Below are positions 1 to 64,000 of a DNA stretch of 64,000 bases, in pieces. The stretch is from the NCBI RefSeq assembly GCF_011039075.1, contig NZ_JAAKEG010000009.1, positions 1 to 64,000 of the forward strand, in the 5' to 3' direction. Below the pieces are notes generated by a model. The model did no database searches and had not been told where the DNA came from. It saw only the letters and a program-made list of their open reading frames with translations. The DNA is from Adlercreutzia sp. ZJ304. Its GTDB lineage: Bacteria; Actinomycetota; Coriobacteriia; Coriobacteriales; Eggerthellaceae. The first letter of the stretch is position 1. Every line of letters starts with the position of its first letter. The translations under genes were made by a program, and so were the position numbers.

Positions 1-672
1 TCAGCTTCTTATGTGGAGTTAATGCCTATGTGGGCGGATTCAAGTGTAGAGGGTGGCTGGCGTCAAGAGGATGCACCTTGGATCATATATCCCAACACTC
101 CAAGATGGACAGACGGTGTAGTCTCTTGGCATGTTGAATACCGAGAAAATAAAAACTTTAGCTGCATAGGTGTGAACTACGCAAACGGTTCTTATTGCAA
201 CTTCCATTTATGGAACATGGAGGGTAGACCTGACTTCTTGAACTGGTCACTAACTCCTGCTGGTACCGCTTTAGAACAGTTGGGCAGCGATGGTAATGTT
301 ATATATCGCTGGGACAATCAGGTGTATGCAAATACAACGCCGTTTACTCTCAACCTAAATTCAGCTTCTTATGTGGAGTTAATGCCTATGTGGGCGGATT
401 CAAGTGTAGAGGGTGGCTGGCGTCAAGAGGATGCACCTTGGATCATATATCCCAACACTCCAAGATGGACAGACGGTGTAGTCTCTTGGCATGTTGAATA
501 CCGAGAAAATAAAAACTTTAGCTGCATAGGTGTGAACTACGCAAACGGTTCTTATTGCAACTTCCATTTATGGAACATGGAGGGTAGACCTGACTTCTTG
601 AACTGGTCACTAACTCCTGCTGGTACCGCTTTAGAACAGTTGGGCAGCGATGGTAATGTTATATATCGCTGG
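1..672 (+). repeat. Tandem repeat, 360-bp period, two copies
   Basis: Bases 1-312 and 361-672 are identical at every position I compared line by line. Bases 313-360 link them. The period is 360 bp (120 codons), so copy number can change without shifting frame. The array may extend left of the window. Confidence 0.95.
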
Positions 673-3600
673 ACTTCTGATGTATGGGCTAACTTTGAGC
701 CAGTTATTATTTCGTGGAATACACATGGTGGTGGCACGATTGCCGATACGCCGCAAGCTGGTGGAACTATTACTAAAGTTCAGTTGCCTGCAGATCCATC
801 AAAGTCTGGGTATACCTTTGCTGGGTGGTGGACAACAGCATCTGGTGAGGGCGATCAAATAACATCGAATAGCTATTTGCCAGATACTAATACAACCTAT
901 CATGCAAGATGGGCGATTATTAACTATACCCTACATTTTGCTGATGGAGCATCGGGTGTATTCAATAGCGCATCATGGCCCGCAGATGAGACGGTTACTG
1001 TAGAGAGCGCAGCTATCACATTACCTAAGAGCACAGATACAAATGTGCGTCAGCGCCAAGGCTATACATTATCTGGTTGGAAGCCTGCAACTACTGGTAC
1101 TGCGGCAAATACATATACAAATACAGTTAATGTAGAAGACCTTGTTTCCAACGGCAATGTGGGTGCCAATAACACCATAGTGCTTAATGCACAGTGGGCT
1201 GAAAACAAGTATAAATTACACTTCATCAGCGCTAAGGCAGGTGCAACAGGGCTTCCGGCAGACATAGCTAACGTTGCGTATGCTTCCGCACCTATAAATA
1301 TAAGTGCTGCAAACCCGACGAACTTAGGCTACAGCTTCAAAAACTACACCGGACCAAACGGCACACAGATATCAACTGGTAGTACACACATATCCAATAT
1401 ATTGCCCGCAAACAGTTTCCCTGCGAATGGGGCAACCATAAATATTACGGCTAACTGGGATTTGGTTACATACACGTTCAGTTTCGCGAATAGCAAAGAT
1501 GTTGATGGCGCAGTACTGATTGACACACCTAGCCAAACAGCGTCTGTATCTACAAACATAGAAGAAGCTGCGACGGCTACACCAGCGAAGCTCTATACTG
1601 CAGAGCCTAGTCTTATGGGCTACACATTCGGTGGTTTTACCGGCGGCAATGCAAATAAGACTTATGCTGTAAACACCACTTTAAACACGGAAACTTTCAA
1701 AGAACTGATAGGCAATGGATCGGCTACAACAATAGTACTTAGCGGTAAATGGACTCCCAAGACCTACACCATAACGTTTAATCCGAATGGTGGGCAGGGT
1801 ACAGTAAACAGTACGTTTATTGAAGATGTGAAGTACACAGCCAATATAACGTTGCCCACAGCTGAGCAGGTTGGTTTTAGTAAGGTGGGGCACGTATTTA
1901 GCGGGTGGCTGAAAGCTGCGGGCGACACTAACACCGTGAACTTCACAAAGATGAGTGATGCGGTGAAAGCCTATGGCGATGGCACGGCTATGGTAATGTA
2001 TGCCAAGTGGGTAGCTGGAGATAATCAACTTACGGTGGTTTATCACTGGCAAGACCCAGCAACGGGGGACTATGACAGTGTTACCACTACAGAAACCATA
2101 GCGCAGGCAGGCGGTTCTAGCCTTACAACGGGCGATGTGGTGGACATAAAAGCTGGCACGGTGCAACACGGCAGCACAACAGTAACTGACAATACACTGA
2201 AAGATTACTACAAAGAAAAGATTAGCAAGAAAGATGGTCGCGAATATGACGCGACGGCTTATGACAACCACGTTGAAAAGTATGTGTATTTGCTAGATGC
2301 AAACCATGGGGGCAGCTCGGTTAGTACGCAAGCAACACTAACTGCTGACAAAAATGCCAAGATAGATGTTTACTATAACGTGCTTCTGAAAGTGGAATTT
2401 GTTAACAATGCGGATGGATATTCGCAAGGTACAAAAGACAGCATAAAGCATGTGGCATGGAATACTGCTGTGCCGGCTGCACTTGGAGACATGGGCGGCA
2501 TGACACTTACAGATGAAGGTAATAAGTGGGTGTCGTTTAAAGCTTGGGCAGACAGCTCTGCCGAATACGCGGCTACAGCAACACCTGTACTGCAAGACAG
2601 CTTAACGCTTCATCCGGTATGGGATAAGAACATCTACACCGTGCGTTATGCCGAAAAAGATAACGAAACTGGTCGTGTGGCTACGCAGCTAACCGATGCG
2701 GATAGCAGCTATATAACAACGTTCATAGTTGATGATTTCGGTACAAACAAAGACCAAAAAGTGGCATTTAAGCAAGCTGTAGCCAACACGGGGTATACGC
2801 TTAGCGGCTGGGATGCTAAGAATGCGTCCAACAATTATGAGAGTGTGGCTGATGTATCGCTTGGTACTAACAGCACTTTTGACAAGTTGTTCCCGAATGC
2901 TGCATCTGGAAATGCAAATGACAGAGTGGCTACGGTATATGCTGCATCTACGCCAAATACCTATACGCTTAACTTTGCTAAATATGCTGATGGAAGCGGA
3001 GATTTAGGCATAGCGGATAAGACGTTTAGTGTGGACGATAGCAGCTTAACCTTGCCGGCAGCAGGTGATGTGGTTGATAGCGCTAAGATGTATGGCTTTA
3101 CCTTGCGCGACTGGCGTATAGACGATAAAACGGGTACACCGCTTGTGCATAATGCTGGCGCAACTCTTGACAATACTAAGCTGCGGGCACTAGTGCAAAC
3201 TGCGGCAGGGGATACATCTGATGTTGCAACAGACAAGAATGGCGTTCGCAACATTAATCTGTATGCTGGATGGACTGCAGTTTACAGCGTGGAAGTACCT
3301 GACAACAGTGTGGCTACATTTGATCTAAGTGCGCCGCAAGCAGATATACCTGTTTCATCAGAAGAAACTATAAGTGTCAATAACGGAACTCCTTTGCAAA
3401 TTAAGGTGGGTGCACAATCGGCTGTAGGCACAGATGCGTCTTCAGTGTTTGGTAGTGCTGTAAATGGCGTGACGCTTGGATTTGTTGGAAGCGAATTTAG
3501 CCTAGACGGTGGCGATACTACTTTCCAGCAAGTAGTAGGAGCAGCGACTAGCGATTCCAATCATCCGCCACTTTCCGGCAACATGACCATGAAGCTTAAC

Positions 3601-3825
3601 GGTGCTGCAGTTCAAGCTGTTATGAATGAGTTAGCTAAGCATCCTGATACGGGCATAACGGCTGATAATGTGGCTGAGGTTACTTGGACGATTGATTTAG
3701 TCAATGTTGCTACCGACGGTACAGGTGGTAGTGCACCAACCGATAACGACATTTGGACATTCGATAGCAGCACTTCTGCTGCAAAGAAAGCTGCAAGTGC
3801 GCAATCAGCTTTAGCGAATTTATAA
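1..3825 (+). CDS. Listeria-Bacteroides-repeat surface protein, 5'-partial
   Basis: The frame is open from base 1, so the true start lies upstream; the GTG at 13 is only the first possible start inside the window. Two identical 120-residue units open the visible part, each Trp-rich with two Cys. They are followed by many 65-80 residue modules with the pattern 'Y.L.F..G..G......GY.F.GW.....W', typical of the Listeria-Bacteroides/InlB B-repeat family (Flg_new), and by a MucBP-like section (about residues 675-800). Such proteins are secreted adhesins. There is no C-terminal membrane helix or sortase motif; the chain ends in an Ala/Ser-rich tail, so it is probably secreted or held non-covalently. 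A hairpin follows at 3840-3880. Family is fairly sure; ligand unknown. Confidence 0.8.
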   Translation, partial: SASYVELMPMWADSSVEGGWRQEDAPWIIYPNTPRWTDGVVSWHVEYRENKNFSCIGVNYANGSYCNFHLWNMEGRPDFLNWSLTPAGTALEQLGSDGNVIYRWDNQVYANTTPFTLNLNSASYVELMPMWADSSVEGGWRQEDAPWIIYPNTPRWTDGVVSWHVEYRENKNFSCIGVNYANGSYCNFHLWNMEGRPDFLNWSLTPAGTALEQLGSDGNVIYRWTSDVWANFEPVIISWNTHGGGTIADTPQAGGTITKVQLPADPSKSGYTFAGWWTTASGEGDQITSNSYLPDTNTTYHARWAIINYTLHFADGASGVFNSASWPADETVTVESAAITLPKSTDTNVRQRQGYTLSGWKPATTGTAANTYTNTVNVEDLVSNGNVGANNTIVLNAQWAENKYKLHFISAKAGATGLPADIANVAYASAPINISAANPTNLGYSFKNYTGPNGTQISTGSTHISNILPANSFPANGATINITANWDLVTYTFSFANSKDVDGAVLIDTPSQTASVSTNIEEAATATPAKLYTAEPSLMGYTFGGFTGGNANKTYAVNTTLNTETFKELIGNGSATTIVLSGKWTPKTYTITFNPNGGQGTVNSTFIEDVKYTANITLPTAEQVGFSKVGHVFSGWLKAAGDTNTVNFTKMSDAVKAYGDGTAMVMYAKWVAGDNQLTVVYHWQDPATGDYDSVTTTETIAQAGGSSLTTGDVVDIKAGTVQHGSTTVTDNTLKDYYKEKISKKDGREYDATAYDNHVEKYVYLLDANHGGSSVSTQATLTADKNAKIDVYYNVLLKVEFVNNADGYSQGTKDSIKHVAWNTAVPAALGDMGGMTLTDEGNKWVSFKAWADSSAEYAATATPVLQDSLTLHPVWDKNIYTVRYAEKDNETGRVATQLTDADSSYITTFIVDDFGTNKDQKVAFKQAVANTGYTLSGWDAKNASNNYESVADVSLGTNSTFDKLFPNAASGNANDRVATVYAASTPNTYTLNFAKYADGSGDLGIADKTFSVDDSSLTLPAAGDVVDSAKMYGFTLRDWRIDDKTGTPLVHNAGATLDNTKLRALVQTAAGDTSDVATDKNGVRNINLYAGWTAVYSVEVPDNSVATFDLSAPQADIPVSSEETISVNNGTPLQIKVGAQSAVGTDASSVFGSAVNGVTLGFVGSEFSLDGGDTTFQQVVGAATSDSNHPPLSGNMTMKLNGAAVQAVMNELAKHPDTGITADNVAEVTWTIDLVNVATDGTGGSAPTDNDIWTFDSSTSAAKKAASAQSALANL

Positions 3826-3839
3826 ACCACACGTTTTAG

Positions 3840-3880
3840 GAATTTGTGGCTGCACCACAGCAAAACGCAGCCACTAATTC
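3840..3880 (+). terminator. Hairpin after the repeat adhesin
   Basis: A 14-bp stem with one T-T mismatch (GAATTTGTGGCTGC with GCAGCCACTAATTC) starts 14 bases after the stop at 3825. There is no clear T tract, so it may be a terminator or simply an mRNA-end stabiliser. Confidence 0.5.
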
Positions 3881-3992
3881 CCGACGTATGCAATATGCCA
3901 TGCAAATGGCAAAGCGGCACCACCGCACCTTGACAACCGAATAGAATAATGAATCTTTCCTATTGCATGATAAATGCACTATACTTGCATGC

Positions 3993-4394
3993 ATGCCAAA
4001 TTTCTATAAGACATCTGCTGCGTGTTTGAAAGCTAGCGGAACAAGTGATTTGTTTCGTAAGGCTCGTGCCGTCTATAACAGTATTGTGAAATCAAACCGT
4101 AGGATGGCTTATGTACGTTCACGATATTTTGGTGGAGATAAAGTATTTCTAGATCTATTTTGGGCGCATTTGAAGCAGAAAAACAGTGCAGAACGCCAGA
4201 GACGCCTAATGTTGTATCCTTGCGCAATAGAACTGATAAGAAAGACGACATGCGCTCCGGAATCTATTCACGATTCAGGAAACAAATACTTTAGATTTTT
4301 TGGCACATCTTCTGATGGGGTTAACTTTGCGGTTCAAATAAAGCGCAATTCAAAGAATCAGAAGTACTTTATGTCAGTGTTTCCGCTGAAATAG
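3993..4394 (+). CDS. Small uncharacterised protein, possibly a PBECR/barnase-like nuclease fold
   Basis: 133 residues from the ATG at 3993, basic, with no signal peptide or membrane helix. The second half has 'Y.R.FGTS.DGV.F.VQIK' and ends 'KYFMSVFP'. As I recall, this resembles the C-terminal strand-rich part of phage-type Barnase/EndoU/RelE-like (PBECR) nuclease domains, but this is only an impression. I chose this start because a TATACT box at 3980-3985 is 7 bases upstream, which fits a leaderless mRNA, and no Shine-Dalgarno site is present. It stands alone between two surface-protein genes. Function not assigned. Confidence 0.55.
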   Translation: MPNFYKTSAACLKASGTSDLFRKARAVYNSIVKSNRRMAYVRSRYFGGDKVFLDLFWAHLKQKNSAERQRRLMLYPCAIELIRKTTCAPESIHDSGNKYFRFFGTSSDGVNFAVQIKRNSKNQKYFMSVFPLK

Positions 4395-4405
4395 GCATGA
4401 AAAAA

Positions 4406-4423
4406 GCCTCGCATGTGAGGCTC
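4406..4423 (-). terminator. Hairpin with A/T tract
   Basis: AGCCTC (4406-4411) pairs with GAGGCT (4418-4423). The A-run at 4401-4406 makes a U tract only on the minus strand. Either it ends an antisense transcript or its plus-strand role is just mRNA-end protection for the gene ending at 4394. Confidence 0.4.
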
Positions 4424-4445
4424 TGTGACCTCGGCGCCAGGCTTC

Positions 4446-4533
4446 TTACAGGCAAAAGACTATCATGTTTTTTATTATTTAGCAAGAAAGTTTTGCCTGT
4501 AAAACTATGTAGTTTAGGCGTAAGAAAGCGCCT
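4446..4533. promoter_or_regulatory. Inverted repeats in the leader of the 4652 gene
   Basis: A perfect 12-bp inverted repeat, TTACAGGCAAAA at 4446-4457 and TTTTGCCTGTAA at 4491-4502, encloses 33 AT-rich bases. A small hairpin (AGGCG/CGCCT, 4516-4533) follows. They sit between the 3993 gene and the 4652 gene and could be an operator pair, a leader structure or ends of a small relic element. Confidence 0.35.
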
Positions 4534-4651
4534 GAGTATAAACGATGCATTCCAGTCGGACGCTTGACTTAATTGCAGTATATCAGGGTTGGTTATTTTA
4601 TTTCTATTCGGTTGTCTTGGGTTTTATAAGACGACGATTAGGAATAGATTG

Positions 4652-5386
4652 ATGGCAAACGAGAACCTGAACAACCAGCAAAGACCAAAGGTAAGGCGAG
4701 TAGACGGGGCAGATGCGAATCGCGTGCAAAGACCCAATGTGTCGTCTTCGCGTTTTGGTGCAAATAGTTCATCACGACCTACTAGGGCGCAAGCGCAAAC
4801 GCAAGTGCCGCCGCAAACGCAAACCTCGGGTTCCGCAAATGCGGGCGGCAACGGCAGCAACAATGGTCGCAAAAATAGCGCTAACCATAGCAGTAAAAAG
4901 AAAACAATCCTTTTGGTTGTGGGCATTGTTGTTGTAGCTTTGGCTATATGGCTTTTAGTTTGGCTATTTGCTTGTAACGGCAACAGCTTATTTGATCCTA
5001 ATGCGCAAACTGGACAAGCGCCTTATAAGTCTCAAGAAGAAATGCAGGCAGAACTTGACCGTACAGTTGAAGAAGGCATGTTCAACATATCAATTGCGTC
5101 TGTAATTCAGTTTGAAGATGGTACGTCTTCTGGTACTGCATACATCGAAAACGTGCCCGGCAACCACTACCTGATGAAAGTAACCATTACAGAAGACGAT
5201 ACGGGAGATGTTTTGTATGAGTCTGGAGTACTAAAGCCCGACCAATACATCGAAAACATTGCGCTTGCGAAAGACTTAGATGCTGGGGCACATGAGGCTA
5301 CAGCCACATTTACAGCATTAGACGAACAGACCTACGAAGAGGTAGGAAAAGCTGCCGCCAAGATAACGATAAACGTGCTGAATTAG
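4652..5386 (+). CDS. Single-pass membrane protein with extracellular beta domain, paralogue 1
   Basis: 244 residues. The start is set by AGGAA about 6 bases before the ATG at 4652; an in-frame GTG/ATG 21 codons upstream lacks a site. The first 85 residues are polar, Gln/Asn/Ser-rich and disordered. One strong helix (about residues 88-108, Leu/Val/Ala) follows. The outer 120 residues are an acidic, probably beta-sandwich domain carrying 'EGMFNISIAS' and ending 'AAAKITINVLN'. The same ectodomain recurs in the protein at 6451-7152. The pair flanks a small secreted protein, suggesting one surface module. The family is not named to my knowledge; function unknown. Confidence 0.75.
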   Translation: MANENLNNQQRPKVRRVDGADANRVQRPNVSSSRFGANSSSRPTRAQAQTQVPPQTQTSGSANAGGNGSNNGRKNSANHSSKKKTILLVVGIVVVALAIWLLVWLFACNGNSLFDPNAQTGQAPYKSQEEMQAELDRTVEEGMFNISIASVIQFEDGTSSGTAYIENVPGNHYLMKVTITEDDTGDVLYESGVLKPDQYIENIALAKDLDAGAHEATATFTALDEQTYEEVGKAAAKITINVLN

Positions 5387-5413
5387 AAAGGGGTGAGAAA
5401 TGCATTTGAACAG

Positions 5414-5531
5414 TTAAGGCGGTGCGGCGGTGTGCTCACAAAGCGAGTTCCACAGCGAAAGAAGTGTTCTGTGAACATTTCTGCCGAGCGAGGACCGCAG
5501 AGCAGCTGAGCATTCCGCCACCCCGCCTTAA
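5414..5531. repeat. Structured dispersed repeat, copy 1 of the large family
   Basis: Outer arms 5414-5437 and 5508-5531 are complementary at 20 of 24 positions. The interior (5438-5507) is nearly identical, in reverse orientation, to 27706-27776. Near its centre is a short hairpin (GTGTTC-TGT-GAACAT). It lies in the gap between the 4652 and 5675 genes, which otherwise holds only the leader and Shine-Dalgarno of the next gene. Confidence 0.85.
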
Positions 5532-5674
5532 CGGGTGGAGTGAATAGACCGCAATGTCGGTTTGTTCCGAATGTTAGTAGACAAACGGAACATGGTCCGA
5601 GCCTATTGGGAAAGGGCATTTGAGGACCGCGCAAGCAGTGGACAGATGGCTTAAACAATAAAGGAGGAAAAGCC

Positions 5675-6412
5675 ATGAAAAAGACAAGTAAGATTTTTGG
5701 TGCAGTAGCGCTTAGCGCAGCGCTAGCAATGGGATGCGCCGTACCTGCATTCGCAGCCGACTTAGGATCGGGCGATGGTACTGTTGATGCCTCAACCGAC
5801 AATCCAGTTGTTAACAGTGCTGTATCTACCGATGTGAAAGTAAAAGCTCGAATCAGTCAAATTGATGTGACTGTTCCTCTGAATGTAACTATTGTTGCGG
5901 ATGCGGCAGGCGGACCTCTTGGCGTTCCAAGTGAGGGCATCAAAACCTTTACTGCGCAAAATACTGCTGATATTTCTGGCTACCGTATTGAGAATGAGTC
6001 TTCTTTCCCAGTAGCGATTACAAATATTGCTACAACCGATTCATCGAGTGGCGACTGGAAGCTTGTTAGCACTATAAATAATGCAAGCATTACAGGTGCA
6101 GTTGGCGACTTGGCTATAAAGCTAGAACCCAGTGACGCCGTTAATAAAGATTCAGAAGATTCTGATCTAACTACTGGTACCAAGAATGAAGGAAATAAAG
6201 CAACAGGAGCTACTCCAATCGATTTAGCTACCGGTAGTAATGATCCGAAGTGGACTGTTGCGGCTAAACCTAATGAGCAACAGACCGCATCAATTATGGG
6301 ATTAAAAATGAGCGGCAGCGGCTCTGAGTTACAGGGAGTAAGCAGTGCTTTGACTACTACAGGTGTAGATGCTTTCAGAATCACTTTTACCGTAGCTGCA
6401 ACCTCTCTGTAA
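5675..6412 (+). CDS. Small secreted surface protein
   Basis: 245 residues with a clear signal peptide: Lys-rich start, Ala/Leu core and AFA-AD cleavage near residue 28. AAAGGAGG seven bases upstream fixes the ATG. The mature part is Thr/Ser/Asp-rich, without Cys after the leader and without a membrane anchor. A strand-rich stretch such as 'VTVPLNVTIVADA' and the C-terminal 'AFRITFTVAATSL' resemble the beta-sandwich secreted proteins (WxL-like in feel, but with no WxL motif) that are common in Coriobacteriia. It lies between two paralogous membrane proteins and before the giant adhesin. I infer a shared surface role; no activity can be assigned. Confidence 0.75.
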   Translation: MKKTSKIFGAVALSAALAMGCAVPAFAADLGSGDGTVDASTDNPVVNSAVSTDVKVKARISQIDVTVPLNVTIVADAAGGPLGVPSEGIKTFTAQNTADISGYRIENESSFPVAITNIATTDSSSGDWKLVSTINNASITGAVGDLAIKLEPSDAVNKDSEDSDLTTGTKNEGNKATGATPIDLATGSNDPKWTVAAKPNEQQTASIMGLKMSGSGSELQGVSSALTTTGVDAFRITFTVAATSL

Positions 6413-6450
6413 GTCGCGAAACTGCGTAACTGTACTAATAAGGAAATCCT

Positions 6451-7152
6451 ATGACTGATGCATTTCGAAATAACCAAAAGGCTAATTTTGACCAGAACAA
6501 CCTGCAACAAAATTGTGCGGGAAATAGGGTGCGCGGTTATGGGATGGGGTCTGGGGTGTCGCCTGTGGCACCCCAAATGCCCACGCAGTCTAACATGCAG
6601 TCTCAGGGAGGGTACGTACAGCCTGCTACGTCTCAGTCTGTGCCGGCATCTAAACGCAAACATAAAGCACGCTTCTGGGTGTGCATTGTTATAGCCATTG
6701 TGGCTATTGTTGTGGCAATCTTGCTTGCTTTTACCCTGTGTAACGGTTCAAGCAAAAGCGCCCGTCAAGGCGACCTTGGTCAGCTAGAAGGCAAAACCCC
6801 AGAAGAGATACAAGCAGAACTAGACCGCGTGGTTGAAGAGGGCATGTTCAACATATCTATTGCCTCTTATGTAGAGTTTGAAAACGGCACCGCGCCCGGC
6901 GAGTTGCGTATAGAAAACGTACCTGCCAACAACTATCTGATGCGCGTAGAAATAACGCGAGATGACACAGGGGAAAAGATATACGAAACAGACATGATAG
7001 AGCCAAACTATCACATCCAATCAGACACGCTAGATGTGGCGCTTCCAAAAGGAAGCTATGCCTGTACAGCTACATTTTCAGCATATGACAAAGATACAGA
7101 AGAGCTAGTAGGTCAAGCAGCAGCAAAGATAGATATAGAAGTACTTAACTAA
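6451..7152 (+). CDS. Single-pass membrane protein with extracellular beta domain, paralogue 2
   Basis: 233 residues; start ATG at 6451 after AAGGAAATCCT. Its plan matches the 4652 protein: a polar disordered N-terminus (1-70), a membrane helix (about 74-95, 'VCIVIAIVAIVVAILLAF'), then an acidic ectodomain. From 'EEIQAELDRVVEEGMFNIS' to the end the two can be aligned almost without gaps, at roughly half identity by eye. The N-termini do not align. It begins 38 bases after the secreted protein gene and is probably cotranscribed with it. I infer an ancestral duplication of the membrane gene. Function unknown. Confidence 0.75.
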   Translation: MTDAFRNNQKANFDQNNLQQNCAGNRVRGYGMGSGVSPVAPQMPTQSNMQSQGGYVQPATSQSVPASKRKHKARFWVCIVIAIVAIVVAILLAFTLCNGSSKSARQGDLGQLEGKTPEEIQAELDRVVEEGMFNISIASYVEFENGTAPGELRIENVPANNYLMRVEITRDDTGEKIYETDMIEPNYHIQSDTLDVALPKGSYACTATFSAYDKDTEELVGQAAAKIDIEVLN

Positions 7153-7153
7153 A

Positions 7154-7169
7154 TGTTTCACATGAAACA
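7154..7169. promoter_or_regulatory. parS-like palindrome
   Basis: TGTTTCACATGAAACA differs at one central base from the widely conserved ParB-binding site TGTTTCACGTGAAACA. Flanks extend the palindrome (AAATGTTTCA-CA-TGAAACATTT). It lies just after the stop codon at 7152. Single copy seen in this window. Confidence 0.55.
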
Positions 7170-7189
7170 TTTTCAACAAAGAAACAAAG

Positions 7190-7211
7190 AAATGCTTTAC
7201 GTGCAGCATTT
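7190..7211 (+). terminator. Weak hairpin upstream of the giant adhesin
   Basis: AAATGCT (7190-7196) pairs with AGCATTT (7205-7211) around an 8-base loop. It may end the 5675-7152 transcript or form part of the adhesin leader. Confidence 0.35.
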
Positions 7212-7262
7212 ATTAAGTTGCGAGTGCAAGAGTGCAAATAAGTAAAGGGAAAAGGGTTCACT

Positions 7263-10200
7263 ATGGGAAGTGCAATGGGAAAACAGCTGAAACGGGCGCT
7301 AGCAGTAGTGCTGGCTGTTTGTATGGTGCTGGGATTGAATCCCGCGTCGGCATTAGCGCAGACAGATGGGGCAATACGTAACATAGACACCGGCGAGAAA
7401 CAGGAAAGCCGCGCTACCGATGGAATGAATTGGGAGGAAAACGGCTCTGGTGTAAGTACAGAAAGCAGCCAACTTAGCGCTGGCGGCGATCAGGTATCTA
7501 CAACCGTAAGCGTTAAAGTAATCAGTAACTTCAAGGCTACTATAACGAATGCGGCTCCTGTTCAAATAGAGAGTGAACCGCTGCTAGAGCAAGATGTGCA
7601 CAAGGCTGATTACACCATAAACGCCCAGCTTACTGGTGGTGTTCCGAACAGCAATAATGAATACACCTACAAGTGGGTAGTTTATGAAATGAATGGCGGC
7701 GTACAAGCGCAAACTGCCATTTTTGAAAGTACGGAATTTGCCGCAACAGCCGATGCTAGTAAAAATGCTAGCGTTGCGCTTTGGCTAAACGATGCAAACG
7801 TAAAAGACGCTAGCGGCAAAACTGTAAAAGATATACTTGATTTTGGGAATGCGTCTGCAGCGCCTACGTATAATTTCTACTTAGTCGCGAAGGACAGCAC
7901 AGGCTACACTGTTACATCGAATTCCCAAACTGTGGTTTGCGGCGCAACTTTCGAATTCCAAAAAATGACAGATGCAGGAAGCAACGCCAGCGTAAGTGCT
8001 TGGACGTATCGTGGTGGCGCTACATTGAAAGCAACCGACATTATCCCTTCCCAAAATGGCGGCAACGCAACTATATATAATGAGCTTCTAAATGCAGCGG
8101 ATGGAGATGAAATAACCACCGCGTTAGACCTAGCAATAACAAATCAGTTGGCGGTAGATGACAAAGCTCCGCAGGCAATATCAACTATAAACGAAGTACG
8201 CATTCCCGCGAACACCAGCGCGCAGAAAGACAAAATACGTGTTTGGCATATTGTACAAAATGGTGGTAACACTTCTGTTGTGCCTGTAAATTCGTTCGAT
8301 CTGGACAACGGAAGTGTAGTTATAACCGATGCGAACACGCTAAGCGCAGGTGTGGGCGTTTTTGCCGTTTCTGTTGCAAGCGAAAAGAAAGTAGCCGTAT
8401 CGGCTATAGCGGCAACAAAGGTAGATTCCAGCGCTGGATACAACTTCCCAGATGTGGGCGGCAAAGTTACTCCGTCTGGCAAAATAAACTATGCGCCGGG
8501 CACCAAAGTTCAGTATACGTTTTTGCCGTTCAGCGGCTACGAGCTGGCTCGCGTCGATGTTTTACAGGGCACGGCTGGTTCGGTTATTGAATCTTACGCA
8601 CCTGCTGCGCAGCAAGGCAGCGGCTTACAAGCGCTTCCCGGTTTGAATTATCTCGATTTCACAGTTCCTACATTGGGCAATGAATACACTATAGCGGCGT
8701 ACTTCAAAGCAACAACAGCAGCGCAGGGTAAGCTGATTAATGTTTCAGTTGGAGCAGGCGAAGAAGACGCTACAGGTACCGTTACGGTTATTTCTGGCGA
8801 AATGTCCCAGACGGCAGATTCTACGAATACGGAAAGCAATCCTAAAGGGGTGTATTCCACGCTGTCGGGTGTTGCCACTTTCCAATTTAATGGAGTTAGC
8901 GGCAGCGTGCTTGACTACGTCGAGGTTGACCTGAATGGCACCGGCAAGCAACGCGCAAATGTTGTTGGCGACACACTTACCTTAACGGGAATAAATAACA
9001 CTACCTCTGTGGTGGCGCATTTTAGGTATGGCACGCAAATTACTTATCCGAACCACACGGTTACTGTTACAAATAATTACACTCCCCAGACTACAGCAAC
9101 GGATGCGGGCGTAAGCGTGGGACCAGCATCTTCTACCGTTGTGCATGGCGGATCGAAAATAATAAGCATGGAAGGCAATCAAAATACGTATTATTTGGCG
9201 AAGCTAACGGTTGATGGTGTGGCTGTTACACCAAGCATGACTGCTGCCGGCAGCTACATAATTACCGATGTTTTGGCGGACGTTGATGTTCAGGCTGATT
9301 TTAGGCTTGTGCAGCAGACGCGCGACATAGTGGTAACGGGCGGCGCAAATGGCACTGTTTCTGGAACTGGCGTTACTATGGATTCATCGGGCGCAAATGG
9401 CACGGTTACGTATTTGCATGGTCGAGATGTTGTTATAACTGCGGTGCCCAACAACGGCTACGAGGCTATTGTTAAAGTAAATGGTGCTACCGATGGTGTT
9501 GTGGCAGGTGTGAACAACAGCTTTACTATAGCTGGCAGCGCACTTGAAGATGCCAGTGCCAAAATTGAAATTGAGTTTAAAGACAAGGGCGATAAGCCCA
9601 TAGAAAACCCGGTTACAGCTATATTCACAATAGAAGGCGATAGCTCTTATGGAACCGTGGCAGTACAGGGCAAAAGTTTGACCAGCGCATCGTCGCTTCA
9701 AGAGCGCACGGTGGAATTCACCACTTCCACTATAGATTTTACGGCTACGCCTAAGGCTAGCGACGAAGACAGCAATAACTATTACAGCTATTCGGTTGTT
9801 GTGAAGTGTGGTGCCGATATCTTGAACTCCACAAATGGCACCTATTCAATTCCAGCCGACAAAGTGAAGGCTGAAAACGGTGCCATAACGGTAACGTTTA
9901 CACGCGCATCTTCACCAAAACCGCCTGCACCTATAACGTATCAGCTGCGTGGCAAGGTGGAAACTACTGCCAATTTCAGCGGTACAGGTACCATAAATCC
10001 AACAAATGCAACTTATACCTCTAACAGCGCAGATGCCGGAGTGTTGTTCACCATAACACCCGAAGATGGAACGCAAGGTCAGAAGAGCAAGTTGGCAAAC
10101 GTTGCCGTGTCTTCTGGCGCAAATTCATCTTTGCCGGTGCTTACTTGGACAGGCGGCGATATACAACTAAATGCTCAAAGCGCAAACGGCGCTGCTTATA

Positions 10201-13200
10201 CCTACATGTTGGGTCGCGCACTAATAACGCAAGGCTACGACACTGTTACTGCTTTCTTTAGCGAAGACCATACTGGTGAAAAGCTTACTGCGAAGGTGTC
10301 TTTTGCAGTGGGTACGTCGGCCGAGCAGCAAGCTTGGGTGCTAAATCCTGCATCTGGCGATGACATTTTCACGTCTCGGGGCAAACTTGTGAACTATGGT
10401 GGCAGCTTGTCGTTTACATTTAAGCCGGGCACGGGCTATGTTACGTACATGACCGTTAATGGTGTGCGCACGCAGGTGGGCGAAACGCATACCATAATGG
10501 GCATAACAAGCGACCAAGAAATTCTTATAGAATTCAAACAGTCTGATTACAGCGATCCGCCTGACCAGAAAGAATACTTCGATATATGGGTGTCTAGCGA
10601 GGGTGACGGCAGCATAGATCCTGCTGGTACGCCTGATGCCACTGGTAAGAATCGTGTGCAAGTGGCAGAAAATGGCAATCAGGCTTTCACATTCCAGCCC
10701 GGTGCAGGCATGCAACTTAGCCAGTTGATAGTAGATGGTAATCCTGTTGGCATAGAACTGAATTCAGTTGGAGAATATGTATTCGGCAACGTGCAACAAT
10801 CACATAGCATTCATGCGGTGTTCGCAGCTGCGCCGAACAATAATCTGACGAAGTATACACTTGAGGCTGTTACGCAGGGCGGTGTTAATGGCGGCACACT
10901 AAGCAACAGCGGAAATGTTTACGCTAGCGCTAAGCAGCCAGCGCAGGTAACCGTAAGTCCGAATAGCGGGTTTGTTATTGGTGCAGTATTAATTGACGGG
11001 CGCGAACAGGCGCTTTCTGGAGCTGGCAGCGTGCTTTCGGGTAGCGTTTATGGTGCTACTTTGCAGTTGCCGTTTACGGGTACCGGTGATGTACATGCTG
11101 TGGTTGTGCGGTTTGTGCCAGACGATACGCGCGTAAGTGTACACACACAGGTGTTGGGCGTTGGCGGCACTATAAGCCCTTCGGGTAGTTCGCTTATAGC
11201 AGCTGGTAAAGAGCAAACTTTCACCATGAAGCCCGATGAAGGATACACTGCCGATTTCATGCGCCAAGTAGATGCCAATGGCAATGTTATAGCGAATTTA
11301 TCGTTGGATAGCGCGTTTTCGCACACTATGAAAATTACAGCTGAAACTTGGATTGAGTGTGCGTTTAAGGAAGATGGCAACTCAAAGCCGCCGGTTAGCT
11401 ATCCTGTAACTATTAAAGGTAGCGAAGGTGGAAGCGTGTCGCCTTCTGGAAATCAGTTTGTGGGCGCAGATAGTTCTATAACGATAACTGCAACGCCGAA
11501 TGCGGGTTACAAAGTAGGGCAGGTACTTGTAGGTAGCCGCGATATAACGCAGCAAATGAGCGGCAGTACCATCAATATTAGCGGCAGCCTAATTGCAGAG
11601 CTTTCATCTGGTAGTGCTGCGGTAGATGTGAAGGTGATGTTTGAGCCTGTAAAATCTACTAAGGTGGAAATAAATCTATCTAGTACTAACGGTGGCACCA
11701 TATCGCCCTCAGGCAAATATAACGCCACAATTGGCGAGACGCTGAATCTAACGTTTGTGCCCGAAAATGCCACAAGCGATATGATGAAAGAAATACAAAT
11801 TACCTATTTGGGCGACGACGGCACAACTGAAGTGCAAACCATTCCGGCTAAGAATCAATACAGCTATTCGCTGGTAGTTACTGACCGCATAGTGGGCGTG
11901 CATGCTGTATTTGACAAGCGCAGCGCAGATGCCCCGGCAGCGAAATTGCGCAGCGCAACCGTAAGCATAGCCAGCGGATGCGAAAGTATGGGTAGGATAA
12001 TTCAGCCTGCAAGTGGTACGGCTCAAGTGGCTGAAGGCGATTTTCTGCAGATAAGCGCCGAGCCTGCAAATGGATATAAAGTGCAAGGCATTACGCTAAA
12101 TGGCTCATCAATTACAACCAAGCCGGGCAATGTATTCTTCGTAAACTACAATGCTCTTAGCGACGGCAGCAACAATTTAGTAGTGTCGTTTGCGCCTATA
12201 GCGCCTAAGGAAGTGCCTGTGTGGGTGCAGGTTTCTACTAAGAATGTGTCGGCATGGCCTGAAAACACCACCGTTCCTTACTACACAGCCGATGAGAACA
12301 TATTCTTGTTCTATCCGGCGGCGGGTTATGTTGTAACTCGCTTGCAGGCAAGTTTAGATGGTAGCTCTAATCTGATAGACCTAGATTTCGAGCAGATAAG
12401 TCACGGCGAATTTATGAACAATATAGCCAATTTGAAGAGCATGAGGTCTGGTGGCTTAGTGAATAATGTTCGTAGTGCTGAAAACGTTGGCGCGACTTTA
12501 GGTGCACAGGCGCAAAGTAAAGCGGCGACCAATGAGCAGAGCATTCGCTACTATAAAACTGGGTTGCAATATGTGGACGCTACAAGTGTGGAACTTATTC
12601 CTACTGTAGAGCCAATAGGCAACAAGGAAGACAACGCACTTGGCACTCAGGGTGAACTAACAAATGCTAGCTTATTTGTAACCGGTGGCAGTGTGCTGGG
12701 TGCAGCTAGTCCAATGCGTGTTCCGGTGGGAAGCGATATTCCTATGAATTTGCAACCCGACGAGGGTAAAACTATCTCGTATATTTCACTGCATTATAAC
12801 GATGGAAGTCGCAAAATTCTGCAAGATAACAATGTGAATGACGGCGCTTTTGTATTAGACGGCAAGTATACAACTAGCGATTTAGCGGCTGTTTATGTTG
12901 TGTTTAAGACCAGACCGGTTTTGGCAAATACTACTCCTGTGGAAATAATAGTGAATGGGCAAGGTGGCGCGGTAAGCCCCGGCGAGGGAGTCTTTGATGC
13001 GATAATTGATAAGCCGCAGACATTCACGTTTACCTACGATAACGACAAAGCATATATTGCTGAACTGAAGGTAAATGGCACTAAGGTATTTATAGATAAA
13101 TTTGCCCAAAGTTATACATATCCGAATGTTGATAGCAATTTCACCAGCTTAGAGGTAACGTTTGCGCAGGGTAGTGCAACTAGTCCCAGTAATACCACTT

Positions 13201-14318
13201 GGCAAGACCCGCAAACACCCGGTAACTTCTACACTGTGGTTGGCGTTAGCGATGCGGGCGGCAGCGTGTGTCCGTCTAGCATAAGCGTTCAGGGCGACAA
13301 ACTTGCAAGCCAAGCATTTACATTCCGCGCAAACGATGGGTATATGCTTACGGGTGCCGAAGTGCGCAGCGGATCTGCCAACGGAAACGTGGTAAAAACT
13401 TACACGCTTGACGAATTGCGCAGTATGGGAAATTGTCTTGTGCTGTCGGGTATATCTCAAAACTTGTGGGTGCGCGGTATTTTTGTAGTGGATGAATTTA
13501 CGGTAGATGTAACTGTTGGTGAGGGCGGCACAGTTGCACGCGATGGGCGTGAAGTTAGCGCTACGCTTAGCGTGCCGGCAGGAGAAAAACTACTGCTAAC
13601 TGAACGGGCTGACGAAGGTTATACGTTTGATGGTTTCCGCACGAAAGGGTACATGATTAGCTACGATGGAGTTGCCGAAGCACCGCAGATGATGGCGTTG
13701 GATAGTTCTGAAGCGGGCGGCGTTGATGCCGAGGCGCGCGCAGCTGAGGCACGTGCAACTGAGGCACGCGCAACCGAGGCACGCGCAACCGAGGTGCATT
13801 CGTTCACGGTGGGCGCGTCGGGCGGTCGCATAATTGCATCGTTTAACGAAAAGAAAGACGATCCTATTATTAATCCGCCAACTCCCGGGGTTGAATGTGT
13901 TGTTGACGCTTCGTCTTCTGGGCACGGCAGCATAACGCCATCTGGTAAGCATACATATGCTGCTGGTACTAGGGTTGAATTTACGCTTACTCCAGAGTCT
14001 TCGCAATGGCAAGCCGATAGCATTACTCTGACAAGTAAAGGACAAACACAGACACTGAAACCCACTACTCCTACTTCGTTTGTTTTAACAGTGGAGTCGG
14101 ATTGCACTGTGGTGGCTAATTTCTCGGCTTTGGCTCCGGCGGGGTCAAATAGTGCTCCTGCTAAGGCGCTTCGCCACTTAACGTCTTTGGCGCAAACTGG
14201 CGATTTAACCGTTCCCGGCATTTTGGTGCTAACTGGTGTTGCGTGCGCGGCACTAGGCGTGGCTCTGTTAACTAACGGGCGCGGTCGCCGTCGCAAAAGT
14301 TATGGCAAACATGCGTAA
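7263..14318 (+). CDS. Giant InlB-repeat adhesin with LAQTG sorting signal
   Basis: 2351 residues. Start ATG at 7263 with AAAGGGAAAAGGG upstream; a second ATG at 7275 is possible. The signal peptide (about 1-33) ends in ALA-Q. The body is a string of divergent InlB B-repeats of about 70-90 residues with the pattern 'GG.(I/V)SPSG......G....F...P..GY.....V.G', common in secreted adhesins of gut actinobacteria. Residues 2309-2314 read LAQTGD, followed by a 20-residue hydrophobic helix and a basic tail (GRGRRRK). That is the LAxTG form associated with class E sortases rather than LPxTG, so covalent attachment to the wall is likely. Near residue 2157 a run of EARAT repeats forms a charged linker. 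A strong terminator follows. Confidence 0.88.
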   Translation: MGSAMGKQLKRALAVVLAVCMVLGLNPASALAQTDGAIRNIDTGEKQESRATDGMNWEENGSGVSTESSQLSAGGDQVSTTVSVKVISNFKATITNAAPVQIESEPLLEQDVHKADYTINAQLTGGVPNSNNEYTYKWVVYEMNGGVQAQTAIFESTEFAATADASKNASVALWLNDANVKDASGKTVKDILDFGNASAAPTYNFYLVAKDSTGYTVTSNSQTVVCGATFEFQKMTDAGSNASVSAWTYRGGATLKATDIIPSQNGGNATIYNELLNAADGDEITTALDLAITNQLAVDDKAPQAISTINEVRIPANTSAQKDKIRVWHIVQNGGNTSVVPVNSFDLDNGSVVITDANTLSAGVGVFAVSVASEKKVAVSAIAATKVDSSAGYNFPDVGGKVTPSGKINYAPGTKVQYTFLPFSGYELARVDVLQGTAGSVIESYAPAAQQGSGLQALPGLNYLDFTVPTLGNEYTIAAYFKATTAAQGKLINVSVGAGEEDATGTVTVISGEMSQTADSTNTESNPKGVYSTLSGVATFQFNGVSGSVLDYVEVDLNGTGKQRANVVGDTLTLTGINNTTSVVAHFRYGTQITYPNHTVTVTNNYTPQTTATDAGVSVGPASSTVVHGGSKIISMEGNQNTYYLAKLTVDGVAVTPSMTAAGSYIITDVLADVDVQADFRLVQQTRDIVVTGGANGTVSGTGVTMDSSGANGTVTYLHGRDVVITAVPNNGYEAIVKVNGATDGVVAGVNNSFTIAGSALEDASAKIEIEFKDKGDKPIENPVTAIFTIEGDSSYGTVAVQGKSLTSASSLQERTVEFTTSTIDFTATPKASDEDSNNYYSYSVVVKCGADILNSTNGTYSIPADKVKAENGAITVTFTRASSPKPPAPITYQLRGKVETTANFSGTGTINPTNATYTSNSADAGVLFTITPEDGTQGQKSKLANVAVSSGANSSLPVLTWTGGDIQLNAQSANGAAYTYMLGRALITQGYDTVTAFFSEDHTGEKLTAKVSFAVGTSAEQQAWVLNPASGDDIFTSRGKLVNYGGSLSFTFKPGTGYVTYMTVNGVRTQVGETHTIMGITSDQEILIEFKQSDYSDPPDQKEYFDIWVSSEGDGSIDPAGTPDATGKNRVQVAENGNQAFTFQPGAGMQLSQLIVDGNPVGIELNSVGEYVFGNVQQSHSIHAVFAAAPNNNLTKYTLEAVTQGGVNGGTLSNSGNVYASAKQPAQVTVSPNSGFVIGAVLIDGREQALSGAGSVLSGSVYGATLQLPFTGTGDVHAVVVRFVPDDTRVSVHTQVLGVGGTISPSGSSLIAAGKEQTFTMKPDEGYTADFMRQVDANGNVIANLSLDSAFSHTMKITAETWIECAFKEDGNSKPPVSYPVTIKGSEGGSVSPSGNQFVGADSSITITATPNAGYKVGQVLVGSRDITQQMSGSTINISGSLIAELSSGSAAVDVKVMFEPVKSTKVEINLSSTNGGTISPSGKYNATIGETLNLTFVPENATSDMMKEIQITYLGDDGTTEVQTIPAKNQYSYSLVVTDRIVGVHAVFDKRSADAPAAKLRSATVSIASGCESMGRIIQPASGTAQVAEGDFLQISAEPANGYKVQGITLNGSSITTKPGNVFFVNYNALSDGSNNLVVSFAPIAPKEVPVWVQVSTKNVSAWPENTTVPYYTADENIFLFYPAAGYVVTRLQASLDGSSNLIDLDFEQISHGEFMNNIANLKSMRSGGLVNNVRSAENVGATLGAQAQSKAATNEQSIRYYKTGLQYVDATSVELIPTVEPIGNKEDNALGTQGELTNASLFVTGGSVLGAASPMRVPVGSDIPMNLQPDEGKTISYISLHYNDGSRKILQDNNVNDGAFVLDGKYTTSDLAAVYVVFKTRPVLANTTPVEIIVNGQGGAVSPGEGVFDAIIDKPQTFTFTYDNDKAYIAELKVNGTKVFIDKFAQSYTYPNVDSNFTSLEVTFAQGSATSPSNTTWQDPQTPGNFYTVVGVSDAGGSVCPSSISVQGDKLASQAFTFRANDGYMLTGAEVRSGSANGNVVKTYTLDELRSMGNCLVLSGISQNLWVRGIFVVDEFTVDVTVGEGGTVARDGREVSATLSVPAGEKLLLTERADEGYTFDGFRTKGYMISYDGVAEAPQMMALDSSEAGGVDAEARAAEARATEARATEARATEVHSFTVGASGGRIIASFNEKKDDPIINPPTPGVECVVDASSSGHGSITPSGKHTYAAGTRVEFTLTPESSQWQADSITLTSKGQTQTLKPTTPTSFVLTVESDCTVVANFSALAPAGSNSAPAKALRHLTSLAQTGDLTVPGILVLTGVACAALGVALLTNGRGRRRKSYGKHA
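13731..13790 (+). repeat. 15-bp minisatellite inside the adhesin
   Basis: Four head-to-tail copies of GAGGCACGCGCAACC (copies one and two differ at a few bases) encode EARAA-EARAT-EARAT-EARAT. The unit is in frame, so slippage lengthens or shortens a charged linker without a frameshift. Confidence 0.9.
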
Positions 14319-14345
14319 ATTCTGCCAGTTTTAACAGTTATTGTG

Positions 14346-14377
14346 AATTGCGGGCGCTCGTATGGGTGCCCGCAATT
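14346..14377 (+). terminator. Terminator of the giant adhesin gene
   Basis: AATTGCGGGC (14346-14355) pairs perfectly with GCCCGCAATT (14368-14377) over a 12-base loop, 27 bases after the stop. The T tract is short. Confidence 0.75.
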
Positions 14378-14527
14378 TATATGGTGTATAAAGTGAAGCG
14401 CTAGTAGATATGCCCCGTTCGCACGCGTTATAGGTTTCAAGCATGTAAAGATGCGCGTAGAAGAAGTGGTTTTGGCGTATCATTTCCTCCGGGCAAGCCT
14501 TTAGCCCGAAGAAGAGAAGGGGAGATC

Positions 14528-15865
14528 ATGGCAGATGCTACTGCAGATACTGCTGCATTGGATCCCAATTTAGATAATGGCGCAACTATAAGGCGCGTTG
14601 CGGTTTCATCGTTTTTGGGTAATTTTATTGAGTGGTTTGACTATGCGTCGTATTCCTATTTTGCAACTGTAATAGCCGCGGTGTTTTTCGCTTCGGAAGA
14701 CCCGACTGCAGCGCTTATTAGTACATTTGCGGTGTTTGCGGTGTCGTTCATTATGCGCCCTGTTGGTGCACTATTTTGGGGCAGCTTGGGCGATAAAAAA
14801 GGTCGCAAATGGGCGCTTTCCGTAAGTATATTCCTTATGTCTGGCGCAACATTTCTTATCGGCTGTTTGCCAACCTATGCAATGATAGGTTTAGGTGCGC
14901 CGCTGCTGTTGTTGCTTCTGCGCATGGTGCAGGGCTTTTCAGCTGCAGGAGAATATGCTGGTGCGGCAACGTTTTTGGCTGAATACGCTCCGCAAGATAA
15001 ACGCGGCTTGTACTGTTCGCTAGTTCCGGCATCTACTGCTGTTGGCTTGCTTGTGGGTTCTACTCTGGCAACCATAATGACTATATTTATGCCTGAAGAA
15101 GCCGTAAATATGTGGGGATGGCGCATTCCGTTTTTATTGGCTGGTCCGCTTGGGCTTATTGCGCACTACATTCGCACTAGGCTTGAAGATTCGCCCACAT
15201 ATCAGTCAATGCAGGAAAATTTGGCGACTACTCATAGCGAAGGGCAGCATCCTATTCGCGATCTGTGTAAAAACCATTTGCGCGAACTTATTGTCTCGTT
15301 TGGCGCTTGTATGCTGAATGCAGTTGGTTTTTATGCAGTTCTAACATATCTGCCTACATATTTGGAAACGGCTGTGGGCATGCCTGCCGACGAATCGCAG
15401 CTGGCTACCACCATATCGCTTGTGGCATACATTGCATTCATATTCATATCGGGCAAAATATCCGATCGCTTCGGGCGCAAGAAAATGCTTATTAGCGCCT
15501 GTGTGCTTTTTATCGTGCTTACGGTTCCTGCGTTTATGTTGCTGAATACGGCACAATTCATAATAGTTCTTGGGGTAGAGCTGGTTATGTGCTTTGTGCT
15601 AACCATTAACGACGGAACGCTTTCCAGCTATCTTACCGAAACATTTCCTACCGATGTGCGCTACACCGGTTTTGCATTAAGCTTCAATTTGGCGAATGCT
15701 ATATTTGGCGGTACCGCGGCTATGATAGGCACAGCGCTTATATCGGCAACCGGGTCTAATTTGGCACCGGCATGGTATATGGTGGTGGTTGCTGTTGTGG
15801 CGCTGGTGGCTATGATTTTGTCGCACGAGAACAGTCACAAGCACTTAGACGAAATAGGGAATTGA
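14528..15865 (+). CDS. MFS transporter, metabolite:H+ symporter (ProP-like) family
   Basis: 445 residues, about 12 hydrophobic helices. 'NFIEWFDYASY' in helix 1, 'MRPVGALFWGSLGDKKGRK' between helices 2 and 3 and 'RMVQGFSAAGEYAGA' in helix 4 are hallmarks of the metabolite:H+ symporter branch of the major facilitator superfamily (relatives: ProP, KgtP, ShiA). It should import a small organic acid, betaine or similar solute with protons. The exact substrate cannot be read from sequence. GGGGAG precedes the ATG by 4 bases. It is monocistronic, ended by the hairpins at 15917-16027, and converges on the flavoprotein gene. Confidence 0.88.
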   Translation: MADATADTAALDPNLDNGATIRRVAVSSFLGNFIEWFDYASYSYFATVIAAVFFASEDPTAALISTFAVFAVSFIMRPVGALFWGSLGDKKGRKWALSVSIFLMSGATFLIGCLPTYAMIGLGAPLLLLLLRMVQGFSAAGEYAGAATFLAEYAPQDKRGLYCSLVPASTAVGLLVGSTLATIMTIFMPEEAVNMWGWRIPFLLAGPLGLIAHYIRTRLEDSPTYQSMQENLATTHSEGQHPIRDLCKNHLRELIVSFGACMLNAVGFYAVLTYLPTYLETAVGMPADESQLATTISLVAYIAFIFISGKISDRFGRKKMLISACVLFIVLTVPAFMLLNTAQFIIVLGVELVMCFVLTINDGTLSSYLTETFPTDVRYTGFALSFNLANAIFGGTAAMIGTALISATGSNLAPAWYMVVVAVVALVAMILSHENSHKHLDEIGN

Positions 15866-15916
15866 CGGGCGCGAAGTAACATTTATATGTAAACGATATC
15901 CAACGCGCGAAACCGG

Positions 15917-15947
15917 GGAGACTGCGTTCAGAAGCTGCGCAGTCTCC
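15917..15947. terminator. Perfect hairpin, small repeat family copy 1
   Basis: GGAGACTGCG (15917-15926) and CGCAGTCTCC (15938-15947) form a perfect 10-bp stem over TTCAGAAGCTG. The loop sequence recurs in the larger hairpin just downstream and near 22600. Confidence 0.8.
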
Positions 15948-15951
15948 ACTT

Positions 15952-16027
15952 AGATTCTGACGATACGGAAGAGCTACGTTCAGAAGCTGCGCAGCCTTCA
16001 CTACGCTCTTCCGCATCGCCAGAATCT
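15952..16027. repeat. Long hairpin, small repeat family copy 2 and likely bidirectional terminator
   Basis: Arms 15952-15974 and 16005-16027 are complementary at 21 of 23 positions, the two others being A/C oppositions. The 30-base loop (15975-16004) matches the loop of the hairpin at 22577-22644 at about 25 of 30 positions, although the arms are unrelated. It lies between two convergent genes. Confidence 0.85.
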
Positions 16028-16055
16028 TGTAGCTTTAACTACGTTTTCCTTATAA

Positions 16056-16697
16056 CTAGCGGATAAAGTTTGTGCGTGCAGCAGGCTCAGGCGCGGGTGG
16101 CAGAATGCCTGCGGCTTCTCCGGCTTTTTGGCACTTCAGGTGATATGCCATGTTGTGCCCAAGCACGCGCATTGTGCGCAAGCCTTCGGCATCTTGTTCG
16201 GCATCTTCAGCACTGTTGCCGTAAACCATATTCCAATAGGATGACGATATAATCGGCATCTGCACGATGGTGTAGTACTTGTTAAGCTGATCGAATGTAG
16301 ACGAGCAACCACCGCGGCGCGCCACAACAACTGAAGCTGCAGGTTTGAACGGATAAATGTTTACACCGCCTAGCGCCTGCGAATAAAACGACCTGTCCAT
16401 AAACGAGGTTGTTGCGCCCGATGCTGCGGCATAGTGCACCGGTGTTCCGAATATGAACCCGTCGTAGTCGGCTGCAATATGATTAAATTCATTTACTACA
16501 TCGTGGAAAGTGCATTCGCCTTCGTGCGTTGCGCAGTATTGGCAGCCAATGCATCCAGCTATGGGTTTTGCGCCCACCCAAAAGCGCCCTACTTCAATGC
16601 CGTCTTCCGTAAGCGCTTTTTCTATTTCATCTAGTGCGCGATTTGTAGTACCGTTTTTGTGCGGACCACCATTTACGAGCATTACTTTAATAGCCAT
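16056..16697 (-). CDS. Iron-sulfur flavoprotein / flavodoxin-family reductase
   Basis: 213 residues. It opens with 'KVMLVNGGPHKNGTTNRAL', the FMN-phosphate loop of the NADPH-dependent FMN reductase/Isf fold. Cys49, Cys52, Cys55 and Cys62 (C-x2-C-x2-C-x6-C) resemble the compact 4Fe-4S site of iron-sulfur flavoproteins. 'GFIFGTPVHYAAASG' is the second flavin-contact loop. It probably moves electrons or reduces small quinone-like substrates in the cytoplasm; partner unknown. AAGGAG lies 6 bases before the ATG at 16697. It is divergent from the aminotransferase gene with 172 bases between. Confidence 0.85.
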   Translation of the reverse strand: MAIKVMLVNGGPHKNGTTNRALDEIEKALTEDGIEVGRFWVGAKPIAGCIGCQYCATHEGECTFHDVVNEFNHIAADYDGFIFGTPVHYAAASGATTSFMDRSFYSQALGGVNIYPFKPAASVVVARRGGCSSTFDQLNKYYTIVQMPIISSSYWNMVYGNSAEDAEQDAEGLRTMRVLGHNMAYHLKCQKAGEAAGILPPAPEPAARTNFIR

Positions 16698-16798
16698 GTT
16701 AACTCCTTGTTTTGCAGTTTATGCCATGGAATTATACTCTTCACGTTTGCGTGGTTTCTGCGTGCTATAAGCGAGAGTACAATTAGATTTGAGTATTC

Positions 16799-16831
16799 CG
16801 CCAGCGACACAGCGACAGGTTGCTGCTGGCG
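16799..16831 (+). promoter_or_regulatory. Leader hairpin upstream of the aminotransferase
   Basis: CGCCAGC (16799-16805) pairs with GCTGGCG (16825-16831), with further inner pairing (AGCGAC/GTTGCT). It is followed by TTATTTGG and lies 38 bases before the start codon. It may be an attenuator or leader structure; no known riboswitch class recognised. Confidence 0.35.
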
Positions 16832-16869
16832 TTATTTGGGGATATGGCACAAACGGAGGATTTGTATTT

Positions 16870-18051
16870 ATGATTAATCAAAAAATGTTCGACTTAGGTG
16901 CTGAACCTAATAAAATTCGCGAATTGTTTGCATACGGGCTTAAGCGCAAAGCTGAAATTGGTGCTGAGAATGTGTTTGATTACAGCATAGGCAACCCCAG
17001 TGTGCCGGCGCCGGAATGCGTGCATCAGGCATTTGTTGAGCAACTACAACAAGACCCGGTAGTGGCGCATGAATATACGCCCAGCCCCGGCGATCCAGCG
17101 GTGCGAAAAGCTATTGCTGACTACATAACAAGTGAATTTGGCATTTCGGCTACTGCTGGCAATGTCTATGTTACATCTGGGGCATCGTCAGCCATTGCTA
17201 TAACGCTTTCGGCTATTTGCGAGCCGGGCGATGAGGTTATAGCTATTGCGCCATATTTTCCGGAGTATCGCACGTGGACGCACACCGCAGATTGTACTCT
17301 CGTGGAAATTCCCGCAAGTGTGCCCAGCTTCCAGCCCGATATAGCGGCAATAGAGGCGGCGATAAATGAGCGTACAAGTGCCATAATAATTAATAGCCCG
17401 AATAATCCGGTCGGCGCTGTATATACGCGCGAAAACTTGCAAGCGCTTGCCAAGATGTTAGCTGCTAAAGAACAAGAGCTAGGTCGGCGTATATTCATTG
17501 TGGCTGATGAGCCCTATAGGGAAATAACTTACGGTGCCGATATACCATATGTTCCGAATCTGTATGCAGACACTATAGTGTGTTATTCGTTTAGCAAATC
17601 GCTTTCGCTGCCGGGCGAGCGCATAGGGTACATTTACGTTAGCGACCGCATGGGCGATGCGCAAGCAATAAGCACAGCTGTGGCTGGTGCGGGCAGGGCG
17701 TTAGGTTACATTTGTGCGCCCGTTATGTTGCAGCGCGTTATAGCGAAATGCTTGGGCACGCCAAGCGATGTGGCTACGTATGCCTCCAACAGAGAACTGC
17801 TAACGCAAGGACTTAGCGAATTGGGTTACGAATATGTGCAGCCAGAAGGCGCATTCTATTTATGGGTTCGCGCTTTAGAGCCCGATGCGATAGCATTTTC
17901 TGAACGCGCGAAAGACTATGAGCTTTTGCTAGTTCCGTCTGACAGTTTTGGCGTTAAAGGTTGGGTGCGTCTGTCGTATTGCATTGCGCGCAGCACCATA
18001 GAGCGCAGTATGCCTGCATTCCGAGCCCTGATGGAAAGCTACAACGGTTAA
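16870..18051 (+). CDS. Class I/II pyridoxal-phosphate aminotransferase
   Basis: 393 residues from the ATG at 16870, chosen because ACGGAGG lies upstream and the fold starts there; 27 extra codons upstream have no site. Fold-type I features are in order: 'DYSIGNPSVPAP' (substrate arm), 'TSGASSAIAITL' (PLP phosphate), 'INSPNNPVG' (Asn contacting PLP), 'VADEPYR' (Asp/Tyr) and 'SFSKSLSLPGERIGY' with the Schiff-base lysine. It exchanges amino groups between an amino acid and a 2-oxo acid. It resembles the aspartate/aromatic aminotransferase group, but the substrate is not determined. It is monocistronic and ends before the terminator at 18110. Confidence 0.88.
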   Translation: MINQKMFDLGAEPNKIRELFAYGLKRKAEIGAENVFDYSIGNPSVPAPECVHQAFVEQLQQDPVVAHEYTPSPGDPAVRKAIADYITSEFGISATAGNVYVTSGASSAIAITLSAICEPGDEVIAIAPYFPEYRTWTHTADCTLVEIPASVPSFQPDIAAIEAAINERTSAIIINSPNNPVGAVYTRENLQALAKMLAAKEQELGRRIFIVADEPYREITYGADIPYVPNLYADTIVCYSFSKSLSLPGERIGYIYVSDRMGDAQAISTAVAGAGRALGYICAPVMLQRVIAKCLGTPSDVATYASNRELLTQGLSELGYEYVQPEGAFYLWVRALEPDAIAFSERAKDYELLLVPSDSFGVKGWVRLSYCIARSTIERSMPAFRALMESYNG

Positions 18052-18109
18052 TGAGCTGCAATAGTTTGCCAGTTATGACAATTGACCGAACTTGTATATG
18101 CCTAACTAA

Positions 18110-18147
18110 AATGCCCTTTGTTGGTACAACTGCCAATAAAGGGCATT
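18110..18147. terminator. Bidirectional terminator between convergent genes
   Basis: AATGCCCTTT (18110-18119) pairs with AAAGGGCATT (18138-18147), extended inward by TTGG/CCAA with one bulge. It is followed by ATTTTCTTTTTT on the plus strand, a classic T tract, and serves the aminotransferase gene and perhaps the opposing nuclease gene. Confidence 0.85.
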
Positions 18148-18197
18148 ATTTTCTTTTTTGGATCTATGAATTTATACTTAATGTATTTAGCTTTGTA

Positions 18198-19061
18198 TTA
18201 AATGCCAAACTCGGTAAAAAGCTGATCACGATAAGCTGGGTCTTTAGAGGCTTTAAGAACGTCAGCTTCACGTCCAGCGGCAAATAGGTGTTCGATAAGA
18301 GAGTCGTAGCGTGCGGCTTCCGTGCGTCCTTGTTGTAAGCCTTCAGTTCGTCCTCGCTCTAACCCCCGTTCTTCTCCCTCTTTTAGAGCAGCTCTGCGGG
18401 CTATACGTACTTCTCGCTCCCAATCTTCCCCTATTGTACTTACAGAAAACACCTTATTCACCCACTCTCTATCTTCATTGGCTCTATCTACTGCGCAAGC
18501 AATAGATGTAACTAGTTTGTCTTGTTTATCTATTTTACCAGTGGAGACATACTCCATAAAAGAAAGCAGGTGCTTATCTTTTGTCTTCTTATAATCTTTA
18601 CAGTTAAGAGCAATCCAGTGTATACCGCTGTCTATATCTAAAGATGTGTCTTGTCTACATATTGGTTCTATTTCATAAATTGGAAGTCCTGCTTTGAAAG
18701 GATCGTGATTGCAAACAAAGATAATATAGCTTGTGTCTAGCTTATCGTAGTCTGCCCCTTTATCAAGCGATGCAGTATCAATAGATGCTTGATAGTATCT
18801 ATATCTCCTAGCGATATCTGCTCTTTGTTGAATTTGTAGTTCTATGTCAAAAACTTCATGTTTTGTTTTAGCAAACAAATCTAACCTAACACTCTTAAAG
18901 TCTAGTCTAGGTTCTATTGCTTGTTCAGCGTTTTTATAGATTAGATCATCTATTTGTTTACCTAATACACACTCTAGAAAGTCTTTACATATTTCTTTTT
19001 GAATCATTACGCGATTAAACATAAATTGATTAGTAATAGAAACAGTAGCTTGCTCATCCAT
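18198..19061 (-). CDS. Rpn-family (PD-(D/E)XK) recombination-promoting nuclease
   Basis: 287 residues from the ATG at 19061. The ORF continues 33 codons upstream, but that stretch is hydrophobic and atypical. 'RLDLFAKTKHEVFDIELQIQQ' carries the D...ExQ core of the PDDEXK_2/Rpn family. The tail has the 'EGEERGLERGRTEGLQQGR' coiled repeat seen in this family. Rpn proteins are small DNases linked to horizontal transfer, sometimes annotated as putative transposases. Base composition is visibly more AT-rich than the neighbours, which suggests acquisition. A perfect 20-bp palindrome (19081-19100) lies just upstream. It appears intact. Confidence 0.85.
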   Translation of the reverse strand: MDEQATVSITNQFMFNRVMIQKEICKDFLECVLGKQIDDLIYKNAEQAIEPRLDFKSVRLDLFAKTKHEVFDIELQIQQRADIARRYRYYQASIDTASLDKGADYDKLDTSYIIFVCNHDPFKAGLPIYEIEPICRQDTSLDIDSGIHWIALNCKDYKKTKDKHLLSFMEYVSTGKIDKQDKLVTSIACAVDRANEDREWVNKVFSVSTIGEDWEREVRIARRAALKEGEERGLERGRTEGLQQGRTEAARYDSLIEHLFAAGREADVLKASKDPAYRDQLFTEFGI

Positions 19062-19080
19062 GTTTGTCTTTTCTTTCTCT

Positions 19081-19100
19081 AGAAGATTTATAAATCTTCT
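19081..19100. promoter_or_regulatory. Perfect 20-bp palindrome upstream of the Rpn gene
   Basis: AGAAGATTTA-TAAATCTTCT is fully self-complementary, 20 bases before the nuclease start codon. It is either an operator in the promoter/leader or an mRNA hairpin. No cognate regulator is identified. Confidence 0.5.
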
Positions 19101-19365
19101 AATCAAGACTAGATTGCAAACCTTATATCTGTGTATCAAAAATGCGATATCAAGTGACATACAGATTTCATGTCAAAACCAACTGTGTACAACACCTATT
19201 GATATCTCAAATCTTCATAGTTGCAACTTTTAATGAATGTAAATCTTGCAGAAAGCTGGCATCCTTGGCAACTTTTAATAGGCAAAGTAACGGCACTTTA
19301 GTGGCATGGCAAACTTTTATTAAGAATAATGCGGAAGCGTGCTAAATGTACGATATCATTCAAAC

Positions 19366-22300
19366 ATGAAGCATACGGCTTTTAATAAAGAGGTGTGGCG
19401 CTCTATTACCCATTCACTTGGGCGCTTTATTGCGATCTTTGCAATAGTTGCGCTGGGGGTGGGTTTCTACGCAGGTCTTCAAATGACCGCGCCCGACATG
19501 CGCCTTGCTGCTGATAAATTCTACGACGAAACCAATCTGTTTGACATACGTGTTGTGTCTACTATGGGTCTTTCCGATTCCGATATTGAAGCGTTGCGGC
19601 AAATTGAAGGCGTAGAAGATGTGCAGGCAGCTTGGGAGACTGATGCTCAAGGCGAAGTGAATAGCGAGCCTTACACGTTTCGCATTCATTCGCTGGATGA
19701 TTCTAGTGCCAACGAACAGCGCATTAACGATTTGGTTCTGGTAGATGGTCGTATGCCTAGCGCATCGGGCGAATGCGTTATTTCAGCCGACCGCATAATG
19801 AATGGTCCTGTGGGGTTGGGTGACACCATAACGCTTATTGAAGGCACCACCGAATTATCCGACACACTGAACCGGACGCAATTCACAATTGTGGGTACGG
19901 TAAGTTCGTCGTATTACACATCGTCTACCTCTATGGGTTCAACTTCGCTCGGTTCGGGCGTTATTCAACAGTTTATGTATATTCCTGCTAGCGATTTTTC
20001 TGCCGACTATCCCATAACCGAGGCATTTATATCCGTTTCGGGTGCGAAACAGCTTGAGTCTGGCAGCGAAGGTTATAACGATACGGTGGCTTTCGTGCTA
20101 AGCCGCATAGAGTCCATAGCCGATGCGCGCGAACAGGCTAGGGTTGACGAATTGAAAGCCGACGCGCAGCGCGAACTTGACGATGCGCGAAGCGAATACA
20201 ATGCCGAGCGGGCTGATGCGGAAAACCAGTTGGCTGACGCGCAGCGCAAACTTGACGATGCGCTTTCCCAAATTCAGGAAAGCGAGCGCAAGATAAATCA
20301 AGGTCAGCGCGAATACGACAGCGGGAAGGTGCAGCTGGAAGAGCAGCGCAGCGCGGCTAAGAAGCAATTGGCTGATGCGCAAATCGAAATTGATAATCAG
20401 GCGGCACAGCTGGAATCAACAAAGACCACACTTACCGCACAGCAACAACAGCTAGAAGAGGCGCAGGTGCAACTTCAGCAGGCTCTTGTGCTTGATCCAA
20501 CCAACCCGGCGCTCCAGCAGCAGCTAGCCGAAGTGCAGGCAGGGCTTGCAAAGGTCAATGCGGGTTTAGATCAAGTGGCGCAGGGCGAAACGCAGCTAGC
20601 TGCTGGACGACAGCAGCTGGAAGAACAGCGTGCGCAAGCAAATGCGCAGCTTGATGCCGCGCAAAAAAAGCTAGATAAAGCTGCATCCGATTTGTCTAGC
20701 GGGCGCGCGCAGCTAAAACAGGGAAAAGCAGATTACGAGTCGGGTTTGGCGGAATACGAGGAAAATCGCGAAAAGGCAAATGCGGAATTTGCTGATGCTG
20801 AAGCCGAACTAGCGGATGCTCAAGCTGACATAGATGCTATTGAGAAGCCCGATTGGCTTGTTATGGACCGCACGAAGAATTACGGTGTTGAAAGTTTCGC
20901 TCAAGATTCCACGCGTATAGGGCACATTGCCGCCGTATTCCCGCTAATATTTTTCCTAGTGGCTGCCCTTGTGTCACTTACCACCATGACGCGTATGGTC
21001 GATGAAGAGCGCATGCTTATAGGCACATATAAAGCGTTGGGTTATTCGCGGTCGCGCATAACATCGAAATACCTAATATATGCGGCTTCCGCAAGCATTG
21101 CGGGTTCTGTTGTGGGCATTGCGGCGCTGGCATTTACGCTGCCGGCTATTATTATGTCGGCATATTCAATAGTTTATATTGTGCCTACTGCTGGCTTGCA
21201 GATGGATTGGCAGGTTGCGCTTTTGTCGGCAGGCATGGGCGTGGGCATTACGCTTATCGCTACGGCCGCTGCCGCCATTTCCACACTTAGGGAATCTCCG
21301 GCGGCTCTTATGCTGCCGCCTGCGCCGAAAGCGGGTAAGCGCATTTTGTTAGAGCGCGTGCGCCCCGTGTGGAATAAGCTGTCGTTTTTATGGAAGGTTA
21401 CATGCCGCAACATTTTCCGTTATAAGAAGCGTTTGATAATGACCATAGTCGGCATTGCGGGCTGTACCGCGCTGCTGCTAACCGGCTTCGGTTTGCAAGA
21501 TTCCATCAACGACATAATAGATAAGCATTATGGGCAAATAGTGAAATATACAGTGGTTGTTACAGAAGAGGAAGATGCCTCCGATGCCGATAAGCAGGCT
21601 GTAAACGACGCTATAGCTAGCGTAGGTGCCGATACGCAAGTTGATGCACACGTGGAACTGATGGTTACTGTGGGTGGTGGATCGGGCGCTGTGCAGGCAA
21701 ACCCGAATAAGGAAGACCTAACCACTGAAGTTATTGTGCCCGAAAACGAACAGGAATTTTCCAAGATATGGGCGCTGAAGAACCGCCTTTCTGGGGAAGA
21801 TGTGCACTTGCAAGATGAAGGTGCAGTAGTTACTGAAAAGTTGGCTGCCGAAAACGAAATAAGTGTGGGCGACAATGTTGTACTGGCTGTGAAAGACGAT
21901 ATGGGTAACGCTACAGATCAGGTATTTGCTGTGCCAGTAACGGGCATAGTTGAAAACTATGTGGGACACAGCGTTTTTATGTCTGCTTCAGCTTACGAAA
22001 AGGCTTTTGGCGCCAACCCGCAATTCAGCACTGTGTATGCAAATATTCCCGAAGACGCCGATGTGCGCGGCAAGTTGGATGCTGAAATGCAGCAAATAGA
22101 CAGCGTGCGCACGGTGGCTTATAACGACGAAACAATAGATAGCTACAAATCGGCACTAAGCTCTGTGAATATGGTTGTGGTTGTGCTTATTTTGGCAGCG
22201 GCAATGCTTGCCTTCATTGTGCTTTACAATCTTACTAACATAAACATTACCGAGCGTGTGCGCGAAATAGCCACGCTGAAAGTTTTAGGATTTACGGCTC

Positions 22301-22566
22301 GCGAAGTGCAGATATACATATTCCGCGAGACTATTATTCTGTCTGTTTTAGGCGCACTTGTAGGGCTTGTGCTGGGAATTTTCCTAGAGAATTTTGTGGT
22401 TGTTACGGCTGAGGTTAATCAAGTTATGTTTGGTCGTGATATCCATATTCTAAGTTTCGTTTTCGCGTTCTTGCTAACAATGTTGTTCACTGTTTTGGTT
22501 ATGCTGGTCATGATGCGCAAACTTGCCAATATAGATATGGTTGAAAGTTTGAAGTCGAATGAATAG
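19366..22566 (+). CDS. FtsX-type ABC exporter permease with coiled-coil stalk
   Basis: 1066 residues from the ATG at 19366; a GTG 9 codons upstream is possible, and neither has a good Shine-Dalgarno. Order: helix 1 (about 18-38), a MacB-like outer domain (to 250), a long Gln/Ala/Glu-rich coiled coil (about 250-490, many 'ADAQ..LD.A' heptads), the first FtsX domain with three helices (about 515-650), the core 'RNIFRYKKRLIMTIVGIAGC' helix, a second outer domain, and a second three-helix FtsX domain to the end. This is the large duplicated permease class that works with a LolD/MacB-type ATPase as a mechanotransducing exporter. The ATPase is the next gene. Confidence 0.88.
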   Translation: MKHTAFNKEVWRSITHSLGRFIAIFAIVALGVGFYAGLQMTAPDMRLAADKFYDETNLFDIRVVSTMGLSDSDIEALRQIEGVEDVQAAWETDAQGEVNSEPYTFRIHSLDDSSANEQRINDLVLVDGRMPSASGECVISADRIMNGPVGLGDTITLIEGTTELSDTLNRTQFTIVGTVSSSYYTSSTSMGSTSLGSGVIQQFMYIPASDFSADYPITEAFISVSGAKQLESGSEGYNDTVAFVLSRIESIADAREQARVDELKADAQRELDDARSEYNAERADAENQLADAQRKLDDALSQIQESERKINQGQREYDSGKVQLEEQRSAAKKQLADAQIEIDNQAAQLESTKTTLTAQQQQLEEAQVQLQQALVLDPTNPALQQQLAEVQAGLAKVNAGLDQVAQGETQLAAGRQQLEEQRAQANAQLDAAQKKLDKAASDLSSGRAQLKQGKADYESGLAEYEENREKANAEFADAEAELADAQADIDAIEKPDWLVMDRTKNYGVESFAQDSTRIGHIAAVFPLIFFLVAALVSLTTMTRMVDEERMLIGTYKALGYSRSRITSKYLIYAASASIAGSVVGIAALAFTLPAIIMSAYSIVYIVPTAGLQMDWQVALLSAGMGVGITLIATAAAAISTLRESPAALMLPPAPKAGKRILLERVRPVWNKLSFLWKVTCRNIFRYKKRLIMTIVGIAGCTALLLTGFGLQDSINDIIDKHYGQIVKYTVVVTEEEDASDADKQAVNDAIASVGADTQVDAHVELMVTVGGGSGAVQANPNKEDLTTEVIVPENEQEFSKIWALKNRLSGEDVHLQDEGAVVTEKLAAENEISVGDNVVLAVKDDMGNATDQVFAVPVTGIVENYVGHSVFMSASAYEKAFGANPQFSTVYANIPEDADVRGKLDAEMQQIDSVRTVAYNDETIDSYKSALSSVNMVVVVLILAAAMLAFIVLYNLTNINITERVREIATLKVLGFTAREVQIYIFRETIILSVLGALVGLVLGIFLENFVVVTAEVNQVMFGRDIHILSFVFAFLLTMLFTVLVMLVMMRKLANIDMVESLKSNE

Positions 22567-22576
22567 GGAGTTTTGG

Positions 22577-22644
22577 AAATCTTGCCCCGTGAAGCTGTGT
22601 TCAGAAGCTTCGCAGCCTTCGCTCCGCTTCACGGAGCAAGATTT
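22577..22644. repeat. Hairpin, small repeat family copy 3
   Basis: Arms 22577-22595 and 22626-22644 are complementary at 18 of 19 positions. The 30-base loop (22596-22625) matches that of the hairpin at 15952-16027. It lies 10 bases after the permease stop. Confidence 0.85.
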
Positions 22645-22740
22645 GTGGTTCGCATCCTCGGGCTTCGCAGCCTTCACTCCGCTTCACGGAGCAAGACTCG
22701 TGGTTCGCCTCGCCGGGCTTTACGGAACAAGACTTGTGGC
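22607..22740 (+). repeat. 55-bp direct repeats between permease and ATPase genes
   Basis: A unit beginning GCTTCGCAGCCTTC and containing GCTTCACGGAGCAAGA starts at 22607 and 22662. A third, internally deleted copy starts at 22717 (GCTTTACGGAACAAGACT). The array grew from the 3' half of the hairpin element. Confidence 0.8.
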
Positions 22741-22775
22741 AGTTATTCATTAGGGCGCAACAGTAGGGAGTAGAA

Positions 22776-23477
22776 ATGGCATTTTTGGAAGTGCGCGACC
22801 TTTGCAAAACATACAAGATGGGCGAGGTGGAAGTACCCGCTGTGCGCAGCATGACTTTCGACGTTAACGCCGGTGAATTTGTGGTGGTGGTTGGACCTTC
22901 GGGCAGTGGAAAAACTACGCTTTTGAATATGATAGGCGGTATGGACACCGTAACGTCGGGCAGCATAGAGTTGGACGGCGTGCGTGTTAGCGACTACACA
23001 CCCAAAGAAGTTACGTTTTATCGCCGCTACGATATAGGTTTTGTTTTTCAATTCTACAATCTGGTGGCTAATCTGACCGCGCTAGAGAATGTAGAGTTGG
23101 CTAATCAGATATGCAAAGACCCACTGGATGCGGGCGATGCGCTGCGCTCTGTTGGTCTTGGGCACAGGATAGACAACTTCCCCGGGCAGCTTTCTGGTGG
23201 TGAGCAGCAGCGCGTAGCCATTGCGCGTGCATTAGCGAAGAACCCTAAGTTGCTGCTTTGCGACGAGCCCACAGGTGCGCTTGATTATGAAACTGGTAAG
23301 GCTATCCTAAAACTTCTGCAGGACACATGCCACAACACCGGCAAAACTGTTATGGTTATTACCCACAATCAGGCGTTCGAGCGCATAGCCGATAGGGTAA
23401 TTCGCGTACATGAAGGTCATGTGGCTGCTGTAACTGTAAACGACAATCCAGATAGCGCTGAAACCCTAGAGTGGTAA
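22776..23477 (+). CDS. ABC transporter ATP-binding protein (LolD/MacB type)
   Basis: 233 residues. Walker A is 'GPSGSGKTT' (residues 40-48), the Q-loop is in 'FVFQFYNL', the signature is 'LSGGEQQ' (139-145), Walker B is 'LLLCDEP' (159-165), and His197 lies in 'VITHNQ'. The pattern fits the LolD/FtsE/MacB subfamily that pairs with FtsX-like permeases. It hydrolyses ATP at the inner membrane face to drive the 1066-residue permease encoded upstream. GGGAG lies before the ATG. The 209-base gap from the permease is filled by repeats that could tune expression within the operon. Confidence 0.93.
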
Positions 23478-23505
23478 TAATGGCTGCCTGTTGCTGTTGT
23501 TGCCG

Positions 23506-24783
23506 CTAGCGACCTTTTGCCATTTTGGCAGCAATTTCTTCGGCGGATAGCTGCGTTTCTTCAAATATGCTGTCGGAATCTAGGTCGAATGCGGTATGCA
23601 ATAACTGCACCGCGCGCTGAGTTTCGGCAGAATCTATAACCATAGAAAGCCTAATCGGCGATGTAGATATTGCCATTATATTTATGTTGTTTTCGCCCAG
23701 CGTGCGGAAAGCTAGCGCCGATACGCCCGGTGAAGATTTCATGCCTGTTCCCACCAGACTTATCTTGGCAATGTCTTCTTCCACGTCTACCGAATCGGCA
23801 CCAATTTCCGGAATAATTACGTCAAGCGTTTCACGGGCGCGTGCAAGATCGGATGCGGGGCATGTAAATGAAATGTCGGTTGCCCCATCGCGGGATGTGT
23901 TTTGGATAATCATATCCATGTTCACCATGTTAGCAGCCAGTGCGCTGAATACTTTTGCCGCAACGCCCACAGCGTCGGGCACGTGGCGTATAGTCACCTT
24001 TATCTCGGAAGTGTCGTGTGCAATGCCGGTTATAACGGCTTCCTCCATTTTTGGATCCTCCTTGATATAGGTGCCGGGCGCATCGGAAAAAGCCGAGCGC
24101 GAATGTATTACTACGCCCCATTTTTTGGCGAATTCCACGGCGCGGCTTTGAAGCACGCCGCTGCCTGCGCTGGATAACTCCAGCATATCGTCGTAAGAGA
24201 TTTCGTTAAGTTTGCGTGCGCGCGGTGCAATGCGCGGGTCGGTTGTGTATACGCCATCTACGTCGGAATATATTTCGCAAACATCGGCACCGATACCCCA
24301 AGCAACAGCAACAGCTGTGGTGTCAGAACCACCGCGACCTAGCGTTGTTATATCGCCATTCGCATCAATTCCCTGAAAGCCCGCTACAACCGGTATTATG
24401 TCAGCCTCTAGTGCGTTAAGTATGCGTTCGTTGTGTACTTTCACTATTCTGGCTTTGTTGTGCGTGCCATTCGTTTCTATGCCTGCTTGGCGACCTGTGA
24501 AGCTCATGGCACGCAGCCCCATGCTTTCAAGCGATAGCGCCAACAGTGTCATAGAAACCTGTTCGCCGGTTGATAGCAGGCGATCCAGCTCGCGTGCCGG
24601 CGGGTTTGTGTTTACGGCATTCGCTAGCCCCATAAGCTCGTCAGTTGTTTTGCCCATGGCAGATACTACGGCTACAACCTTGTCGCCGCGCTCTTTCATG
24701 CGCGCTAGGCGTTTTGCAACGTTTTTAATGCGCTCGGGCGATGCAACCGATGTGCCGCCGAATTTTGCAACTATAAGAGTCAA
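23506..24783 (-). CDS. lysC: Aspartate kinase
   Basis: 425 residues, starting at a TTG (24783) with GGAAGAG a few bases upstream. It begins 'LIVAKFGGTSVASPERIKNVA', the aspartokinase ATP/aspartate loop. 'TLGRGGSDTTAVAVA' and 'VDGVYTTDPR' are further kinase motifs, followed by two C-terminal ACT domains (about 265-410) for feedback by lysine and/or threonine. It phosphorylates aspartate, the first step toward lysine, threonine and methionine. Asd (28 kb) and DapL (31 kb) provide later steps in this window. It converges on the ABC operon. No lysine riboswitch is evident in the short leader. Confidence 0.95.
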   Translation of the reverse strand: MTLIVAKFGGTSVASPERIKNVAKRLARMKERGDKVVAVVSAMGKTTDELMGLANAVNTNPPARELDRLLSTGEQVSMTLLALSLESMGLRAMSFTGRQAGIETNGTHNKARIVKVHNERILNALEADIIPVVAGFQGIDANGDITTLGRGGSDTTAVAVAWGIGADVCEIYSDVDGVYTTDPRIAPRARKLNEISYDDMLELSSAGSGVLQSRAVEFAKKWGVVIHSRSAFSDAPGTYIKEDPKMEEAVITGIAHDTSEIKVTIRHVPDAVGVAAKVFSALAANMVNMDMIIQNTSRDGATDISFTCPASDLARARETLDVIIPEIGADSVDVEEDIAKISLVGTGMKSSPGVSALAFRTLGENNINIMAISTSPIRLSMVIDSAETQRAVQLLHTAFDLDSDSIFEETQLSAEEIAAKMAKGR

Positions 24784-24876
24784 CGCTCTTCCAAATCTTT
24801 CTCGCAGTTAATCAAACCAACGCACTATTATAATGCCCGCAAGCCCTACGTTTGCGCTTAAAAAGAGAAAACATGC

Positions 24877-24940
24877 TAGGCGCTGTTGCATGTAACGTAT
24901 CTGGATAATAGGCGCTATTGCATGTAACGTATCTGGATAA
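24877..24940 (+). repeat. Tandem 32-bp repeat, two copies
   Basis: TAGGCGCTGTTGCATGTAAC... (24877-24908) is followed directly by a second copy (24909-24940) differing at one base (G/A). It lies in the divergent intergenic region of lysC and the Gly-rich membrane protein, so it could affect promoter spacing. Confidence 0.9.
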
Positions 24941-24950
24941 TGCATCTTAT

Positions 24951-24980
24951 TAGACAAATATCCGAAATTTCGCTCATAAT
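24951..24980 (+). promoter_or_regulatory. Possible promoter of the 25011 gene
   Basis: TAGACA (24951-24956) and CATAAT (24975-24980) are separated by 18 bases, about 30 bases before the start codon. This is pattern match only. Confidence 0.35.
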
Positions 24981-25010
24981 AATATAGACACACGCGAAAG
25001 GTGCTTAAAT

Positions 25011-26156
25011 ATGGGCAGATCAGGTGGTGGCAGCTTCGGCGGCGGAGGATTCGGTGGCGGATTCTCTAGCGGAGGCGGCGGTTTTGGCGGAAGTTTTGGT
25101 GGCGGTAACAGAGGCGGCGGCAGAAGCGCGGGTGGCGGTCCGTCTTATGGCGGCGGCTATCACGGCGGCGGAAGTTGGCTTGGCGGTTTTCTGTGGGGAA
25201 ACCTTTTAGGTTCATCGCGCGGTCAAACCGTTGTGGTTCAGCAGCCGCAAGGCGGTGGCGGCGGCGGCGCGGGGTCTGGCGGTCCGGGTGGTCCGGGGTC
25301 TGGCGGTCCGTCGGATGGCGGAATGCGCGATCCTAATTCCAAACAGTCAAACAACTTGGGCTGTCTTTGGATTGTGCTTGCAGTAGTTGTGCTTGCAATT
25401 ATTATTGCGGTGTTCTCGGGCACATCGTCTGTGCCGGCTTCTACGGTAGATCGCACTCCTTTACCTGCAGGAGCTGCCGAGGTTAGCGAATACTACACCG
25501 ACGAAGATGGCGACTGGATACATACTCCTGCGAAACTGGAAGAGGGTCTTCGCCATTTCTATGATGAAACCGGTGTGTGGCCCTATGTGTATATTCTTCC
25601 GAATGGCTATACCACATCTAGTCAGCAGTTAACCGATATGGCGCAGCAGCTTTACGGCGAGTTGTTTACCGACGATGCGCATTTCTTGCTAGTGTTTTGC
25701 GACAACAACTCTGGTGGCTACAACTGCGGCTACTATGGTGGTCAAGCGGCTCGATCGGTTATAGACGATGAAGCGGTGCAAATATTAGCCGCTTATTTAG
25801 AAATTAACTACGACGATATGTCGCTAAGCGAAGAGCAAATATTTAGCAACACGTTTTCTCAGACCGCCGATCATATAATGAGCAAAACTATAAATCCGGT
25901 TATTCCGATAGCGATTGTTGCCGGCGTTGTTATTGTGGTTGTTATAGTGGCGCTGCTTATAAAGCGCGGGCGCGATGCGAAAAAGCGCGAAGCCGATCGA
26001 ATGGAGCGCATACTGAACACGCCGCTTGATCAATTTGGCGACAAAGATTTAGAAGAGCTTGAGAAAAAGTACGAGGATGGCGCTGCGGCATCAGGGGCGC
26101 ATAACGATGGTGTTAATACCGCTGTGGCGGACAATAAGGCTGATAAGCCGGAATAG
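25011..26156 (+). CDS. Gly-rich membrane protein with TPM-like extracellular domain
   Basis: 381 residues. Residues 1-110 are an extreme Gly/Ser-rich repeat region (GGGFGG type). A membrane helix follows at about 118-138. Then comes an outer globular domain (about 145-295) with 'LRHFYDETGVWPYVYILP' and 'LFTDDAHFLLVFCD', like the TPM domain of YgcG-type proteins. A second helix (about 297-317) and an acidic tail end it. The start has AAAGG upstream. The PspA-family gene begins 10 bases after the stop, so the two are probably one operon acting on envelope stress or membrane maintenance. The TPM assignment is by resemblance. Confidence 0.7.
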   Translation: MGRSGGGSFGGGGFGGGFSSGGGGFGGSFGGGNRGGGRSAGGGPSYGGGYHGGGSWLGGFLWGNLLGSSRGQTVVVQQPQGGGGGGAGSGGPGGPGSGGPSDGGMRDPNSKQSNNLGCLWIVLAVVVLAIIIAVFSGTSSVPASTVDRTPLPAGAAEVSEYYTDEDGDWIHTPAKLEEGLRHFYDETGVWPYVYILPNGYTTSSQQLTDMAQQLYGELFTDDAHFLLVFCDNNSGGYNCGYYGGQAARSVIDDEAVQILAAYLEINYDDMSLSEEQIFSNTFSQTADHIMSKTINPVIPIAIVAGVVIVVVIVALLIKRGRDAKKREADRMERILNTPLDQFGDKDLEELEKKYEDGAAASGAHNDGVNTAVADNKADKPE

Positions 26157-26165
26157 GAGTTGAAA

Positions 26166-26849
26166 ATGGCAGGAATACTGGATAGATTCGCTTCGATCAT
26201 AAAGGCGAATATCAACGATCTTCTGGATAAAGCCGAAGATCCGGCGAAAATGGTAGATCAGTATATGCGCGAACTTACTGAAAGCTTGGCTGAAGTTAAG
26301 GAAGCCACAGCTGGCGTTATGGCTGAAGAAACTAGATGCAAGCGCTTGGTGGATGAAAATGCTGGCGAGATGGCTAAATACGATGGTCTTGCACGCAAAG
26401 CGCTGCAGGCGGGAAATGAAGATGACGCGCGTCAGTTCTTAGCAAAGAAACAGCAGCTAGAGGCAAAGAATGAAGGCTTAACTTCGGCGTATGAGGCGGC
26501 AAAAGCCAATGCTGATAAAATGCGTCAAATGCATGACAAGCTTGTGTCCGACATAGAGCTTCTAAAGGGTAGGCAAGAGGCAATAAAGGCGAAAGTGGCT
26601 GTTGCGAAGACGCAGGATAAAGTAAACGACATTTCTGCGTCGGGTGCTAAGGCTGAAGGTGCTATGAATGCGTTTAATCGCATGGAGAGCAAGGCTGACG
26701 CAATGCTGGATAAGAGCAACGCGATGGCAGAATTGAACGCTCAGCCGAAAGATAGCGCTGATGAACTAGCCCGCAAATACGAAGAGGCTGGCAGCACGGC
26801 TGCGGTAGATGATGCGTTGGCGAAGATGAAAGCCGAAATGGGTTTGTAA
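26166..26849 (+). CDS. PspA/IM30 (ESCRT-III-like) family protein
   Basis: 227 residues, start ATG at 26166 with AGGAG 5 bases upstream. It is almost wholly helical: 'GILDRFASIIKANINDLLDKAEDPAKMVDQYMRE' is the classic PspA/IM30 N-terminus (amphipathic helix 0 plus helix 1), followed by long Ala/Glu/Lys coiled helices. It binds the inner membrane face and polymerises to protect or remodel membrane. A PspF-type regulator is absent, as usual in actinobacteria. It pairs with the upstream TPM-like membrane protein, a frequent association. Confidence 0.9.
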   Translation: MAGILDRFASIIKANINDLLDKAEDPAKMVDQYMRELTESLAEVKEATAGVMAEETRCKRLVDENAGEMAKYDGLARKALQAGNEDDARQFLAKKQQLEAKNEGLTSAYEAAKANADKMRQMHDKLVSDIELLKGRQEAIKAKVAVAKTQDKVNDISASGAKAEGAMNAFNRMESKADAMLDKSNAMAELNAQPKDSADELARKYEEAGSTAAVDDALAKMKAEMGL

Positions 26850-26851
26850 TT

Positions 26852-27589
26852 CTAGCCTTCAAAAACGGCATGCACTAGGTATTCCACGTTGCCTTTAGGT
26901 CCGGTTATGGAAGATTTTTGCGTGTTGGTTACGCGGAAGCCCTCTTTTTCGAGGGCTTCTTTTACTTCTGCCACTGTGCGAACACGAATTGTTTCGTTGC
27001 GCACAACACCTCGGTCGGTTTCTTCGTGGCGCGATTCAAATTGCGGCTTCACTAGCCCAATAAAAACGCTGCCGCGTTGGGCTAGCTTGGGAAATATGGG
27101 CGCTAAACTAGCAAGCCCAATAAAACTTACATCTATCACTATTAGGTCAAATGGTGCGCCTAGCTCTTGCGGATTTGCCAATTTTATATTTGTGCGCTCA
27201 AATACTTCAACGCGTGGGTCTGTGCGGATGCTCCACGCAAGCTGTCCGTAATTTACATCTACACACGTAACGCTTTTTGCGCCAGCCTGTAGAAGGCAAT
27301 CTGTAAACCCACCTGTAGAAGATCCTATATCTATGCAGCGCATGTTGCTAACGTTTTGCCCGAATGCGTTTAGCGCACCTTGTAGTTTATGACCTCCGCG
27401 CGATACAAATTGCTTTTCGTGCTTTACGAATAGATTTACATTTGGTGGCACCATCATAGCGGCACTTGATGCGTATACGTCTTCTACACGAACTTCGCGC
27501 GCCAATACGCGGCGCAGCGCTTCTTCAGCATCAGCGCAAATGCCTCGTTTAATTAGCAGTTCGTCTAAACGTATTTTCTTCTGAGCCAA
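26852..27589 (-). CDS. tlyA: TlyA-family rRNA 2'-O-methyltransferase
   Basis: 245 residues. An N-terminal S4 RNA-binding domain ('IRLDELLIKRGICADAEEAL', 1-60) is followed by an FtsJ-like Rossmann domain: 'CIDIGSSTGGFTDCLLQAGA' (SAM site), 'CVDVNYGQLAW', 'DLIVIDVSFIGL', 'GLVKPQFE'. TlyA methylates ribose of 16S/23S rRNA cytidines in actinobacteria and relatives; loss gives capreomycin resistance in mycobacteria. The start is a TTG at 27589 with a weak site (AGG). It nearly abuts the convergent PspA gene (2-base gap). Confidence 0.93.
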   Translation of the reverse strand: MAQKKIRLDELLIKRGICADAEEALRRVLAREVRVEDVYASSAAMMVPPNVNLFVKHEKQFVSRGGHKLQGALNAFGQNVSNMRCIDIGSSTGGFTDCLLQAGAKSVTCVDVNYGQLAWSIRTDPRVEVFERTNIKLANPQELGAPFDLIVIDVSFIGLASLAPIFPKLAQRGSVFIGLVKPQFESRHEETDRGVVRNETIRVRTVAEVKEALEKEGFRVTNTQKSSITGPKGNVEYLVHAVFEG

Positions 27590-27680
27590 AATACTGCCTA
27601 TCTAAATTTTAGAGACTGTAACTACTAGGGTGGAACAACTTCATAACTATAGATATGTTTTTATATCATCCGGACACCTG

Positions 27681-27802
27681 CTGGGTATATGGGTGAGGAA
27701 GGCTCAGTCGCTCTACAGTCCTCGCTCGGCAGAAATGTCCACAGGACATTTCTGTTCGCTGCGGAACTCGCTTTGTGAGCACACCCTCACCCATGTACCT
27801 AG
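27681..27802. repeat. Structured dispersed repeat, copy 2 of the large family
   Basis: Outer arms 27681-27705 and 27777-27802 are largely complementary (core GGGTGAGG/CCTCACCC, 16 of 18 in the outer part). The interior matches the reverse complement of 5438-5507. Its central hairpin AAATGTCC-ACA-GGACATTT differs from copy 1 by paired changes. It fills the gap between tlyA and asd. Confidence 0.87.
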
Positions 27803-27815
27803 CGGACAACTTGTA

Positions 27816-28865
27816 CTAAGAAACTAGCAGCTGTGCAATTTGTACTGCGTTCAGCGCTGCTCCTTTGCGAATTTGGTCTGCTACATTCCAGAAAGCAAGA
27901 CCATGCTCTACGCTGTTGTCGCGGCGCAGGCGACCAACAAAAACACCGTCGGTACCTGCCAAAATGCCGGGCATTGGGTATTCGCAGTTTTCCAAATTAT
28001 CCATAACTTGTACGCCATGCGCGGAACTGAGCGCTGTGCGTGCCTGTTCTACTGTAACGTCGTCTTCAAATTCTACATTTATGGCTTCACCGTGGCAGCG
28101 CAGCACGGGCACACGCACGCATGTGGCGCAAACGGCTAAATCGGCATCGCCCATAATCTTTTTCGTTTCTACCACCATTTTCCATTCCTCTTTAGTCGAG
28201 CCGTCTTCCATCGGCACGTCTATATGGGGAATGCAGTTAAATGCTATGCGATGCTGGAAAGCGTTAATGGTAAGTTCGTCTTCCGGTGTTCCGTCTAAAA
28301 ATTCGCGAGTCTGATCGTACAACTCTGCCATAGCGGGTGCACCTGCACCGCTTGCCGCTTGGTAGGTAGAAACTACTACGCGCTTAATGCGCGATAAATT
28401 GTAAAGGGGCTTTAGCGCCACTACCATTTGAATTGTTGAACAATTCGGATTAGCTATAACACCCGAATGCCACTGAATGTCTTGTGGATTAACCTCGGGC
28501 ACCACTAGCGGCACATCTGGGTCCATGCGAAAAGCGCTGGAGTTGTCTATCATAATGGCACCGGCATTCACGACAGCTTCACGCATTGCCTTCGACACGC
28601 TAGCGCCCGCGCTAAACAGCGCTATGTCTACGCCTTTGAAAGATTCGGGCGTCATTTCCTGCACAACAAGTTTGCCGGCAGAAACATTGCCGCAGCCCTC
28701 AAATTCCAGCTCTTTACCGGCGGAGCGCGCACTTGCCAAGGCGCGCACTTCAGATGCCGGGAAATTTACATCATGCAGAACCTTGAGGAATTCAGCGCCT
28801 ACAGCACCGGTGGCTCCCGCCACAGCAACAACAGGGTTTTCTGGCATCTTCTTGTCCTTTGTCAT
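27816..28865 (-). CDS. asd: Aspartate-semialdehyde dehydrogenase
   Basis: 349 residues from the ATG at 28865, chosen for AAAGGA 8 bases upstream; the ORF has 5 more codons. 'VAVAGATGAVGAEFL' is the NADP Rossmann loop. Cys142 in 'NPNCSTIQ' is the catalytic thiol, and 'FQHRIAFNCIPHID' carries the substrate-binding Arg/His. It reduces aspartyl phosphate from LysC to aspartate semialdehyde, the branch point to lysine and threonine. It is monocistronic, with a structured repeat after its stop. Confidence 0.95.
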   Translation of the reverse strand: MTKDKKMPENPVVAVAGATGAVGAEFLKVLHDVNFPASEVRALASARSAGKELEFEGCGNVSAGKLVVQEMTPESFKGVDIALFSAGASVSKAMREAVVNAGAIMIDNSSAFRMDPDVPLVVPEVNPQDIQWHSGVIANPNCSTIQMVVALKPLYNLSRIKRVVVSTYQAASGAGAPAMAELYDQTREFLDGTPEDELTINAFQHRIAFNCIPHIDVPMEDGSTKEEWKMVVETKKIMGDADLAVCATCVRVPVLRCHGEAINVEFEDDVTVEQARTALSSAHGVQVMDNLENCEYPMPGILAGTDGVFVGRLRRDNSVEHGLAFWNVADQIRKGAALNAVQIAQLLVS

Positions 28866-28956
28866 TTCGATTCCTTTCAAGATTCGCAGTCAAGCTATTA
28901 TAGCTACTGTACTAATAATGTTTAGGTAAGCGAACACATGAATGGAGACGATATAG

Positions 28957-29508
28957 ATGAAACTGGCAATAATGCTAGGAGATGGGTTCGAGCCAATAGA
29001 AGCTATGTGTCCAACTGATGTGCTGCGGCGCGGTGGTGTGGACGTTACATTAGTCTCTGTAATGCCAACGAAGCACGTTATTGCAGCGCAGGGAATTACG
29101 GTTGTGGCTGATGTGGTTGTGGCAGACACCGACCTGATGGAATTCGATGCGATATGCCTGCCGGGCGGTATGGGCGGCGTGGAGAATTTGACCAAGTGCG
29201 ACAAATTGACTGCAGCGCTGCCAAAGTTTATGGATGATGGCGGTCGTATGGTGGCTGCCATATGTGCCGGACCAACAATTTTGAGTTCGCTCGGTTTGCT
29301 GCATGGACGCAAAGCAACGTGTTATCCCGGATGTGAAACCGATTTTCCCGAAGGCGTATATTGCGGTCAGGACGTATGTAAAGATGGCAATCTTATTACG
29401 GCTAGTGGTCCTGCTTATGCGCTGGAATTCGGCGTAGAACTGCTGCGTGCGTTGGCGGGCAATGCTGTTGCCAGCCAAGTAATGGAAGACATGCTTATAA
29501 AAGGCTAG
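28957..29508 (+). CDS. DJ-1/PfpI family protein
   Basis: 183 residues. 'GDGFEPIEAMCPTDVLRRGG' contains the conserved Glu15, and 'AAICAGPTIL' contains the nucleophile-elbow Cys103, with a His/Asp environment typical of the DJ-1/ThiJ group (thiazole-monophosphate-like annotation). Family members are glyoxalase/deglycase-like or oxidative-stress proteins; the substrate is undefined. The start has GGAGACGATATAG upstream. A short hypothetical membrane protein follows 49 bases downstream and may be cotranscribed. Confidence 0.9.
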   Translation: MKLAIMLGDGFEPIEAMCPTDVLRRGGVDVTLVSVMPTKHVIAAQGITVVADVVVADTDLMEFDAICLPGGMGGVENLTKCDKLTAALPKFMDDGGRMVAAICAGPTILSSLGLLHGRKATCYPGCETDFPEGVYCGQDVCKDGNLITASGPAYALEFGVELLRALAGNAVASQVMEDMLIKG

Positions 29509-29557
29509 CTAAGTTACTAGTTAAAATACTAGCGCGAATTTGAACTGGGAGTGGCGT

Positions 29558-29980
29558 TTGAACACTAAAGTTGCTGTTTGGGTGGTGCGCATAGCGTTTT
29601 TTATTGTTTTTGCGTGGAATGTGATGTGCGCTGTGCAATTCATTTGTTGGCCTTCGGCTTATATAGGTGCATATCAGCTGCAGGGTGGTGGCGCTGCGGC
29701 TGCCATTCAAGGATTAGGCGTGGCGTTTCTTATGTGGAATGCCACATATCCGGCTTTTATTTGGAGACCACTTCGGTTCAAGGCGCTTGGCGTTGTAATT
29801 TTGGTTCAGCAGGCTATAGGGCTTTGTGGCGAATTGTTTATCGCTTCCACGCTAGATGCCAGCCTTCAAGTGTTAAGCCAAAGCATTGCGCGCTTTGTCG
29901 GCTTCGATGCGATAGGTTTAGTAATAATGGCTGTTGCTTTTCACTTTTTGCGCAAAATTTCTAGCGCCGCTTCCGCCTGA
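29558..29980 (+). CDS. Four-helix hypothetical membrane protein
   Basis: 140 residues from the TTG at 29558, preferred over the TTG at 29540 because GGGAG lies just before it. Four hydrophobic segments (about 5-25, 45-65, 72-95, 110-132) make a compact integral membrane protein. No conserved catalytic residues are recognised. Its last 40 bases overlap the convergent small Lys-rich gene. It is possibly coexpressed with the DJ-1 gene. Confidence 0.65.
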   Translation: MNTKVAVWVVRIAFFIVFAWNVMCAVQFICWPSAYIGAYQLQGGGAAAAIQGLGVAFLMWNATYPAFIWRPLRFKALGVVILVQQAIGLCGELFIASTLDASLQVLSQSIARFVGFDAIGLVIMAVAFHFLRKISSAASA

Positions 29981-30114
29981 TTTTCGCCCTTCTTGCATTT
30001 TGGCTTAGTTAGCGGACAATGCTTTTTGCAGCCTGTGCAATGCATGTTTTTTAACTTCTTTGGCTTCGTGCCTTTGTTTTTCTTCGCATGCTTCTTTTTC
30101 TTTTTATCAGACAT
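29941..30114 (-). CDS. Small Lys-rich Cys-motif protein
   Basis: 57 residues from the ATG at 30114 (GAAAG upstream). The N-terminus is a lysine run (KKKKKHAKKNKGTKPKK). A 'CTGCKKHCPLTKPKC' cluster could bind zinc or an Fe-S cluster. It is codirectional with the PAP2 gene, whose end it follows by 19 bases, and overlaps the end of the opposing membrane protein gene. Function unknown; may be an RNA/DNA-binding small protein. Confidence 0.6.
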   Translation of the reverse strand: MSDKKKKKHAKKNKGTKPKKLKNMHCTGCKKHCPLTKPKCKKGENQAEAALEILRKK

Positions 30115-30133
30115 ATTTGGTCTTTCTATAGTG

Positions 30134-30574
30134 CTACCAAGGGATAAGCAGATATCCCGCGGCGCAAACAACAATAGCGGAAATTGCTCCAACTATAACA
30201 TCGCGTGGAAAGTGTACGCCACCTACTACGCGAATTACTGCCATTGCGCACGCTAGAACAAGCAATGCAGTTCCCACAATTGGTTGATAGAGCATCCATG
30301 TGCAGGCAATAGTGAACATACTAAATGTGTGTCGGCTGGGGAATGAATGACCGCGAGTGTTCTTCGGTATAAGCGGGGCTGTGTCATTTACTTCGTAGGG
30401 GCGCGGCGCGTTTACTATGTTGCGAAATATGCTTACGCCCACAAACCCTATAGCTGGTACAACAATGCATCGCAACAGCATTTGGCGGTCGAAAATAGCA
30501 AGCAAAACTAACAGCAAAGGATAGGCTATGTATCCAATGGCTGTTAGTATTTTGCTGGCTTGCGCTAGTGTCAT
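30134..30574 (-). CDS. PAP2-family membrane phosphatase
   Basis: 146 residues with about five helices. The three acid-phosphatase motifs are present: R51-x6-RP (58-59), PSRH (79-82) and R115...GGVH121xxxD125. His82 and His121 are the catalytic pair. The family dephosphorylates lipid phosphates such as undecaprenyl pyrophosphate or phosphatidic acid at the membrane. It is short, lacking an N-terminal extension. It begins 3 bases after dapL on the same strand, so it is in its operon. Confidence 0.9.
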   Translation of the reverse strand: MTLAQASKILTAIGYIAYPLLLVLLAIFDRQMLLRCIVVPAIGFVGVSIFRNIVNAPRPYEVNDTAPLIPKNTRGHSFPSRHTFSMFTIACTWMLYQPIVGTALLVLACAMAVIRVVGGVHFPRDVIVGAISAIVVCAAGYLLIPW

Positions 30575-30577
30575 CTA

Positions 30578-31795
30578 TTAAAGAATATTCTTTATGCGCT
30601 CTACTGCTTCACGGGTGGCATCGGCACCGCCGAATGCGGTTAGGCGTATGTAGCCTTCACCGGCTGGTCCGAACCCGGCGCCAGGAGTTGTTATGACATT
30701 CGCTTCTTCAAGAAGCTTATTGAAGAAATCCCAGCTGCCCATTCCGTTTGGCGTTTTGCACCATATATACGGGCTGTTTACGGCACCATATACGTGAAGT
30801 CCTGCGCTTTCCAACCCCTCTTTAATTATGCGCGCATTATTCAGGTAGAAATCTATTACCTCGCGTATTTGGCGTGCGCCTTCGGGCGTATAAATGGCGG
30901 CGGCACCTTTTTGGATTATGTATGACGCGCCGTTGAACTTTGTAGATTGTCGGCGCATCCAAAGCGAATTTAGGCTTTGACCTTGGCGCTCTAGTTCGCG
31001 CGGGATAACTGTGTAACCGCAGCGCATACCGGTGAAGCCGGCGGTTTTGCTGAAGCTGCGGAATTCGATGGCGCATGTTTTTGCGCCGGGGATTTCGTAA
31101 ATGCTGTGCGGTAGATTGTCTTCGGTGATGAAGCGCTCATAGGCTGCGTCGAACATGATTATGGCGTCGTGGTTGTTTGCGTAGTCTACCCAGCGTTGTA
31201 GTTGTTCGGTGTTAAGAGCGGTTCCTGTTGGGTTATTGGGCGAGCAAAGATAAATTAGGTCTACATCTGTGTCGGGCAGCGCGGGGCAAAAATCGTTTTC
31301 AGCTGTGGTGGGCATGTATACAAGGTTTGTCCACGCCTCTGCGCTGGGGTCGTATTCGCCAGCTCGTCCTTCTATGGCATTGCTGTCAACGTATACAGGG
31401 TAAACTGGGTCGCAAACGGCAACTTTATTGTCGCGCGAGAATATGTCACCTATATTGCCGCAGTCGCTTTTTGCGCCGTCGCTTACAAAAATTTCGTCGG
31501 GCGATATGTCTACACCGCGAGCCCGAAAATCGTTTTCCGCAATTGCTTCACGCAGAAAATCATAGCCTTCGTAAGGACCGTAACCCTTGAACGTGTCGGA
31601 AGATGTTTGTTCGTCTACTGCTTCGTGCATTGCTTCTACAACAGCGGGAATAAGCGGCTGGGTTACATCACCTATACCTAGCTTTATTAGTTTCGCATCT
31701 GGGTGGGCTTGCTGATATGTTTCGGTGCGCCGTGCAATTTCGGCGAAGAGGTAGCTACCGGGTAATTTCGCAAAATTTTCGTTTATTTTTGCCAT
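30578..31795 (-). CDS. dapL: LL-diaminopimelate aminotransferase
   Basis: 405 residues. '[11 protein letters not shown]', '[16 protein letters not shown]', '[10 protein letters not shown]', '[10 protein letters not shown]' and the Schiff-base lysine in '[15 protein letters not shown]' match DapL. It converts tetrahydrodipicolinate directly to LL-diaminopimelate with glutamate, skipping the succinyl or acetyl branches. That gives lysine and the peptidoglycan cross-linker. AAAGGAG lies 8 bases before the ATG. It is first gene of a unit with the PAP2 phosphatase. Confidence 0.95.
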
Positions 31796-31868
31796 CGAAG
31801 GTTCTCCTTTTAGTTACATGCATAAGTTAGTCGTTTATATTTTCGCAACAGTTCGTTTCATGTATGTG

Positions 31869-32288
31869 TCATTTGTAAAATATGGCGCAATTATTCGGCG
31901 TTTCGTCAACTTCCACGCGCGTAACTGGCAATCCTATGTCTATAAGGCAGTCGAAAAAGAAACGTGCCAAATTTTCTGCGGTAGTGCGAAACGGCAGCAT
32001 CTTTAAGCTGAAGCCTTCGGATTCAAGTGCGCGGATGGTTTTTTTCTTCAGCGTGCCCTCTTCAATTAAAAATGTATGGTCGAATTCGTCAGCCAAACTG
32101 CGAACTATGCGCTTGAACTGCGAGAAATCGCACACCATATCGCGTTCGGTACCTTCGTCGCCTAGTGTTTGAGAGCTAATAGTTACTTCGATACGCCAGC
32201 GATGCCCGTGTAGATTTTCACATTTGCCGTAATAGTCGGCTAAGAAGTGCGCCGAGTCGAAGAATGCTTCGGTTTTTAATTCGTACAC
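31869..32288 (-). CDS. queD: 6-carboxytetrahydropterin synthase QueD
   Basis: 139 residues. I start it at the GTG at 32288 because TTAGGAGG lies 4 bases upstream and the product then begins 'YELKTEAFFDSAHFL' like other QueD proteins; the ATG 21 codons upstream has no site. Zinc ligands His14, His27 and His29 and catalytic Cys23 ('CENLHGH') are present, with 'DHTFL' and Glu late. It makes 6-carboxy-tetrahydropterin from dihydroneopterin triphosphate, en route to queuosine in tRNA. No other que gene is in the window. Confidence 0.92.
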   Translation of the reverse strand: MYELKTEAFFDSAHFLADYYGKCENLHGHRWRIEVTISSQTLGDEGTERDMVCDFSQFKRIVRSLADEFDHTFLIEEGTLKKKTIRALESEGFSLKMLPFRTTAENLARFFFDCLIDIGLPVTRVEVDETPNNCAIFYK

Positions 32289-32444
32289 GCTTCCTCCTAA
32301 GCAATTTGGGTAATAATAGTGACAAGCGTTTGTATCTAAGATTCTAGCCATTTTAAGTTAACGTGTGGTTTCGCAATACATTGCCCGTGTTTTCAAAGCT
32401 CAAAAAAAGCGTCAAAGCTAAAAGCTTCAACATAGGGGGCAATT

Positions 32445-32600
32445 ATGATTAGGAACAATTTGGAAGCGTTAGAAGTGTTGGAGGGCATGTTGATTGTGCT
32501 CGAAGACGAGTCAACCGATAGGGGAGATGCAAAGCTTTGGATGCTAATTGTGCTTGTGCGCGCTGTGCACAGTTGGCTAGAGAGTGAATCTTTCGCTTAG
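32445..32600 (+). CDS. Small 51-residue acidic protein
   Basis: ATG at 32445 with AGGGGG 6 bases upstream. It encodes a 51-residue, probably helical protein rich in Leu/Glu ('NLEALEVLEGMLIVLEDE', 'WMLIVLVRAVHSWLE'). Leu and Glu spacing suggests an amphipathic hairpin. Good coding character and a strong ribosome site argue it is real. Function unknown. Confidence 0.6.
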   Translation: MIRNNLEALEVLEGMLIVLEDESTDRGDAKLWMLIVLVRAVHSWLESESFA

Positions 32601-32643
32601 TGAAGCGCCGATGGTATGTGCGTGGGGTGCACTAGTCTTGCGT

Positions 32644-32715
32644 AACATGCGTCGGTTTTATCGAAGATTTTCAATTCGGCACGCGCTGCGTGCCGAATTG
32701 AGTTGGTCTGACTAG
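32644..32715 (+). pseudogene. YhcG/DUF1016 nuclease fragment
   Basis: Reads 'NMRRFYRRFSIRHALRAELSWSD' then stop, matching the DUF1016 N-terminal signature ('NLR.MR.FY..FPI...LR.ELSW.HYR'). It aligns with the better-preserved fragment at 37693-37902. Upstream the frame is broken. A 12-bp perfect inverted repeat (TCAATTCGGCAC/GTGCCGAATTGA) has formed within it. Confidence 0.6.
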
Positions 32716-32767
32716 ACTGCATAAGAAAGCTTGTGATTGGTGCGCTTAGCGCTTTATTAACATGTAG

Positions 32768-33086
32768 GATGCCGAAGAACTTTTCGATCACATTCGCAAC
32801 ATTCGTTCCTCCGAAAAGATGCTGTATCGTCAGGTGTTCAATCTGTACGCGACTGCTGTTGACTACAATCCCTATGCAACTGAGTCAATCAAGTTCTTCA
32901 AAATTGTTCAAAATAAATTGCATTACGGCGCGTACGGACATACGGCAATTCATGGCGCAGAGGCACATTCCAACTTATATGAGCGATTATATCGAGCAGC
33001 TTGATAATGTTTTGGCTGCCTTTGGGTATATTTTCGATAAGAATTATACCCTTGCTTTTGCCTGCTTAAATTCTCAAAAATACTAG
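32768..33086 (+). pseudogene. RhuM-like gene remnant
   Basis: 'DAEELFDHIRNIRSSEKMLYRQVFNLYATA' followed by 'FFKIVQNKLHYGAYGHTA' resembles the core of RhuM-family virulence/Fic-associated proteins. An in-frame stop directly precedes it, so the N-terminus is lost. The frame shifts near 32950: the continuation in another frame reads 'RQFMAQRHIPTYMSDYIEQL'. About one third of the usual length remains. Not functional as read. Confidence 0.55.
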
Positions 33087-33096
33087 TTATTAATTA

Positions 33097-33155
33097 TGAG
33101 ACAAACATTGTTTGATATATAATCTCATAAATATATGCCAGTATTTATGAGACAA
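33097..33155. promoter_or_regulatory. Repeated TTATGAGA boxes before the HipA-like/HTH pair
   Basis: TTATGAGACAA occurs twice as direct copies, with an inverted TCTCATAA between them, just upstream of the start near 33166. This spacing is typical of an autoregulatory operator of a toxin-antitoxin-like locus. Confidence 0.4.
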
Positions 33156-33165
33156 GGAATTGGAT

Positions 33166-33454
33166 ATGGAATTTGCCATTTTTCCAGATAGTGGTAGATA
33201 TTATTCAGGCAGCGAACGCAAGATATCAATATGAATACACAGATATTATGCGTATGCTACATGACAATAGTAAATTAACAAATGTTTCGGAAACTATAAG
33301 TACCTTTTGGCGCATGTATATTATTGACGCGCTTGTCGGCAATATTGCGGGCATTAGTGAAATTCGGCGAGATTTTTATATCAAGATGATAGATTTGCGC
33401 TATAAGATTATTTTGCATGATGCGTACATCGCCTTTAGGGGTGAGGCTTTATGA
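33166..33454 (+). pseudogene. HipA-like C-terminal fragment fused to another tail
   Basis: An ATG at 33166 runs into a frame ending at TGA; the continuing frame (33173-33454) reads 'YEYTDIMRMLHDNSKLTNVSETISTFWRMYIIDALVGN', very like the C-lobe of clostridial-type HipA kinases. The catalytic 'GNxDRH' is interrupted after GN, and an unrelated basic helix ('EIRRDFYIKMIDLRYK...') takes over. It looks like a deletion fusion. It overlaps the next gene by ATGA, so translation of the two is coupled. It may still make a short peptide. Confidence 0.5.
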
Positions 33455-34251
33455 AAAGCATTACAACCCAAGGGGTAATTTGCTTGCGGGACCCTAAGGT
33501 GCTATTTGAATACTGCATTGCTCGGATTGGTTACACTGAATACGAAGACGAAACATTTGAATACTCAATCAAGCCTAACTATAGCGTTATAGATTTACTT
33601 GAACCCCCTTCTTTTCAAGGAATTCCCGGGATTAATTTGGACTTACACAGAGAAGAATACATTCGCAAAAATGTTACGCCTGTGTTTATTAGCGAAAGAA
33701 CGCCTGCGGAAAATCGTGAGGATATTCGAGAACTACTAGACGCTGAAGGGATGGAATATCTAAATCGTCTCGAGTGGTTAATACGCACTAATACGCGCTA
33801 TTCGGGTGACAATTTATATGTTCGTATGGCATCAGAAACAGACGATGAGGTTTTTAGTGTGTCTGATTTAAGTAATGTTGGTTTGAGATCTTCAGAAACA
33901 CTACGGATTATATTGGAAGCGATTTGTGCTGGGCGCATTATAGATGGCGATGGCTTTCGTATAGACGATTCTAATCGTGGCGAATTTTATGCATTGCTAA
34001 CTCCAATTTATTTGAAAGAAAAGAGATACATTGATGATAGGCGCCGAGAGGGTATTGAGACTGCAATGAACCTGCAAAAGTTGGGTCGCCCCTTAAAGGC
34101 GGTAGATCAAATAAAACTTATCGACGCGATTGATCGGTACAAAAATGGCGAAATAAAAATGGAAGAAGCTTTGGAGATGGCAAAAGTAAGTCGAGCAACT
34201 TTTTATCGCCGGATGAAGCAATTCCAGCCTTCGCAAGGCGCACGTAATTAA
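33451..34251 (+). CDS. Uncharacterised protein with C-terminal HTH
   Basis: 266 residues. The N-terminal 210 residues are a soluble domain I cannot name, with 'PPSFQGIPGINLDLHREEYI' and 'LLDAEGMEYLNRLEWLIRTN'. The last 55 ('GRPLKAVDQIKLIDAI....GEIKMEEALEMAKVSRATFYRR') are a helix-turn-helix like the DNA-binding end of serine recombinases. No recombinase catalytic domain is present. The start overlaps the upstream stop by ATGA. It could be the regulator/antitoxin half of a pair with the truncated HipA-like gene. It appears intact. Confidence 0.6.
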   Translation: MKSITTQGVICLRDPKVLFEYCIARIGYTEYEDETFEYSIKPNYSVIDLLEPPSFQGIPGINLDLHREEYIRKNVTPVFISERTPAENREDIRELLDAEGMEYLNRLEWLIRTNTRYSGDNLYVRMASETDDEVFSVSDLSNVGLRSSETLRIILEAICAGRIIDGDGFRIDDSNRGEFYALLTPIYLKEKRYIDDRRREGIETAMNLQKLGRPLKAVDQIKLIDAIDRYKNGEIKMEEALEMAKVSRATFYRRMKQFQPSQGARN

Positions 34252-34373
34252 CGGCTGAAGATATCATCATTACGGTAACGTTATAGTCACGCTTGCGCAT
34301 CAACGCTGCGCACCTAAATCTTTCGTTTGCCTGCGTTTCTAAAATGTGTGTAGGCACTACGAAAGGTACTTCC

Positions 34374-35408
34374 ATGGCATATAACGCAAACCATGACAAA
34401 TTCGCAAAAGGCACCGAGCGACTTGTCGATCCGATGACTGTTGGTTCCATACATTTTTTGCAGCAGTTTTTTGATGTTGTCCCGAAGGGTATTCAGCGCA
34501 AAATTATGGCACGTACCACCAAGAAAACCCCGCATATGGGATTTATAGTAGAGCCATACGCTTTCTTTCTTGTTTATGAAATTACGGATAAAACGTATGC
34601 CACGCAGCTTCTTCCGTCTGGGTTTAAATTGGCGCAATGTAGCGTATTTGCGGGAGATGAGCCCGCTTATTACGCAATTATGAGCTTCTTCCGCGTACAT
34701 ACAAGCGCATTTTGGGGAAGTCGTGCCGAGCTGTATGTGATGGCTGAAGACGAGGCAACTGGTCTTATGAGTTGGGTAATTATTGATTACCTTAGCGACA
34801 CCATTAGCTATGACCGAGCTTTTGGTTTGCGTGGACCTTCCGTCAGCCATTCTGTTGTTACTACAACCAGTGATGGACGCATGCTGGTTGATATGACGGC
34901 ACGTGATGGGCAGTCGTATGCTGCATTTTCCGCTGCTCTTGATGGTTCGGAAATGCGCAGCCTTGATAAACGCATGTGGATAGAGGGCAACTTGTCTATC
35001 GCTTACGGCAAAACATTGTCGTATGACCAAGCTGATATTTTTTCGCTGACATTTTATCCAGAGGAAATGGCAAGTGCCTTAGACGTTCCGCTGGAAAGTT
35101 TCGCGCTGAAAAGCATTTCGTGGTACTCAAGTATGCTTTCGTCTAATCCTGCAAAGTTGGTATGTTTCCCTTATGCTCAGCATTTACTGTCCGACAGTCC
35201 CGGTGCTGCAAGCGAACATTCTAGCGAGGCAGATTTAATTTGCGCGGCTGAGTCTACTGATTTTGAAACTATGGAAACCTTCAAAGTGGGTTCTGCCAAA
35301 AAGATGATGGCAATATCTACTGCCATTACGCTTGGGGTTTCGGCTGTTGCATTGATAGGAATTGCTGCTCACTGTTACCACCTTCGTTATAATAAGCTTC
35401 GGGAATGA
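34374..35408 (+). CDS. Tail-anchored hypothetical protein
   Basis: 344 residues from the ATG at 34374 (GAAAGG upstream). It is mostly a soluble cytoplasmic-type domain rich in aromatic residues ('GFIVEPYAFFLVYEITDKTY', 'HTSAFWGSRAELYVMAEDE'), with a C-terminal hydrophobic helix (about 318-337, 'ISTAITLGVSAVALIGIAAH') and a short basic end. I do not recognise the family. Its stop codon (35406-35408) falls inside a fluoride-riboswitch-like sequence. A second copy of its last 25 codons exists at 37094-37173. Confidence 0.65.
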   Translation: MAYNANHDKFAKGTERLVDPMTVGSIHFLQQFFDVVPKGIQRKIMARTTKKTPHMGFIVEPYAFFLVYEITDKTYATQLLPSGFKLAQCSVFAGDEPAYYAIMSFFRVHTSAFWGSRAELYVMAEDEATGLMSWVIIDYLSDTISYDRAFGLRGPSVSHSVVTTTSDGRMLVDMTARDGQSYAAFSAALDGSEMRSLDKRMWIEGNLSIAYGKTLSYDQADIFSLTFYPEEMASALDVPLESFALKSISWYSSMLSSNPAKLVCFPYAQHLLSDSPGAASEHSSEADLICAAESTDFETMETFKVGSAKKMMAISTAITLGVSAVALIGIAAHCYHLRYNKLRE

Positions 35409-35456
35409 GGCTCTCCCAAGGCGTTTGCCTGAACCGCGAAACAGCTGATGGCTTTA
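35401..35456 (+). promoter_or_regulatory. Fluoride (crcB-motif) riboswitch, duplicate copy
   Basis: Same core as the copy at 37166-37223: GGGAATGAGGCTCTCCC, the AACCGC segment and GCTGATGGC. The 3' end is altered (CTTTAC instead of CTTCTA) by the deletion that removed most of the downstream crcB. Probably without function, though the pseudoknot pairs could still form with one more G-U. Confidence 0.7.
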
Positions 35457-35460
35457 CAAC

Positions 35461-35604
35461 TTTTCTACTTTTAGCGCAGAGACGCTTGCTGTGTTTGAGG
35501 CTGGCGATATCTTACTAGCGATAGCTTATGCCGCCGCTAGCTGTGTGCTTTGTGTTTCCGCTGCGTTTTTAGGCGAAATTGCTTCTTCGGCTATTGCCGT
35601 GTAA
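35461..35604 (+). pseudogene. Truncated crcB (fluoride channel) fragment
   Basis: 47 codons in frame reading 'FSTFSAETLAVFEAGDILLA...' to a stop, equal to the C-terminal third of the intact CrcB encoded at 37269-37646. The first two helices, start and signature Asn are missing. No frameshift is seen, so the loss is recent. Confidence 0.85.
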
Positions 35605-35629
35605 ATATGATTGCTTCGTTTTGTGCGCA

Positions 35630-35675
35630 ATAGGTGGGTTGCCTGCGGACATTTGGATGCGGACAACCCACCTAT
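35630..35675 (+). terminator. Strong hairpin after the crcB fragment
   Basis: ATAGGTGGGTTG (35630-35641) pairs perfectly with CAACCCACCTAT (35664-35675). It is followed by ATATTT. No hairpin of this strength follows the intact crcB. Confidence 0.7.
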
Positions 35676-35793
35676 ATATTTGCATATAGACAGAAAAGTG
35701 CGTAAGACTCAGTCCATCGCAAAGGGGTAAGGAATGCTGTTGTGGAATTCTGACCAAACCAGACCGTGTGTTGCCTTCGTCACTTTTTAGGCG

Positions 35794-35956
35794 AAAAATG
35801 GTCAAAACTTCCGACTTTCCACAGTCTACAATGCCAAATTACGCCAATTACGAATCAAAATAGAATTGAAGAACCCTGTTTGCCCAGTGTTCTCCACAAT
35901 TCAAGTTAGCCATGTGGCGCTATGACCATGGAAAGTCGGAAGTTTTGACCATTTTT
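35794..35956. mobile_element. MITE-like element with 28-bp perfect inverted ends
   Basis: The ends 35794-35821 (AAAAATGGTCAAAACTTCCG...) and 35929-35956 are exact inverted copies over 28 bases, enclosing 107 bases with no ORF. No transposase is in the window and no clear target-site duplication is visible. It could be a non-autonomous transposable element or a very long hairpin. Confidence 0.6.
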
Positions 35957-35970
35957 CTAACTTTTTTGAA

Positions 35971-36204
35971 CTAGTATGCGGATGAGTTGAATCGTAATCT
36001 AGCGTCAAGGTGTTGAGAGTTTACCCAAAAGCCATCCAACAAACACTTTAGGCTATCTTGCAGAGGTATCGTTTTTCCCAACACTAGAGCCTCCGCATAA
36101 GCTACATCTCCACCTCTGCCTTCCGGCTTTAGTGAATTTGTTCTTTGACATTTTGCTGCCGCAAATGCTGCATTTTGAGATAGACACCGCTCACACCTGT
36201 CCAT
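35971..36204 (-). CDS. Small hypothetical protein or fragment
   Basis: 77 residues from the ATG at 36204; a TTG at 36249 would add 15. It has 'DRCERCLSQNAAFAAAKCQR' with three Cys, then 'GRGGDVAYAEALVLGK' and 'SQHLDARLRF'. There is no strong Shine-Dalgarno site. It ends 15 bases from the right end of the inverted-repeat element, which suggests truncation by insertion. Family not recognised; may be a pseudogene. Confidence 0.35.
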   Translation of the reverse strand: MDRCERCLSQNAAFAAAKCQRTNSLKPEGRGGDVAYAEALVLGKTIPLQDSLKCLLDGFWVNSQHLDARLRFNSSAY

Positions 36205-36327
36205 AACTGACTTTTTCTTAGAAAAAGCTTGCCTGAACAGGGATGTCAAGTGAGAATTAGGCGCACTTTTTGCCTATATGAAAGTCGAGCGGCATCGACT
36301 TCAGAGGCATCTATTTGGTATCTGAAC

Positions 36328-36384
36328 AGGGAAAACAGCATGAATTTTTACACACTTCTGCCTATATGCCTATATGTTTTCCCT
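36328..36384. repeat. 10-bp inverted repeat with TGCCTATATG copies
   Basis: AGGGAAAACA (36328-36337) and TGTTTTCCCT (36375-36384) are complementary. The loop holds two adjacent CCTATATG copies and another lies at 36273. It overlaps the region just after the 36404 gene; role unknown. Confidence 0.35.
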
Positions 36385-36403
36385 AGTCAGCGGAATTATC
36401 GGT

Positions 36404-36763
36404 TTAGATACGGTTGAATTTGGAGAGAAGTTCGACCGCGGCGCTGCAAGCTTCGCAGTCGCAATATTTCTCACCCTGTTTCTTGCGCTCTGTATGTTTG
36501 GCAAGAATTTGATCGGCGGTTTCCTGACCAAACATTTCAATGGCAGGGCCTTGAGCAAAAGCAATTACGCCGTCAATCGTATTGGGTCTGCCTTCAAGAA
36601 AATCTATCAGTTCAGCTGTGGCAGCTTCAATGGCTTTGTCGTCTGCATTGGAAACAGCGTCTTTCCATGCAAGGGCTGCTTCCTTGGTTGCCTGTTTGCT
36701 ACTGTTTGCGGTTGAAAGAATATCAACGCGCTTAGCAACGTAGTCGAATAATTCCTTTTCCAT
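36404..36763 (-). CDS. Small protein of the family often labelled 'molecular chaperone Hsp90'
   Basis: 119 residues, helical, acidic. AAGGAG lies 6 bases before the ATG at 36763. 'LFDYVAKRV..L' at the start, 'IDGVIAFAQGPAIEMFGQETADQI' in the middle and the Cys motif 'YCDCEACSAA' near the end match, as I recall, a widespread small family in Firmicutes and Coriobacteriia. It carries an automatic Hsp90-like label but lacks any GHKL ATPase motif. The Cys-x-Cys-x2-Cys may bind metal. It seems intact amid decayed neighbours. True function unknown. Confidence 0.65.
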   Translation of the reverse strand: MEKELFDYVAKRVDILSTANSSKQATKEAALAWKDAVSNADDKAIEAATAELIDFLEGRPNTIDGVIAFAQGPAIEMFGQETADQILAKHTERKKQGEKYCDCEACSAAVELLSKFNRI

Positions 36764-37165
36764 AAAATCTCCTTGGTGGTTAGTTTTAATAACTGAATAA
36801 TATCAGAATGAAATTTCAACTATTTATTATGTCTCGGCACTAGAATGTAATTCATTTTTGCAATTACGAATTATAATCGGAATTGCAAAAATGAATCGGA
36901 ATTAGAATATGAGCCAATGATGTGCGGCAAACATTGGCAATTGGCAAGAAAGCATTCAGGGAAATCGATGCGCTACGAGATGGTATTGAGGTGTCAATAG
37001 TTAATGCAACTATCTGTTGCGAATTGTTTTCTGCGATTGCTTTTCTTGCGGCATCGGTAATAAACTTACTTCCCTCGTTACTGCAAAGTAATTATGCTTG
37101 GGGTTTCGGTTGTTGCATTGATAGGAATTGCTGCCTATTGTTGCCACCTTCGTTATAATAAGCTT
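36764..37165. other. Gap with an inverted repeat and duplicated gene end
   Basis: No complete gene. It holds a perfect 16-bp inverted repeat, ATTCATTTTTGCAATT (36850-36865) with AATTGCAAAAATGAAT (36881-36896), that could be an operator. From about 37094 it holds the last 25 codons of a second copy of the 34374 gene. Confidence 0.6.
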
Positions 37166-37223
37166 CGGGAATGAGGCTCTCCCAAGGCGTTTGCCTGAAC
37201 CGCGAAACAGCTGATGGCTTCTA
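37166..37223 (+). promoter_or_regulatory. Fluoride riboswitch (crcB motif) upstream of crcB
   Basis: GGGA-ATGAGGCTC-TCCC forms the first stem and loop. Then come the conserved AACCGC and GCTGATGGCTTCTA (37210-37223). The loop GAGGC can pair with GCTTC to make the class-defining pseudoknot. The sequence closely follows the known fluoride aptamers. It ends 45 bases before the crcB start, so control is probably translational or by local termination. Confidence 0.87.
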
Positions 37224-37268
37224 TTAAAATGCGAGTGCAATGCGCTTGGATATTGGATGGAGGCTTTC

Positions 37269-37646
37269 GTGCTAATTAATTGCCTGTTTGTTGGATGTGG
37301 CGGTTTTATCGGATCTGTTCTTCGTTATCTTTGCAGTTTTATTAAAGTAGATATTTGGGGTTTCCCGTTTGTTACGCTTGGAATAAATATTGTGGGGTCT
37401 TTTACCATTCTTTTCTTTGCGGGTATATTCGCCAAGACCTTGCCGGTGGACGAACATATAATGCTGTTTTTGCGCGTGGGGCTATGCGGTGGCTTTACCA
37501 CTTTCTCTACTTTTAGTGCGGAAACGCTTGCTATGCTTGAAGCCGGAGACACCTTACTGGCAATAGCTTATGCTACTGCCAGCTGTGTATTCTGTGTTTT
37601 CGCTGCGTTTTTGGGCGAAATTGCTTCTTCGGCTATTGTTGTGTAA
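37269..37646 (+). CDS. crcB: Fluoride channel CrcB/FluC
   Basis: 125 residues from the GTG at 37269, chosen because GGAGG lies 5 bases upstream and the product then begins 'LINCLFVGCGGFIGSVLRYL' like other CrcB proteins; an ATG 4 codons upstream overlaps that site. Four helices, 'GINIVGSF' with the pore Asn, and 'GLCGGFTTFSTFSAE' with the Phe box and central Na+ site are present. It works as an antiparallel dimer exporting fluoride. Expression is expected to be turned on by fluoride through the riboswitch upstream. A truncated duplicate lies at 35461. Confidence 0.95.
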   Translation: MLINCLFVGCGGFIGSVLRYLCSFIKVDIWGFPFVTLGINIVGSFTILFFAGIFAKTLPVDEHIMLFLRVGLCGGFTTFSTFSAETLAMLEAGDTLLAIAYATASCVFCVFAAFLGEIASSAIVV

Positions 37647-37692
37647 TGAAAACATAGGCTCGGCGAAACGCTAGCAAAGTGTACATAAGTAA

Positions 37693-37902
37693 CTCAAAGA
37701 GTTTGGGAAGGGCTTTAGACCAGACAATCTGCGCAATATGCGCCAGTTTTATCGAGTATTTCCAATTTGTGACACACTGCGTCGTGAATTGTGCTGGACG
37801 CATTATAGGTTGTTTTGTGCTCATCGACCTGAAGACAAAGAAACTAACGCATCAAGATGTGGGTCGGATGGACTTTTCGTGCGCATCTTTGAGGACAAGT
37901 AG
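37693..37902 (+). pseudogene. YhcG/DUF1016 nuclease remnant with internal deletion
   Basis: 'FGKGFRPDNLRNMRQFYRVF' and 'LRRELCWTHYRL' are the DUF1016 N-terminal domain. After 37810 a +1 frame gives 'CFVLIDLKTKKLTHQDVGRMDF', the PD-(D/E)xK core (the motif 'IDLK'), and the first frame resumes as 'FVRIFEDK' then stop. About 200 residues between the domains are missing, with two frameshifts. Functional YhcG proteins are nucleases of about 350 residues linked to defence or recombination. Confidence 0.75.
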
Positions 37903-38027
37903 CATTTCGCCTATGAAATCTCTTCAAGTACCTATATAAATATGCACATCCATTTATAGCGTTGTATTAAAACTCAAAATTGATTCTGATTAAACTAAAT
38001 GAAATTGATATAGATTTTGGGTATGCG
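37903..38027. other. AT-rich gap
   Basis: No gene, hairpin or repeat recognised between the YhcG remnant and the end of the next minus-strand gene. Confidence 0.6.
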
Positions 38028-39806
38028 TTATTGACCTTGTATTTCTTCTAAGGTTTCATTGCGGCTTTCGTTAATGCAAGCTATGATTTCTTGTTTATAT
38101 TTGTCTCGATTAATAAGCTCGTCTGTTTTTAGCAATAAAAAGTCAGTAACAACTCCGACTCCTAAACTTGCGACAACACCTACGGCATTGCCAACCACTG
38201 CGCCTCCAGCTGTAAGAAGACCTCTTGCGCCCAGTGCAGTTGTTAGTTTGCTGACCATTGTGTTAAAAAAGGGCTTAGTAAGAATTTTAGTTCCAATACC
38301 TGCAGCCGCTCCCATCGGTATTCCGAGAACGCGGTCATATTTGTCAATTTCGTTTTGAGAGAGATCGAATGGTTCTGTGAAATAATCAGAATCAATCGGT
38401 ATCTCGGATACAAACGATAAGTCTTCGACATTCTTTATTTCGCGTTCGTCTAACTGAGTCCAATAATCATTCTTGATGTTTTCCATTTGTTGGACGTAGT
38501 TATCTCTTAATGCGTCTAGTTCGGTAGTGTCAATGTTGTTGTTAATCGTCTCCTCGAATTGTTGACTCATAGCGTCTTCAACTGCTTTGCCGCTAAGTTG
38601 CTGGAGAAACTGCAGTAGAAGTTCGTAATCGGCGCTTGGACTGTAATACCAGTCTAGGTAGGAGTCGACGTTTTCGATTTGTTGGTCATACATTTTATTG
38701 ACGAGTGAAACTACTTGATTTCTGTATTCTTCGGTTATTTCTTTGACTTTTGTGCGCGTTGTTGCTTGAAGTTGATTGACAAATTTCTGATCGAAATACT
38801 TGCCATCTACGACATATACCACAGCTTCAATTTGCTCTTCTATGCTTTCTTCGATAGCTTGGTATTCTTCCGTTTTTGATAATTGATCGACTTTGTTGTC
38901 TACTGCAATCATCCCGCCTGTTAGCAATATTGGAAGCAGAACGGCAAGCGCAATGTGCCCTTTTACCAGTTTGTATGTATTGCTGTGTTCTTTCAATGAC
39001 TCTAGTGGGAGAAATACACTTTTTAGCTCATCCTTGCTGAGAAGAAGCATTCCGAGCAGATTTATCATTCCGTAGAGTGCTGCTACGCAGACGAATAAGC
39101 GGATGATGACGCTTACCCAAAATGACGCGCCTGAGACAATGGATATGCCGTATGCCGTAAATCCGTTGCTTAAAGAAATTAGTTTTCCAATATCCGATAA
39201 AAGAACTGATGAGGATTGTGCGAGAGGGTTGTTTGCTGCTTGGATTGCCTCTTCCACGGTTTTATATGAGAAAGAAGGTTCTAGAGAAACGATGATGAAA
39301 TAAACAGCAACTATTACGATTGTCATGACGATATATGTAAACTTAATAGTTTCTGCTTTCTGGAATTCCAATTCGACTTCTTTAATAACCCTTTTATTGA
39401 CGAAGGAATAAATGGCAATAAACAGTGGTATTGCTGCGATGATAAGCAGCCATTCCTCAAAATTCCATCTTGTAATTTCAATAAGCATGGAAGCAATACA
39501 GATTGCCGAAAGAATAAAGCATATGATTAAACTTATAAGCCGTCCATTATTGTATTCAGCTAGCTTGCCTCCAGCTTTGTATTTATGTTGTTTGAGAAGT
39601 TTTCGGATAACAACGCGATATTCTGTCCCGACAGCAGAAACAGCGCTTAGTATTGCCCATAAGGCAAAAATGACTTGTGCCGGAATAAACGCAACTGCGT
39701 GACTTAAAGCAAATAGTATTAAAACAACGACATATGCACGAATAAGATAAAAACTCCAGCGGCTTTTTGAGACGTTATGAAAATATCTTTTGATATCGAC
39801 GGTCAT
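38028..39806 (-). CDS. Large hypothetical membrane protein
   Basis: 592 residues. About six hydrophobic helices occupy residues 15-250 and one lies near 288-303. A long acidic, coiled-coil-like region follows (about 305-470, many Glu/Gln/Asn), then a Gly/Ala-rich segment (about 500-560, 'GIPMGAAAGIGTKI' and 'GGAVVGNAVGVVASLGVGVV') that looks like a membrane-inserting hairpin. I do not recognise the family. Composition is AT-rich compared with the core genes, suggesting acquisition together with the lipoprotein and XRE genes upstream. Confidence 0.65.
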   Translation of the reverse strand: MTVDIKRYFHNVSKSRWSFYLIRAYVVVLILFALSHAVAFIPAQVIFALWAILSAVSAVGTEYRVVIRKLLKQHKYKAGGKLAEYNNGRLISLIICFILSAICIASMLIEITRWNFEEWLLIIAAIPLFIAIYSFVNKRVIKEVELEFQKAETIKFTYIVMTIVIVAVYFIIVSLEPSFSYKTVEEAIQAANNPLAQSSSVLLSDIGKLISLSNGFTAYGISIVSGASFWVSVIIRLFVCVAALYGMINLLGMLLLSKDELKSVFLPLESLKEHSNTYKLVKGHIALAVLLPILLTGGMIAVDNKVDQLSKTEEYQAIEESIEEQIEAVVYVVDGKYFDQKFVNQLQATTRTKVKEITEEYRNQVVSLVNKMYDQQIENVDSYLDWYYSPSADYELLLQFLQQLSGKAVEDAMSQQFEETINNNIDTTELDALRDNYVQQMENIKNDYWTQLDEREIKNVEDLSFVSEIPIDSDYFTEPFDLSQNEIDKYDRVLGIPMGAAAGIGTKILTKPFFNTMVSKLTTALGARGLLTAGGAVVGNAVGVVASLGVGVVTDFLLLKTDELINRDKYKQEIIACINESRNETLEEIQGQ

Positions 39807-39904
39807 GCAATCGTTCTTCCATTAATAGATTCAGTGCAGATAAGATTATGTGGTCATATCTGGCATAGGTAATATCTAGTATTTCAAAAACTTTTACAAG
39901 GTTT

Positions 39905-39931
39905 GTGCCGCTGTCAAAATTGCAGCGGCAC
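39905..39931. terminator. Terminator hairpin near the lipoprotein gene
   Basis: GTGCCGCTG (39905-39913) pairs perfectly with CAGCGGCAC (39923-39931); TTTT follows on the plus strand. It lies 29 bases past the lipoprotein stop and separates it from the 38028 gene. Confidence 0.65.
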
Positions 39932-39959
39932 TTTTGGGTCGGCTGAAAGTCTGACGATA

Positions 39960-40847
39960 TTATTCGGTTTTCTTTAGGTCTACCTCGATGCGGAGGGATT
40001 GGTCATCGTCGTTGTAATTAAGATTTAGACGATACTTTCCATCAGAGCTGTCGGCGTAATAGCTGTAGTTTGTATAATTTGGATCGGAATAGCCGGCTTC
40101 GGCACACTGTTTTGTGTAGCTTTGATACTCTTCACTTGTTACGCCATTTACCTCGAAGCTTATTGAAGTCTCGTATGAATATATGTCTGTAATATATTTG
40201 CCAGTTATTTCGGGAATTGTTTTTGCAAATTCATTATCAGGCCATTCGGCATATTCTTCTACGTTGTTTGACAGACTATAAGTGTCTGATACATAGTCGT
40301 AGGTTTCTTCGTATAGCTTATTATTGTCAATGTAGGTGATTATCATAAATTCCGGTTCAGTTAAATCATATTGAGCCATGTCGGTAAGATACATAGCTCC
40401 CAGTTCAAGTCTAGTCGTTAGGCTAGTTTGAGCGGGCTCTACTATTCCACTTGCTTCTCCCCATATTCCGTTATTTTTTAGCGCCTCTAGTGCTATGTCT
40501 CCCCATCCATATATGGAACCGTATGCTGCATTGATTTCCTCATTAGTTGCGTTTTCTGAGAGCTTGAAGACCATCTTTACATTTGCAATTGGTCGATCAC
40601 TATTGTTTGTATAGCTAAAAACCACACGACGGTAATTGTCGATAATGGCAGAACCGACCTCCCATTTAATTTGATCTTCTTTTATTAAGTCCTTTGCGGG
40701 GGTCGCTGTTGGCGTTTGCGTGTCAGTTTGACTTTCTGATGTTTGTCCTTGAGAACATCCGGCGAGAAGCGCTAGTGTTGTTAAAATTGCGGTCGCTATT
40801 GCAAGCGTCTTTATGATCAGGGTTCCATACGATTTTCTTACTGTCAT
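39960..40847 (-). CDS. Secreted lipoprotein of unknown function
   Basis: 295 residues from the ATG at 40847, set by GGAGGA 5 bases upstream. The signal peptide ends in the lipobox LLAGC, so it is a lipid-anchored outer-face protein. A Thr/Gln-rich linker follows. The globular part has 'YRRVVFSYTNNSDRPIANVKMVFKL', an immunoglobulin-like FxLYD-type domain for surface proteins. The C-terminal half is Tyr/Asp-rich. It is 18 bases downstream of the XRE regulator gene, forming a two-gene unit. Confidence 0.75.
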   Translation of the reverse strand: MTVRKSYGTLIIKTLAIATAILTTLALLAGCSQGQTSESQTDTQTPTATPAKDLIKEDQIKWEVGSAIIDNYRRVVFSYTNNSDRPIANVKMVFKLSENATNEEINAAYGSIYGWGDIALEALKNNGIWGEASGIVEPAQTSLTTRLELGAMYLTDMAQYDLTEPEFMIITYIDNNKLYEETYDYVSDTYSLSNNVEEYAEWPDNEFAKTIPEITGKYITDIYSYETSISFEVNGVTSEEYQSYTKQCAEAGYSDPNYTNYSYYADSSDGKYRLNLNYNDDDQSLRIEVDLKKTE

Positions 40848-40864
40848 TTGTTCCTCCATTCTTT

Positions 40865-41116
40865 TTAAATCTCGTTTCCCCACAAGCTGTAATAGTGGTT
40901 TCGCAGTTCGGGAGACATAAGATCTGTAGGACTGATGTCAAGATGGACGCATAACCGAAGCGCTTCGTCGGCATATATAATGCGTTGCCCGCGAAGCATG
41001 GTGCCTAAAGTTACTGAGTCCATATCCATCCTTCTTGCTAGTTCTGCTTTAGACATTCCCAAGAGTTTTCGCTTCGTTTCGATTACGGTCAGCATGAACT
41101 TATAGTTCTCGTTCAT
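40865..41116 (-). CDS. XRE-family transcriptional regulator
   Basis: 83 residues from the ATG at 41116 (GGGGGCAG upstream). 'TKRKLLGMSKAELARRMDMDSVTLGTMLRGQR' is a standard XRE/Cro helix-turn-helix at about residues 14-45. The rest, 'ADEALRLCVHLDISPTDLM', completes the five-helix bundle. It probably binds the 8-bp inverted repeat AGGTATCC/GGATACCT at 41181-41209 and controls itself and the lipoprotein. Confidence 0.8.
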   Translation of the reverse strand: MNENYKFMLTVIETKRKLLGMSKAELARRMDMDSVTLGTMLRGQRIIYADEALRLCVHLDISPTDLMSPELRNHYYSLWGNEI

Positions 41117-41381
41117 CTCTGCCCCCAATCTCCGTTTCACCAAAAACCTCCTGTTCGGATGCCCAATGTTGAGAAATTTTAGGTATCCTAAAGACGATTT
41201 GGGATACCTTCAAAGTATGTCTTTGCCTACATATAGGATGTCTTTGTTTTTGTAAAGAATTGGCTTGATTGTGTTGAGTTGTTTTTCTTATTGGTGTGCG
41301 ATGCATATGTAGAAATTCGCGCTTTGCGTTGCGAAGTTGAGGAATCAATATAGCCTTTGCAACATTTGTTGATTCTTTCAT
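41116..41381 (-). other. Leader region with a strong but doubtful ORF start
   Basis: An ATG at 41381 has an excellent AAGGAGG site and opens a 93-codon frame ending at 41100 inside the XRE gene. The product is His/Gln/Arg-rich and unlike a folded protein, so I take it as a leader peptide or the 5' end of a lost gene. It spans the putative XRE operator. Confidence 0.3.
41181..41209. promoter_or_regulatory. Inverted repeat, candidate XRE operator
   Basis: AGGTATCC (41181-41188) and GGATACCT (41202-41209) with 13 bases between, 65 bases upstream of the XRE start codon. Confidence 0.4.
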
Positions 41382-41515
41382 TATGCCTCCTTGAATTCTT
41401 TGGAATGTCAGAGTCGGAGTGCTACCGCTCCTACAAGAAGGCGTGTTTTTTACGCGATCCGATAAGATATCATTGCATTAACTGAAGGCGATACGTTTAA
41501 TGCGTTGGGGGCGTT

Positions 41516-42781
41516 ATGACCGCTAAAAATATAGAATTTCAGGCAGCGCAAGAAGAATACAGCGCTGTAGAGCGTCGTTATTTGGAAGCATTGCAGGCTA
41601 AGGGGCTAATGTTTGAAAACGCCGAGGCGGGCAGGGCTAACCAGCGTGAATGCTCCGAGCTGCGCGAACAGTTGGCAAAGCGCGGCGTGCGTGTGCGCAA
41701 TGGTGGCGCGTCGCTTGTTTGGGGCTATCTTTCGCCTGCGTGTGTCGAATGTACTGGGGCAAAAGGCTCAGAAACTTTCAGTACAACGTTTAAGTGCCAT
41801 CGGGATTGCTATTTTTGCTTCAACCATAACGTGGCTGATTACGACAAGTTTGTGCGCGAAGGGTGTCCGTGGGAAGATGGGCTTGCGGTTGCGTCCAAGC
41901 GCGATTTAGCGTGTATTGGACTTACGGGCGGCGAACCTCTGCTAAACCTAGATGACTCGGTGCGCTTTTTGCAACGTGCGCGTGAGTTGTTTCCAAAAGC
42001 GCATTTACGTATGTATACCTCGGGCGATCTTCTTACCGAAGACGCAGCGCGCAGGCTGCGTGATGTGGGACTTGATGAAATACGTTTCAGTGTGAAAGAT
42101 GACGATACTCCCGAAATGCAGCAGCGCGTTTTAGACGCCATGCGTCTTGCAAAGCGCTACATTCCAAGTGTTATGGCGGAAATGCCAATTATTCCGGGCG
42201 CCGATGAACACATGCACAATTTGCTTCGCTCATTTGATGAAGTGGGCATAGACGGTATAAATTTGCTGGAATTTTGTTTCCCGTTTTGCAATTGGCACGA
42301 GTTTGAAAAGCGTGGATTTAAGTTGAAAAACCCGCCGTTCGATGTGATGTATGACTACGGATATTCGGGCGGGCTTGCGGTGGCTGGCAGCGAGAAGCTT
42401 ATATTGCAGTTAATGCTGTGGGCGATAGATGAGGGTTTAAGTCTGGGATTGCATTATTGTTCGCTTGATAACAAGCATCGCTCTGAAATTCGTCAGAAGA
42501 ATGAAAGGGCGGCAGACACGCACCCTTGCATTGTGTTCGATAATGAAGATTTCTTCCTGAAAGCTGCGAAAGTTTTTGGGCAAGATATCGTGCCAACAAA
42601 GGATGCGCTTGTTGCGGCTGGGTGCAGTAATTTTATAGAAGATGCTGACGAAAGGTCGCTAGCTTTTAATCCGAAATGGTCGCGTGTAGCGCAAGATGCA
42701 GGTGCCGAGGTGCATACGTGCTACTTCGTCTATGAAAACAACGAAGAAGGTTCGTATTTGGTAGATGTGGCATTGGCGTAA
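41516..42781 (+). CDS. Radical SAM protein of unknown substrate
   Basis: 421 residues; GGGGGC lies 4 bases before the ATG. C94-x3-C98-x2-C101 ('KCHRDCYFC') binds the SAM 4Fe-4S cluster, and 'GLTGGEPLLN' is the SAM-binding GGE motif. An extra CxxC (76-79) precedes it. The partial TIM barrel continues with 'LRMYTSGDLL' and 'EIRFSVKDDD'. The C-terminal part has two further Cys near 'FCFPFCNW'. It could act in peptide, cofactor or activase chemistry. No peptide precursor or partner gene is adjacent; the neighbours are tRNA-modification genes. Confidence 0.8.
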   Translation: MTAKNIEFQAAQEEYSAVERRYLEALQAKGLMFENAEAGRANQRECSELREQLAKRGVRVRNGGASLVWGYLSPACVECTGAKGSETFSTTFKCHRDCYFCFNHNVADYDKFVREGCPWEDGLAVASKRDLACIGLTGGEPLLNLDDSVRFLQRARELFPKAHLRMYTSGDLLTEDAARRLRDVGLDEIRFSVKDDDTPEMQQRVLDAMRLAKRYIPSVMAEMPIIPGADEHMHNLLRSFDEVGIDGINLLEFCFPFCNWHEFEKRGFKLKNPPFDVMYDYGYSGGLAVAGSEKLILQLMLWAIDEGLSLGLHYCSLDNKHRSEIRQKNERAADTHPCIVFDNEDFFLKAAKVFGQDIVPTKDALVAAGCSNFIEDADERSLAFNPKWSRVAQDAGAEVHTCYFVYENNEEGSYLVDVALA

Positions 42782-42871
42782 CAGCCACGTTTGGTCTGTA
42801 GCCGCTTGCGTGCCCTAAAAGGTGCATGACGTTAACAAGATCTGCGGCGATTGCCAGCATATCTCATTCAC

Positions 42872-43633
42872 CTAGATTTTTTGCAGCACTACATAGCGGT
42901 TTAAATTCTCTTTACCGTCAGCTGAGAAGCGGTCTATTTCGCGTGTGTTTGGCAGCGCTGATACAAGTTCGCTAATTTCGTTTTCGGTGAAGTGGTGACA
43001 GTAGCGGAATGTGTTAGATGTGTTTTGCCACCCTAGAAGTTTGTCGTTTGGGTCTTCAAATGTAATGCCTGTTTGCGCTTGTGCTGCTTCCGTACTCTCG
43101 TTTGCCTTCATGCGCATTCTTTCACTTTTTAAAAACTGCCAAAACGCAATAACTATATAGCCACCCCTGCGCGTGTGCTGCGCTAGCGCTTGCATAAGCT
43201 GTATGCGCCAAGCGAAAAGCGGTATGTGATGCATAAACCCAAAGCAAACGCAAAGGTCGCATTCGGGTGCGTGCACTTGCTCGTTCAGCGCACTTTCGCT
43301 TAGTGCGGTTATTAAATCTAGCTGCTGGAAGTTTATGCGGTTTGTTTTGTCTTCAATGTTGAGCGAATTTGCAAGTTGTTCGCAATTGTCTACGGCGTAG
43401 TATTCGAACTTGCGCGGTATAGTGAAAGTTTCGTTCAAGAATTGCAGAAAACGCATGTTGCCGCAGGCTAGGTCTAACACTTTTGGTGCGCCATTCGCAT
43501 CGGCGCTAAATTTCGCCACCGCGCGCTGCCAGCCAGACCAAGACTGCGTGCGCGTTTGCGAAAATGAATTGGCATTTTCGGTGTAGAAAGCGCTGGTTAA
43601 GTCGCTTAGTTTTATGGCGGTAGAAATATCCAT
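42872..43633 (-). CDS. Trm9-like SAM-dependent (tRNA) methyltransferase
   Basis: 253 residues. 'AFYTENANSFSQTRTQSW' at 15-32 and the C-terminal 'FRYCHHFTENEISELV' ... 'NRYVVLQK' follow the pattern I know from eukaryotic Trm9/ALKBH8 ('YNEIAPHFSQTR', 'YRYYHLY..GEL', 'DNWWVVAQK'). Between them are SAM motif I 'VLDLACGNMRF' (52-62) and 'FGFMHHIP'. Trm9 methylates cm5U at tRNA position 34 to mcm5U. An Elp3 homologue, which would make cm5U, is divergent next door. A GATAAT box 6 bases before the ATG and no Shine-Dalgarno suggest a leaderless mRNA. The general methyltransferase call is certain, the Trm9 role is inference. Confidence 0.75.
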   Translation of the reverse strand: MDISTAIKLSDLTSAFYTENANSFSQTRTQSWSGWQRAVAKFSADANGAPKVLDLACGNMRFLQFLNETFTIPRKFEYYAVDNCEQLANSLNIEDKTNRINFQQLDLITALSESALNEQVHAPECDLCVCFGFMHHIPLFAWRIQLMQALAQHTRRGGYIVIAFWQFLKSERMRMKANESTEAAQAQTGITFEDPNDKLLGWQNTSNTFRYCHHFTENEISELVSALPNTREIDRFSADGKENLNRYVVLQKI

Positions 43634-43772
43634 AGCGAAATTATCACATAACAGCAGCAGTGCGGCATACCGCTAAATTGTTCTTACAGAAAATGGGTGC
43701 TGAGGCACGTCCCGAATCAGCACCCTTCCCGATGCGCGCACACACTTTTAGCAAGTTGCATGCATTGCAAAG

Positions 43773-43778
43773 TATAAT
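43773..43778 (+). promoter_or_regulatory. -10 box for leaderless elp3 transcript
   Basis: TATAAT ends 7 bases before the ATG at 43786, so transcription should start at or next to the start codon. No convincing -35 box. Confidence 0.5.
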
Positions 43779-43785
43779 CAGAAAT

Positions 43786-45729
43786 ATGGATAAAACGCTG
43801 CGAAAAATAGTTAATGCCGTTCAGGCTGAACAATCTGGCTTTGCCTCTACACAAGATGCGCACAAAAGCGCTTTGGACAGCGCATGGCTGGATTCTCTTG
43901 TGCGTGCTCGGAATAGGGAAATGCACGATGGGAAGCGCACTGTGGCGAAGAAGCGTTTGCTGCCCGCTTACATGCGCATGCGCCGCGAAGAGCCAGAGAA
44001 GTTGAATGCTTGGGGTGCGCCTGTAGGCGGTGCTGTAGATACTCAAGTTATTCGGCTTTTGCGCGCAAAGCCTAGGCGGACTGCGTCTGGCGTGGCAACT
44101 ATAACTGTGCTTACAAAGCCGTGGTGTTGCTCGGGCGATTGCGTGTATTGCCCAAACGATATACGCATGCCGAAAAGCTATTTGTCTGACGAGCCTGCAT
44201 GCCAGCGCGCCGAGCGCTGTTTTTTCGACCCGTATATACAGGTGCTTGCTAGGTTGCGCGTGCTTGAAGATATGGGTCATGTTACCGACAAGGTAGAGCT
44301 TATAGTTTTGGGTGGCACATGGAGCGACTACCCGCGTGAATACCAGCTGTGGTTTATATCGCAGGTGTTTCGCGCCTTAAACGACGCGGGAACAAACAAT
44401 GTTGAAGATGCGGCTCGTCGTAGCTTTTACGAGGAATGCGGTCTTTCCTGCGATCCTGCAGAATTGCGCGAACAAGTTGCGCATGTTCAGAATCGCGTGA
44501 ATGAAGGCGAGCTGTCTTATAACGATGCTTGGCGACAGTTGTATGGCGAAAGTCCTGCATGGCAACGTGCGTGCAGTATTCAACACGCCACGTTGGACGA
44601 TTTGGAACACGAGCAGATGCGCAACGAATGCGCGGCTCATAGATGCGTGGGGCTTGTGGTAGAAACGCGTCCCGAAACAATTACGCCGAACAATTTGGTT
44701 TTCTTGCGCATGCTGGGATGCACGAAGCTGCAGGTAGGCATTCAAAGTTTGGATGAACGTGTGCTGGCTGCAAGTTGCAGACCTACAAAAATTCGCCAGA
44801 TTGAGCAAGCCTTTGAGCTGATGCGGCTGTTTGGGTTTAAATCGCATGTTCATATGATGGTGAATCTTCCGAATGCCACGCTAGAATCTGAGCGACTTGA
44901 ATACGAAACGCTGATGAGCGATCCGCGCTTTCAGCCGGACGAGCTAAAGCTGTATCCGTGTTGTTTGGTGGAAAGTTCTAGGTTGGGCGAAATGATGCGC
45001 AATGGCACGTGGCAACCCTATGCCGAGGAAGACCTGATAAGTCTATTGGCTGCCGATGTAATGAATACACGTCCGTATTCGCGCATATCGCGGATGATTC
45101 GCGATATATCAGCCAAAGACATACTTGCCGGCAACAAGAAAACGAATTTGCGCCAAATGGTAGAGGCGCATTTGCAACAAAGCGCAGACGGCGACGCTAC
45201 GCCGGTGCGCCCAGCCGAGATGCGCCTTCGCGAAATAGGCGTAAGCGATGTGTGCGCAGAACAGCTGCGTTTAGAGACGCTAAGCTATCAGACAACCGTA
45301 AGCGAAGAGCGTTTTTTGCAATGGGTAACTGAAGACGGGCATTTGGCTGCGTTTTTAAGATTATCTTTACCGTATAAGCATGCTGTGCAACGCCTGCAGG
45401 ATATATTTCGCGAATTACATGCCGCTAATGCTGAAAATTCGGGCATAGTGTGCGAAACAGGCGACAAGCGCGAAGCTCCTATCCAGCCAGACCAAGCAAT
45501 GATTCGAGAAGTGCATGTATACGGCAAAGTGGCTGCGCTGCATCACAGTGGAGAAAGCGCGCAGCACTTAGGTCTTGGACGCAAGCTGATAGAGCAGGCA
45601 TGCAGTCAGGCTGCGGCGTGCGGCTATACCGAGATGAACGTTATAAGCGCTGTAGGCACCAGAAACTACTATCGCTCATTAGGATTTTGCGATGCCGGTT
45701 TATATCAGCGCAAGCCGATCTTGCTCTGA
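43786..45729 (+). CDS. elp3: Elp3-family radical SAM tRNA carboxymethyluridine synthase
   Basis: 647 residues from the ATG at 43786; the ORF extends 42 codons upstream, but the -10 box argues for this start. C115-x3-C119-x2-C122 ('CSGDCVYCPND') is the cluster site. 'DKVELIVLGGTWSDYPREY', 'CVGLVVETRPETIT', 'TKLQVGIQSLDE' and 'DELKLYPCCLVESSRL' follow Elp3 closely. The C-terminal 170 residues are the GNAT acetyl-CoA domain ('IREVHVYGKVAAL', 'GLGRKLIEQA', 'VGTRNYYRSLGF'). It adds a carboxymethyl group at U34 of tRNA. An insertion (about 225-290) enlarges it over typical bacterial Elp3. It is divergent from the Trm9-like gene. Confidence 0.92.
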   Translation: MDKTLRKIVNAVQAEQSGFASTQDAHKSALDSAWLDSLVRARNREMHDGKRTVAKKRLLPAYMRMRREEPEKLNAWGAPVGGAVDTQVIRLLRAKPRRTASGVATITVLTKPWCCSGDCVYCPNDIRMPKSYLSDEPACQRAERCFFDPYIQVLARLRVLEDMGHVTDKVELIVLGGTWSDYPREYQLWFISQVFRALNDAGTNNVEDAARRSFYEECGLSCDPAELREQVAHVQNRVNEGELSYNDAWRQLYGESPAWQRACSIQHATLDDLEHEQMRNECAAHRCVGLVVETRPETITPNNLVFLRMLGCTKLQVGIQSLDERVLAASCRPTKIRQIEQAFELMRLFGFKSHVHMMVNLPNATLESERLEYETLMSDPRFQPDELKLYPCCLVESSRLGEMMRNGTWQPYAEEDLISLLAADVMNTRPYSRISRMIRDISAKDILAGNKKTNLRQMVEAHLQQSADGDATPVRPAEMRLREIGVSDVCAEQLRLETLSYQTTVSEERFLQWVTEDGHLAAFLRLSLPYKHAVQRLQDIFRELHAANAENSGIVCETGDKREAPIQPDQAMIREVHVYGKVAALHHSGESAQHLGLGRKLIEQACSQAAACGYTEMNVISAVGTRNYYRSLGFCDAGLYQRKPILL

Positions 45730-45733
45730 TAGC

Positions 45734-46336
45734 TTAAAGCGCAGCCTTTATAGCTTGTAGCAGCTCGGAATATTCGGTATAAGCGGGAACATCCGGGTAT
45801 TCTTTTTTCAGCGCGTCTATTGTGCGGAAGAAAAATCCGGCTTTCGAATTTAGGATCATTCCCACATCATTATACGAATCGCCGGAAGCTATTGTTTGAA
45901 GCCCGGCTTGATGAAGCGCTCGCACAGTGGTTAATTTTGTTTCGGGGCAGCGCATCTTGTATCCGGTTATTTCGCCGGTAGTGTCATTCACCACAAGTTC
46001 GTTGCAGAAAATAGTTGGAAAGCCAAGCTTTTGCATAAGCGGTTTGGCAAACTGCGAAAACGTGTCAGAGATTATTATTACTTGTGCAATTTGGCGCACT
46101 TCATCTAAAAATTCGCGCGCACCGGGCATTGGGTCTATCTTGGCGATAACTTCTTGTATTTCTTTTAGTCCTAAGCCGTGTTCGCGCAATATATCTAGGC
46201 GGTATTCCATCAACTTGTCATAGTCTGGCTCGTCGCGCGTTGTGCGTTCTAGTTCAGGGATGCCTGCCGTTTTAGCAAAGGCTATCCATATTTCAGGTAC
46301 TAGTACTCCTTCTAAATCAAGGCAAACGACATTCAT
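45734..46336 (-). CDS. thrH: ThrH phosphoserine phosphatase / homoserine phosphotransferase
   Basis: 200 residues, HAD superfamily. 'VCLDLEGVLVPEIW' carries the nucleophile Asp with Glu in place of the usual second Asp, as in ThrH. 'IIISDTF' is motif II and 'ASGDSYNDVGMI' is motif IV. ThrH can dephosphorylate phosphoserine and pass the phosphate to homoserine, linking serine and threonine synthesis. AAAGGAG lies before the ATG. Its end is 4 bases from the convergent Elp3 stop. Confidence 0.93.
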   Translation of the reverse strand: MNVVCLDLEGVLVPEIWIAFAKTAGIPELERTTRDEPDYDKLMEYRLDILREHGLGLKEIQEVIAKIDPMPGAREFLDEVRQIAQVIIISDTFSQFAKPLMQKLGFPTIFCNELVVNDTTGEITGYKMRCPETKLTTVRALHQAGLQTIASGDSYNDVGMILNSKAGFFFRTIDALKKEYPDVPAYTEYSELLQAIKAAL

Positions 46337-46462
46337 CGAACATTCTCCTTTACGCAGTTTTTATTCGAAAAGAATAACGCGGAAGTTGAGATTTGCGCAT
46401 CCATTTCGGCGAACGAAGCAACATAAATTATATAATCAAAAAACGATTTGATTGGAGGCGCT

Positions 46463-47767
46463 ATGTCGGTACGTGATTTTCTGGCTGCATACAAGCAAAG
46501 CGAGGGTATCCATAGTGCGAAGATGGATGCGCTGATTCAATTTAGTGCGCGCCAGTTAACGTGTTCGCATTGCGGGAAATGTACGCGCCGCTGTGAAGTG
46601 CTTGAAGGCCCGGGGCTAGATATAGGGCGTATAGCGGCGGCTTACGATCGTATAGTTGCTTTGCCTGAAGATGAACAGCCAGCTGCTCTAATGCAGCTTC
46701 TTAATGAAGACTATCCTATGTATAACGCGCTTCGCCAATGTTGCTTTTGCGGGCATTGTACGGCAGAGTGCCCGCATCATGTGCTTGCGCCTGAAGATAT
46801 GCGTGTTTGGCGCGAGCTGTTTATGCGTACCGAAATAATGCCAGCACAAGATTCGCGTTTGGTTATGGTAGACGAAGAATGGCATATTTTTAGTGCATAT
46901 CGCGCTATATATGGTATAGGGTATCCGGAATTTACTAGCCTAGATGCGGCTGCCGAGCATGGTCCGGGGCTTGCGGATACGCTGTTTTTCCCCGGATGCT
47001 CGCTTGTTAGTTATGCGCCAGATGTAATGCGTGCCATAGGAGCGTGGCTTACCGAAAGCGGTGTTTCGTGGGCGCTGTCGGATGGATGCTGTGGCAGTCC
47101 GCTGATGAGCGCTGGGATGTTTGAGCGTGCGGCGGCGCTGCGAGCTAAGTTTATAGACCAAATGCAGAAGGCTGGCATAACGCGCATGGTAACGGTTTGC
47201 CCCGGCTGCGCCGATGAATTTGTGGAAGACATGCCTGCCGGAATTGATATAGTGCCTCTGCCCGAGTTGTTAGAGCAATTGTCGGCGCAGCGTGAATCTG
47301 AGGGTCGCGAAAGCGGTTTTTCGCCACTTTCGCGCGATGCGATTACTTTCTTCGATTCATGCCACGACAGAAGCAGTTGCCGCAATGCGCGTGCCATTCG
47401 AAGATTAATGGTGAAGTATGTTCCGCAAGCTGCTCAGCTTGAAATGGATAACCATAAGCGGCAAACACTGTGTTGCGGTGCTGGTGGTGCGGTAGCCAGC
47501 TACGATGCCGATATTACAAATTCGCGCGTTTGGCGCGTTATAGACGAGGCTCGTGCTACTGGTGCGCAAACCGTGATTACTATGTGTCCAACATGTACAT
47601 ACACGATAGCGCAGGCAAATCTTTCTGCGCCCGAACGCGGCATTGAAAACAAGCATTACCTAGAGATGCTTTTTGGAGTGGAAATAGACTGGGCGAATGT
47701 GTTTGATCAGCTAGGAAGCATGTGGACTGGCGAATATGGTCCGTGGCTTTCGGCAACATTTTTCTAG
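46463..47767 (+). CDS. HdrD/GlpC-like Fe-S oxidoreductase subunit
   Basis: 434 residues from the ATG at 46463 (GGAGG upstream). An N-terminal bacterial ferredoxin module has two 4Fe-4S sites: 'CSHCGKCTRRCEV' and 'CCFCGHCTAECPH'. Two CCG domains follow ('FFPGCS..SY', 'DGCCGSPL', 'CPGCADEF'; then 'FFDSCHDR', 'LCCGAGGA', 'CPTCTYTI'), like heterodisulfide reductase HdrB/HdrD and GlpC. It passes electrons to or from a quinone, disulfide or flavoprotein dehydrogenase. No catalytic partner gene is adjacent, so it may pair with an unlinked FAD oxidase. A TATAAT box at 46431 is likely its -10. Confidence 0.85.
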   Translation: MSVRDFLAAYKQSEGIHSAKMDALIQFSARQLTCSHCGKCTRRCEVLEGPGLDIGRIAAAYDRIVALPEDEQPAALMQLLNEDYPMYNALRQCCFCGHCTAECPHHVLAPEDMRVWRELFMRTEIMPAQDSRLVMVDEEWHIFSAYRAIYGIGYPEFTSLDAAAEHGPGLADTLFFPGCSLVSYAPDVMRAIGAWLTESGVSWALSDGCCGSPLMSAGMFERAAALRAKFIDQMQKAGITRMVTVCPGCADEFVEDMPAGIDIVPLPELLEQLSAQRESEGRESGFSPLSRDAITFFDSCHDRSSCRNARAIRRLMVKYVPQAAQLEMDNHKRQTLCCGAGGAVASYDADITNSRVWRVIDEARATGAQTVITMCPTCTYTIAQANLSAPERGIENKHYLEMLFGVEIDWANVFDQLGSMWTGEYGPWLSATFF

Positions 47768-47851
47768 GTGTGCGCATGGCTTAGGGCAGGCGTGTGTTTC
47801 TTGCGTCAGGCGGGTCTGAGGGCGTGCCCTAGAGGCGCGTGGGTGCGTGCC

Positions 47852-47917
47852 CGGGTGTTAGGCAGGCAGTTACCGGGTGTTAGGCAGGCAGTTACCGGGT
47901 GTTAGGCAGGCAGTTAC
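47852..47917. repeat. Three perfect 22-bp tandem repeats
   Basis: CGGGTGTTAGGCAGGCAGTTAC occurs three times with no mismatch. The last copy covers the stop codon of the minus-strand sortase-like gene (TTA at 47914-47916). Confidence 0.95.
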
Positions 47918-48747
47918 CGGGCTACTATAATTCGATAATTTGCGTTATCGCCGCAGCAGGTTTGTAAAATTACAGATTCGCCATAGCCGCTAACACGCTC
48001 TTGTATATCTTCCCAGTAGGCGTTGTTGGGCACGGTGAATACATCTATCACGTAATATGTTCGCGAATTACCGGTGCTGTCGTTAACAGTTATTGCGTCG
48101 TTGTATGTTAGGTTCATAACATGATGGAAAGATCCGGGGTTGTGTCCTATGAAATATCCCCAAGTTCCATCGGTTGTGCTGTCTGATCCCATCCACAGTC
48201 CAGCGCCTGAAGATGGCGCTGCGCTTGCTAGGTATGTGTCAATGTAGGGCACGGTATTACCCTTTGCGCTTATGGTGTTGGCGTTATAGGTTTTCTGCGC
48301 AGGCGGGGATGTTGTTGGTGAGGCAGAGGTGTTGGTTGCTGATTTCTGGGTTTTCGTTGAAGCGCTCTGCGCTGTTTGCTTAACTTCAGCGCTTACCATA
48401 TCTGCTTGTGCGTTCAAAAGATTTGCCCCCTCTTCTGTAGCTATTCCGCATGCTTTATTTATTGCGAAAGTTATGCCAGCGTCTAGCGGAGATTGCGCTT
48501 TAGCGTTTTGCTCTACAGCTATGGGATGCTGAATACTTGTGCCGTTGTCTGTTTGTGCGTATGCCAAACTGGGGAATGCTAAGAGCGCAACGCTTAGTGT
48601 TAACGCTGCAATTACGAGCGCTGCAGCCTTCGCTTTACTTTTTCGTATCACCAGAATTGGGCGGCTTTCGTTTTGCCTTCCCAATTTTGCTGATACGGCG
48701 TATATCTGGTTTGAATTCTGTATGTATTTAGACATATCAGTAGACAT
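47914..48747 (-). CDS. Secreted sortase-fold protein
   Basis: 277 residues. An N-terminal helix/signal (about 38-64) is followed by a Ser/Thr/Lys/Ala-rich linker (about 80-160). The C-terminal domain has sortase landmarks: His202 in 'YFIGHNPG', Cys264 (Cys265 adjacent) in 'ILQTCCGD' and Arg272 in 'NYRIIVA'. It should be a membrane-anchored transpeptidase for LPxTG-like substrates. The class is uncertain; the short catalytic domain is unlike the class B enzyme at 53458. It might serve the LAQTG adhesin. The double Cys after 'QT' is unusual. Confidence 0.75.
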   Translation of the reverse strand: MSTDMSKYIQNSNQIYAVSAKLGRQNESRPILVIRKSKAKAAALVIAALTLSVALLAFPSLAYAQTDNGTSIQHPIAVEQNAKAQSPLDAGITFAINKACGIATEEGANLLNAQADMVSAEVKQTAQSASTKTQKSATNTSASPTTSPPAQKTYNANTISAKGNTVPYIDTYLASAAPSSGAGLWMGSDSTTDGTWGYFIGHNPGSFHHVMNLTYNDAITVNDSTGNSRTYYVIDVFTVPNNAYWEDIQERVSGYGESVILQTCCGDNANYRIIVAR

Positions 48748-48754
48748 ATCGGGC

Positions 48755-48778
48755 AGCCTTTCGCTTTAAGTGAAGGCT
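48755..48778 (-). promoter_or_regulatory. Leader hairpin covering the Shine-Dalgarno of the sortase-like gene
   Basis: AGCCTT (48755-48760) and AAGGCT (48773-48778) pair. On the mRNA the arm next to the gene contains GAAAGG, the only plausible ribosome site, so folding would hide it. The rest of the gap to pyrH (48779-49009) holds nothing I recognise. Confidence 0.4.
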
Positions 48779-49009
48779 CTGCTCCTCATGTCTTCAAACC
48801 TTACATTGCCAGCATATCGCCTATTTCGCGATAGGTATGGCTTATGAGATATATGCAATTTTGCCGATGTTGAAATGTAACCGTTGCTATATTTGTAGGT
48901 TGTTATTTTGACAATAATGCGTCACTTGTTAAGGTTGTTAATGGTTTCAACGGGTGCGCTTTGGCAATTTCAAAAATTGGACCCGGTGTTGGAATTCCGC
49001 ATATTGCGT

Positions 49010-49037
49010 TTAGAACTGCTGGGTTTCGGGGTAATAT
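49010..49037 (+). promoter_or_regulatory. Possible pyrH operon promoter
   Basis: TTAGAA (49010-49015) and TAATAT (49032-49037) with 16 bases between, 36 bases before the pyrH start codon. Confidence 0.3.
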
Positions 49038-49072
49038 GTATATAAACATGTTTCTATAAGAAGGCGGTGCGC

Positions 49073-49789
49073 ATGGCAGACGGTTATAGGTACAACCGCG
49101 TACTCTTGAAGCTATCGGGCGAAGCTCTTGCAGGCGATCAGGGGTATGGCATAGATCCCAAAGTTGTGAACAATCTTGCTGATGAGATAGCCGATATAGT
49201 GCAAGATGGTGTGCAGCTGGCTATTGTTGTCGGGGGAGGGAATATTTTCCGCGGTCTAGCTGGCTCGGCTGAGGGTATGGATCGTGCTCAGGCTGACTAT
49301 ATTGGAATGTTAGCTACTGTAATGAATGCGTTGGCATTGCAAGATGCTTTCGAGCGGCACGGCATATTTTCGCGTGTGCAAAGCGCTATCAATATGCAAG
49401 AAGTCAGCGAACCTTTCATACGCCGTCGTGCTATGCGGCATTTAGAGAAGGGTCGCGTTGTTATATTAGCTGCCGGAACTGGCAATCCTTATTTCACGAC
49501 CGACACCACAGCGGCGCTACGTGCTTGCGAGCTAGATGTTGATTGTTTGATGAAGGCTACAAAGGTGGATGGGGTTTACGACAGCGATCCTGCAAAGAAT
49601 GAAAATGCGATGCGTTTTGACCATATAACTTATATGGATGTATTAAACCGCGGTCTGAACGTGATGGACGCTACGGCAACTTCGCTTTGCATGGACAATA
49701 ACGTACCGATGATAGTATTTGATCTTACGAAGCGCGGCAATATACAGCGGGCGTTGCGCGGCGAAGATGTGGGAACCACTATTGACTGA
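49073..49789 (+). CDS. pyrH: UMP kinase
   Basis: 238 residues from the ATG at 49073 (AAGGCGG upstream). '[10 protein letters not shown]', '[10 protein letters not shown]', '[12 protein letters not shown]' and '[10 protein letters not shown]' are the bacterial hexameric UMP kinase motifs of the amino-acid-kinase fold. It makes UDP for RNA, DNA and wall precursors. It is first in the plus-strand operon with frr 11 bases downstream; rpsB and tsf, often upstream, are absent here. Confidence 0.97.
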
Positions 49790-49800
49790 AGGGAAGCGCA

Positions 49801-50364
49801 ATGGCTGATGTAGAAGAAATTTTGATGAACGCTGAAGATCGTATGCAAAAGGCGATAAATTCCTTGCGTGATAACTTTGCGGCAGTTCGTACAGGACGCG
49901 CGAATGCAATGGTTCTAGATCGTATAACGGTTGACTATTATGGGGTGCGCACTCCTATAAACCAGATGGCTGGAGTAAAAACTCCCGATGCGCACATGCT
50001 TGTTATAGAGCCGTGGGACAAGTCTTCGCTTAAAGATATAGAGAGAGCTATTCTTGAGAGCGATTTAGGTGTAACGCCAAACAACGATGGCTCTGTAATT
50101 CGTCTACCTTTCCCGCAGCTTACAGAAGAGCGTCGCCGCGAGCTTGCAAAAAATTGTCGCACGTATGCAGAAGAATCGCGTGTTGCTGTGCGTAATGTGC
50201 GCCGCGATGCGAATGGAGCTATCGAGAAAGCAGAGAAAAACGATGGCTTGCCCGAAGATGAAGCGCGCCGTGCTGAAGAGCAGGTGCAAAAGTTGACCGA
50301 TAAGTATGTTGCCGAGGTAGATGCGGTTCTGAAGGCTAAAGAAGCTGAGGTTATGGAAGTATAA
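49801..50364 (+). CDS. frr: Ribosome recycling factor
   Basis: 187 residues. 'EILMNAEDRMQKAINSLRDNFAAVRTGRANA' and 'LPFPQLTEERRRELAKNCRTYAEESRVAVRNVRRDAN' are diagnostic. With EF-G it splits the post-termination ribosome. GAAGGG precedes the ATG. It is 49 bases before uppS in the same operon. Confidence 0.97.
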   Translation: MADVEEILMNAEDRMQKAINSLRDNFAAVRTGRANAMVLDRITVDYYGVRTPINQMAGVKTPDAHMLVIEPWDKSSLKDIERAILESDLGVTPNNDGSVIRLPFPQLTEERRRELAKNCRTYAEESRVAVRNVRRDANGAIEKAEKNDGLPEDEARRAEEQVQKLTDKYVAEVDAVLKAKEAEVMEV

Positions 50365-50413
50365 CGCTTCAGCGGATTTGCTTTTATCTTATTGGTAAGA
50401 GAGATTTTTAGTA

Positions 50414-51187
50414 TTGAAAGACCTAAACTACATATTTCCAGATCCTCCAATTGATGCCAATCCGTCAAATTTAGATCTTGCGCGTATACCTAAGCATGTT
50501 GCTGTAATAATGGACGGTAATGGACGTTGGGCAAAAAAGCGGGCGCTGAATCGTTTGCGCGGGCATAATGCTGGTATCGAGGCTGTCCGCGAAACTATAC
50601 GCTGTGCTAACGATTTAGGCGTTCGATATCTTTCCATATATTCCTTTTCAACCGAAAATTGGAAGCGACCCGAAGACGAAGTTTCAGGATTGATGAACCT
50701 GTTTGCTAAAACCATGCTTGCTGAGGTGGATGAATTGCACGCCGAGCAAGTACGAGTTATGACTATAGGCGACTTGTCCATTCTTCCGTCCGATACACGA
50801 GAAGCTTTTGAACTTGCTTGGAAAAAGACTTGTAATAATGACGGTATGACGCTTGTTGTGGCTGTGAATTATGGAGGCAGGGCAGAAATAGTGCATGCTG
50901 CGAATGAGTTCATTCGCGATGCGGAAACTGCGTTAGGTGCGCATGGGGAATTTCCGCGACTCACAGAAGAAGCATTACAAAAGTATTTATACACCGCCGA
51001 TGCACCCGATCCTGAATTACTTATTCGTACAAGTGGGGAAATGCGTTTGTCTAATTTCATGCTATGGCAAGCTGCTTATTCCGAATTTGTTTGTTCTCCG
51101 GTGCTTTGGCCCGATTTTGATCGCTATGAATTTTTGCGTTGTCTTTTGGAATACCAATCTCGCGATAGACGTTTTGGAGCCATCTAA
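50414..51187 (+). CDS. uppS: Undecaprenyl diphosphate synthase (isoprenyl transferase)
   Basis: 257 residues starting at TTG 50414; no in-frame ATG precedes the core, and the site (AAGAGAG) is distant. 'HVAVIMDGNGRWAKKR', 'SIYSFSTENWKRP', 'LIRTSGEMRLSNFMLWQAAYSEF' are the cis-prenyltransferase motifs, with the catalytic Asp in 'MDGNGRW'. It makes the lipid carrier for peptidoglycan and glycopolymers. Its stop overlaps the cdsA start (TAATG), so the two are translationally coupled. Confidence 0.96.
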   Translation: MKDLNYIFPDPPIDANPSNLDLARIPKHVAVIMDGNGRWAKKRALNRLRGHNAGIEAVRETIRCANDLGVRYLSIYSFSTENWKRPEDEVSGLMNLFAKTMLAEVDELHAEQVRVMTIGDLSILPSDTREAFELAWKKTCNNDGMTLVVAVNYGGRAEIVHAANEFIRDAETALGAHGEFPRLTEEALQKYLYTADAPDPELLIRTSGEMRLSNFMLWQAAYSEFVCSPVLWPDFDRYEFLRCLLEYQSRDRRFGAI

Positions 51188-52395
51188 TGGCTAAAGAAAC
51201 AACAGAAGCTATTGATGAGGCTTTGCAAAGTGATGCTGATTGCGCTGATAACTTTTCGGACGAATTGACCGATTTGCAGCGTGAGGCTAGGGCAAAACTT
51301 AAAACTCGTGTGCGAGAATTAACTGATGCGGCTGGGGATGAACCCGGGGCATTTAGTGCTCGACCTACGACTAAAGAACTTGGTAATGGGCGCGAACCCG
51401 AAGATCCGGCGATTATTTACAGTTCAAACAAGGCTCCTGTAGGACCGCCTTGGCATTATGATATTACGCCTGACGAGGCAGCTGCCAAGCAGCAAAAAAA
51501 AGAACAGCGTGCGCTGAAGCGTCAGAAAATGAAAAAGAATGCACTAGATAAAACACCCCAGAAATTGAAGAATCCATCTGGGCTTCAAGTGCGTTTTAGA
51601 ACAGGGCTTGTTTATACACTAGTTACCATAGCGTGCGTTTTTGCTGGAAATATACCAACCATGATTTATCTAATGGTGGTGGCTGGTATATGCGCTGGTG
51701 AATTTTATTACATGTTGCGATCCGACTCTAAACTTCCAAATGAAATGTTGGGAATAGCTGGGGCAGTTCTGTTTATTCCCGCGGTGTATTTCGGTGGCTT
51801 GGCTGGTGGCATGTTGGTTGCGCTAGTGTTGCTAATAGCGCTTCTTATTTGGTACGTCTTTTGGCTGCGTGCACGCATTCAAGATGTTAGTGTCAGTTTT
51901 TTAGGTGCCGCATACACTGGGCTTTTACTTAGCGGTTTAATGATTATACGCGCGTCGGTTGAGCCGCCGTGGGGTGGTCTTGTATTGTTTTTGCTGTTTT
52001 TAAGCGTGTGGGCGAATGATGCCTTTGCATATTTCGTTGGAAGCAAAATAGGAAAACATAAGTTAGCCCCAAGAACTAGCCCAAAAAAGAGTTGGGAAGG
52101 TTTTTTGGCAGGGCTTGTAGGCTCTATGCTTGTTTGGGTAGTTATGTCGTTTGTGCCAAGTGTAAATCTTGATATTCCTACAGCATTGCTGTTTGGTCTT
52201 ATATGCGGTCTTTTAGAGGTTTTGGGAGACTTAGCGGAAAGCCGTATTAAGCGCAATTCTGGTTTCAAAGATTCGGGCACCATAATGCCTGGTCATGGTG
52301 GTCTGCTCGATAGATGCGATTCGCTTTTCTTGGCATCGGTTTCGGCTGCCTTTCTTCTAATTTTAGGAGGTTGCATTCCATATGATGTCTTCTAA
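51187..52395 (+). CDS. cdsA: Phosphatidate cytidylyltransferase with long N-terminal extension
   Basis: 402 residues. The first about 135 are charged and disordered, with a basic stretch (KQQKKEQRALKRQKMKK). They precede about eight helices and the family signature 'DLAESRIKRNSGFKDSGTIMPGHGGLLDRCDS' with the metal-binding Asp residues. It makes CDP-diacylglycerol from phosphatidate and CTP. Usual CdsA is about 270 residues, so the extension is notable. It overlaps dxr by 14 bases. Confidence 0.95.
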   Translation: MAKETTEAIDEALQSDADCADNFSDELTDLQREARAKLKTRVRELTDAAGDEPGAFSARPTTKELGNGREPEDPAIIYSSNKAPVGPPWHYDITPDEAAAKQQKKEQRALKRQKMKKNALDKTPQKLKNPSGLQVRFRTGLVYTLVTIACVFAGNIPTMIYLMVVAGICAGEFYYMLRSDSKLPNEMLGIAGAVLFIPAVYFGGLAGGMLVALVLLIALLIWYVFWLRARIQDVSVSFLGAAYTGLLLSGLMIIRASVEPPWGGLVLFLLFLSVWANDAFAYFVGSKIGKHKLAPRTSPKKSWEGFLAGLVGSMLVWVVMSFVPSVNLDIPTALLFGLICGLLEVLGDLAESRIKRNSGFKDSGTIMPGHGGLLDRCDSLFLASVSAAFLLILGGCIPYDVF

Positions 52396-53485
52396 AGGGG
52401 TTGTAATACTAGGCTCTACGGGTTCTATCGGGTGTCAAACATTAGATGTTGTATCTCAAAATCCCGATAAGCTGCATGTGGTGGGTTTAGCGTGTGGCAC
52501 TCGTGTTTCCGATATGCAACGTCAGGCACAGAAGTTTTCTGTAAGGCATACAGCTGTTGGAGCAGATGATGCTTTAGACTTGATTGACCTAGATGGTGTT
52601 GACATTGTAGTGAATGCATTAGTGGGCGCGGCTGGATTACGTGCTAGTTATAAAACCTTAATGGCTGGCAAGACGCTTGCATTAGCAAACAAGGAGTCTC
52701 TTGTAGTTGGCGGAGATTTGCTTATGCCTATGGCTGACAAGCCCGGTCGTCTTATGCCGATAGATTCAGAACACGGTGCAATATATCAGTGCCTTATGGG
52801 GGAAGAAGCAAGCCATGTTAGGCGTTTGTGGGTTACAGCTTCTGGTGGTCCTTTTAGGGGTATGACTACCGACCAGCTAAAAAATGTAACTGCAAAAGAG
52901 GCGCTTGCGCACCCAACTTGGAATATGGGACCAAAAATAACTATTGATTCATCCACGTTGATGAATAAAGGTTTAGAAGTTATAGAGGCGCATCATCTAT
53001 TCGATATGCCTTACGAACGCATTGAGGTGGTAGTGCAACCGCAAAGTGCAATTCATTCTATGGTGGAGTATACAGACGGTTCCGTTAAAGCTCATCTTGG
53101 TACTACTGACATGCGTATTCCTATACAATTTGCGCTCTCTTATCCTGAGCGTTGGGATGCTCCTGTAGCTCCACTAGATTTCCGAGAGCTTGGTAGTTTG
53201 GAATTTGCTGCACCTGACACTAAGACTTTCCGTTGTCTTGCATTGGCTAGAGAGGCTGGCAAAACAGGTGGAACTTTACCTGCAGTAATGAATGCTGCAA
53301 ACGAGGTTGCTGTTGGGGCTTTTTTGCAAGGAGAGTGCTCTTTTTTGGATATAGCAGCTTGCGTAGAAGATGCTATGGAAAAGCACAAGGTTCAGCGTGT
53401 GGAAAGCATAGAGCAGCTGCAAGAAGTTGATATGGATGCGCGTCGTTGTGCGCTGAATTATTTGTCAGATTGTACTGCAGCATAG
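52382..53485 (+). CDS. dxr: 1-deoxy-D-xylulose 5-phosphate reductoisomerase
   Basis: 367 residues. 'VVILGSTGSIGCQTLDVV' is the NADPH loop, 'ALANKESLV' and 'PIDSEHGAIYQ' contain the metal ligands, and 'TASGGPFRG' with 'AHPTWNMGPKITIDSSTLMNKG' is the active-site lid. It commits DXP to the MEP isoprenoid pathway. TTAGGAGG lies upstream, within cdsA. Its last 28 bases overlap the opposing sortase gene. The expected next genes, rseP and ispG, are 8.7 kb away. Confidence 0.97.
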   Translation: MMSSKGVVILGSTGSIGCQTLDVVSQNPDKLHVVGLACGTRVSDMQRQAQKFSVRHTAVGADDALDLIDLDGVDIVVNALVGAAGLRASYKTLMAGKTLALANKESLVVGGDLLMPMADKPGRLMPIDSEHGAIYQCLMGEEASHVRRLWVTASGGPFRGMTTDQLKNVTAKEALAHPTWNMGPKITIDSSTLMNKGLEVIEAHHLFDMPYERIEVVVQPQSAIHSMVEYTDGSVKAHLGTTDMRIPIQFALSYPERWDAPVAPLDFRELGSLEFAAPDTKTFRCLALAREAGKTGGTLPAVMNAANEVAVGAFLQGECSFLDIAACVEDAMEKHKVQRVESIEQLQEVDMDARRCALNYLSDCTAA

Positions 53486-54192
53486 ACAAGAGTTCTTTCG
53501 TTTGAATATCGGTTATAGCTACAAGTAACAAAAGTAATGCATGATGAGGGTATGCTATCTTGTAGTTTTACGCAGCATTCATCGAGGCGCTCTGAAAACC
53601 ACAGATTAAAATCTTCTTGGGTATCGAAAGACGTTCGTTTTGTGCGCTGATTTCCCTTTACTATAGATGCGCCTGAAATTCGTAGAACTTTCTTCCATTC
53701 AGGGGTTTGCAGCAGCACTATAGAGTGTTTTTGAGCAAATTCTTCTTGAGAATAGTTAGCAAATGTGGCGAACATGGAATTCCCATTTCTTATGTTATGT
53801 CCGAATATTACAGCGTTTTGGCTGTTTAATCCCAGCTCTGCACAGTCTGCATCTAAGTACGGGCAACCATGGTAATTGGCGTAGCCACGTATGTCATGCT
53901 CTAAATAATAAGTGGGATTATCTGTAGGCGCTTGTACTATAGCGCAGCTAAGGTCAGCTCCGGGTATGCTTACCCAGCCAATAACATCTGGATTTACGCT
54001 CTGCCAATAATTCCAATCTATCTCTGGAAATCCTTCAGCATCTTGCGCTTCTGGAAAATTGGGGTTAGGCACAGTGTATGAGTTGCTAGCGCACCAGAGC
54101 AGCCATGCAAGTACACATCCTAAAAGCGCAAAAGATAATCCCGCTATAGAAAATCCTAGTGCAGCTTTTATTTTGTAGCTGCGCTTTACCAT
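53458..54192 (-). CDS. Class B sortase
   Basis: 244 residues. One N-terminal helix (about 10-35) is followed by the SrtB-type core: 'NYWQSVNPDVIGWVSIPG', 'YYLEHDIRGYANYHGCPYLD', His132 in 'IFGHNI', Cys224 in 'VTCSYN' and Arg233 in 'NERTLVYA'. It joins surface proteins to the wall or to each other. Its start overlaps the end of the upstream adhesin gene by 7 bases. Its likely substrates are the two upstream proteins ending in a YDKTGD signal. Confidence 0.93.
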   Translation of the reverse strand: MVKRSYKIKAALGFSIAGLSFALLGCVLAWLLWCASNSYTVPNPNFPEAQDAEGFPEIDWNYWQSVNPDVIGWVSIPGADLSCAIVQAPTDNPTYYLEHDIRGYANYHGCPYLDADCAELGLNSQNAVIFGHNIRNGNSMFATFANYSQEEFAQKHSIVLLQTPEWKKVLRISGASIVKGNQRTKRTSFDTQEDFNLWFSERLDECCVKLQDSIPSSCITFVTCSYNRYSNERTLVYAAVQSDK

Positions 54193-57100
54193 GTTTCTTT
54201 TCTTTTTAAAGATATGTGTCCGTAAATTATTCCTATTGCAGCAATAGTTGTGACCAGAATTGCGAATAGGACTATTGTTTGGGAGGAATCTCCTGTCTTG
54301 TCGTAGGTTTCTCCTATTTTTGATGTGGCTACTGCGCCATTGTTGGCTGTTTGACCATATCCGGTATTTATAGTGGGATCTCCAAAGGTATCTATGGAAG
54401 CGTCTAAAGACACTGGGTCTACAGATTGGTCAGTTATTTCACCTTTTTCTGCAGGGTCGCTAGGCTGATCGGGGACATAGGTATTTTGCGGTTCATCTTT
54501 AAGTTCTGGATTGTTTGGCAACTCCGATTCGTTTGGTGTATTTGTGTCGGCTGCGTTCATCGGTTTCCATTTTGCATATAGATTTACTACAGCTTTGTCA
54601 TTGCTAGCTAGATTGATAGTTTGTTCTCCCGGTTCGTAGCAATTAGTTATTCCGCTACGATTTTTGCTCCATCCGCAGAATTCGTAACCTTCACGAGAAA
54701 ATTCATTACTAGCAATATTGAACGGCTCGTCGTAAACGCATTTTGTGCAGCTCATGTCTCCTATTCCACCGTTGGCGTTATATCGTATCGTGTATTCAAT
54801 TGGTTCAGATATTGCGATATATGTTGCAGCTGTATAAAGCCCATCAGAGTTTCTCTCTGGTAATACTTTCGATGTTGTACTTATTGTTTTGCCCGCTATG
54901 TCGTGCCATTCAAGAAACTTATATCCTGTATTCGATATAGCTTGCGCGCCGTTTGCTAATCCGCTTTTGGGTAGCAATTCTTCGCAAGCATTGTTGATGC
55001 TTGTTTGGTTTGGGTTTTCCGCTTTGTAGGTTATAAGGACAGGTGCATTTTCCTGCCAAACTGCGTAAAGCTCTACAGTGTTGGTTCCCTCTTCTACTAT
55101 ATTGCAGATATTTTCACCATCCTTGAAGACGATAGGTCCATCTTTGCTTAATGCCCATCCTTGAAAGGTATTGCCCGGTTTGGTGAATTTGCAATAATTT
55201 AGCGTGTCTGGCTGATCGAAATATTCATGTTGTGCAGGCATATCGCCATATGCTTCGTTTGGGTTAAATACTATGTCGTATTCAAGGGGAGTCCATTGTG
55301 CGAATAACGTTATGTCATCGTCGTTTTTATCTGTTAAATTATTAACCCATTGAGCATCTGCAAAGGAAATACCTTCTCCTTTCATGTCGGTATTCCATCC
55401 TGTAAAAATCCATCCATCGCGCTGAAAACTACACTTGTTAAGAGGCTTGCTCTCGTCGTATTTCATTGCTTGTCTATCCATTTGTCCGCAGCCGCTATTC
55501 GCATCAAAGGTTATGTGATAGTTAATTGGAATCCATTTTGCATATACGGTTGAATCTTCTACAACTTCTTTGTATCCATCGGTCCAGCTGTCAAATATGT
55601 AGCCGGTAATGGTTGGAGGTGCAGGTGGGGTAGCACTTTGTCCCGGCTTTAATGGTTCGGTTTTTAATGTATTTCCCCAGCCGTCATCAAATGTGACAAT
55701 GCAATTATCTGCCCATTGGGCGTATAGTTTTACAACTGCACCGTTTGTAGCAGATAAATTAGATACACTTTCTTTGTTTGCGTAAGTATCGCCCGTACCG
55801 TCGGGTTTTGTGTTCCATCGTTGCCAAGTTGATTCGCTATTATTGAATAAATTTTGCAGTAGTTCTGCATCTTTATCGTATGTCATGTGTTGGACTGGCA
55901 TGCTTCCCGACCCGCCGTTTGCACAGAATTCTATGTCGTATTTATTAGCTTCCCATTTCGCGGTTATTTGTGTGTTTTCGTATGTGCGTGTAATCTCTTT
56001 GTCCCAATTTACGAACGTATAGCCTTCACGTTTAGGAATTTCGGGTGCAGTAGGTATTCCGCCGAATGCTACCGTTTGACTTTTAAGCGCTGAACCTATG
56101 CCGTCGTAAAAACTGACAGTGGGATTTTTGCCCCATACCGCATATATGGTATTTGTTCCTGCGGCAATTGTTACAGAAGATACGATGTTTGTTTTAATGC
56201 TGTTGTAAGTAGCTTTATTGTTTATATCTCCATATTTTGTTTTCGACCATCCAAGGAATGTATAGCCACTTCTGGTCGGCTTAGCAGACGTTAATGTATG
56301 CGATTTACCTTCTTCGAAATAGCCTGCATAGTTGCTTGCGCGTGCTTGAGAGATGTTGGTAACGATGCTGGAACTTGAGCCACCATTCAGGTTATAGACT
56401 AGGGGAGCATAGGGAACAATTTCAACATCGTCGATCATCGAGCCAGTACTTGAACTATCGGTTGATATTTCAAAACTTGTTCTCGTTTGCCCATCAGGCA
56501 CAAGATATTTTCCCTGATATGTTTCCCAATAAGCACCCTGAGCATAGTTCGATGTTTTGCTTGGGCAGTATGTTGTCATAGTGGTGCCAACGTATCCGAG
56601 TGCACCTCTTTTATCTACATTTTGGCTTATTCTATAAGCTCCTTGTTTTACGGCATTATTCCATCCAATAGTCATATATACATTTTCAGCATGGGTAGCA
56701 TTTCGGGCTTGATGTTTGAATTTCCAAACAAATAGTGTTCCTGGAGTAGTTGCTAATTTTTGCTCCATGCTTAGCGCATAGCCTTTCCAGTAATTTGTGG
56801 AGCTTTGCGAGTATCCATCATTACCAAACAGTAAAGCGTATTGATTACCTTCGGATTTTTGTATTCGTACACCATGTGAGGGCCAAATTCCATATTCATC
56901 GGTGCTTGAACCTTTGTGGTAAAACCACTCCATATCTATGTCGTAGCTGTCCCATCCAAAGTCTTCATCTGGTACATCGTCTAACCAAATTTCTCCGTCA
57001 TAAGAGAAATTCTGCAAAGGTAGATAATTCCAATTTTTATTAGTAAACGCATCTGAGGTGCCACTCTGCAATATCGGATAGTTGAATCTTCCGTTTTCGA

Positions 57101-57242
57101 GCTTAGTTGGAAGTGCAGCGGCAGCTTCAGCCGCCTGTATGCTCGATAGAGCAACGACAGGAATGCAGCTTGCAACTAAAAGAGCTGATAAGCCAAAGCG
57201 TATCATCTTGTTTTTGCGTGTAAGTTTAGCGGCGTTATTCAT
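54186..57242 (-). CDS. Repeat adhesin with YDKTGD sorting signal
   Basis: 1018 residues. The signal peptide ends near AEA-AAA (about residue 42). An N-terminal lectin/jelly-roll-like domain (about 45-285, ending 'GSMIDDVEIVPY') precedes about eight Listeria-Bacteroides repeats (Flg_new; 'Y.I.F..NGG.G.M....Y......L....F...G..F.GW'). A Pro/Asp/Ser linker, Y980-DKTGD, a hydrophobic helix and a 'KRKETW' tail end it. It is probably wall-anchored by the class B sortase. The ATG overlaps the previous stop (ATGA), and the stop overlaps the sortase start. Confidence 0.87.
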   Translation of the reverse strand: MNNAAKLTRKNKMIRFGLSALLVASCIPVVALSSIQAAEAAAALPTKLENGRFNYPILQSGTSDAFTNKNWNYLPLQNFSYDGEIWLDDVPDEDFGWDSYDIDMEWFYHKGSSTDEYGIWPSHGVRIQKSEGNQYALLFGNDGYSQSSTNYWKGYALSMEQKLATTPGTLFVWKFKHQARNATHAENVYMTIGWNNAVKQGAYRISQNVDKRGALGYVGTTMTTYCPSKTSNYAQGAYWETYQGKYLVPDGQTRTSFEISTDSSSTGSMIDDVEIVPYAPLVYNLNGGSSSSIVTNISQARASNYAGYFEEGKSHTLTSAKPTRSGYTFLGWSKTKYGDINNKATYNSIKTNIVSSVTIAAGTNTIYAVWGKNPTVSFYDGIGSALKSQTVAFGGIPTAPEIPKREGYTFVNWDKEITRTYENTQITAKWEANKYDIEFCANGGSGSMPVQHMTYDKDAELLQNLFNNSESTWQRWNTKPDGTGDTYANKESVSNLSATNGAVVKLYAQWADNCIVTFDDGWGNTLKTEPLKPGQSATPPAPPTITGYIFDSWTDGYKEVVEDSTVYAKWIPINYHITFDANSGCGQMDRQAMKYDESKPLNKCSFQRDGWIFTGWNTDMKGEGISFADAQWVNNLTDKNDDDITLFAQWTPLEYDIVFNPNEAYGDMPAQHEYFDQPDTLNYCKFTKPGNTFQGWALSKDGPIVFKDGENICNIVEEGTNTVELYAVWQENAPVLITYKAENPNQTSINNACEELLPKSGLANGAQAISNTGYKFLEWHDIAGKTISTTSKVLPERNSDGLYTAATYIAISEPIEYTIRYNANGGIGDMSCTKCVYDEPFNIASNEFSREGYEFCGWSKNRSGITNCYEPGEQTINLASNDKAVVNLYAKWKPMNAADTNTPNESELPNNPELKDEPQNTYVPDQPSDPAEKGEITDQSVDPVSLDASIDTFGDPTINTGYGQTANNGAVATSKIGETYDKTGDSSQTIVLFAILVTTIAAIGIIYGHISLKRKETW

Positions 57243-57727
57243 TGTTCTACCGCCCTAACTTCACCACAAGATGTGCAGGTTTCTGTTTCGGTTACTAATT
57301 CGTCGTAGGCTTCATTTGCTACTACTACCTCTGTCCATTCCTTAGTTTTTTGATGTGTTTCTGCAATGGGGACATTTGTGGTGTAGCCACTATGTCCTGT
57401 TGATGTGCGATGCTCTTCTGTTTTGCCATCTATTGTTTCATTGCAGATATTGCAAACTGTGTGTGGTACAGAAACAGTCTCATATGTTGCCGGATGCTGC
57501 ACTTCGTAAGTTACAGCGTCGTGATGAACCAACTTAGTATCTGGCTGGAATATGTGAGTGCAAGTTTGCGTTTGCGCATCTGGTGTTTCTGCCTCGGCAA
57601 ATTGGCGCTGTAGACCAGTAGATGTAACAACAATGGCGGATACCCCTACGCTTATAGCCAATAAAACTATGGCGCATGTTATAAAAATCACGTGCTTAGT
57701 TTGCATCTGATTGTTTGTGGTATTCAT
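57239..57727 (-). CDS. Membrane-anchored protein with two CxxC motifs
   Basis: 162 residues; AGGGAGGT lies 5 bases before the ATG at 57727. One helix (about 12-35) is followed by an outer domain with 'THIFQ', repeated His/Tyr/Glu-rich segments ('VTYEVQHPATYETV'), 'CNICNE' and 'CTSCGE'. The paired CxxC knuckles suggest a zinc-ribbon fold outside the cell. It is typical of small proteins near surface loci in Eggerthellaceae; role unknown, perhaps an assembly factor. It sits between the pilin and adhesin genes. Confidence 0.75.
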   Translation of the reverse strand: MNTTNNQMQTKHVIFITCAIVLLAISVGVSAIVVTSTGLQRQFAEAETPDAQTQTCTHIFQPDTKLVHHDAVTYEVQHPATYETVSVPHTVCNICNETIDGKTEEHRTSTGHSGYTTNVPIAETHQKTKEWTEVVVANEAYDELVTETETCTSCGEVRAVEQ

Positions 57728-57760
57728 TTTTACCTCCCTGATTACGTATACGAAAAAGTG

Positions 57761-60700
57761 CTAGCGCAATCCGCGTAGTGCTCTCTCTACAGCTGCTTGT
57801 GCTCTTCTGTTGCGCGCTGTAACTTGTCGTATTCCGTATATTGTTCCTAGCAAAGCTATAGCTAACATGCTTGCGATGCCGGCAATTATCGGACCTGTCG
57901 TATCGCCGGTTTTGTCATATCCTGTTCCTGCTGGTAGTATGTTTTGCCCAGATATATGTACTGTCTGATCTGCAGATTCAATATCGGCGTGCATGGCTAC
58001 TAATACTTTTTCGGAGTGGTCATCTCCTGTATCCATGCGTCTATAAAGATATTCATACACCACAATATCTTTATCAGCAATGCCGGTTGCATCTAAGGTG
58101 AACTCAACGCTTTCGGTTCCGCTTGAAGCTGCTGGAACGAAATATTTACTGGCTTGTATTTGTTTGTCGGCTATCAGAAGTGGATTGCCGGTATTTCTGT
58201 CGTACAGCACCCCTTCTAGCGTGTATTCTTTGCCCGGGGTTAAGCCTTCGTAGCTGATTTTATCTAGTATTTTGGCTTCAGAACTGTTCAGTAAATTATG
58301 ATCTCCGTCGGTAGAATCGGTAGCCATTGTTTTTATGGTTCCTGTTACGAACAATACACTCTGCTCTTCGCTGTTTAAGTCCATTTCGGCACATACAGCT
58401 TCGCTAGAGCTAAGTTTTACTAGCAATATGCACGAGGTTGCCCGAGTACCTTCTAAATTGCGTGCATCCAAAGCGTATTCTAAAGTTGTGTTTCCAGACG
58501 ATTTGTCTGCCTTGAAAGTGTGAGATGCGATTACAAGTCTAGAAGCTATGTCGTCGTATTTCTTTAGTATTTCACGCAGCGCATCTTTATCAAATTTGCG
58601 TGGATATTCGGTTTGTTTCTCGAACAGTTCTGCAAGAGTGTTTTCGCTATTGCTAATACCTAGTGCAGCAAGTAACTCTCGCATCATGCTCTCGGTTTGC
58701 GTAGATGCGTTGCTAGTCAAATCAGATTCGGAATATTGCAAAACGGGTAGCCCGGTGTCGGGGTCTATTAATATTCCATACGCTGTATATTCTTCGCCAA
58801 TTACGGCATCTGCATACGAGACATCATCTTTTAATACCGCCTCCGAATCGGCTGTTACTTGTTTTGTATTTGTTCTCGCATCCTCCATATAGGTCCATGC
58901 GCTAATGTTGTGTATAGAGAAACTTTGGTTTTCGTTATTGGGGTCGCGGTCTTGAGCTACAACAACATCGTCGCGAAGCAGCGTTTCGTATACCACGATG
59001 TTATCTCCGTCGCTTGTTCTGGAATCAAAATTGAATGTAACTTGAGTTGTGCCGTTGCTATTTTCTGGGGTAAATGTGGTTTTTGAAACTACCGCATTAC
59101 CATCTTCATCTAGTAAGTTTTCGACAAATGTTGTAGTTGCGTTATCTTCGCTTACAGTGCGTGTTTTTAGCATTAACTCTCCGTTTAGCGTGTACTGCCT
59201 GCCCGGAATAAGGTTTTCGTATTTTACGGTGTCCACTACACATGTTTCGCCATCGGCAGATACGGTACTATCGCCATCTAGCACATCGGCTACTATGGTT
59301 GCTATAGCTGGTTCACATATATTTACTGTTTGATCGGTATCTGAAATATCTTCATGTTTAGCTATTATTTCCCCATCTCTGTATAGCGTTTCAAGAAGCA
59401 CTACATTTTGTCCCGCTAAGGCGCTGGTATCGCATTCGAATGTAAGGTTGATACTTCCATCGGTATATTCGGGAATAAAAGTTTTCGAGGCGCTGTATTG
59501 CTCATCTTGTGCATCCAATAATGGCTTGGCTGCATAATCGGTTTCCTCGGCGTTCAAAGAATCGCTTTTTAGCCAAAGCGTTCCGCGAAGTTCGTATTCT
59601 TCACCCACGCAAAGATTTCTGTAAAAAACAGTGTCTGTTATGTGTGCTTCTGGGTCTGCTGTAACAATTTTGTCTTCATCGTTAGGGTCGAAGGCGTATG
59701 TTTTTAGAAATTGCTCTTTTATGTGTATTGTTTGGTTATAGTCGCTAACATCTTTGTGCTCGGCAATTACGGCTCCAGTTTCACTTTTTATTAACTCTTC
59801 GTATACAACGACATCGCATCCGGCATAGTTTCTGGAATCGAATGTAAGCGAAACTTCCGCATAGCCATTTTGCTGTGTGGGTACAAATCTTGCGAAACCT
59901 GTTATAGGGTTGCCTTGCGAATCGGTTATAGATTCTCTTGTGTCGGCATCTATAAGCGAGGCATGAAGTTCATAGGCTTTGCCTTCGCCTATGTCTAAAT
60001 TTGAGTATTGCACCCGGTCTACAATCTGGGTCTTTATGTCTGCATTAGCAACTTTTGACCCAGTTTCAAATTCGCGAGCATATGTTGATATAGCGCATTC
60101 TGCAAGTGCTTGATTGTCAAATGTTCCCAAGTCTACAACGTATCCTTCACGTTCTTCTATAGTAAGACTTGGTATTCTTATAAGAGATAACCCAGAGTTA
60201 CCCGACACGCGCAACTCTTCTATCGAGTATGTTCCAAAAGGAAGCGCACCTTTAGCATTATCTGGATTGCTGGTACCAAACCAAACCCCTGCAGACGAAT
60301 TCAATTTCGATTCGTCTACCGCATTTTCGTTTACGGCTAAATCGTTTGCGTTTGTGTTGCTGGAATGTGCGACCCATTGTGCGCTTGTAGATGCTTGACC
60401 ATTAGCATCTGTTACTACTATATGACTTTCTTTCGTAGTGTTGTTTGTTATGCGGAAAGGAATATTAGCCATACGTCTTTGGTCTGATTCGCGGGCTTTT
60501 ATGAATTTGAAATCGCCGCGGAATACCTGATCTGCTACGGAAGGCGCATTATATACAGTATTTGTTTCATCTGTGCCTGCAGCTGTTATCTGACGTACTT
60601 GTACGCTGCTGTCGCTAAGATGATAGCCTTCTGGAGCCTTTGTCTCTTGTATTAAAAGCGTTCCTAGCGGAATAGCTGCAGCTCCCTCGGATGATCGATA

Positions 60701-61915
60701 AAATGCGTCCCCCGATACTAGGCACGAATCATCTAGCAGAGCATGTCCGTCTTCGTTTGTGCGAATTACCCATGTGCGCTTCGGATTGCCGCTTTGTTCG
60801 GCTTCGTCTTTATTTGAGTAATACCCATCGTAATAGCGCACGGTAAATTGCGCGTCTGCAAGAGAAGCTCCGCCTTGTGCTTGTCCGGTGTTTGTTTCAA
60901 GATCTAGTTTGGCTACAATTATTTGTGCTGTGTTGCATAGCGGTGTGTCGTATACATTGTTAGTATTAATTCGTGTGGTTGTTCCTTTTTGAACCTCTGT
61001 GCGATATGTGCTTTTGTCTAGTGCGTAGCCCTTGGGCGCTTCAAGTTCTTTTATAAAATATGTACCTGTTTGCAGATAGTCTGATTTAGCAAATCCGCTA
61101 TTATCTGTTGTTAATTCGGCAACTTTATCGCTGCATTCATTGTTGCGAAATATTCCGTACTTTGCATTTCCTAAAGAGTAGCATCCGTTTTCTTGTGTTG
61201 TTTCTTCATTTGCTGATACTTTTGAAAGATCTATCCAGCCGCCCGGCATGTACCCCAATATGACTTGTGTATTGCTGCCGGTGTTTAGTTGGAAGCAGTT
61301 AGCTATAAATTCGCTAGGCACATCGCCTGTTCTTGCATAAATTCGCGCTTGGGGTGTGTTGGCGTTGAAGTTGCCGTTATTGTTCATTAAAACGTTGTTA
61401 AGTGCCCAAGATTTGAATTCGTCTGTAGTGTTATCTAAGGCTTCCTCGCTGCTGCAATTGTAAAAATCGCTAAGGACGATATGTGTCAAAATAAGATACT
61501 CGTCTTCGCCCATAGCTTCAGAGTTAAACCAAGTGCCCGGCCACATACTGGCATCGAAGCCGGGACCGCCATATCCAAACCAAAGGCACGCTGCTATGTC
61601 CTTTAGTTGATAGGTGTTGTTTTCATTAGTTGTGGTCATGCTAATTGGCGATTTTGCATATGTGCCATTTGGCGGCGCTTTTTTAGAGGGAACGCCGCAA
61701 TAGGCTATATTGCCGTTGGTGTACATATAATTCGTGCGGGCGGTTGAGTAATATATTTCTCTACCAATATCTAAGTTTGTGTTGTTTTCGGCATACGCTA
61801 TGTCGGCTCCCATTGGAACCCCCGGTATCAGTCCTAATATCAGAGCTACCGCCATTAAAGTTGCTAGTGCGCGACGAGCGCGTATATTCGGTCGTTTAGT
61901 TTTAGTTCGTGCCAC
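57761..61915 (-). CDS. VaFE-repeat pilin-like surface protein
   Basis: 1384 residues, GTG start at 61915 with AGGAG 7 bases upstream. The signal peptide ends near AYA-EN (42). Next comes a TQxA/thioester-like head ('IAYCGVPSKK', 'CLWFGYGGPGF', 'LILTHIVLSDFY'), then SpaA/Cna-B isopeptide domains (about 260-600, 'YFIKELEAPKGYALD', 'LLIQETKAPEGYHLSD', 'YSIEEL'). Five VaFE repeats follow (about 605-1315, each 'D.V.Y.NL..G..Y.L.G.L' with 'VVVYE.L'), then LPAGTG-YDKTGD (Y1333), a helix and a basic tail. It is the likely shaft or tip of a sortase-assembled fibre. Confidence 0.88.
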   Translation of the reverse strand: MARTKTKRPNIRARRALATLMAVALILGLIPGVPMGADIAYAENNTNLDIGREIYYSTARTNYMYTNGNIAYCGVPSKKAPPNGTYAKSPISMTTTNENNTYQLKDIAACLWFGYGGPGFDASMWPGTWFNSEAMGEDEYLILTHIVLSDFYNCSSEEALDNTTDEFKSWALNNVLMNNNGNFNANTPQARIYARTGDVPSEFIANCFQLNTGSNTQVILGYMPGGWIDLSKVSANEETTQENGCYSLGNAKYGIFRNNECSDKVAELTTDNSGFAKSDYLQTGTYFIKELEAPKGYALDKSTYRTEVQKGTTTRINTNNVYDTPLCNTAQIIVAKLDLETNTGQAQGGASLADAQFTVRYYDGYYSNKDEAEQSGNPKRTWVIRTNEDGHALLDDSCLVSGDAFYRSSEGAAAIPLGTLLIQETKAPEGYHLSDSSVQVRQITAAGTDETNTVYNAPSVADQVFRGDFKFIKARESDQRRMANIPFRITNNTTKESHIVVTDANGQASTSAQWVAHSSNTNANDLAVNENAVDESKLNSSAGVWFGTSNPDNAKGALPFGTYSIEELRVSGNSGLSLIRIPSLTIEEREGYVVDLGTFDNQALAECAISTYAREFETGSKVANADIKTQIVDRVQYSNLDIGEGKAYELHASLIDADTRESITDSQGNPITGFARFVPTQQNGYAEVSLTFDSRNYAGCDVVVYEELIKSETGAVIAEHKDVSDYNQTIHIKEQFLKTYAFDPNDEDKIVTADPEAHITDTVFYRNLCVGEEYELRGTLWLKSDSLNAEETDYAAKPLLDAQDEQYSASKTFIPEYTDGSINLTFECDTSALAGQNVVLLETLYRDGEIIAKHEDISDTDQTVNICEPAIATIVADVLDGDSTVSADGETCVVDTVKYENLIPGRQYTLNGELMLKTRTVSEDNATTTFVENLLDEDGNAVVSKTTFTPENSNGTTQVTFNFDSRTSDGDNIVVYETLLRDDVVVAQDRDPNNENQSFSIHNISAWTYMEDARTNTKQVTADSEAVLKDDVSYADAVIGEEYTAYGILIDPDTGLPVLQYSESDLTSNASTQTESMMRELLAALGISNSENTLAELFEKQTEYPRKFDKDALREILKKYDDIASRLVIASHTFKADKSSGNTTLEYALDARNLEGTRATSCILLVKLSSSEAVCAEMDLNSEEQSVLFVTGTIKTMATDSTDGDHNLLNSSEAKILDKISYEGLTPGKEYTLEGVLYDRNTGNPLLIADKQIQASKYFVPAASSGTESVEFTLDATGIADKDIVVYEYLYRRMDTGDDHSEKVLVAMHADIESADQTVHISGQNILPAGTGYDKTGDTTGPIIAGIASMLAIALLGTIYGIRQVTARNRRAQAAVERALRGLR

Positions 61916-62178
61916 GTCTATCTCCTAACCACTGCATTGCGGATATGTTTTGTCTGTATGACTTTAGATATGAGATCTGACGTGTAGGTATCAAAAATGC
62001 AATATTTGATGACACTGAATTTCGTCTTCTTTTCGCATATATGCAATATTGGTTTAGACGTAATTCTCGTGTGCGCCTTGCGTAAAACTTACAAGAATCT
62101 TGCAAAAACCTTGCAGCATTTACCTCTTGTATCGCACAATATGTAAAAAATGATTCGCTTGATTAGTTAAGGCGTTAT

Positions 62179-63288
62179 ATGGACATATTGTTTATGATCG
62201 TTTGCGCGGTTTTCACTATTGGCTTTCTCGTATTTATTCACGAAGGTGGTCATTATTTGGCTGCGCGGGCGTTCGGGGTTCGCGTTACGGAATTTATGTT
62301 AGGGCTGCCCGGACCAAGCATTGGTTTTACGAAGGCGGGAACGCGATTTGGCGTAACTGCGGTTCCTTTAGGTGGGTATGCCAAAGTTTGTGGAATGGAA
62401 TGCGATCCGATAGACGAAAACATTCAACCTGTTCTCAATTGTGTGTATCGTAGTGGCTCTATTACTCTTGACGAGGTTGCGCAATGCTGCAACATCGACC
62501 AAGAAGACGCACAAAATGCGCTAGACCAGCTGGTGGAATGGGGAAGTGTTATTGCGCCTACCCGCAAGGATACGCAAGAAGTGTATCGCACGCCAGCCGT
62601 ACAGCCCACTAGAAAACAGCGCCGTCAAGCTGCTCGTCTATGCGCTTTGGCACCTGCAGTACAGCCGATGGGAACACCGCGTATAGTTGACAGCGCAGAA
62701 GCGCTTTTCAAGCGGGAATTATCACAACAATATAGGAATTTACCGTTTTGGAAGCGCTCGGTAATTTTGCTTGCAGGAATTGCTGCGAATCTTATTTTTG
62801 CAATTGTGGCGTTTATTTTAATTTACTCGGTTATAGGCTTTGATGTTTCGCATCCCGACACAGGCGAAATCGTGCATGTAATAGTTAGCCCAGATAAAGC
62901 TATAACGGCTGGGTTCACATATATTGGAATGACAATTCAGGCTATTCTTGGTCTATTCAATCCGGCTACAGCGGCGCAGACTGTATCGAATTCCACTAGC
63001 ATAGTTGGCATTGCCGTTATGTCGGCTGACTATTTCGCTGCGGGCGTAGCTGAAGCACTGTTCTTTATGGCGATAATTTCTGTTTCGTTGGGATTGATGA
63101 ATCTGCTTCCTATTCCGCCGCTAGATGGCGGGCGCTTTGTTGTAGAGGTCTTTCAGAAAATCAGCCGCCGTCAAGTTTCCACCCGCGTGATGGGATATCT
63201 CTCATTAGTTGGAATGACGCTTTTTATTGGCTTGTTCGTTATTATGCTAAATCAAGATGTACAACGCTTTATCTTCGGTAATTGGTGA
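62179..63288 (+). CDS. rseP: Site-2 protease RseP with an inserted helical domain
   Basis: 369 residues. The zinc site 'HEGGH' (21-25) lies in helix 1, and 'PPLDGGRF' (Asp316) is the third ligand. 'GVTAVPLGGYAKVCGME' is the family beta strand. Where a PDZ domain would follow, residues 83-128 look like a small winged helix ('SGSITLDEVAQCCNIDQEDAQNALDQLVEWG'), then a basic linker. It cleaves transmembrane anti-sigma factors or signal peptides inside the membrane. It is shorter than the usual about 420-450 residues. The start is ATG at 62179 with TTAAGG upstream. ispG follows. Confidence 0.9.
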   Translation: MDILFMIVCAVFTIGFLVFIHEGGHYLAARAFGVRVTEFMLGLPGPSIGFTKAGTRFGVTAVPLGGYAKVCGMECDPIDENIQPVLNCVYRSGSITLDEVAQCCNIDQEDAQNALDQLVEWGSVIAPTRKDTQEVYRTPAVQPTRKQRRQAARLCALAPAVQPMGTPRIVDSAEALFKRELSQQYRNLPFWKRSVILLAGIAANLIFAIVAFILIYSVIGFDVSHPDTGEIVHVIVSPDKAITAGFTYIGMTIQAILGLFNPATAAQTVSNSTSIVGIAVMSADYFAAGVAEALFFMAIISVSLGLMNLLPIPPLDGGRFVVEVFQKISRRQVSTRVMGYLSLVGMTLFIGLFVIMLNQDVQRFIFGNW

Positions 63289-63335
63289 TGGATAATCCTT
63301 AGGTGAAGATAGCGGCTTTAAGGATGGTTTTTTAG

Positions 63336-64000
63336 GTGGAAAACGTTATTTCGGATACGGATATTTCTGTGGAAAACATGTCTTCGGTGCGCGACAATAC
63401 TCATCAAGTTATGGTTGGCAGACGAAGCGCGGGTGGAGTTGCCATAGGTGGTGGGGCTCCTGTTTCTGTACAATCGATGCTTAGCTGTCCTGCAACTGAT
63501 GTTTCAGCAAATCTAAATCAGATAGAGCGCTTGGCAGAAGCGGGATGCGAAATAGTGCGAATGGCTATTCCGAATCATGATGCTCTTCCCGCTTTTCAAC
63601 AAGTTTGCGAAAAATCGCCGCTGCCGGTAGTTGCCGATGTCCATTTCGATGCACGAATAGCAATGCGTGCTGCGTGGAGCGGTGCGGCGAAACTTAGGAT
63701 AAATCCCGGCAATATTGGGGGTTTAGAAAACACAAACATGGTCATAGATGCGGCGCGCGGCGCGGGAATTCCTATACGTATCGGGGTAAACGCCGGGTCG
63801 CTCGATTCTGCTTTGGCAGCACGCAAAGACCTTACGCTGCCCGAGAAGCTGGCTGAATCTGCTGCGGAATACGTGCGCTATTTTGAACAAGAACGCGATT
63901 TTCACGATATTGTAGTGTCAGCTAAAGCACACGATGTGAAAACGACAATACAAACTTATCGCTTGTTAAGCCAGCGTATACCCCATATTCCGTTACATAT
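63336..64000 (+). CDS. ispG: 4-hydroxy-3-methylbut-2-enyl diphosphate synthase, 3'-partial
   Basis: The frame from GTG 63336 (AAGGATGG upstream) is open to the window end: 221 complete codons and 2 spare bases. 'VMVGRRSAGGVAIGGGAPVSVQSML', 'EIVRMAIPNHDAL', 'VADVHFD', 'KLRINPGNIG' and 'IPIRIGVNAGSL' are the IspG/GcpE TIM-barrel motifs. The C-terminal 4Fe-4S domain is outside the window. It is the penultimate MEP-pathway step, so with dxr it marks the block as isoprenoid synthesis. It follows rseP by 47 bases. Confidence 0.95.
   Translation, partial: MENVISDTDISVENMSSVRDNTHQVMVGRRSAGGVAIGGGAPVSVQSMLSCPATDVSANLNQIERLAEAGCEIVRMAIPNHDALPAFQQVCEKSPLPVVADVHFDARIAMRAAWSGAAKLRINPGNIGGLENTNMVIDAARGAGIPIRIGVNAGSLDSALAARKDLTLPEKLAESAAEYVRYFEQERDFHDIVVSAKAHDVKTTIQTYRLLSQRIPHIPLH

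Follow-up and report, generated by a model that had tools for sequence, protein, structure and literature searches.

The 64,000-nucleotide window analysed here is contig C32 of the 2.0-Mb genome of Adlercreutzia sp. ZJ304, a member of the Eggerthellaceae, the family that also includes Slackia and Gordonibacter. Two pairs of similar blocks were found in it around a fluoride channel gene (crcB) and its riboswitch; the genes and regulatory features described below lie on the forward strand unless stated otherwise. The first pair matches 35325-35454 (copy A) to 37091-37220 (copy B) with 124 of 130 positions identical (E about 6e-54) and the second matches 35449-35604 to 37490-37646 at 84% identity (E about 2e-41), values which rule out chance similarity. 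Copy A holds an intact upstream gene, a damaged fluoride aptamer and the end of crcB, and copy B holds the 3' end of the upstream gene as a relic, an intact aptamer and a full-length crcB. Judged by these alignments the duplication around the fluoride riboswitch-crcB unit is real, and the two-block duplication of the original prediction was borne out with refinements: the upstream gene is indeed kept in copy A and crcB in copy B, the 47 crcB codons ascribed to copy A are 46 sense codons and a stop (35464-35604), and the 25 codons of the upstream gene ascribed to copy B are slightly more, about 28 (37091-37174). The possibility that the duplicated unit was larger, extending between DUF1016 relics at 32.6 and 37.7 kb, gained no support other than a 68-bp match of 75% identity.

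The upstream gene of copy A (34374-35408) is an open reading frame encoding a 344-residue protein with a C-terminal membrane helix at about residues 306-343, has homologues of 50-77% identity within the Eggerthellaceae, and belongs to a protein family that also occurs in several candidate-phyla bacteria. Searches of Pfam, NCBIfam and PDB by sequence returned no match, including to acetoacetate decarboxylase, but the AlphaFold2 model (pLDDT 87) has the acetoacetate decarboxylase fold, with a Foldseek hit to PDB 3c8w (E 3.5e-7, probability 1.00, target TM-score 0.58). From the decarboxylases of known structure (3c8w and 3bgt) it differs in sequence, being only 10-14% identical, and in the added membrane helix; the invariant columns listed for a 14-sequence alignment include no lysine.

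The end of this gene runs into the regulatory region of crcB. Its stop codon, TGA (35406-35408), lies within the GGGAATGA motif of the copy A aptamer, and a -10-like TATAAT (35388-35393) is contained in its Tyr-Asn codons, among the last of the gene and 7 nt upstream of GGGAATGA; the corresponding hexamer of the copy B crcB promoter is at 37154-37159. In both copies this spacing is as in related aptamers, most of which, within the order, have a -10-like TAnnnT hexamer (TATACT, TAGAAT or similar) 6-10 nt upstream, and in three of these relatives the upstream reading frame likewise terminates in or beside the -10 box. The crcB promoter was not reported by a scan for the sigma-70 consensus because its -35 is weak, and the candidate -10 is supported instead by its position in relatives. 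Homologues of the upstream protein terminate soon past the membrane helix, and the protein here is about 9-10 residues longer, the extra residues (HCYHLRYNKLRE) being specified by the promoter and leader of crcB. In copy B the gene-derived codons (ITLGVSAVALIG) align with the C-termini of Slackia homologues. Given the placement of the -10 hexamer and the stop codon, two apparent functional units, the 3' end of the upstream gene and the promoter and aptamer of crcB, overlap over about 130 bp as read from the DNA. This overlap would explain why both copies hold the same block: copy A would have retained it to end the upstream protein and copy B for the expression and control of crcB, the remainder of each copy becoming dispensable after the duplication, so that selection may have kept the overlap block in both.

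The claim that both copies keep the riboswitch holds for copy B, where an intact aptamer (37166-37222) scores 37.8 bits against the Rfam RF01734 covariance model (curated cut-off 34 bits; match spanning 37158-37230) and lies directly upstream of the fluoride resistance gene crcB, which starts at 37269. It does not hold for copy A, whose aptamer (35400-35454) scores 23.5 bits and is a relic, below the cut-off because a deletion has put other sequence at its 3' end and taken away the expression platform entirely. RNA folding of the copy B leader predicted a translational expression platform (37214-37268) in which GGAGG (37259-37263), the ribosome site located 10 nt upstream of the crcB start codon GTG, is sequestered by the 3' strand of the aptamer, GGCUUCUAUU, with a pairing probability of 1.0. 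The most similar relative that bears a riboswitch (G075) has the same predicted pairing (probability 0.97), and several other relatives have terminator-like platforms, from which the predicted sequestration of the ribosome site in copy B differs. In this riboswitch class a pseudoknot strand is common to the platform, and the overlap of pseudoknot and platform is the switch (PMC11077080); in copy B the two pairings of the shared strand are likewise predicted to be mutually exclusive. Together with this precedent, the pairing of GGCUUCUAUU with GGAGG suggests that copy B is most likely a translational ON switch: in the absence of fluoride GGCUUCUAUU would pair with the ribosome site, and upon fluoride binding it would be locked in the aptamer pseudoknot, freeing the site so that CrcB is made. 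The locus departs from the crcB motif riboswitches in that the promoter lies inside the coding sequence of the gene before it, which terminates within the aptamer, and in the presence of the copy A relic. That relic is identical to copy B as far as the deletion junction and might thus be imagined still to serve the upstream gene as a 3' element that senses fluoride, but we consider this extremely improbable, as it scores below the family cut-off, the 3' strand of its pseudoknot is altered from GGCUUC to GGCUUU, and neither an expression platform nor an intact regulated gene is left downstream.

The crcB gene of copy B (37269-37646) encodes a complete channel of 125 residues, which matches PF02537 over residues 6-116 (88.9 bits against a cut-off of 32.9), carries the GGFTTFSTF motif of the CrcB/Fluc channels and is 75% identical to a Slackia CrcB; what sets the locus apart is the second, diverged crcB remnant 1.9 kb upstream. 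This remnant (35455-35604), 84% identical to the copy B gene, comprises the 46 codons and stop given above with a 1-nt deletion close to the junction, and lacks its own start codon and ribosome site and hence a complete reading frame. The junction is at a TGGCTT (35449-35454) that occurs twice in copy B, once where the aptamer ends (37215) and once within crcB (37490): copy A lost 275 bp by deletion between two 6-bp repeats (microhomology), and with them the platform, the start and two thirds of crcB. The mobile element between the copies was rejected as the cause of the truncation, since the remnant's stop codon precedes it by about 74 bp, with a 17-bp inverted repeat (35630-35675) that is a possible terminator lying in between. 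The partners of Fluc heterodimers are normally far more diverged than these two genes, and a heterodimeric pair was rejected because of the high similarity of the copies, which share 39 of 46 residues.

Between the copies lie a repeat element and a gene labelled 'Hsp90', as had been described and as their coordinates confirm. What was called an inverted-repeat element is more exactly a 690-bp high-copy repeat (35678-36372), with many copies in this genome, in which a 165-bp element with terminal inverted repeats of 29-34 bp (35793-35957), also dispersed alone in the genome, is nested. The repeat arose by deletion from an IS1249-type insertion sequence. Contig C29 has a longer element that shares 35682-35765 and 36013-36280 with it (89% and 85% identity) and encodes a transposase that passes the NF033544 model, with one in-frame TGA; of the transposase the repeat keeps only an N-terminal remnant, on its reverse strand (36011-36175). 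The ends and the transposase N-terminus of the repeat thus derive from such an element, from which it differs in being internally deleted and non-autonomous and in carrying the smaller nested element. Rfam matches to MIR821 and mir-153 were set aside as plant and animal families falling on inverted repeats far below the cut-off. The 'Hsp90'-labelled gene (36404-36763, reverse strand) encodes 119 residues, matches nothing in Pfam or NCBIfam, and has the patchy distribution of an accessory gene, being present in 54 of 140 family genomes.

A high-copy repeat between two similar copies raises the question of the assembly, which is moreover redundant, since a 30-kb contig (C6) is an exact copy of 5662-35724 of the window and terminates inside the repeat. 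A wrong join through the repeat, bringing together copies from different strains or loci, is nevertheless very unlikely: queD and a radical SAM gene, on either side of the join, are neighbours in both genus mates compared (G001 and G002), and no other copy of the repeat exceeds 95% identity to this one, so that reads can be placed. Flank synteny and the distinct repeat copy together argue that the contig join is right.

In these genus mates both flanks are present (the queD side, 30293-32287, and the radical SAM gene, from 41680) separated by about 0.5 kb in G001 and 1.2 kb in G002, and the region of roughly 9 kb that includes both copies was found only in this genome among the three species compared. 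Its G+C content is 0.39-0.46, against 0.47-0.51, and the genes in it are accessory, of patchy distribution and with best matches mostly in Slackia. Comparison with relatives, proposed as a means of finding the unduplicated order, did not yield it: in none of them does the upstream gene adjoin crcB or a fluoride riboswitch, and the order gene-riboswitch-crcB was absent from the genus mates, from 140 genomes of the family and from 13 additional loci drawn from 85,000 species. Two Slackia genomes (G153 and G154) contain both a homologue of the upstream gene and crcB, far apart, and a fluoride riboswitch was not detectable at their crcB.

The two halves of the duplication have diverged to very different degrees. 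The crcB tails differ with a dS of 0.65 and a dN/dS of 0.11, and third positions account for 16 of their 23 differences (P = 4e-4 under neutrality); this dN/dS equals that between the crcB orthologues of two Slackia species (about 0.12), for which dS is 0.27. The third-position bias and the low dN/dS suggest that both crcB genes evolved for a long time as working genes, diverging under purifying selection, and that the copy A gene was cut recently. The tail of the upstream gene, by comparison, has a dS of 0.10 and a dN/dS of 0.72 between the copies, its third positions differ at 2 of 28 sites against 16 of 46 in the crcB tail (P = 0.011), and the promoter and aptamer show no difference in 78 positions against 23 of 138 in the crcB tail (P = 3e-5), even though the leader spacer and aptamer loops vary among relatives. 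Outside the promoter and aptamer the gene tail differs at 6 of 52 positions (11.5%), not significantly lower than the 23 of 138 of the crcB tail (P = 0.5), so that a single-duplication history, though weakened by the other contrasts, keeps some probability.

The original prediction gave a tandem duplication followed by complementary deletions as the simplest history. Two elements of it stand, in that the gene-derived codons in copy B indicate that the order gene-riboswitch-crcB predates the copying of the block, and in that copy A did lose crcB sequence by deletion. As the simplest account it is not supported, since the crcB halves are far more diverged than the gene-tail and aptamer halves (a dS of 0.65 against 0.10, and 0 of 78), a pattern at odds with a single duplication followed promptly by reciprocal loss. 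The explanation that we prefer, with a probability of roughly 55%, is that the two units overlap, that the crcB pair coexisted for long under selection, that the block of gene tail, promoter and aptamer was later copied or homogenised, and that the deletion in the copy A crcB came last; the order would thus be layered, an old crcB pair being followed by recombination of the leader and then by the recent deletion. The identity of the leader block points either to recent copying or homogenisation or to constraint, and functional constraint on the promoter and aptamer alone could hold them identical, which counts against the layered history.

Two other histories deserve weight. It is possible, if doubtful, that one crcB was transferred horizontally from another species into the accessory region beside a resident copy, the leaders becoming identical by recombination at their homologous sequence; the divergence of the two genes exceeds that between two Slackia species, the whole region is missing from both genus mates and lower in G+C, and its genes match Slackia best, the 'Hsp90'-labelled gene being 82% identical to its counterpart in G153 and 59% to that in the genus mate G001, but the two crcB genes are closest to one another among all genomes searched, and neither a donor nor a match in the phage and plasmid records searched was found. 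We also think it unlikely that a single old tandem duplication of gene, riboswitch and crcB left two units that were both functional for long before complementary deletions, with the promoter and aptamer kept identical by selection only. The gene-derived codons of copy B and the 11.5% divergence of the gene tail are consistent with this, but it has to accommodate identity over 78 nt including loops and spacers that are freely variable among relatives, as well as the low dS of the gene tail, and it requires two long-lived copies of the upstream gene of which about 28 codons are the only trace. Copy B may once have held the whole of that gene.

Under the layered history that we favour, the arrangement resembles duplication-degeneration-complementation (subfunctionalisation), in that each copy retains a different function and the two jointly cover both, but what is partitioned here is a pair of overlapping neighbouring units and not two functions of one gene, and the timing is layered. 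We would regard as rather improbable the further idea that the overlap was a conflict, in which ribosomes finishing the upstream gene passed over the crcB promoter and entered the aptamer, so that fluoride control was coupled or disturbed; duplication of the overlap would then have been selected as separating the units, and the conserved motif GGGAATGA of the aptamer would have been recruited to end the protein with its stop codon. The parts of the locus are known and the arrangement is a modest novelty, no description of it having been found in the open-access literature searched. It provides a small, clear example of how overlapping neighbour genes can be separated by duplication, with each copy retaining the shared stretch, and it cautions that reciprocal gene fragments need a comparison of rates before a single duplication is assumed. 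It also illustrates that a gene can take its stop codon from the riboswitch aptamer that follows it, and that the promoter of a riboswitch can sit in coding sequence, layouts that are easily overlooked in annotation and in promoter studies.

The duplicated unit of gene tail, fluoride riboswitch and crcB (copy A, 35325-35604; copy B, 37091-37646) lies within a low-G+C accessory insertion region (32288-41680), a stretch of approximately 9 kb which is flanked by queD and a radical SAM gene and is missing in both genus mates. The unit is itself flanked by relics of a DUF1016_N gene (32584-32715 and 37696-37821; 75% alike across 68 bp), which might point to a larger, old duplication; no DUF1016 matches were found elsewhere in the genome beyond these two relics.

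A 690-bp repeat derived from IS1249 is present at 35678-36372, and more than a dozen long copies of it, 88-95% identical, are found across the genome, with a 165-bp inverted-repeat element which is nested within it and is also dispersed separately. A single parent-like element was found, on another contig (C29, 96578-97814), and it contains an in-frame TGA. The repeat makes up a large family of non-autonomous elements in a genome of 2 Mb. A further inverted repeat, near-perfect (20 bp with a 7-nt loop, 36850-36896), sits between the gene for the 119-amino-acid "Hsp90"-labelled protein (36404-36763) and copy B.

The assembly is redundant, as the whole of contig C6 (30,063 bases) reproduces 5662-35724 exactly, in reverse complement. 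The window starts with an exact 312-bp direct repeat (1-312 and 361-672), possibly an assembly artefact.

The gene upstream of the copy A riboswitch (34374-35408) belongs to a family of predicted acetoacetate decarboxylase-fold proteins with a C-terminal membrane helix, found in Eggerthellaceae, Saccharibacteria, Dojkabacteria, WWE3 and a few Clostridia, for which there was no model in Pfam or NCBIfam. The neighbouring 33451-34251 encodes a protein of 266 amino acids, the C-terminal portion of which is similar to the helix-turn-helix region of DNA invertases (PHROG 125, E 4e-4). At three fluoride riboswitch loci in other Eggerthellaceae (L070, L072 and L073), the gene 5' of the riboswitch apparently also terminates inside or beside the -10 box, suggesting that overlap of gene end with promoter may be common in this family.
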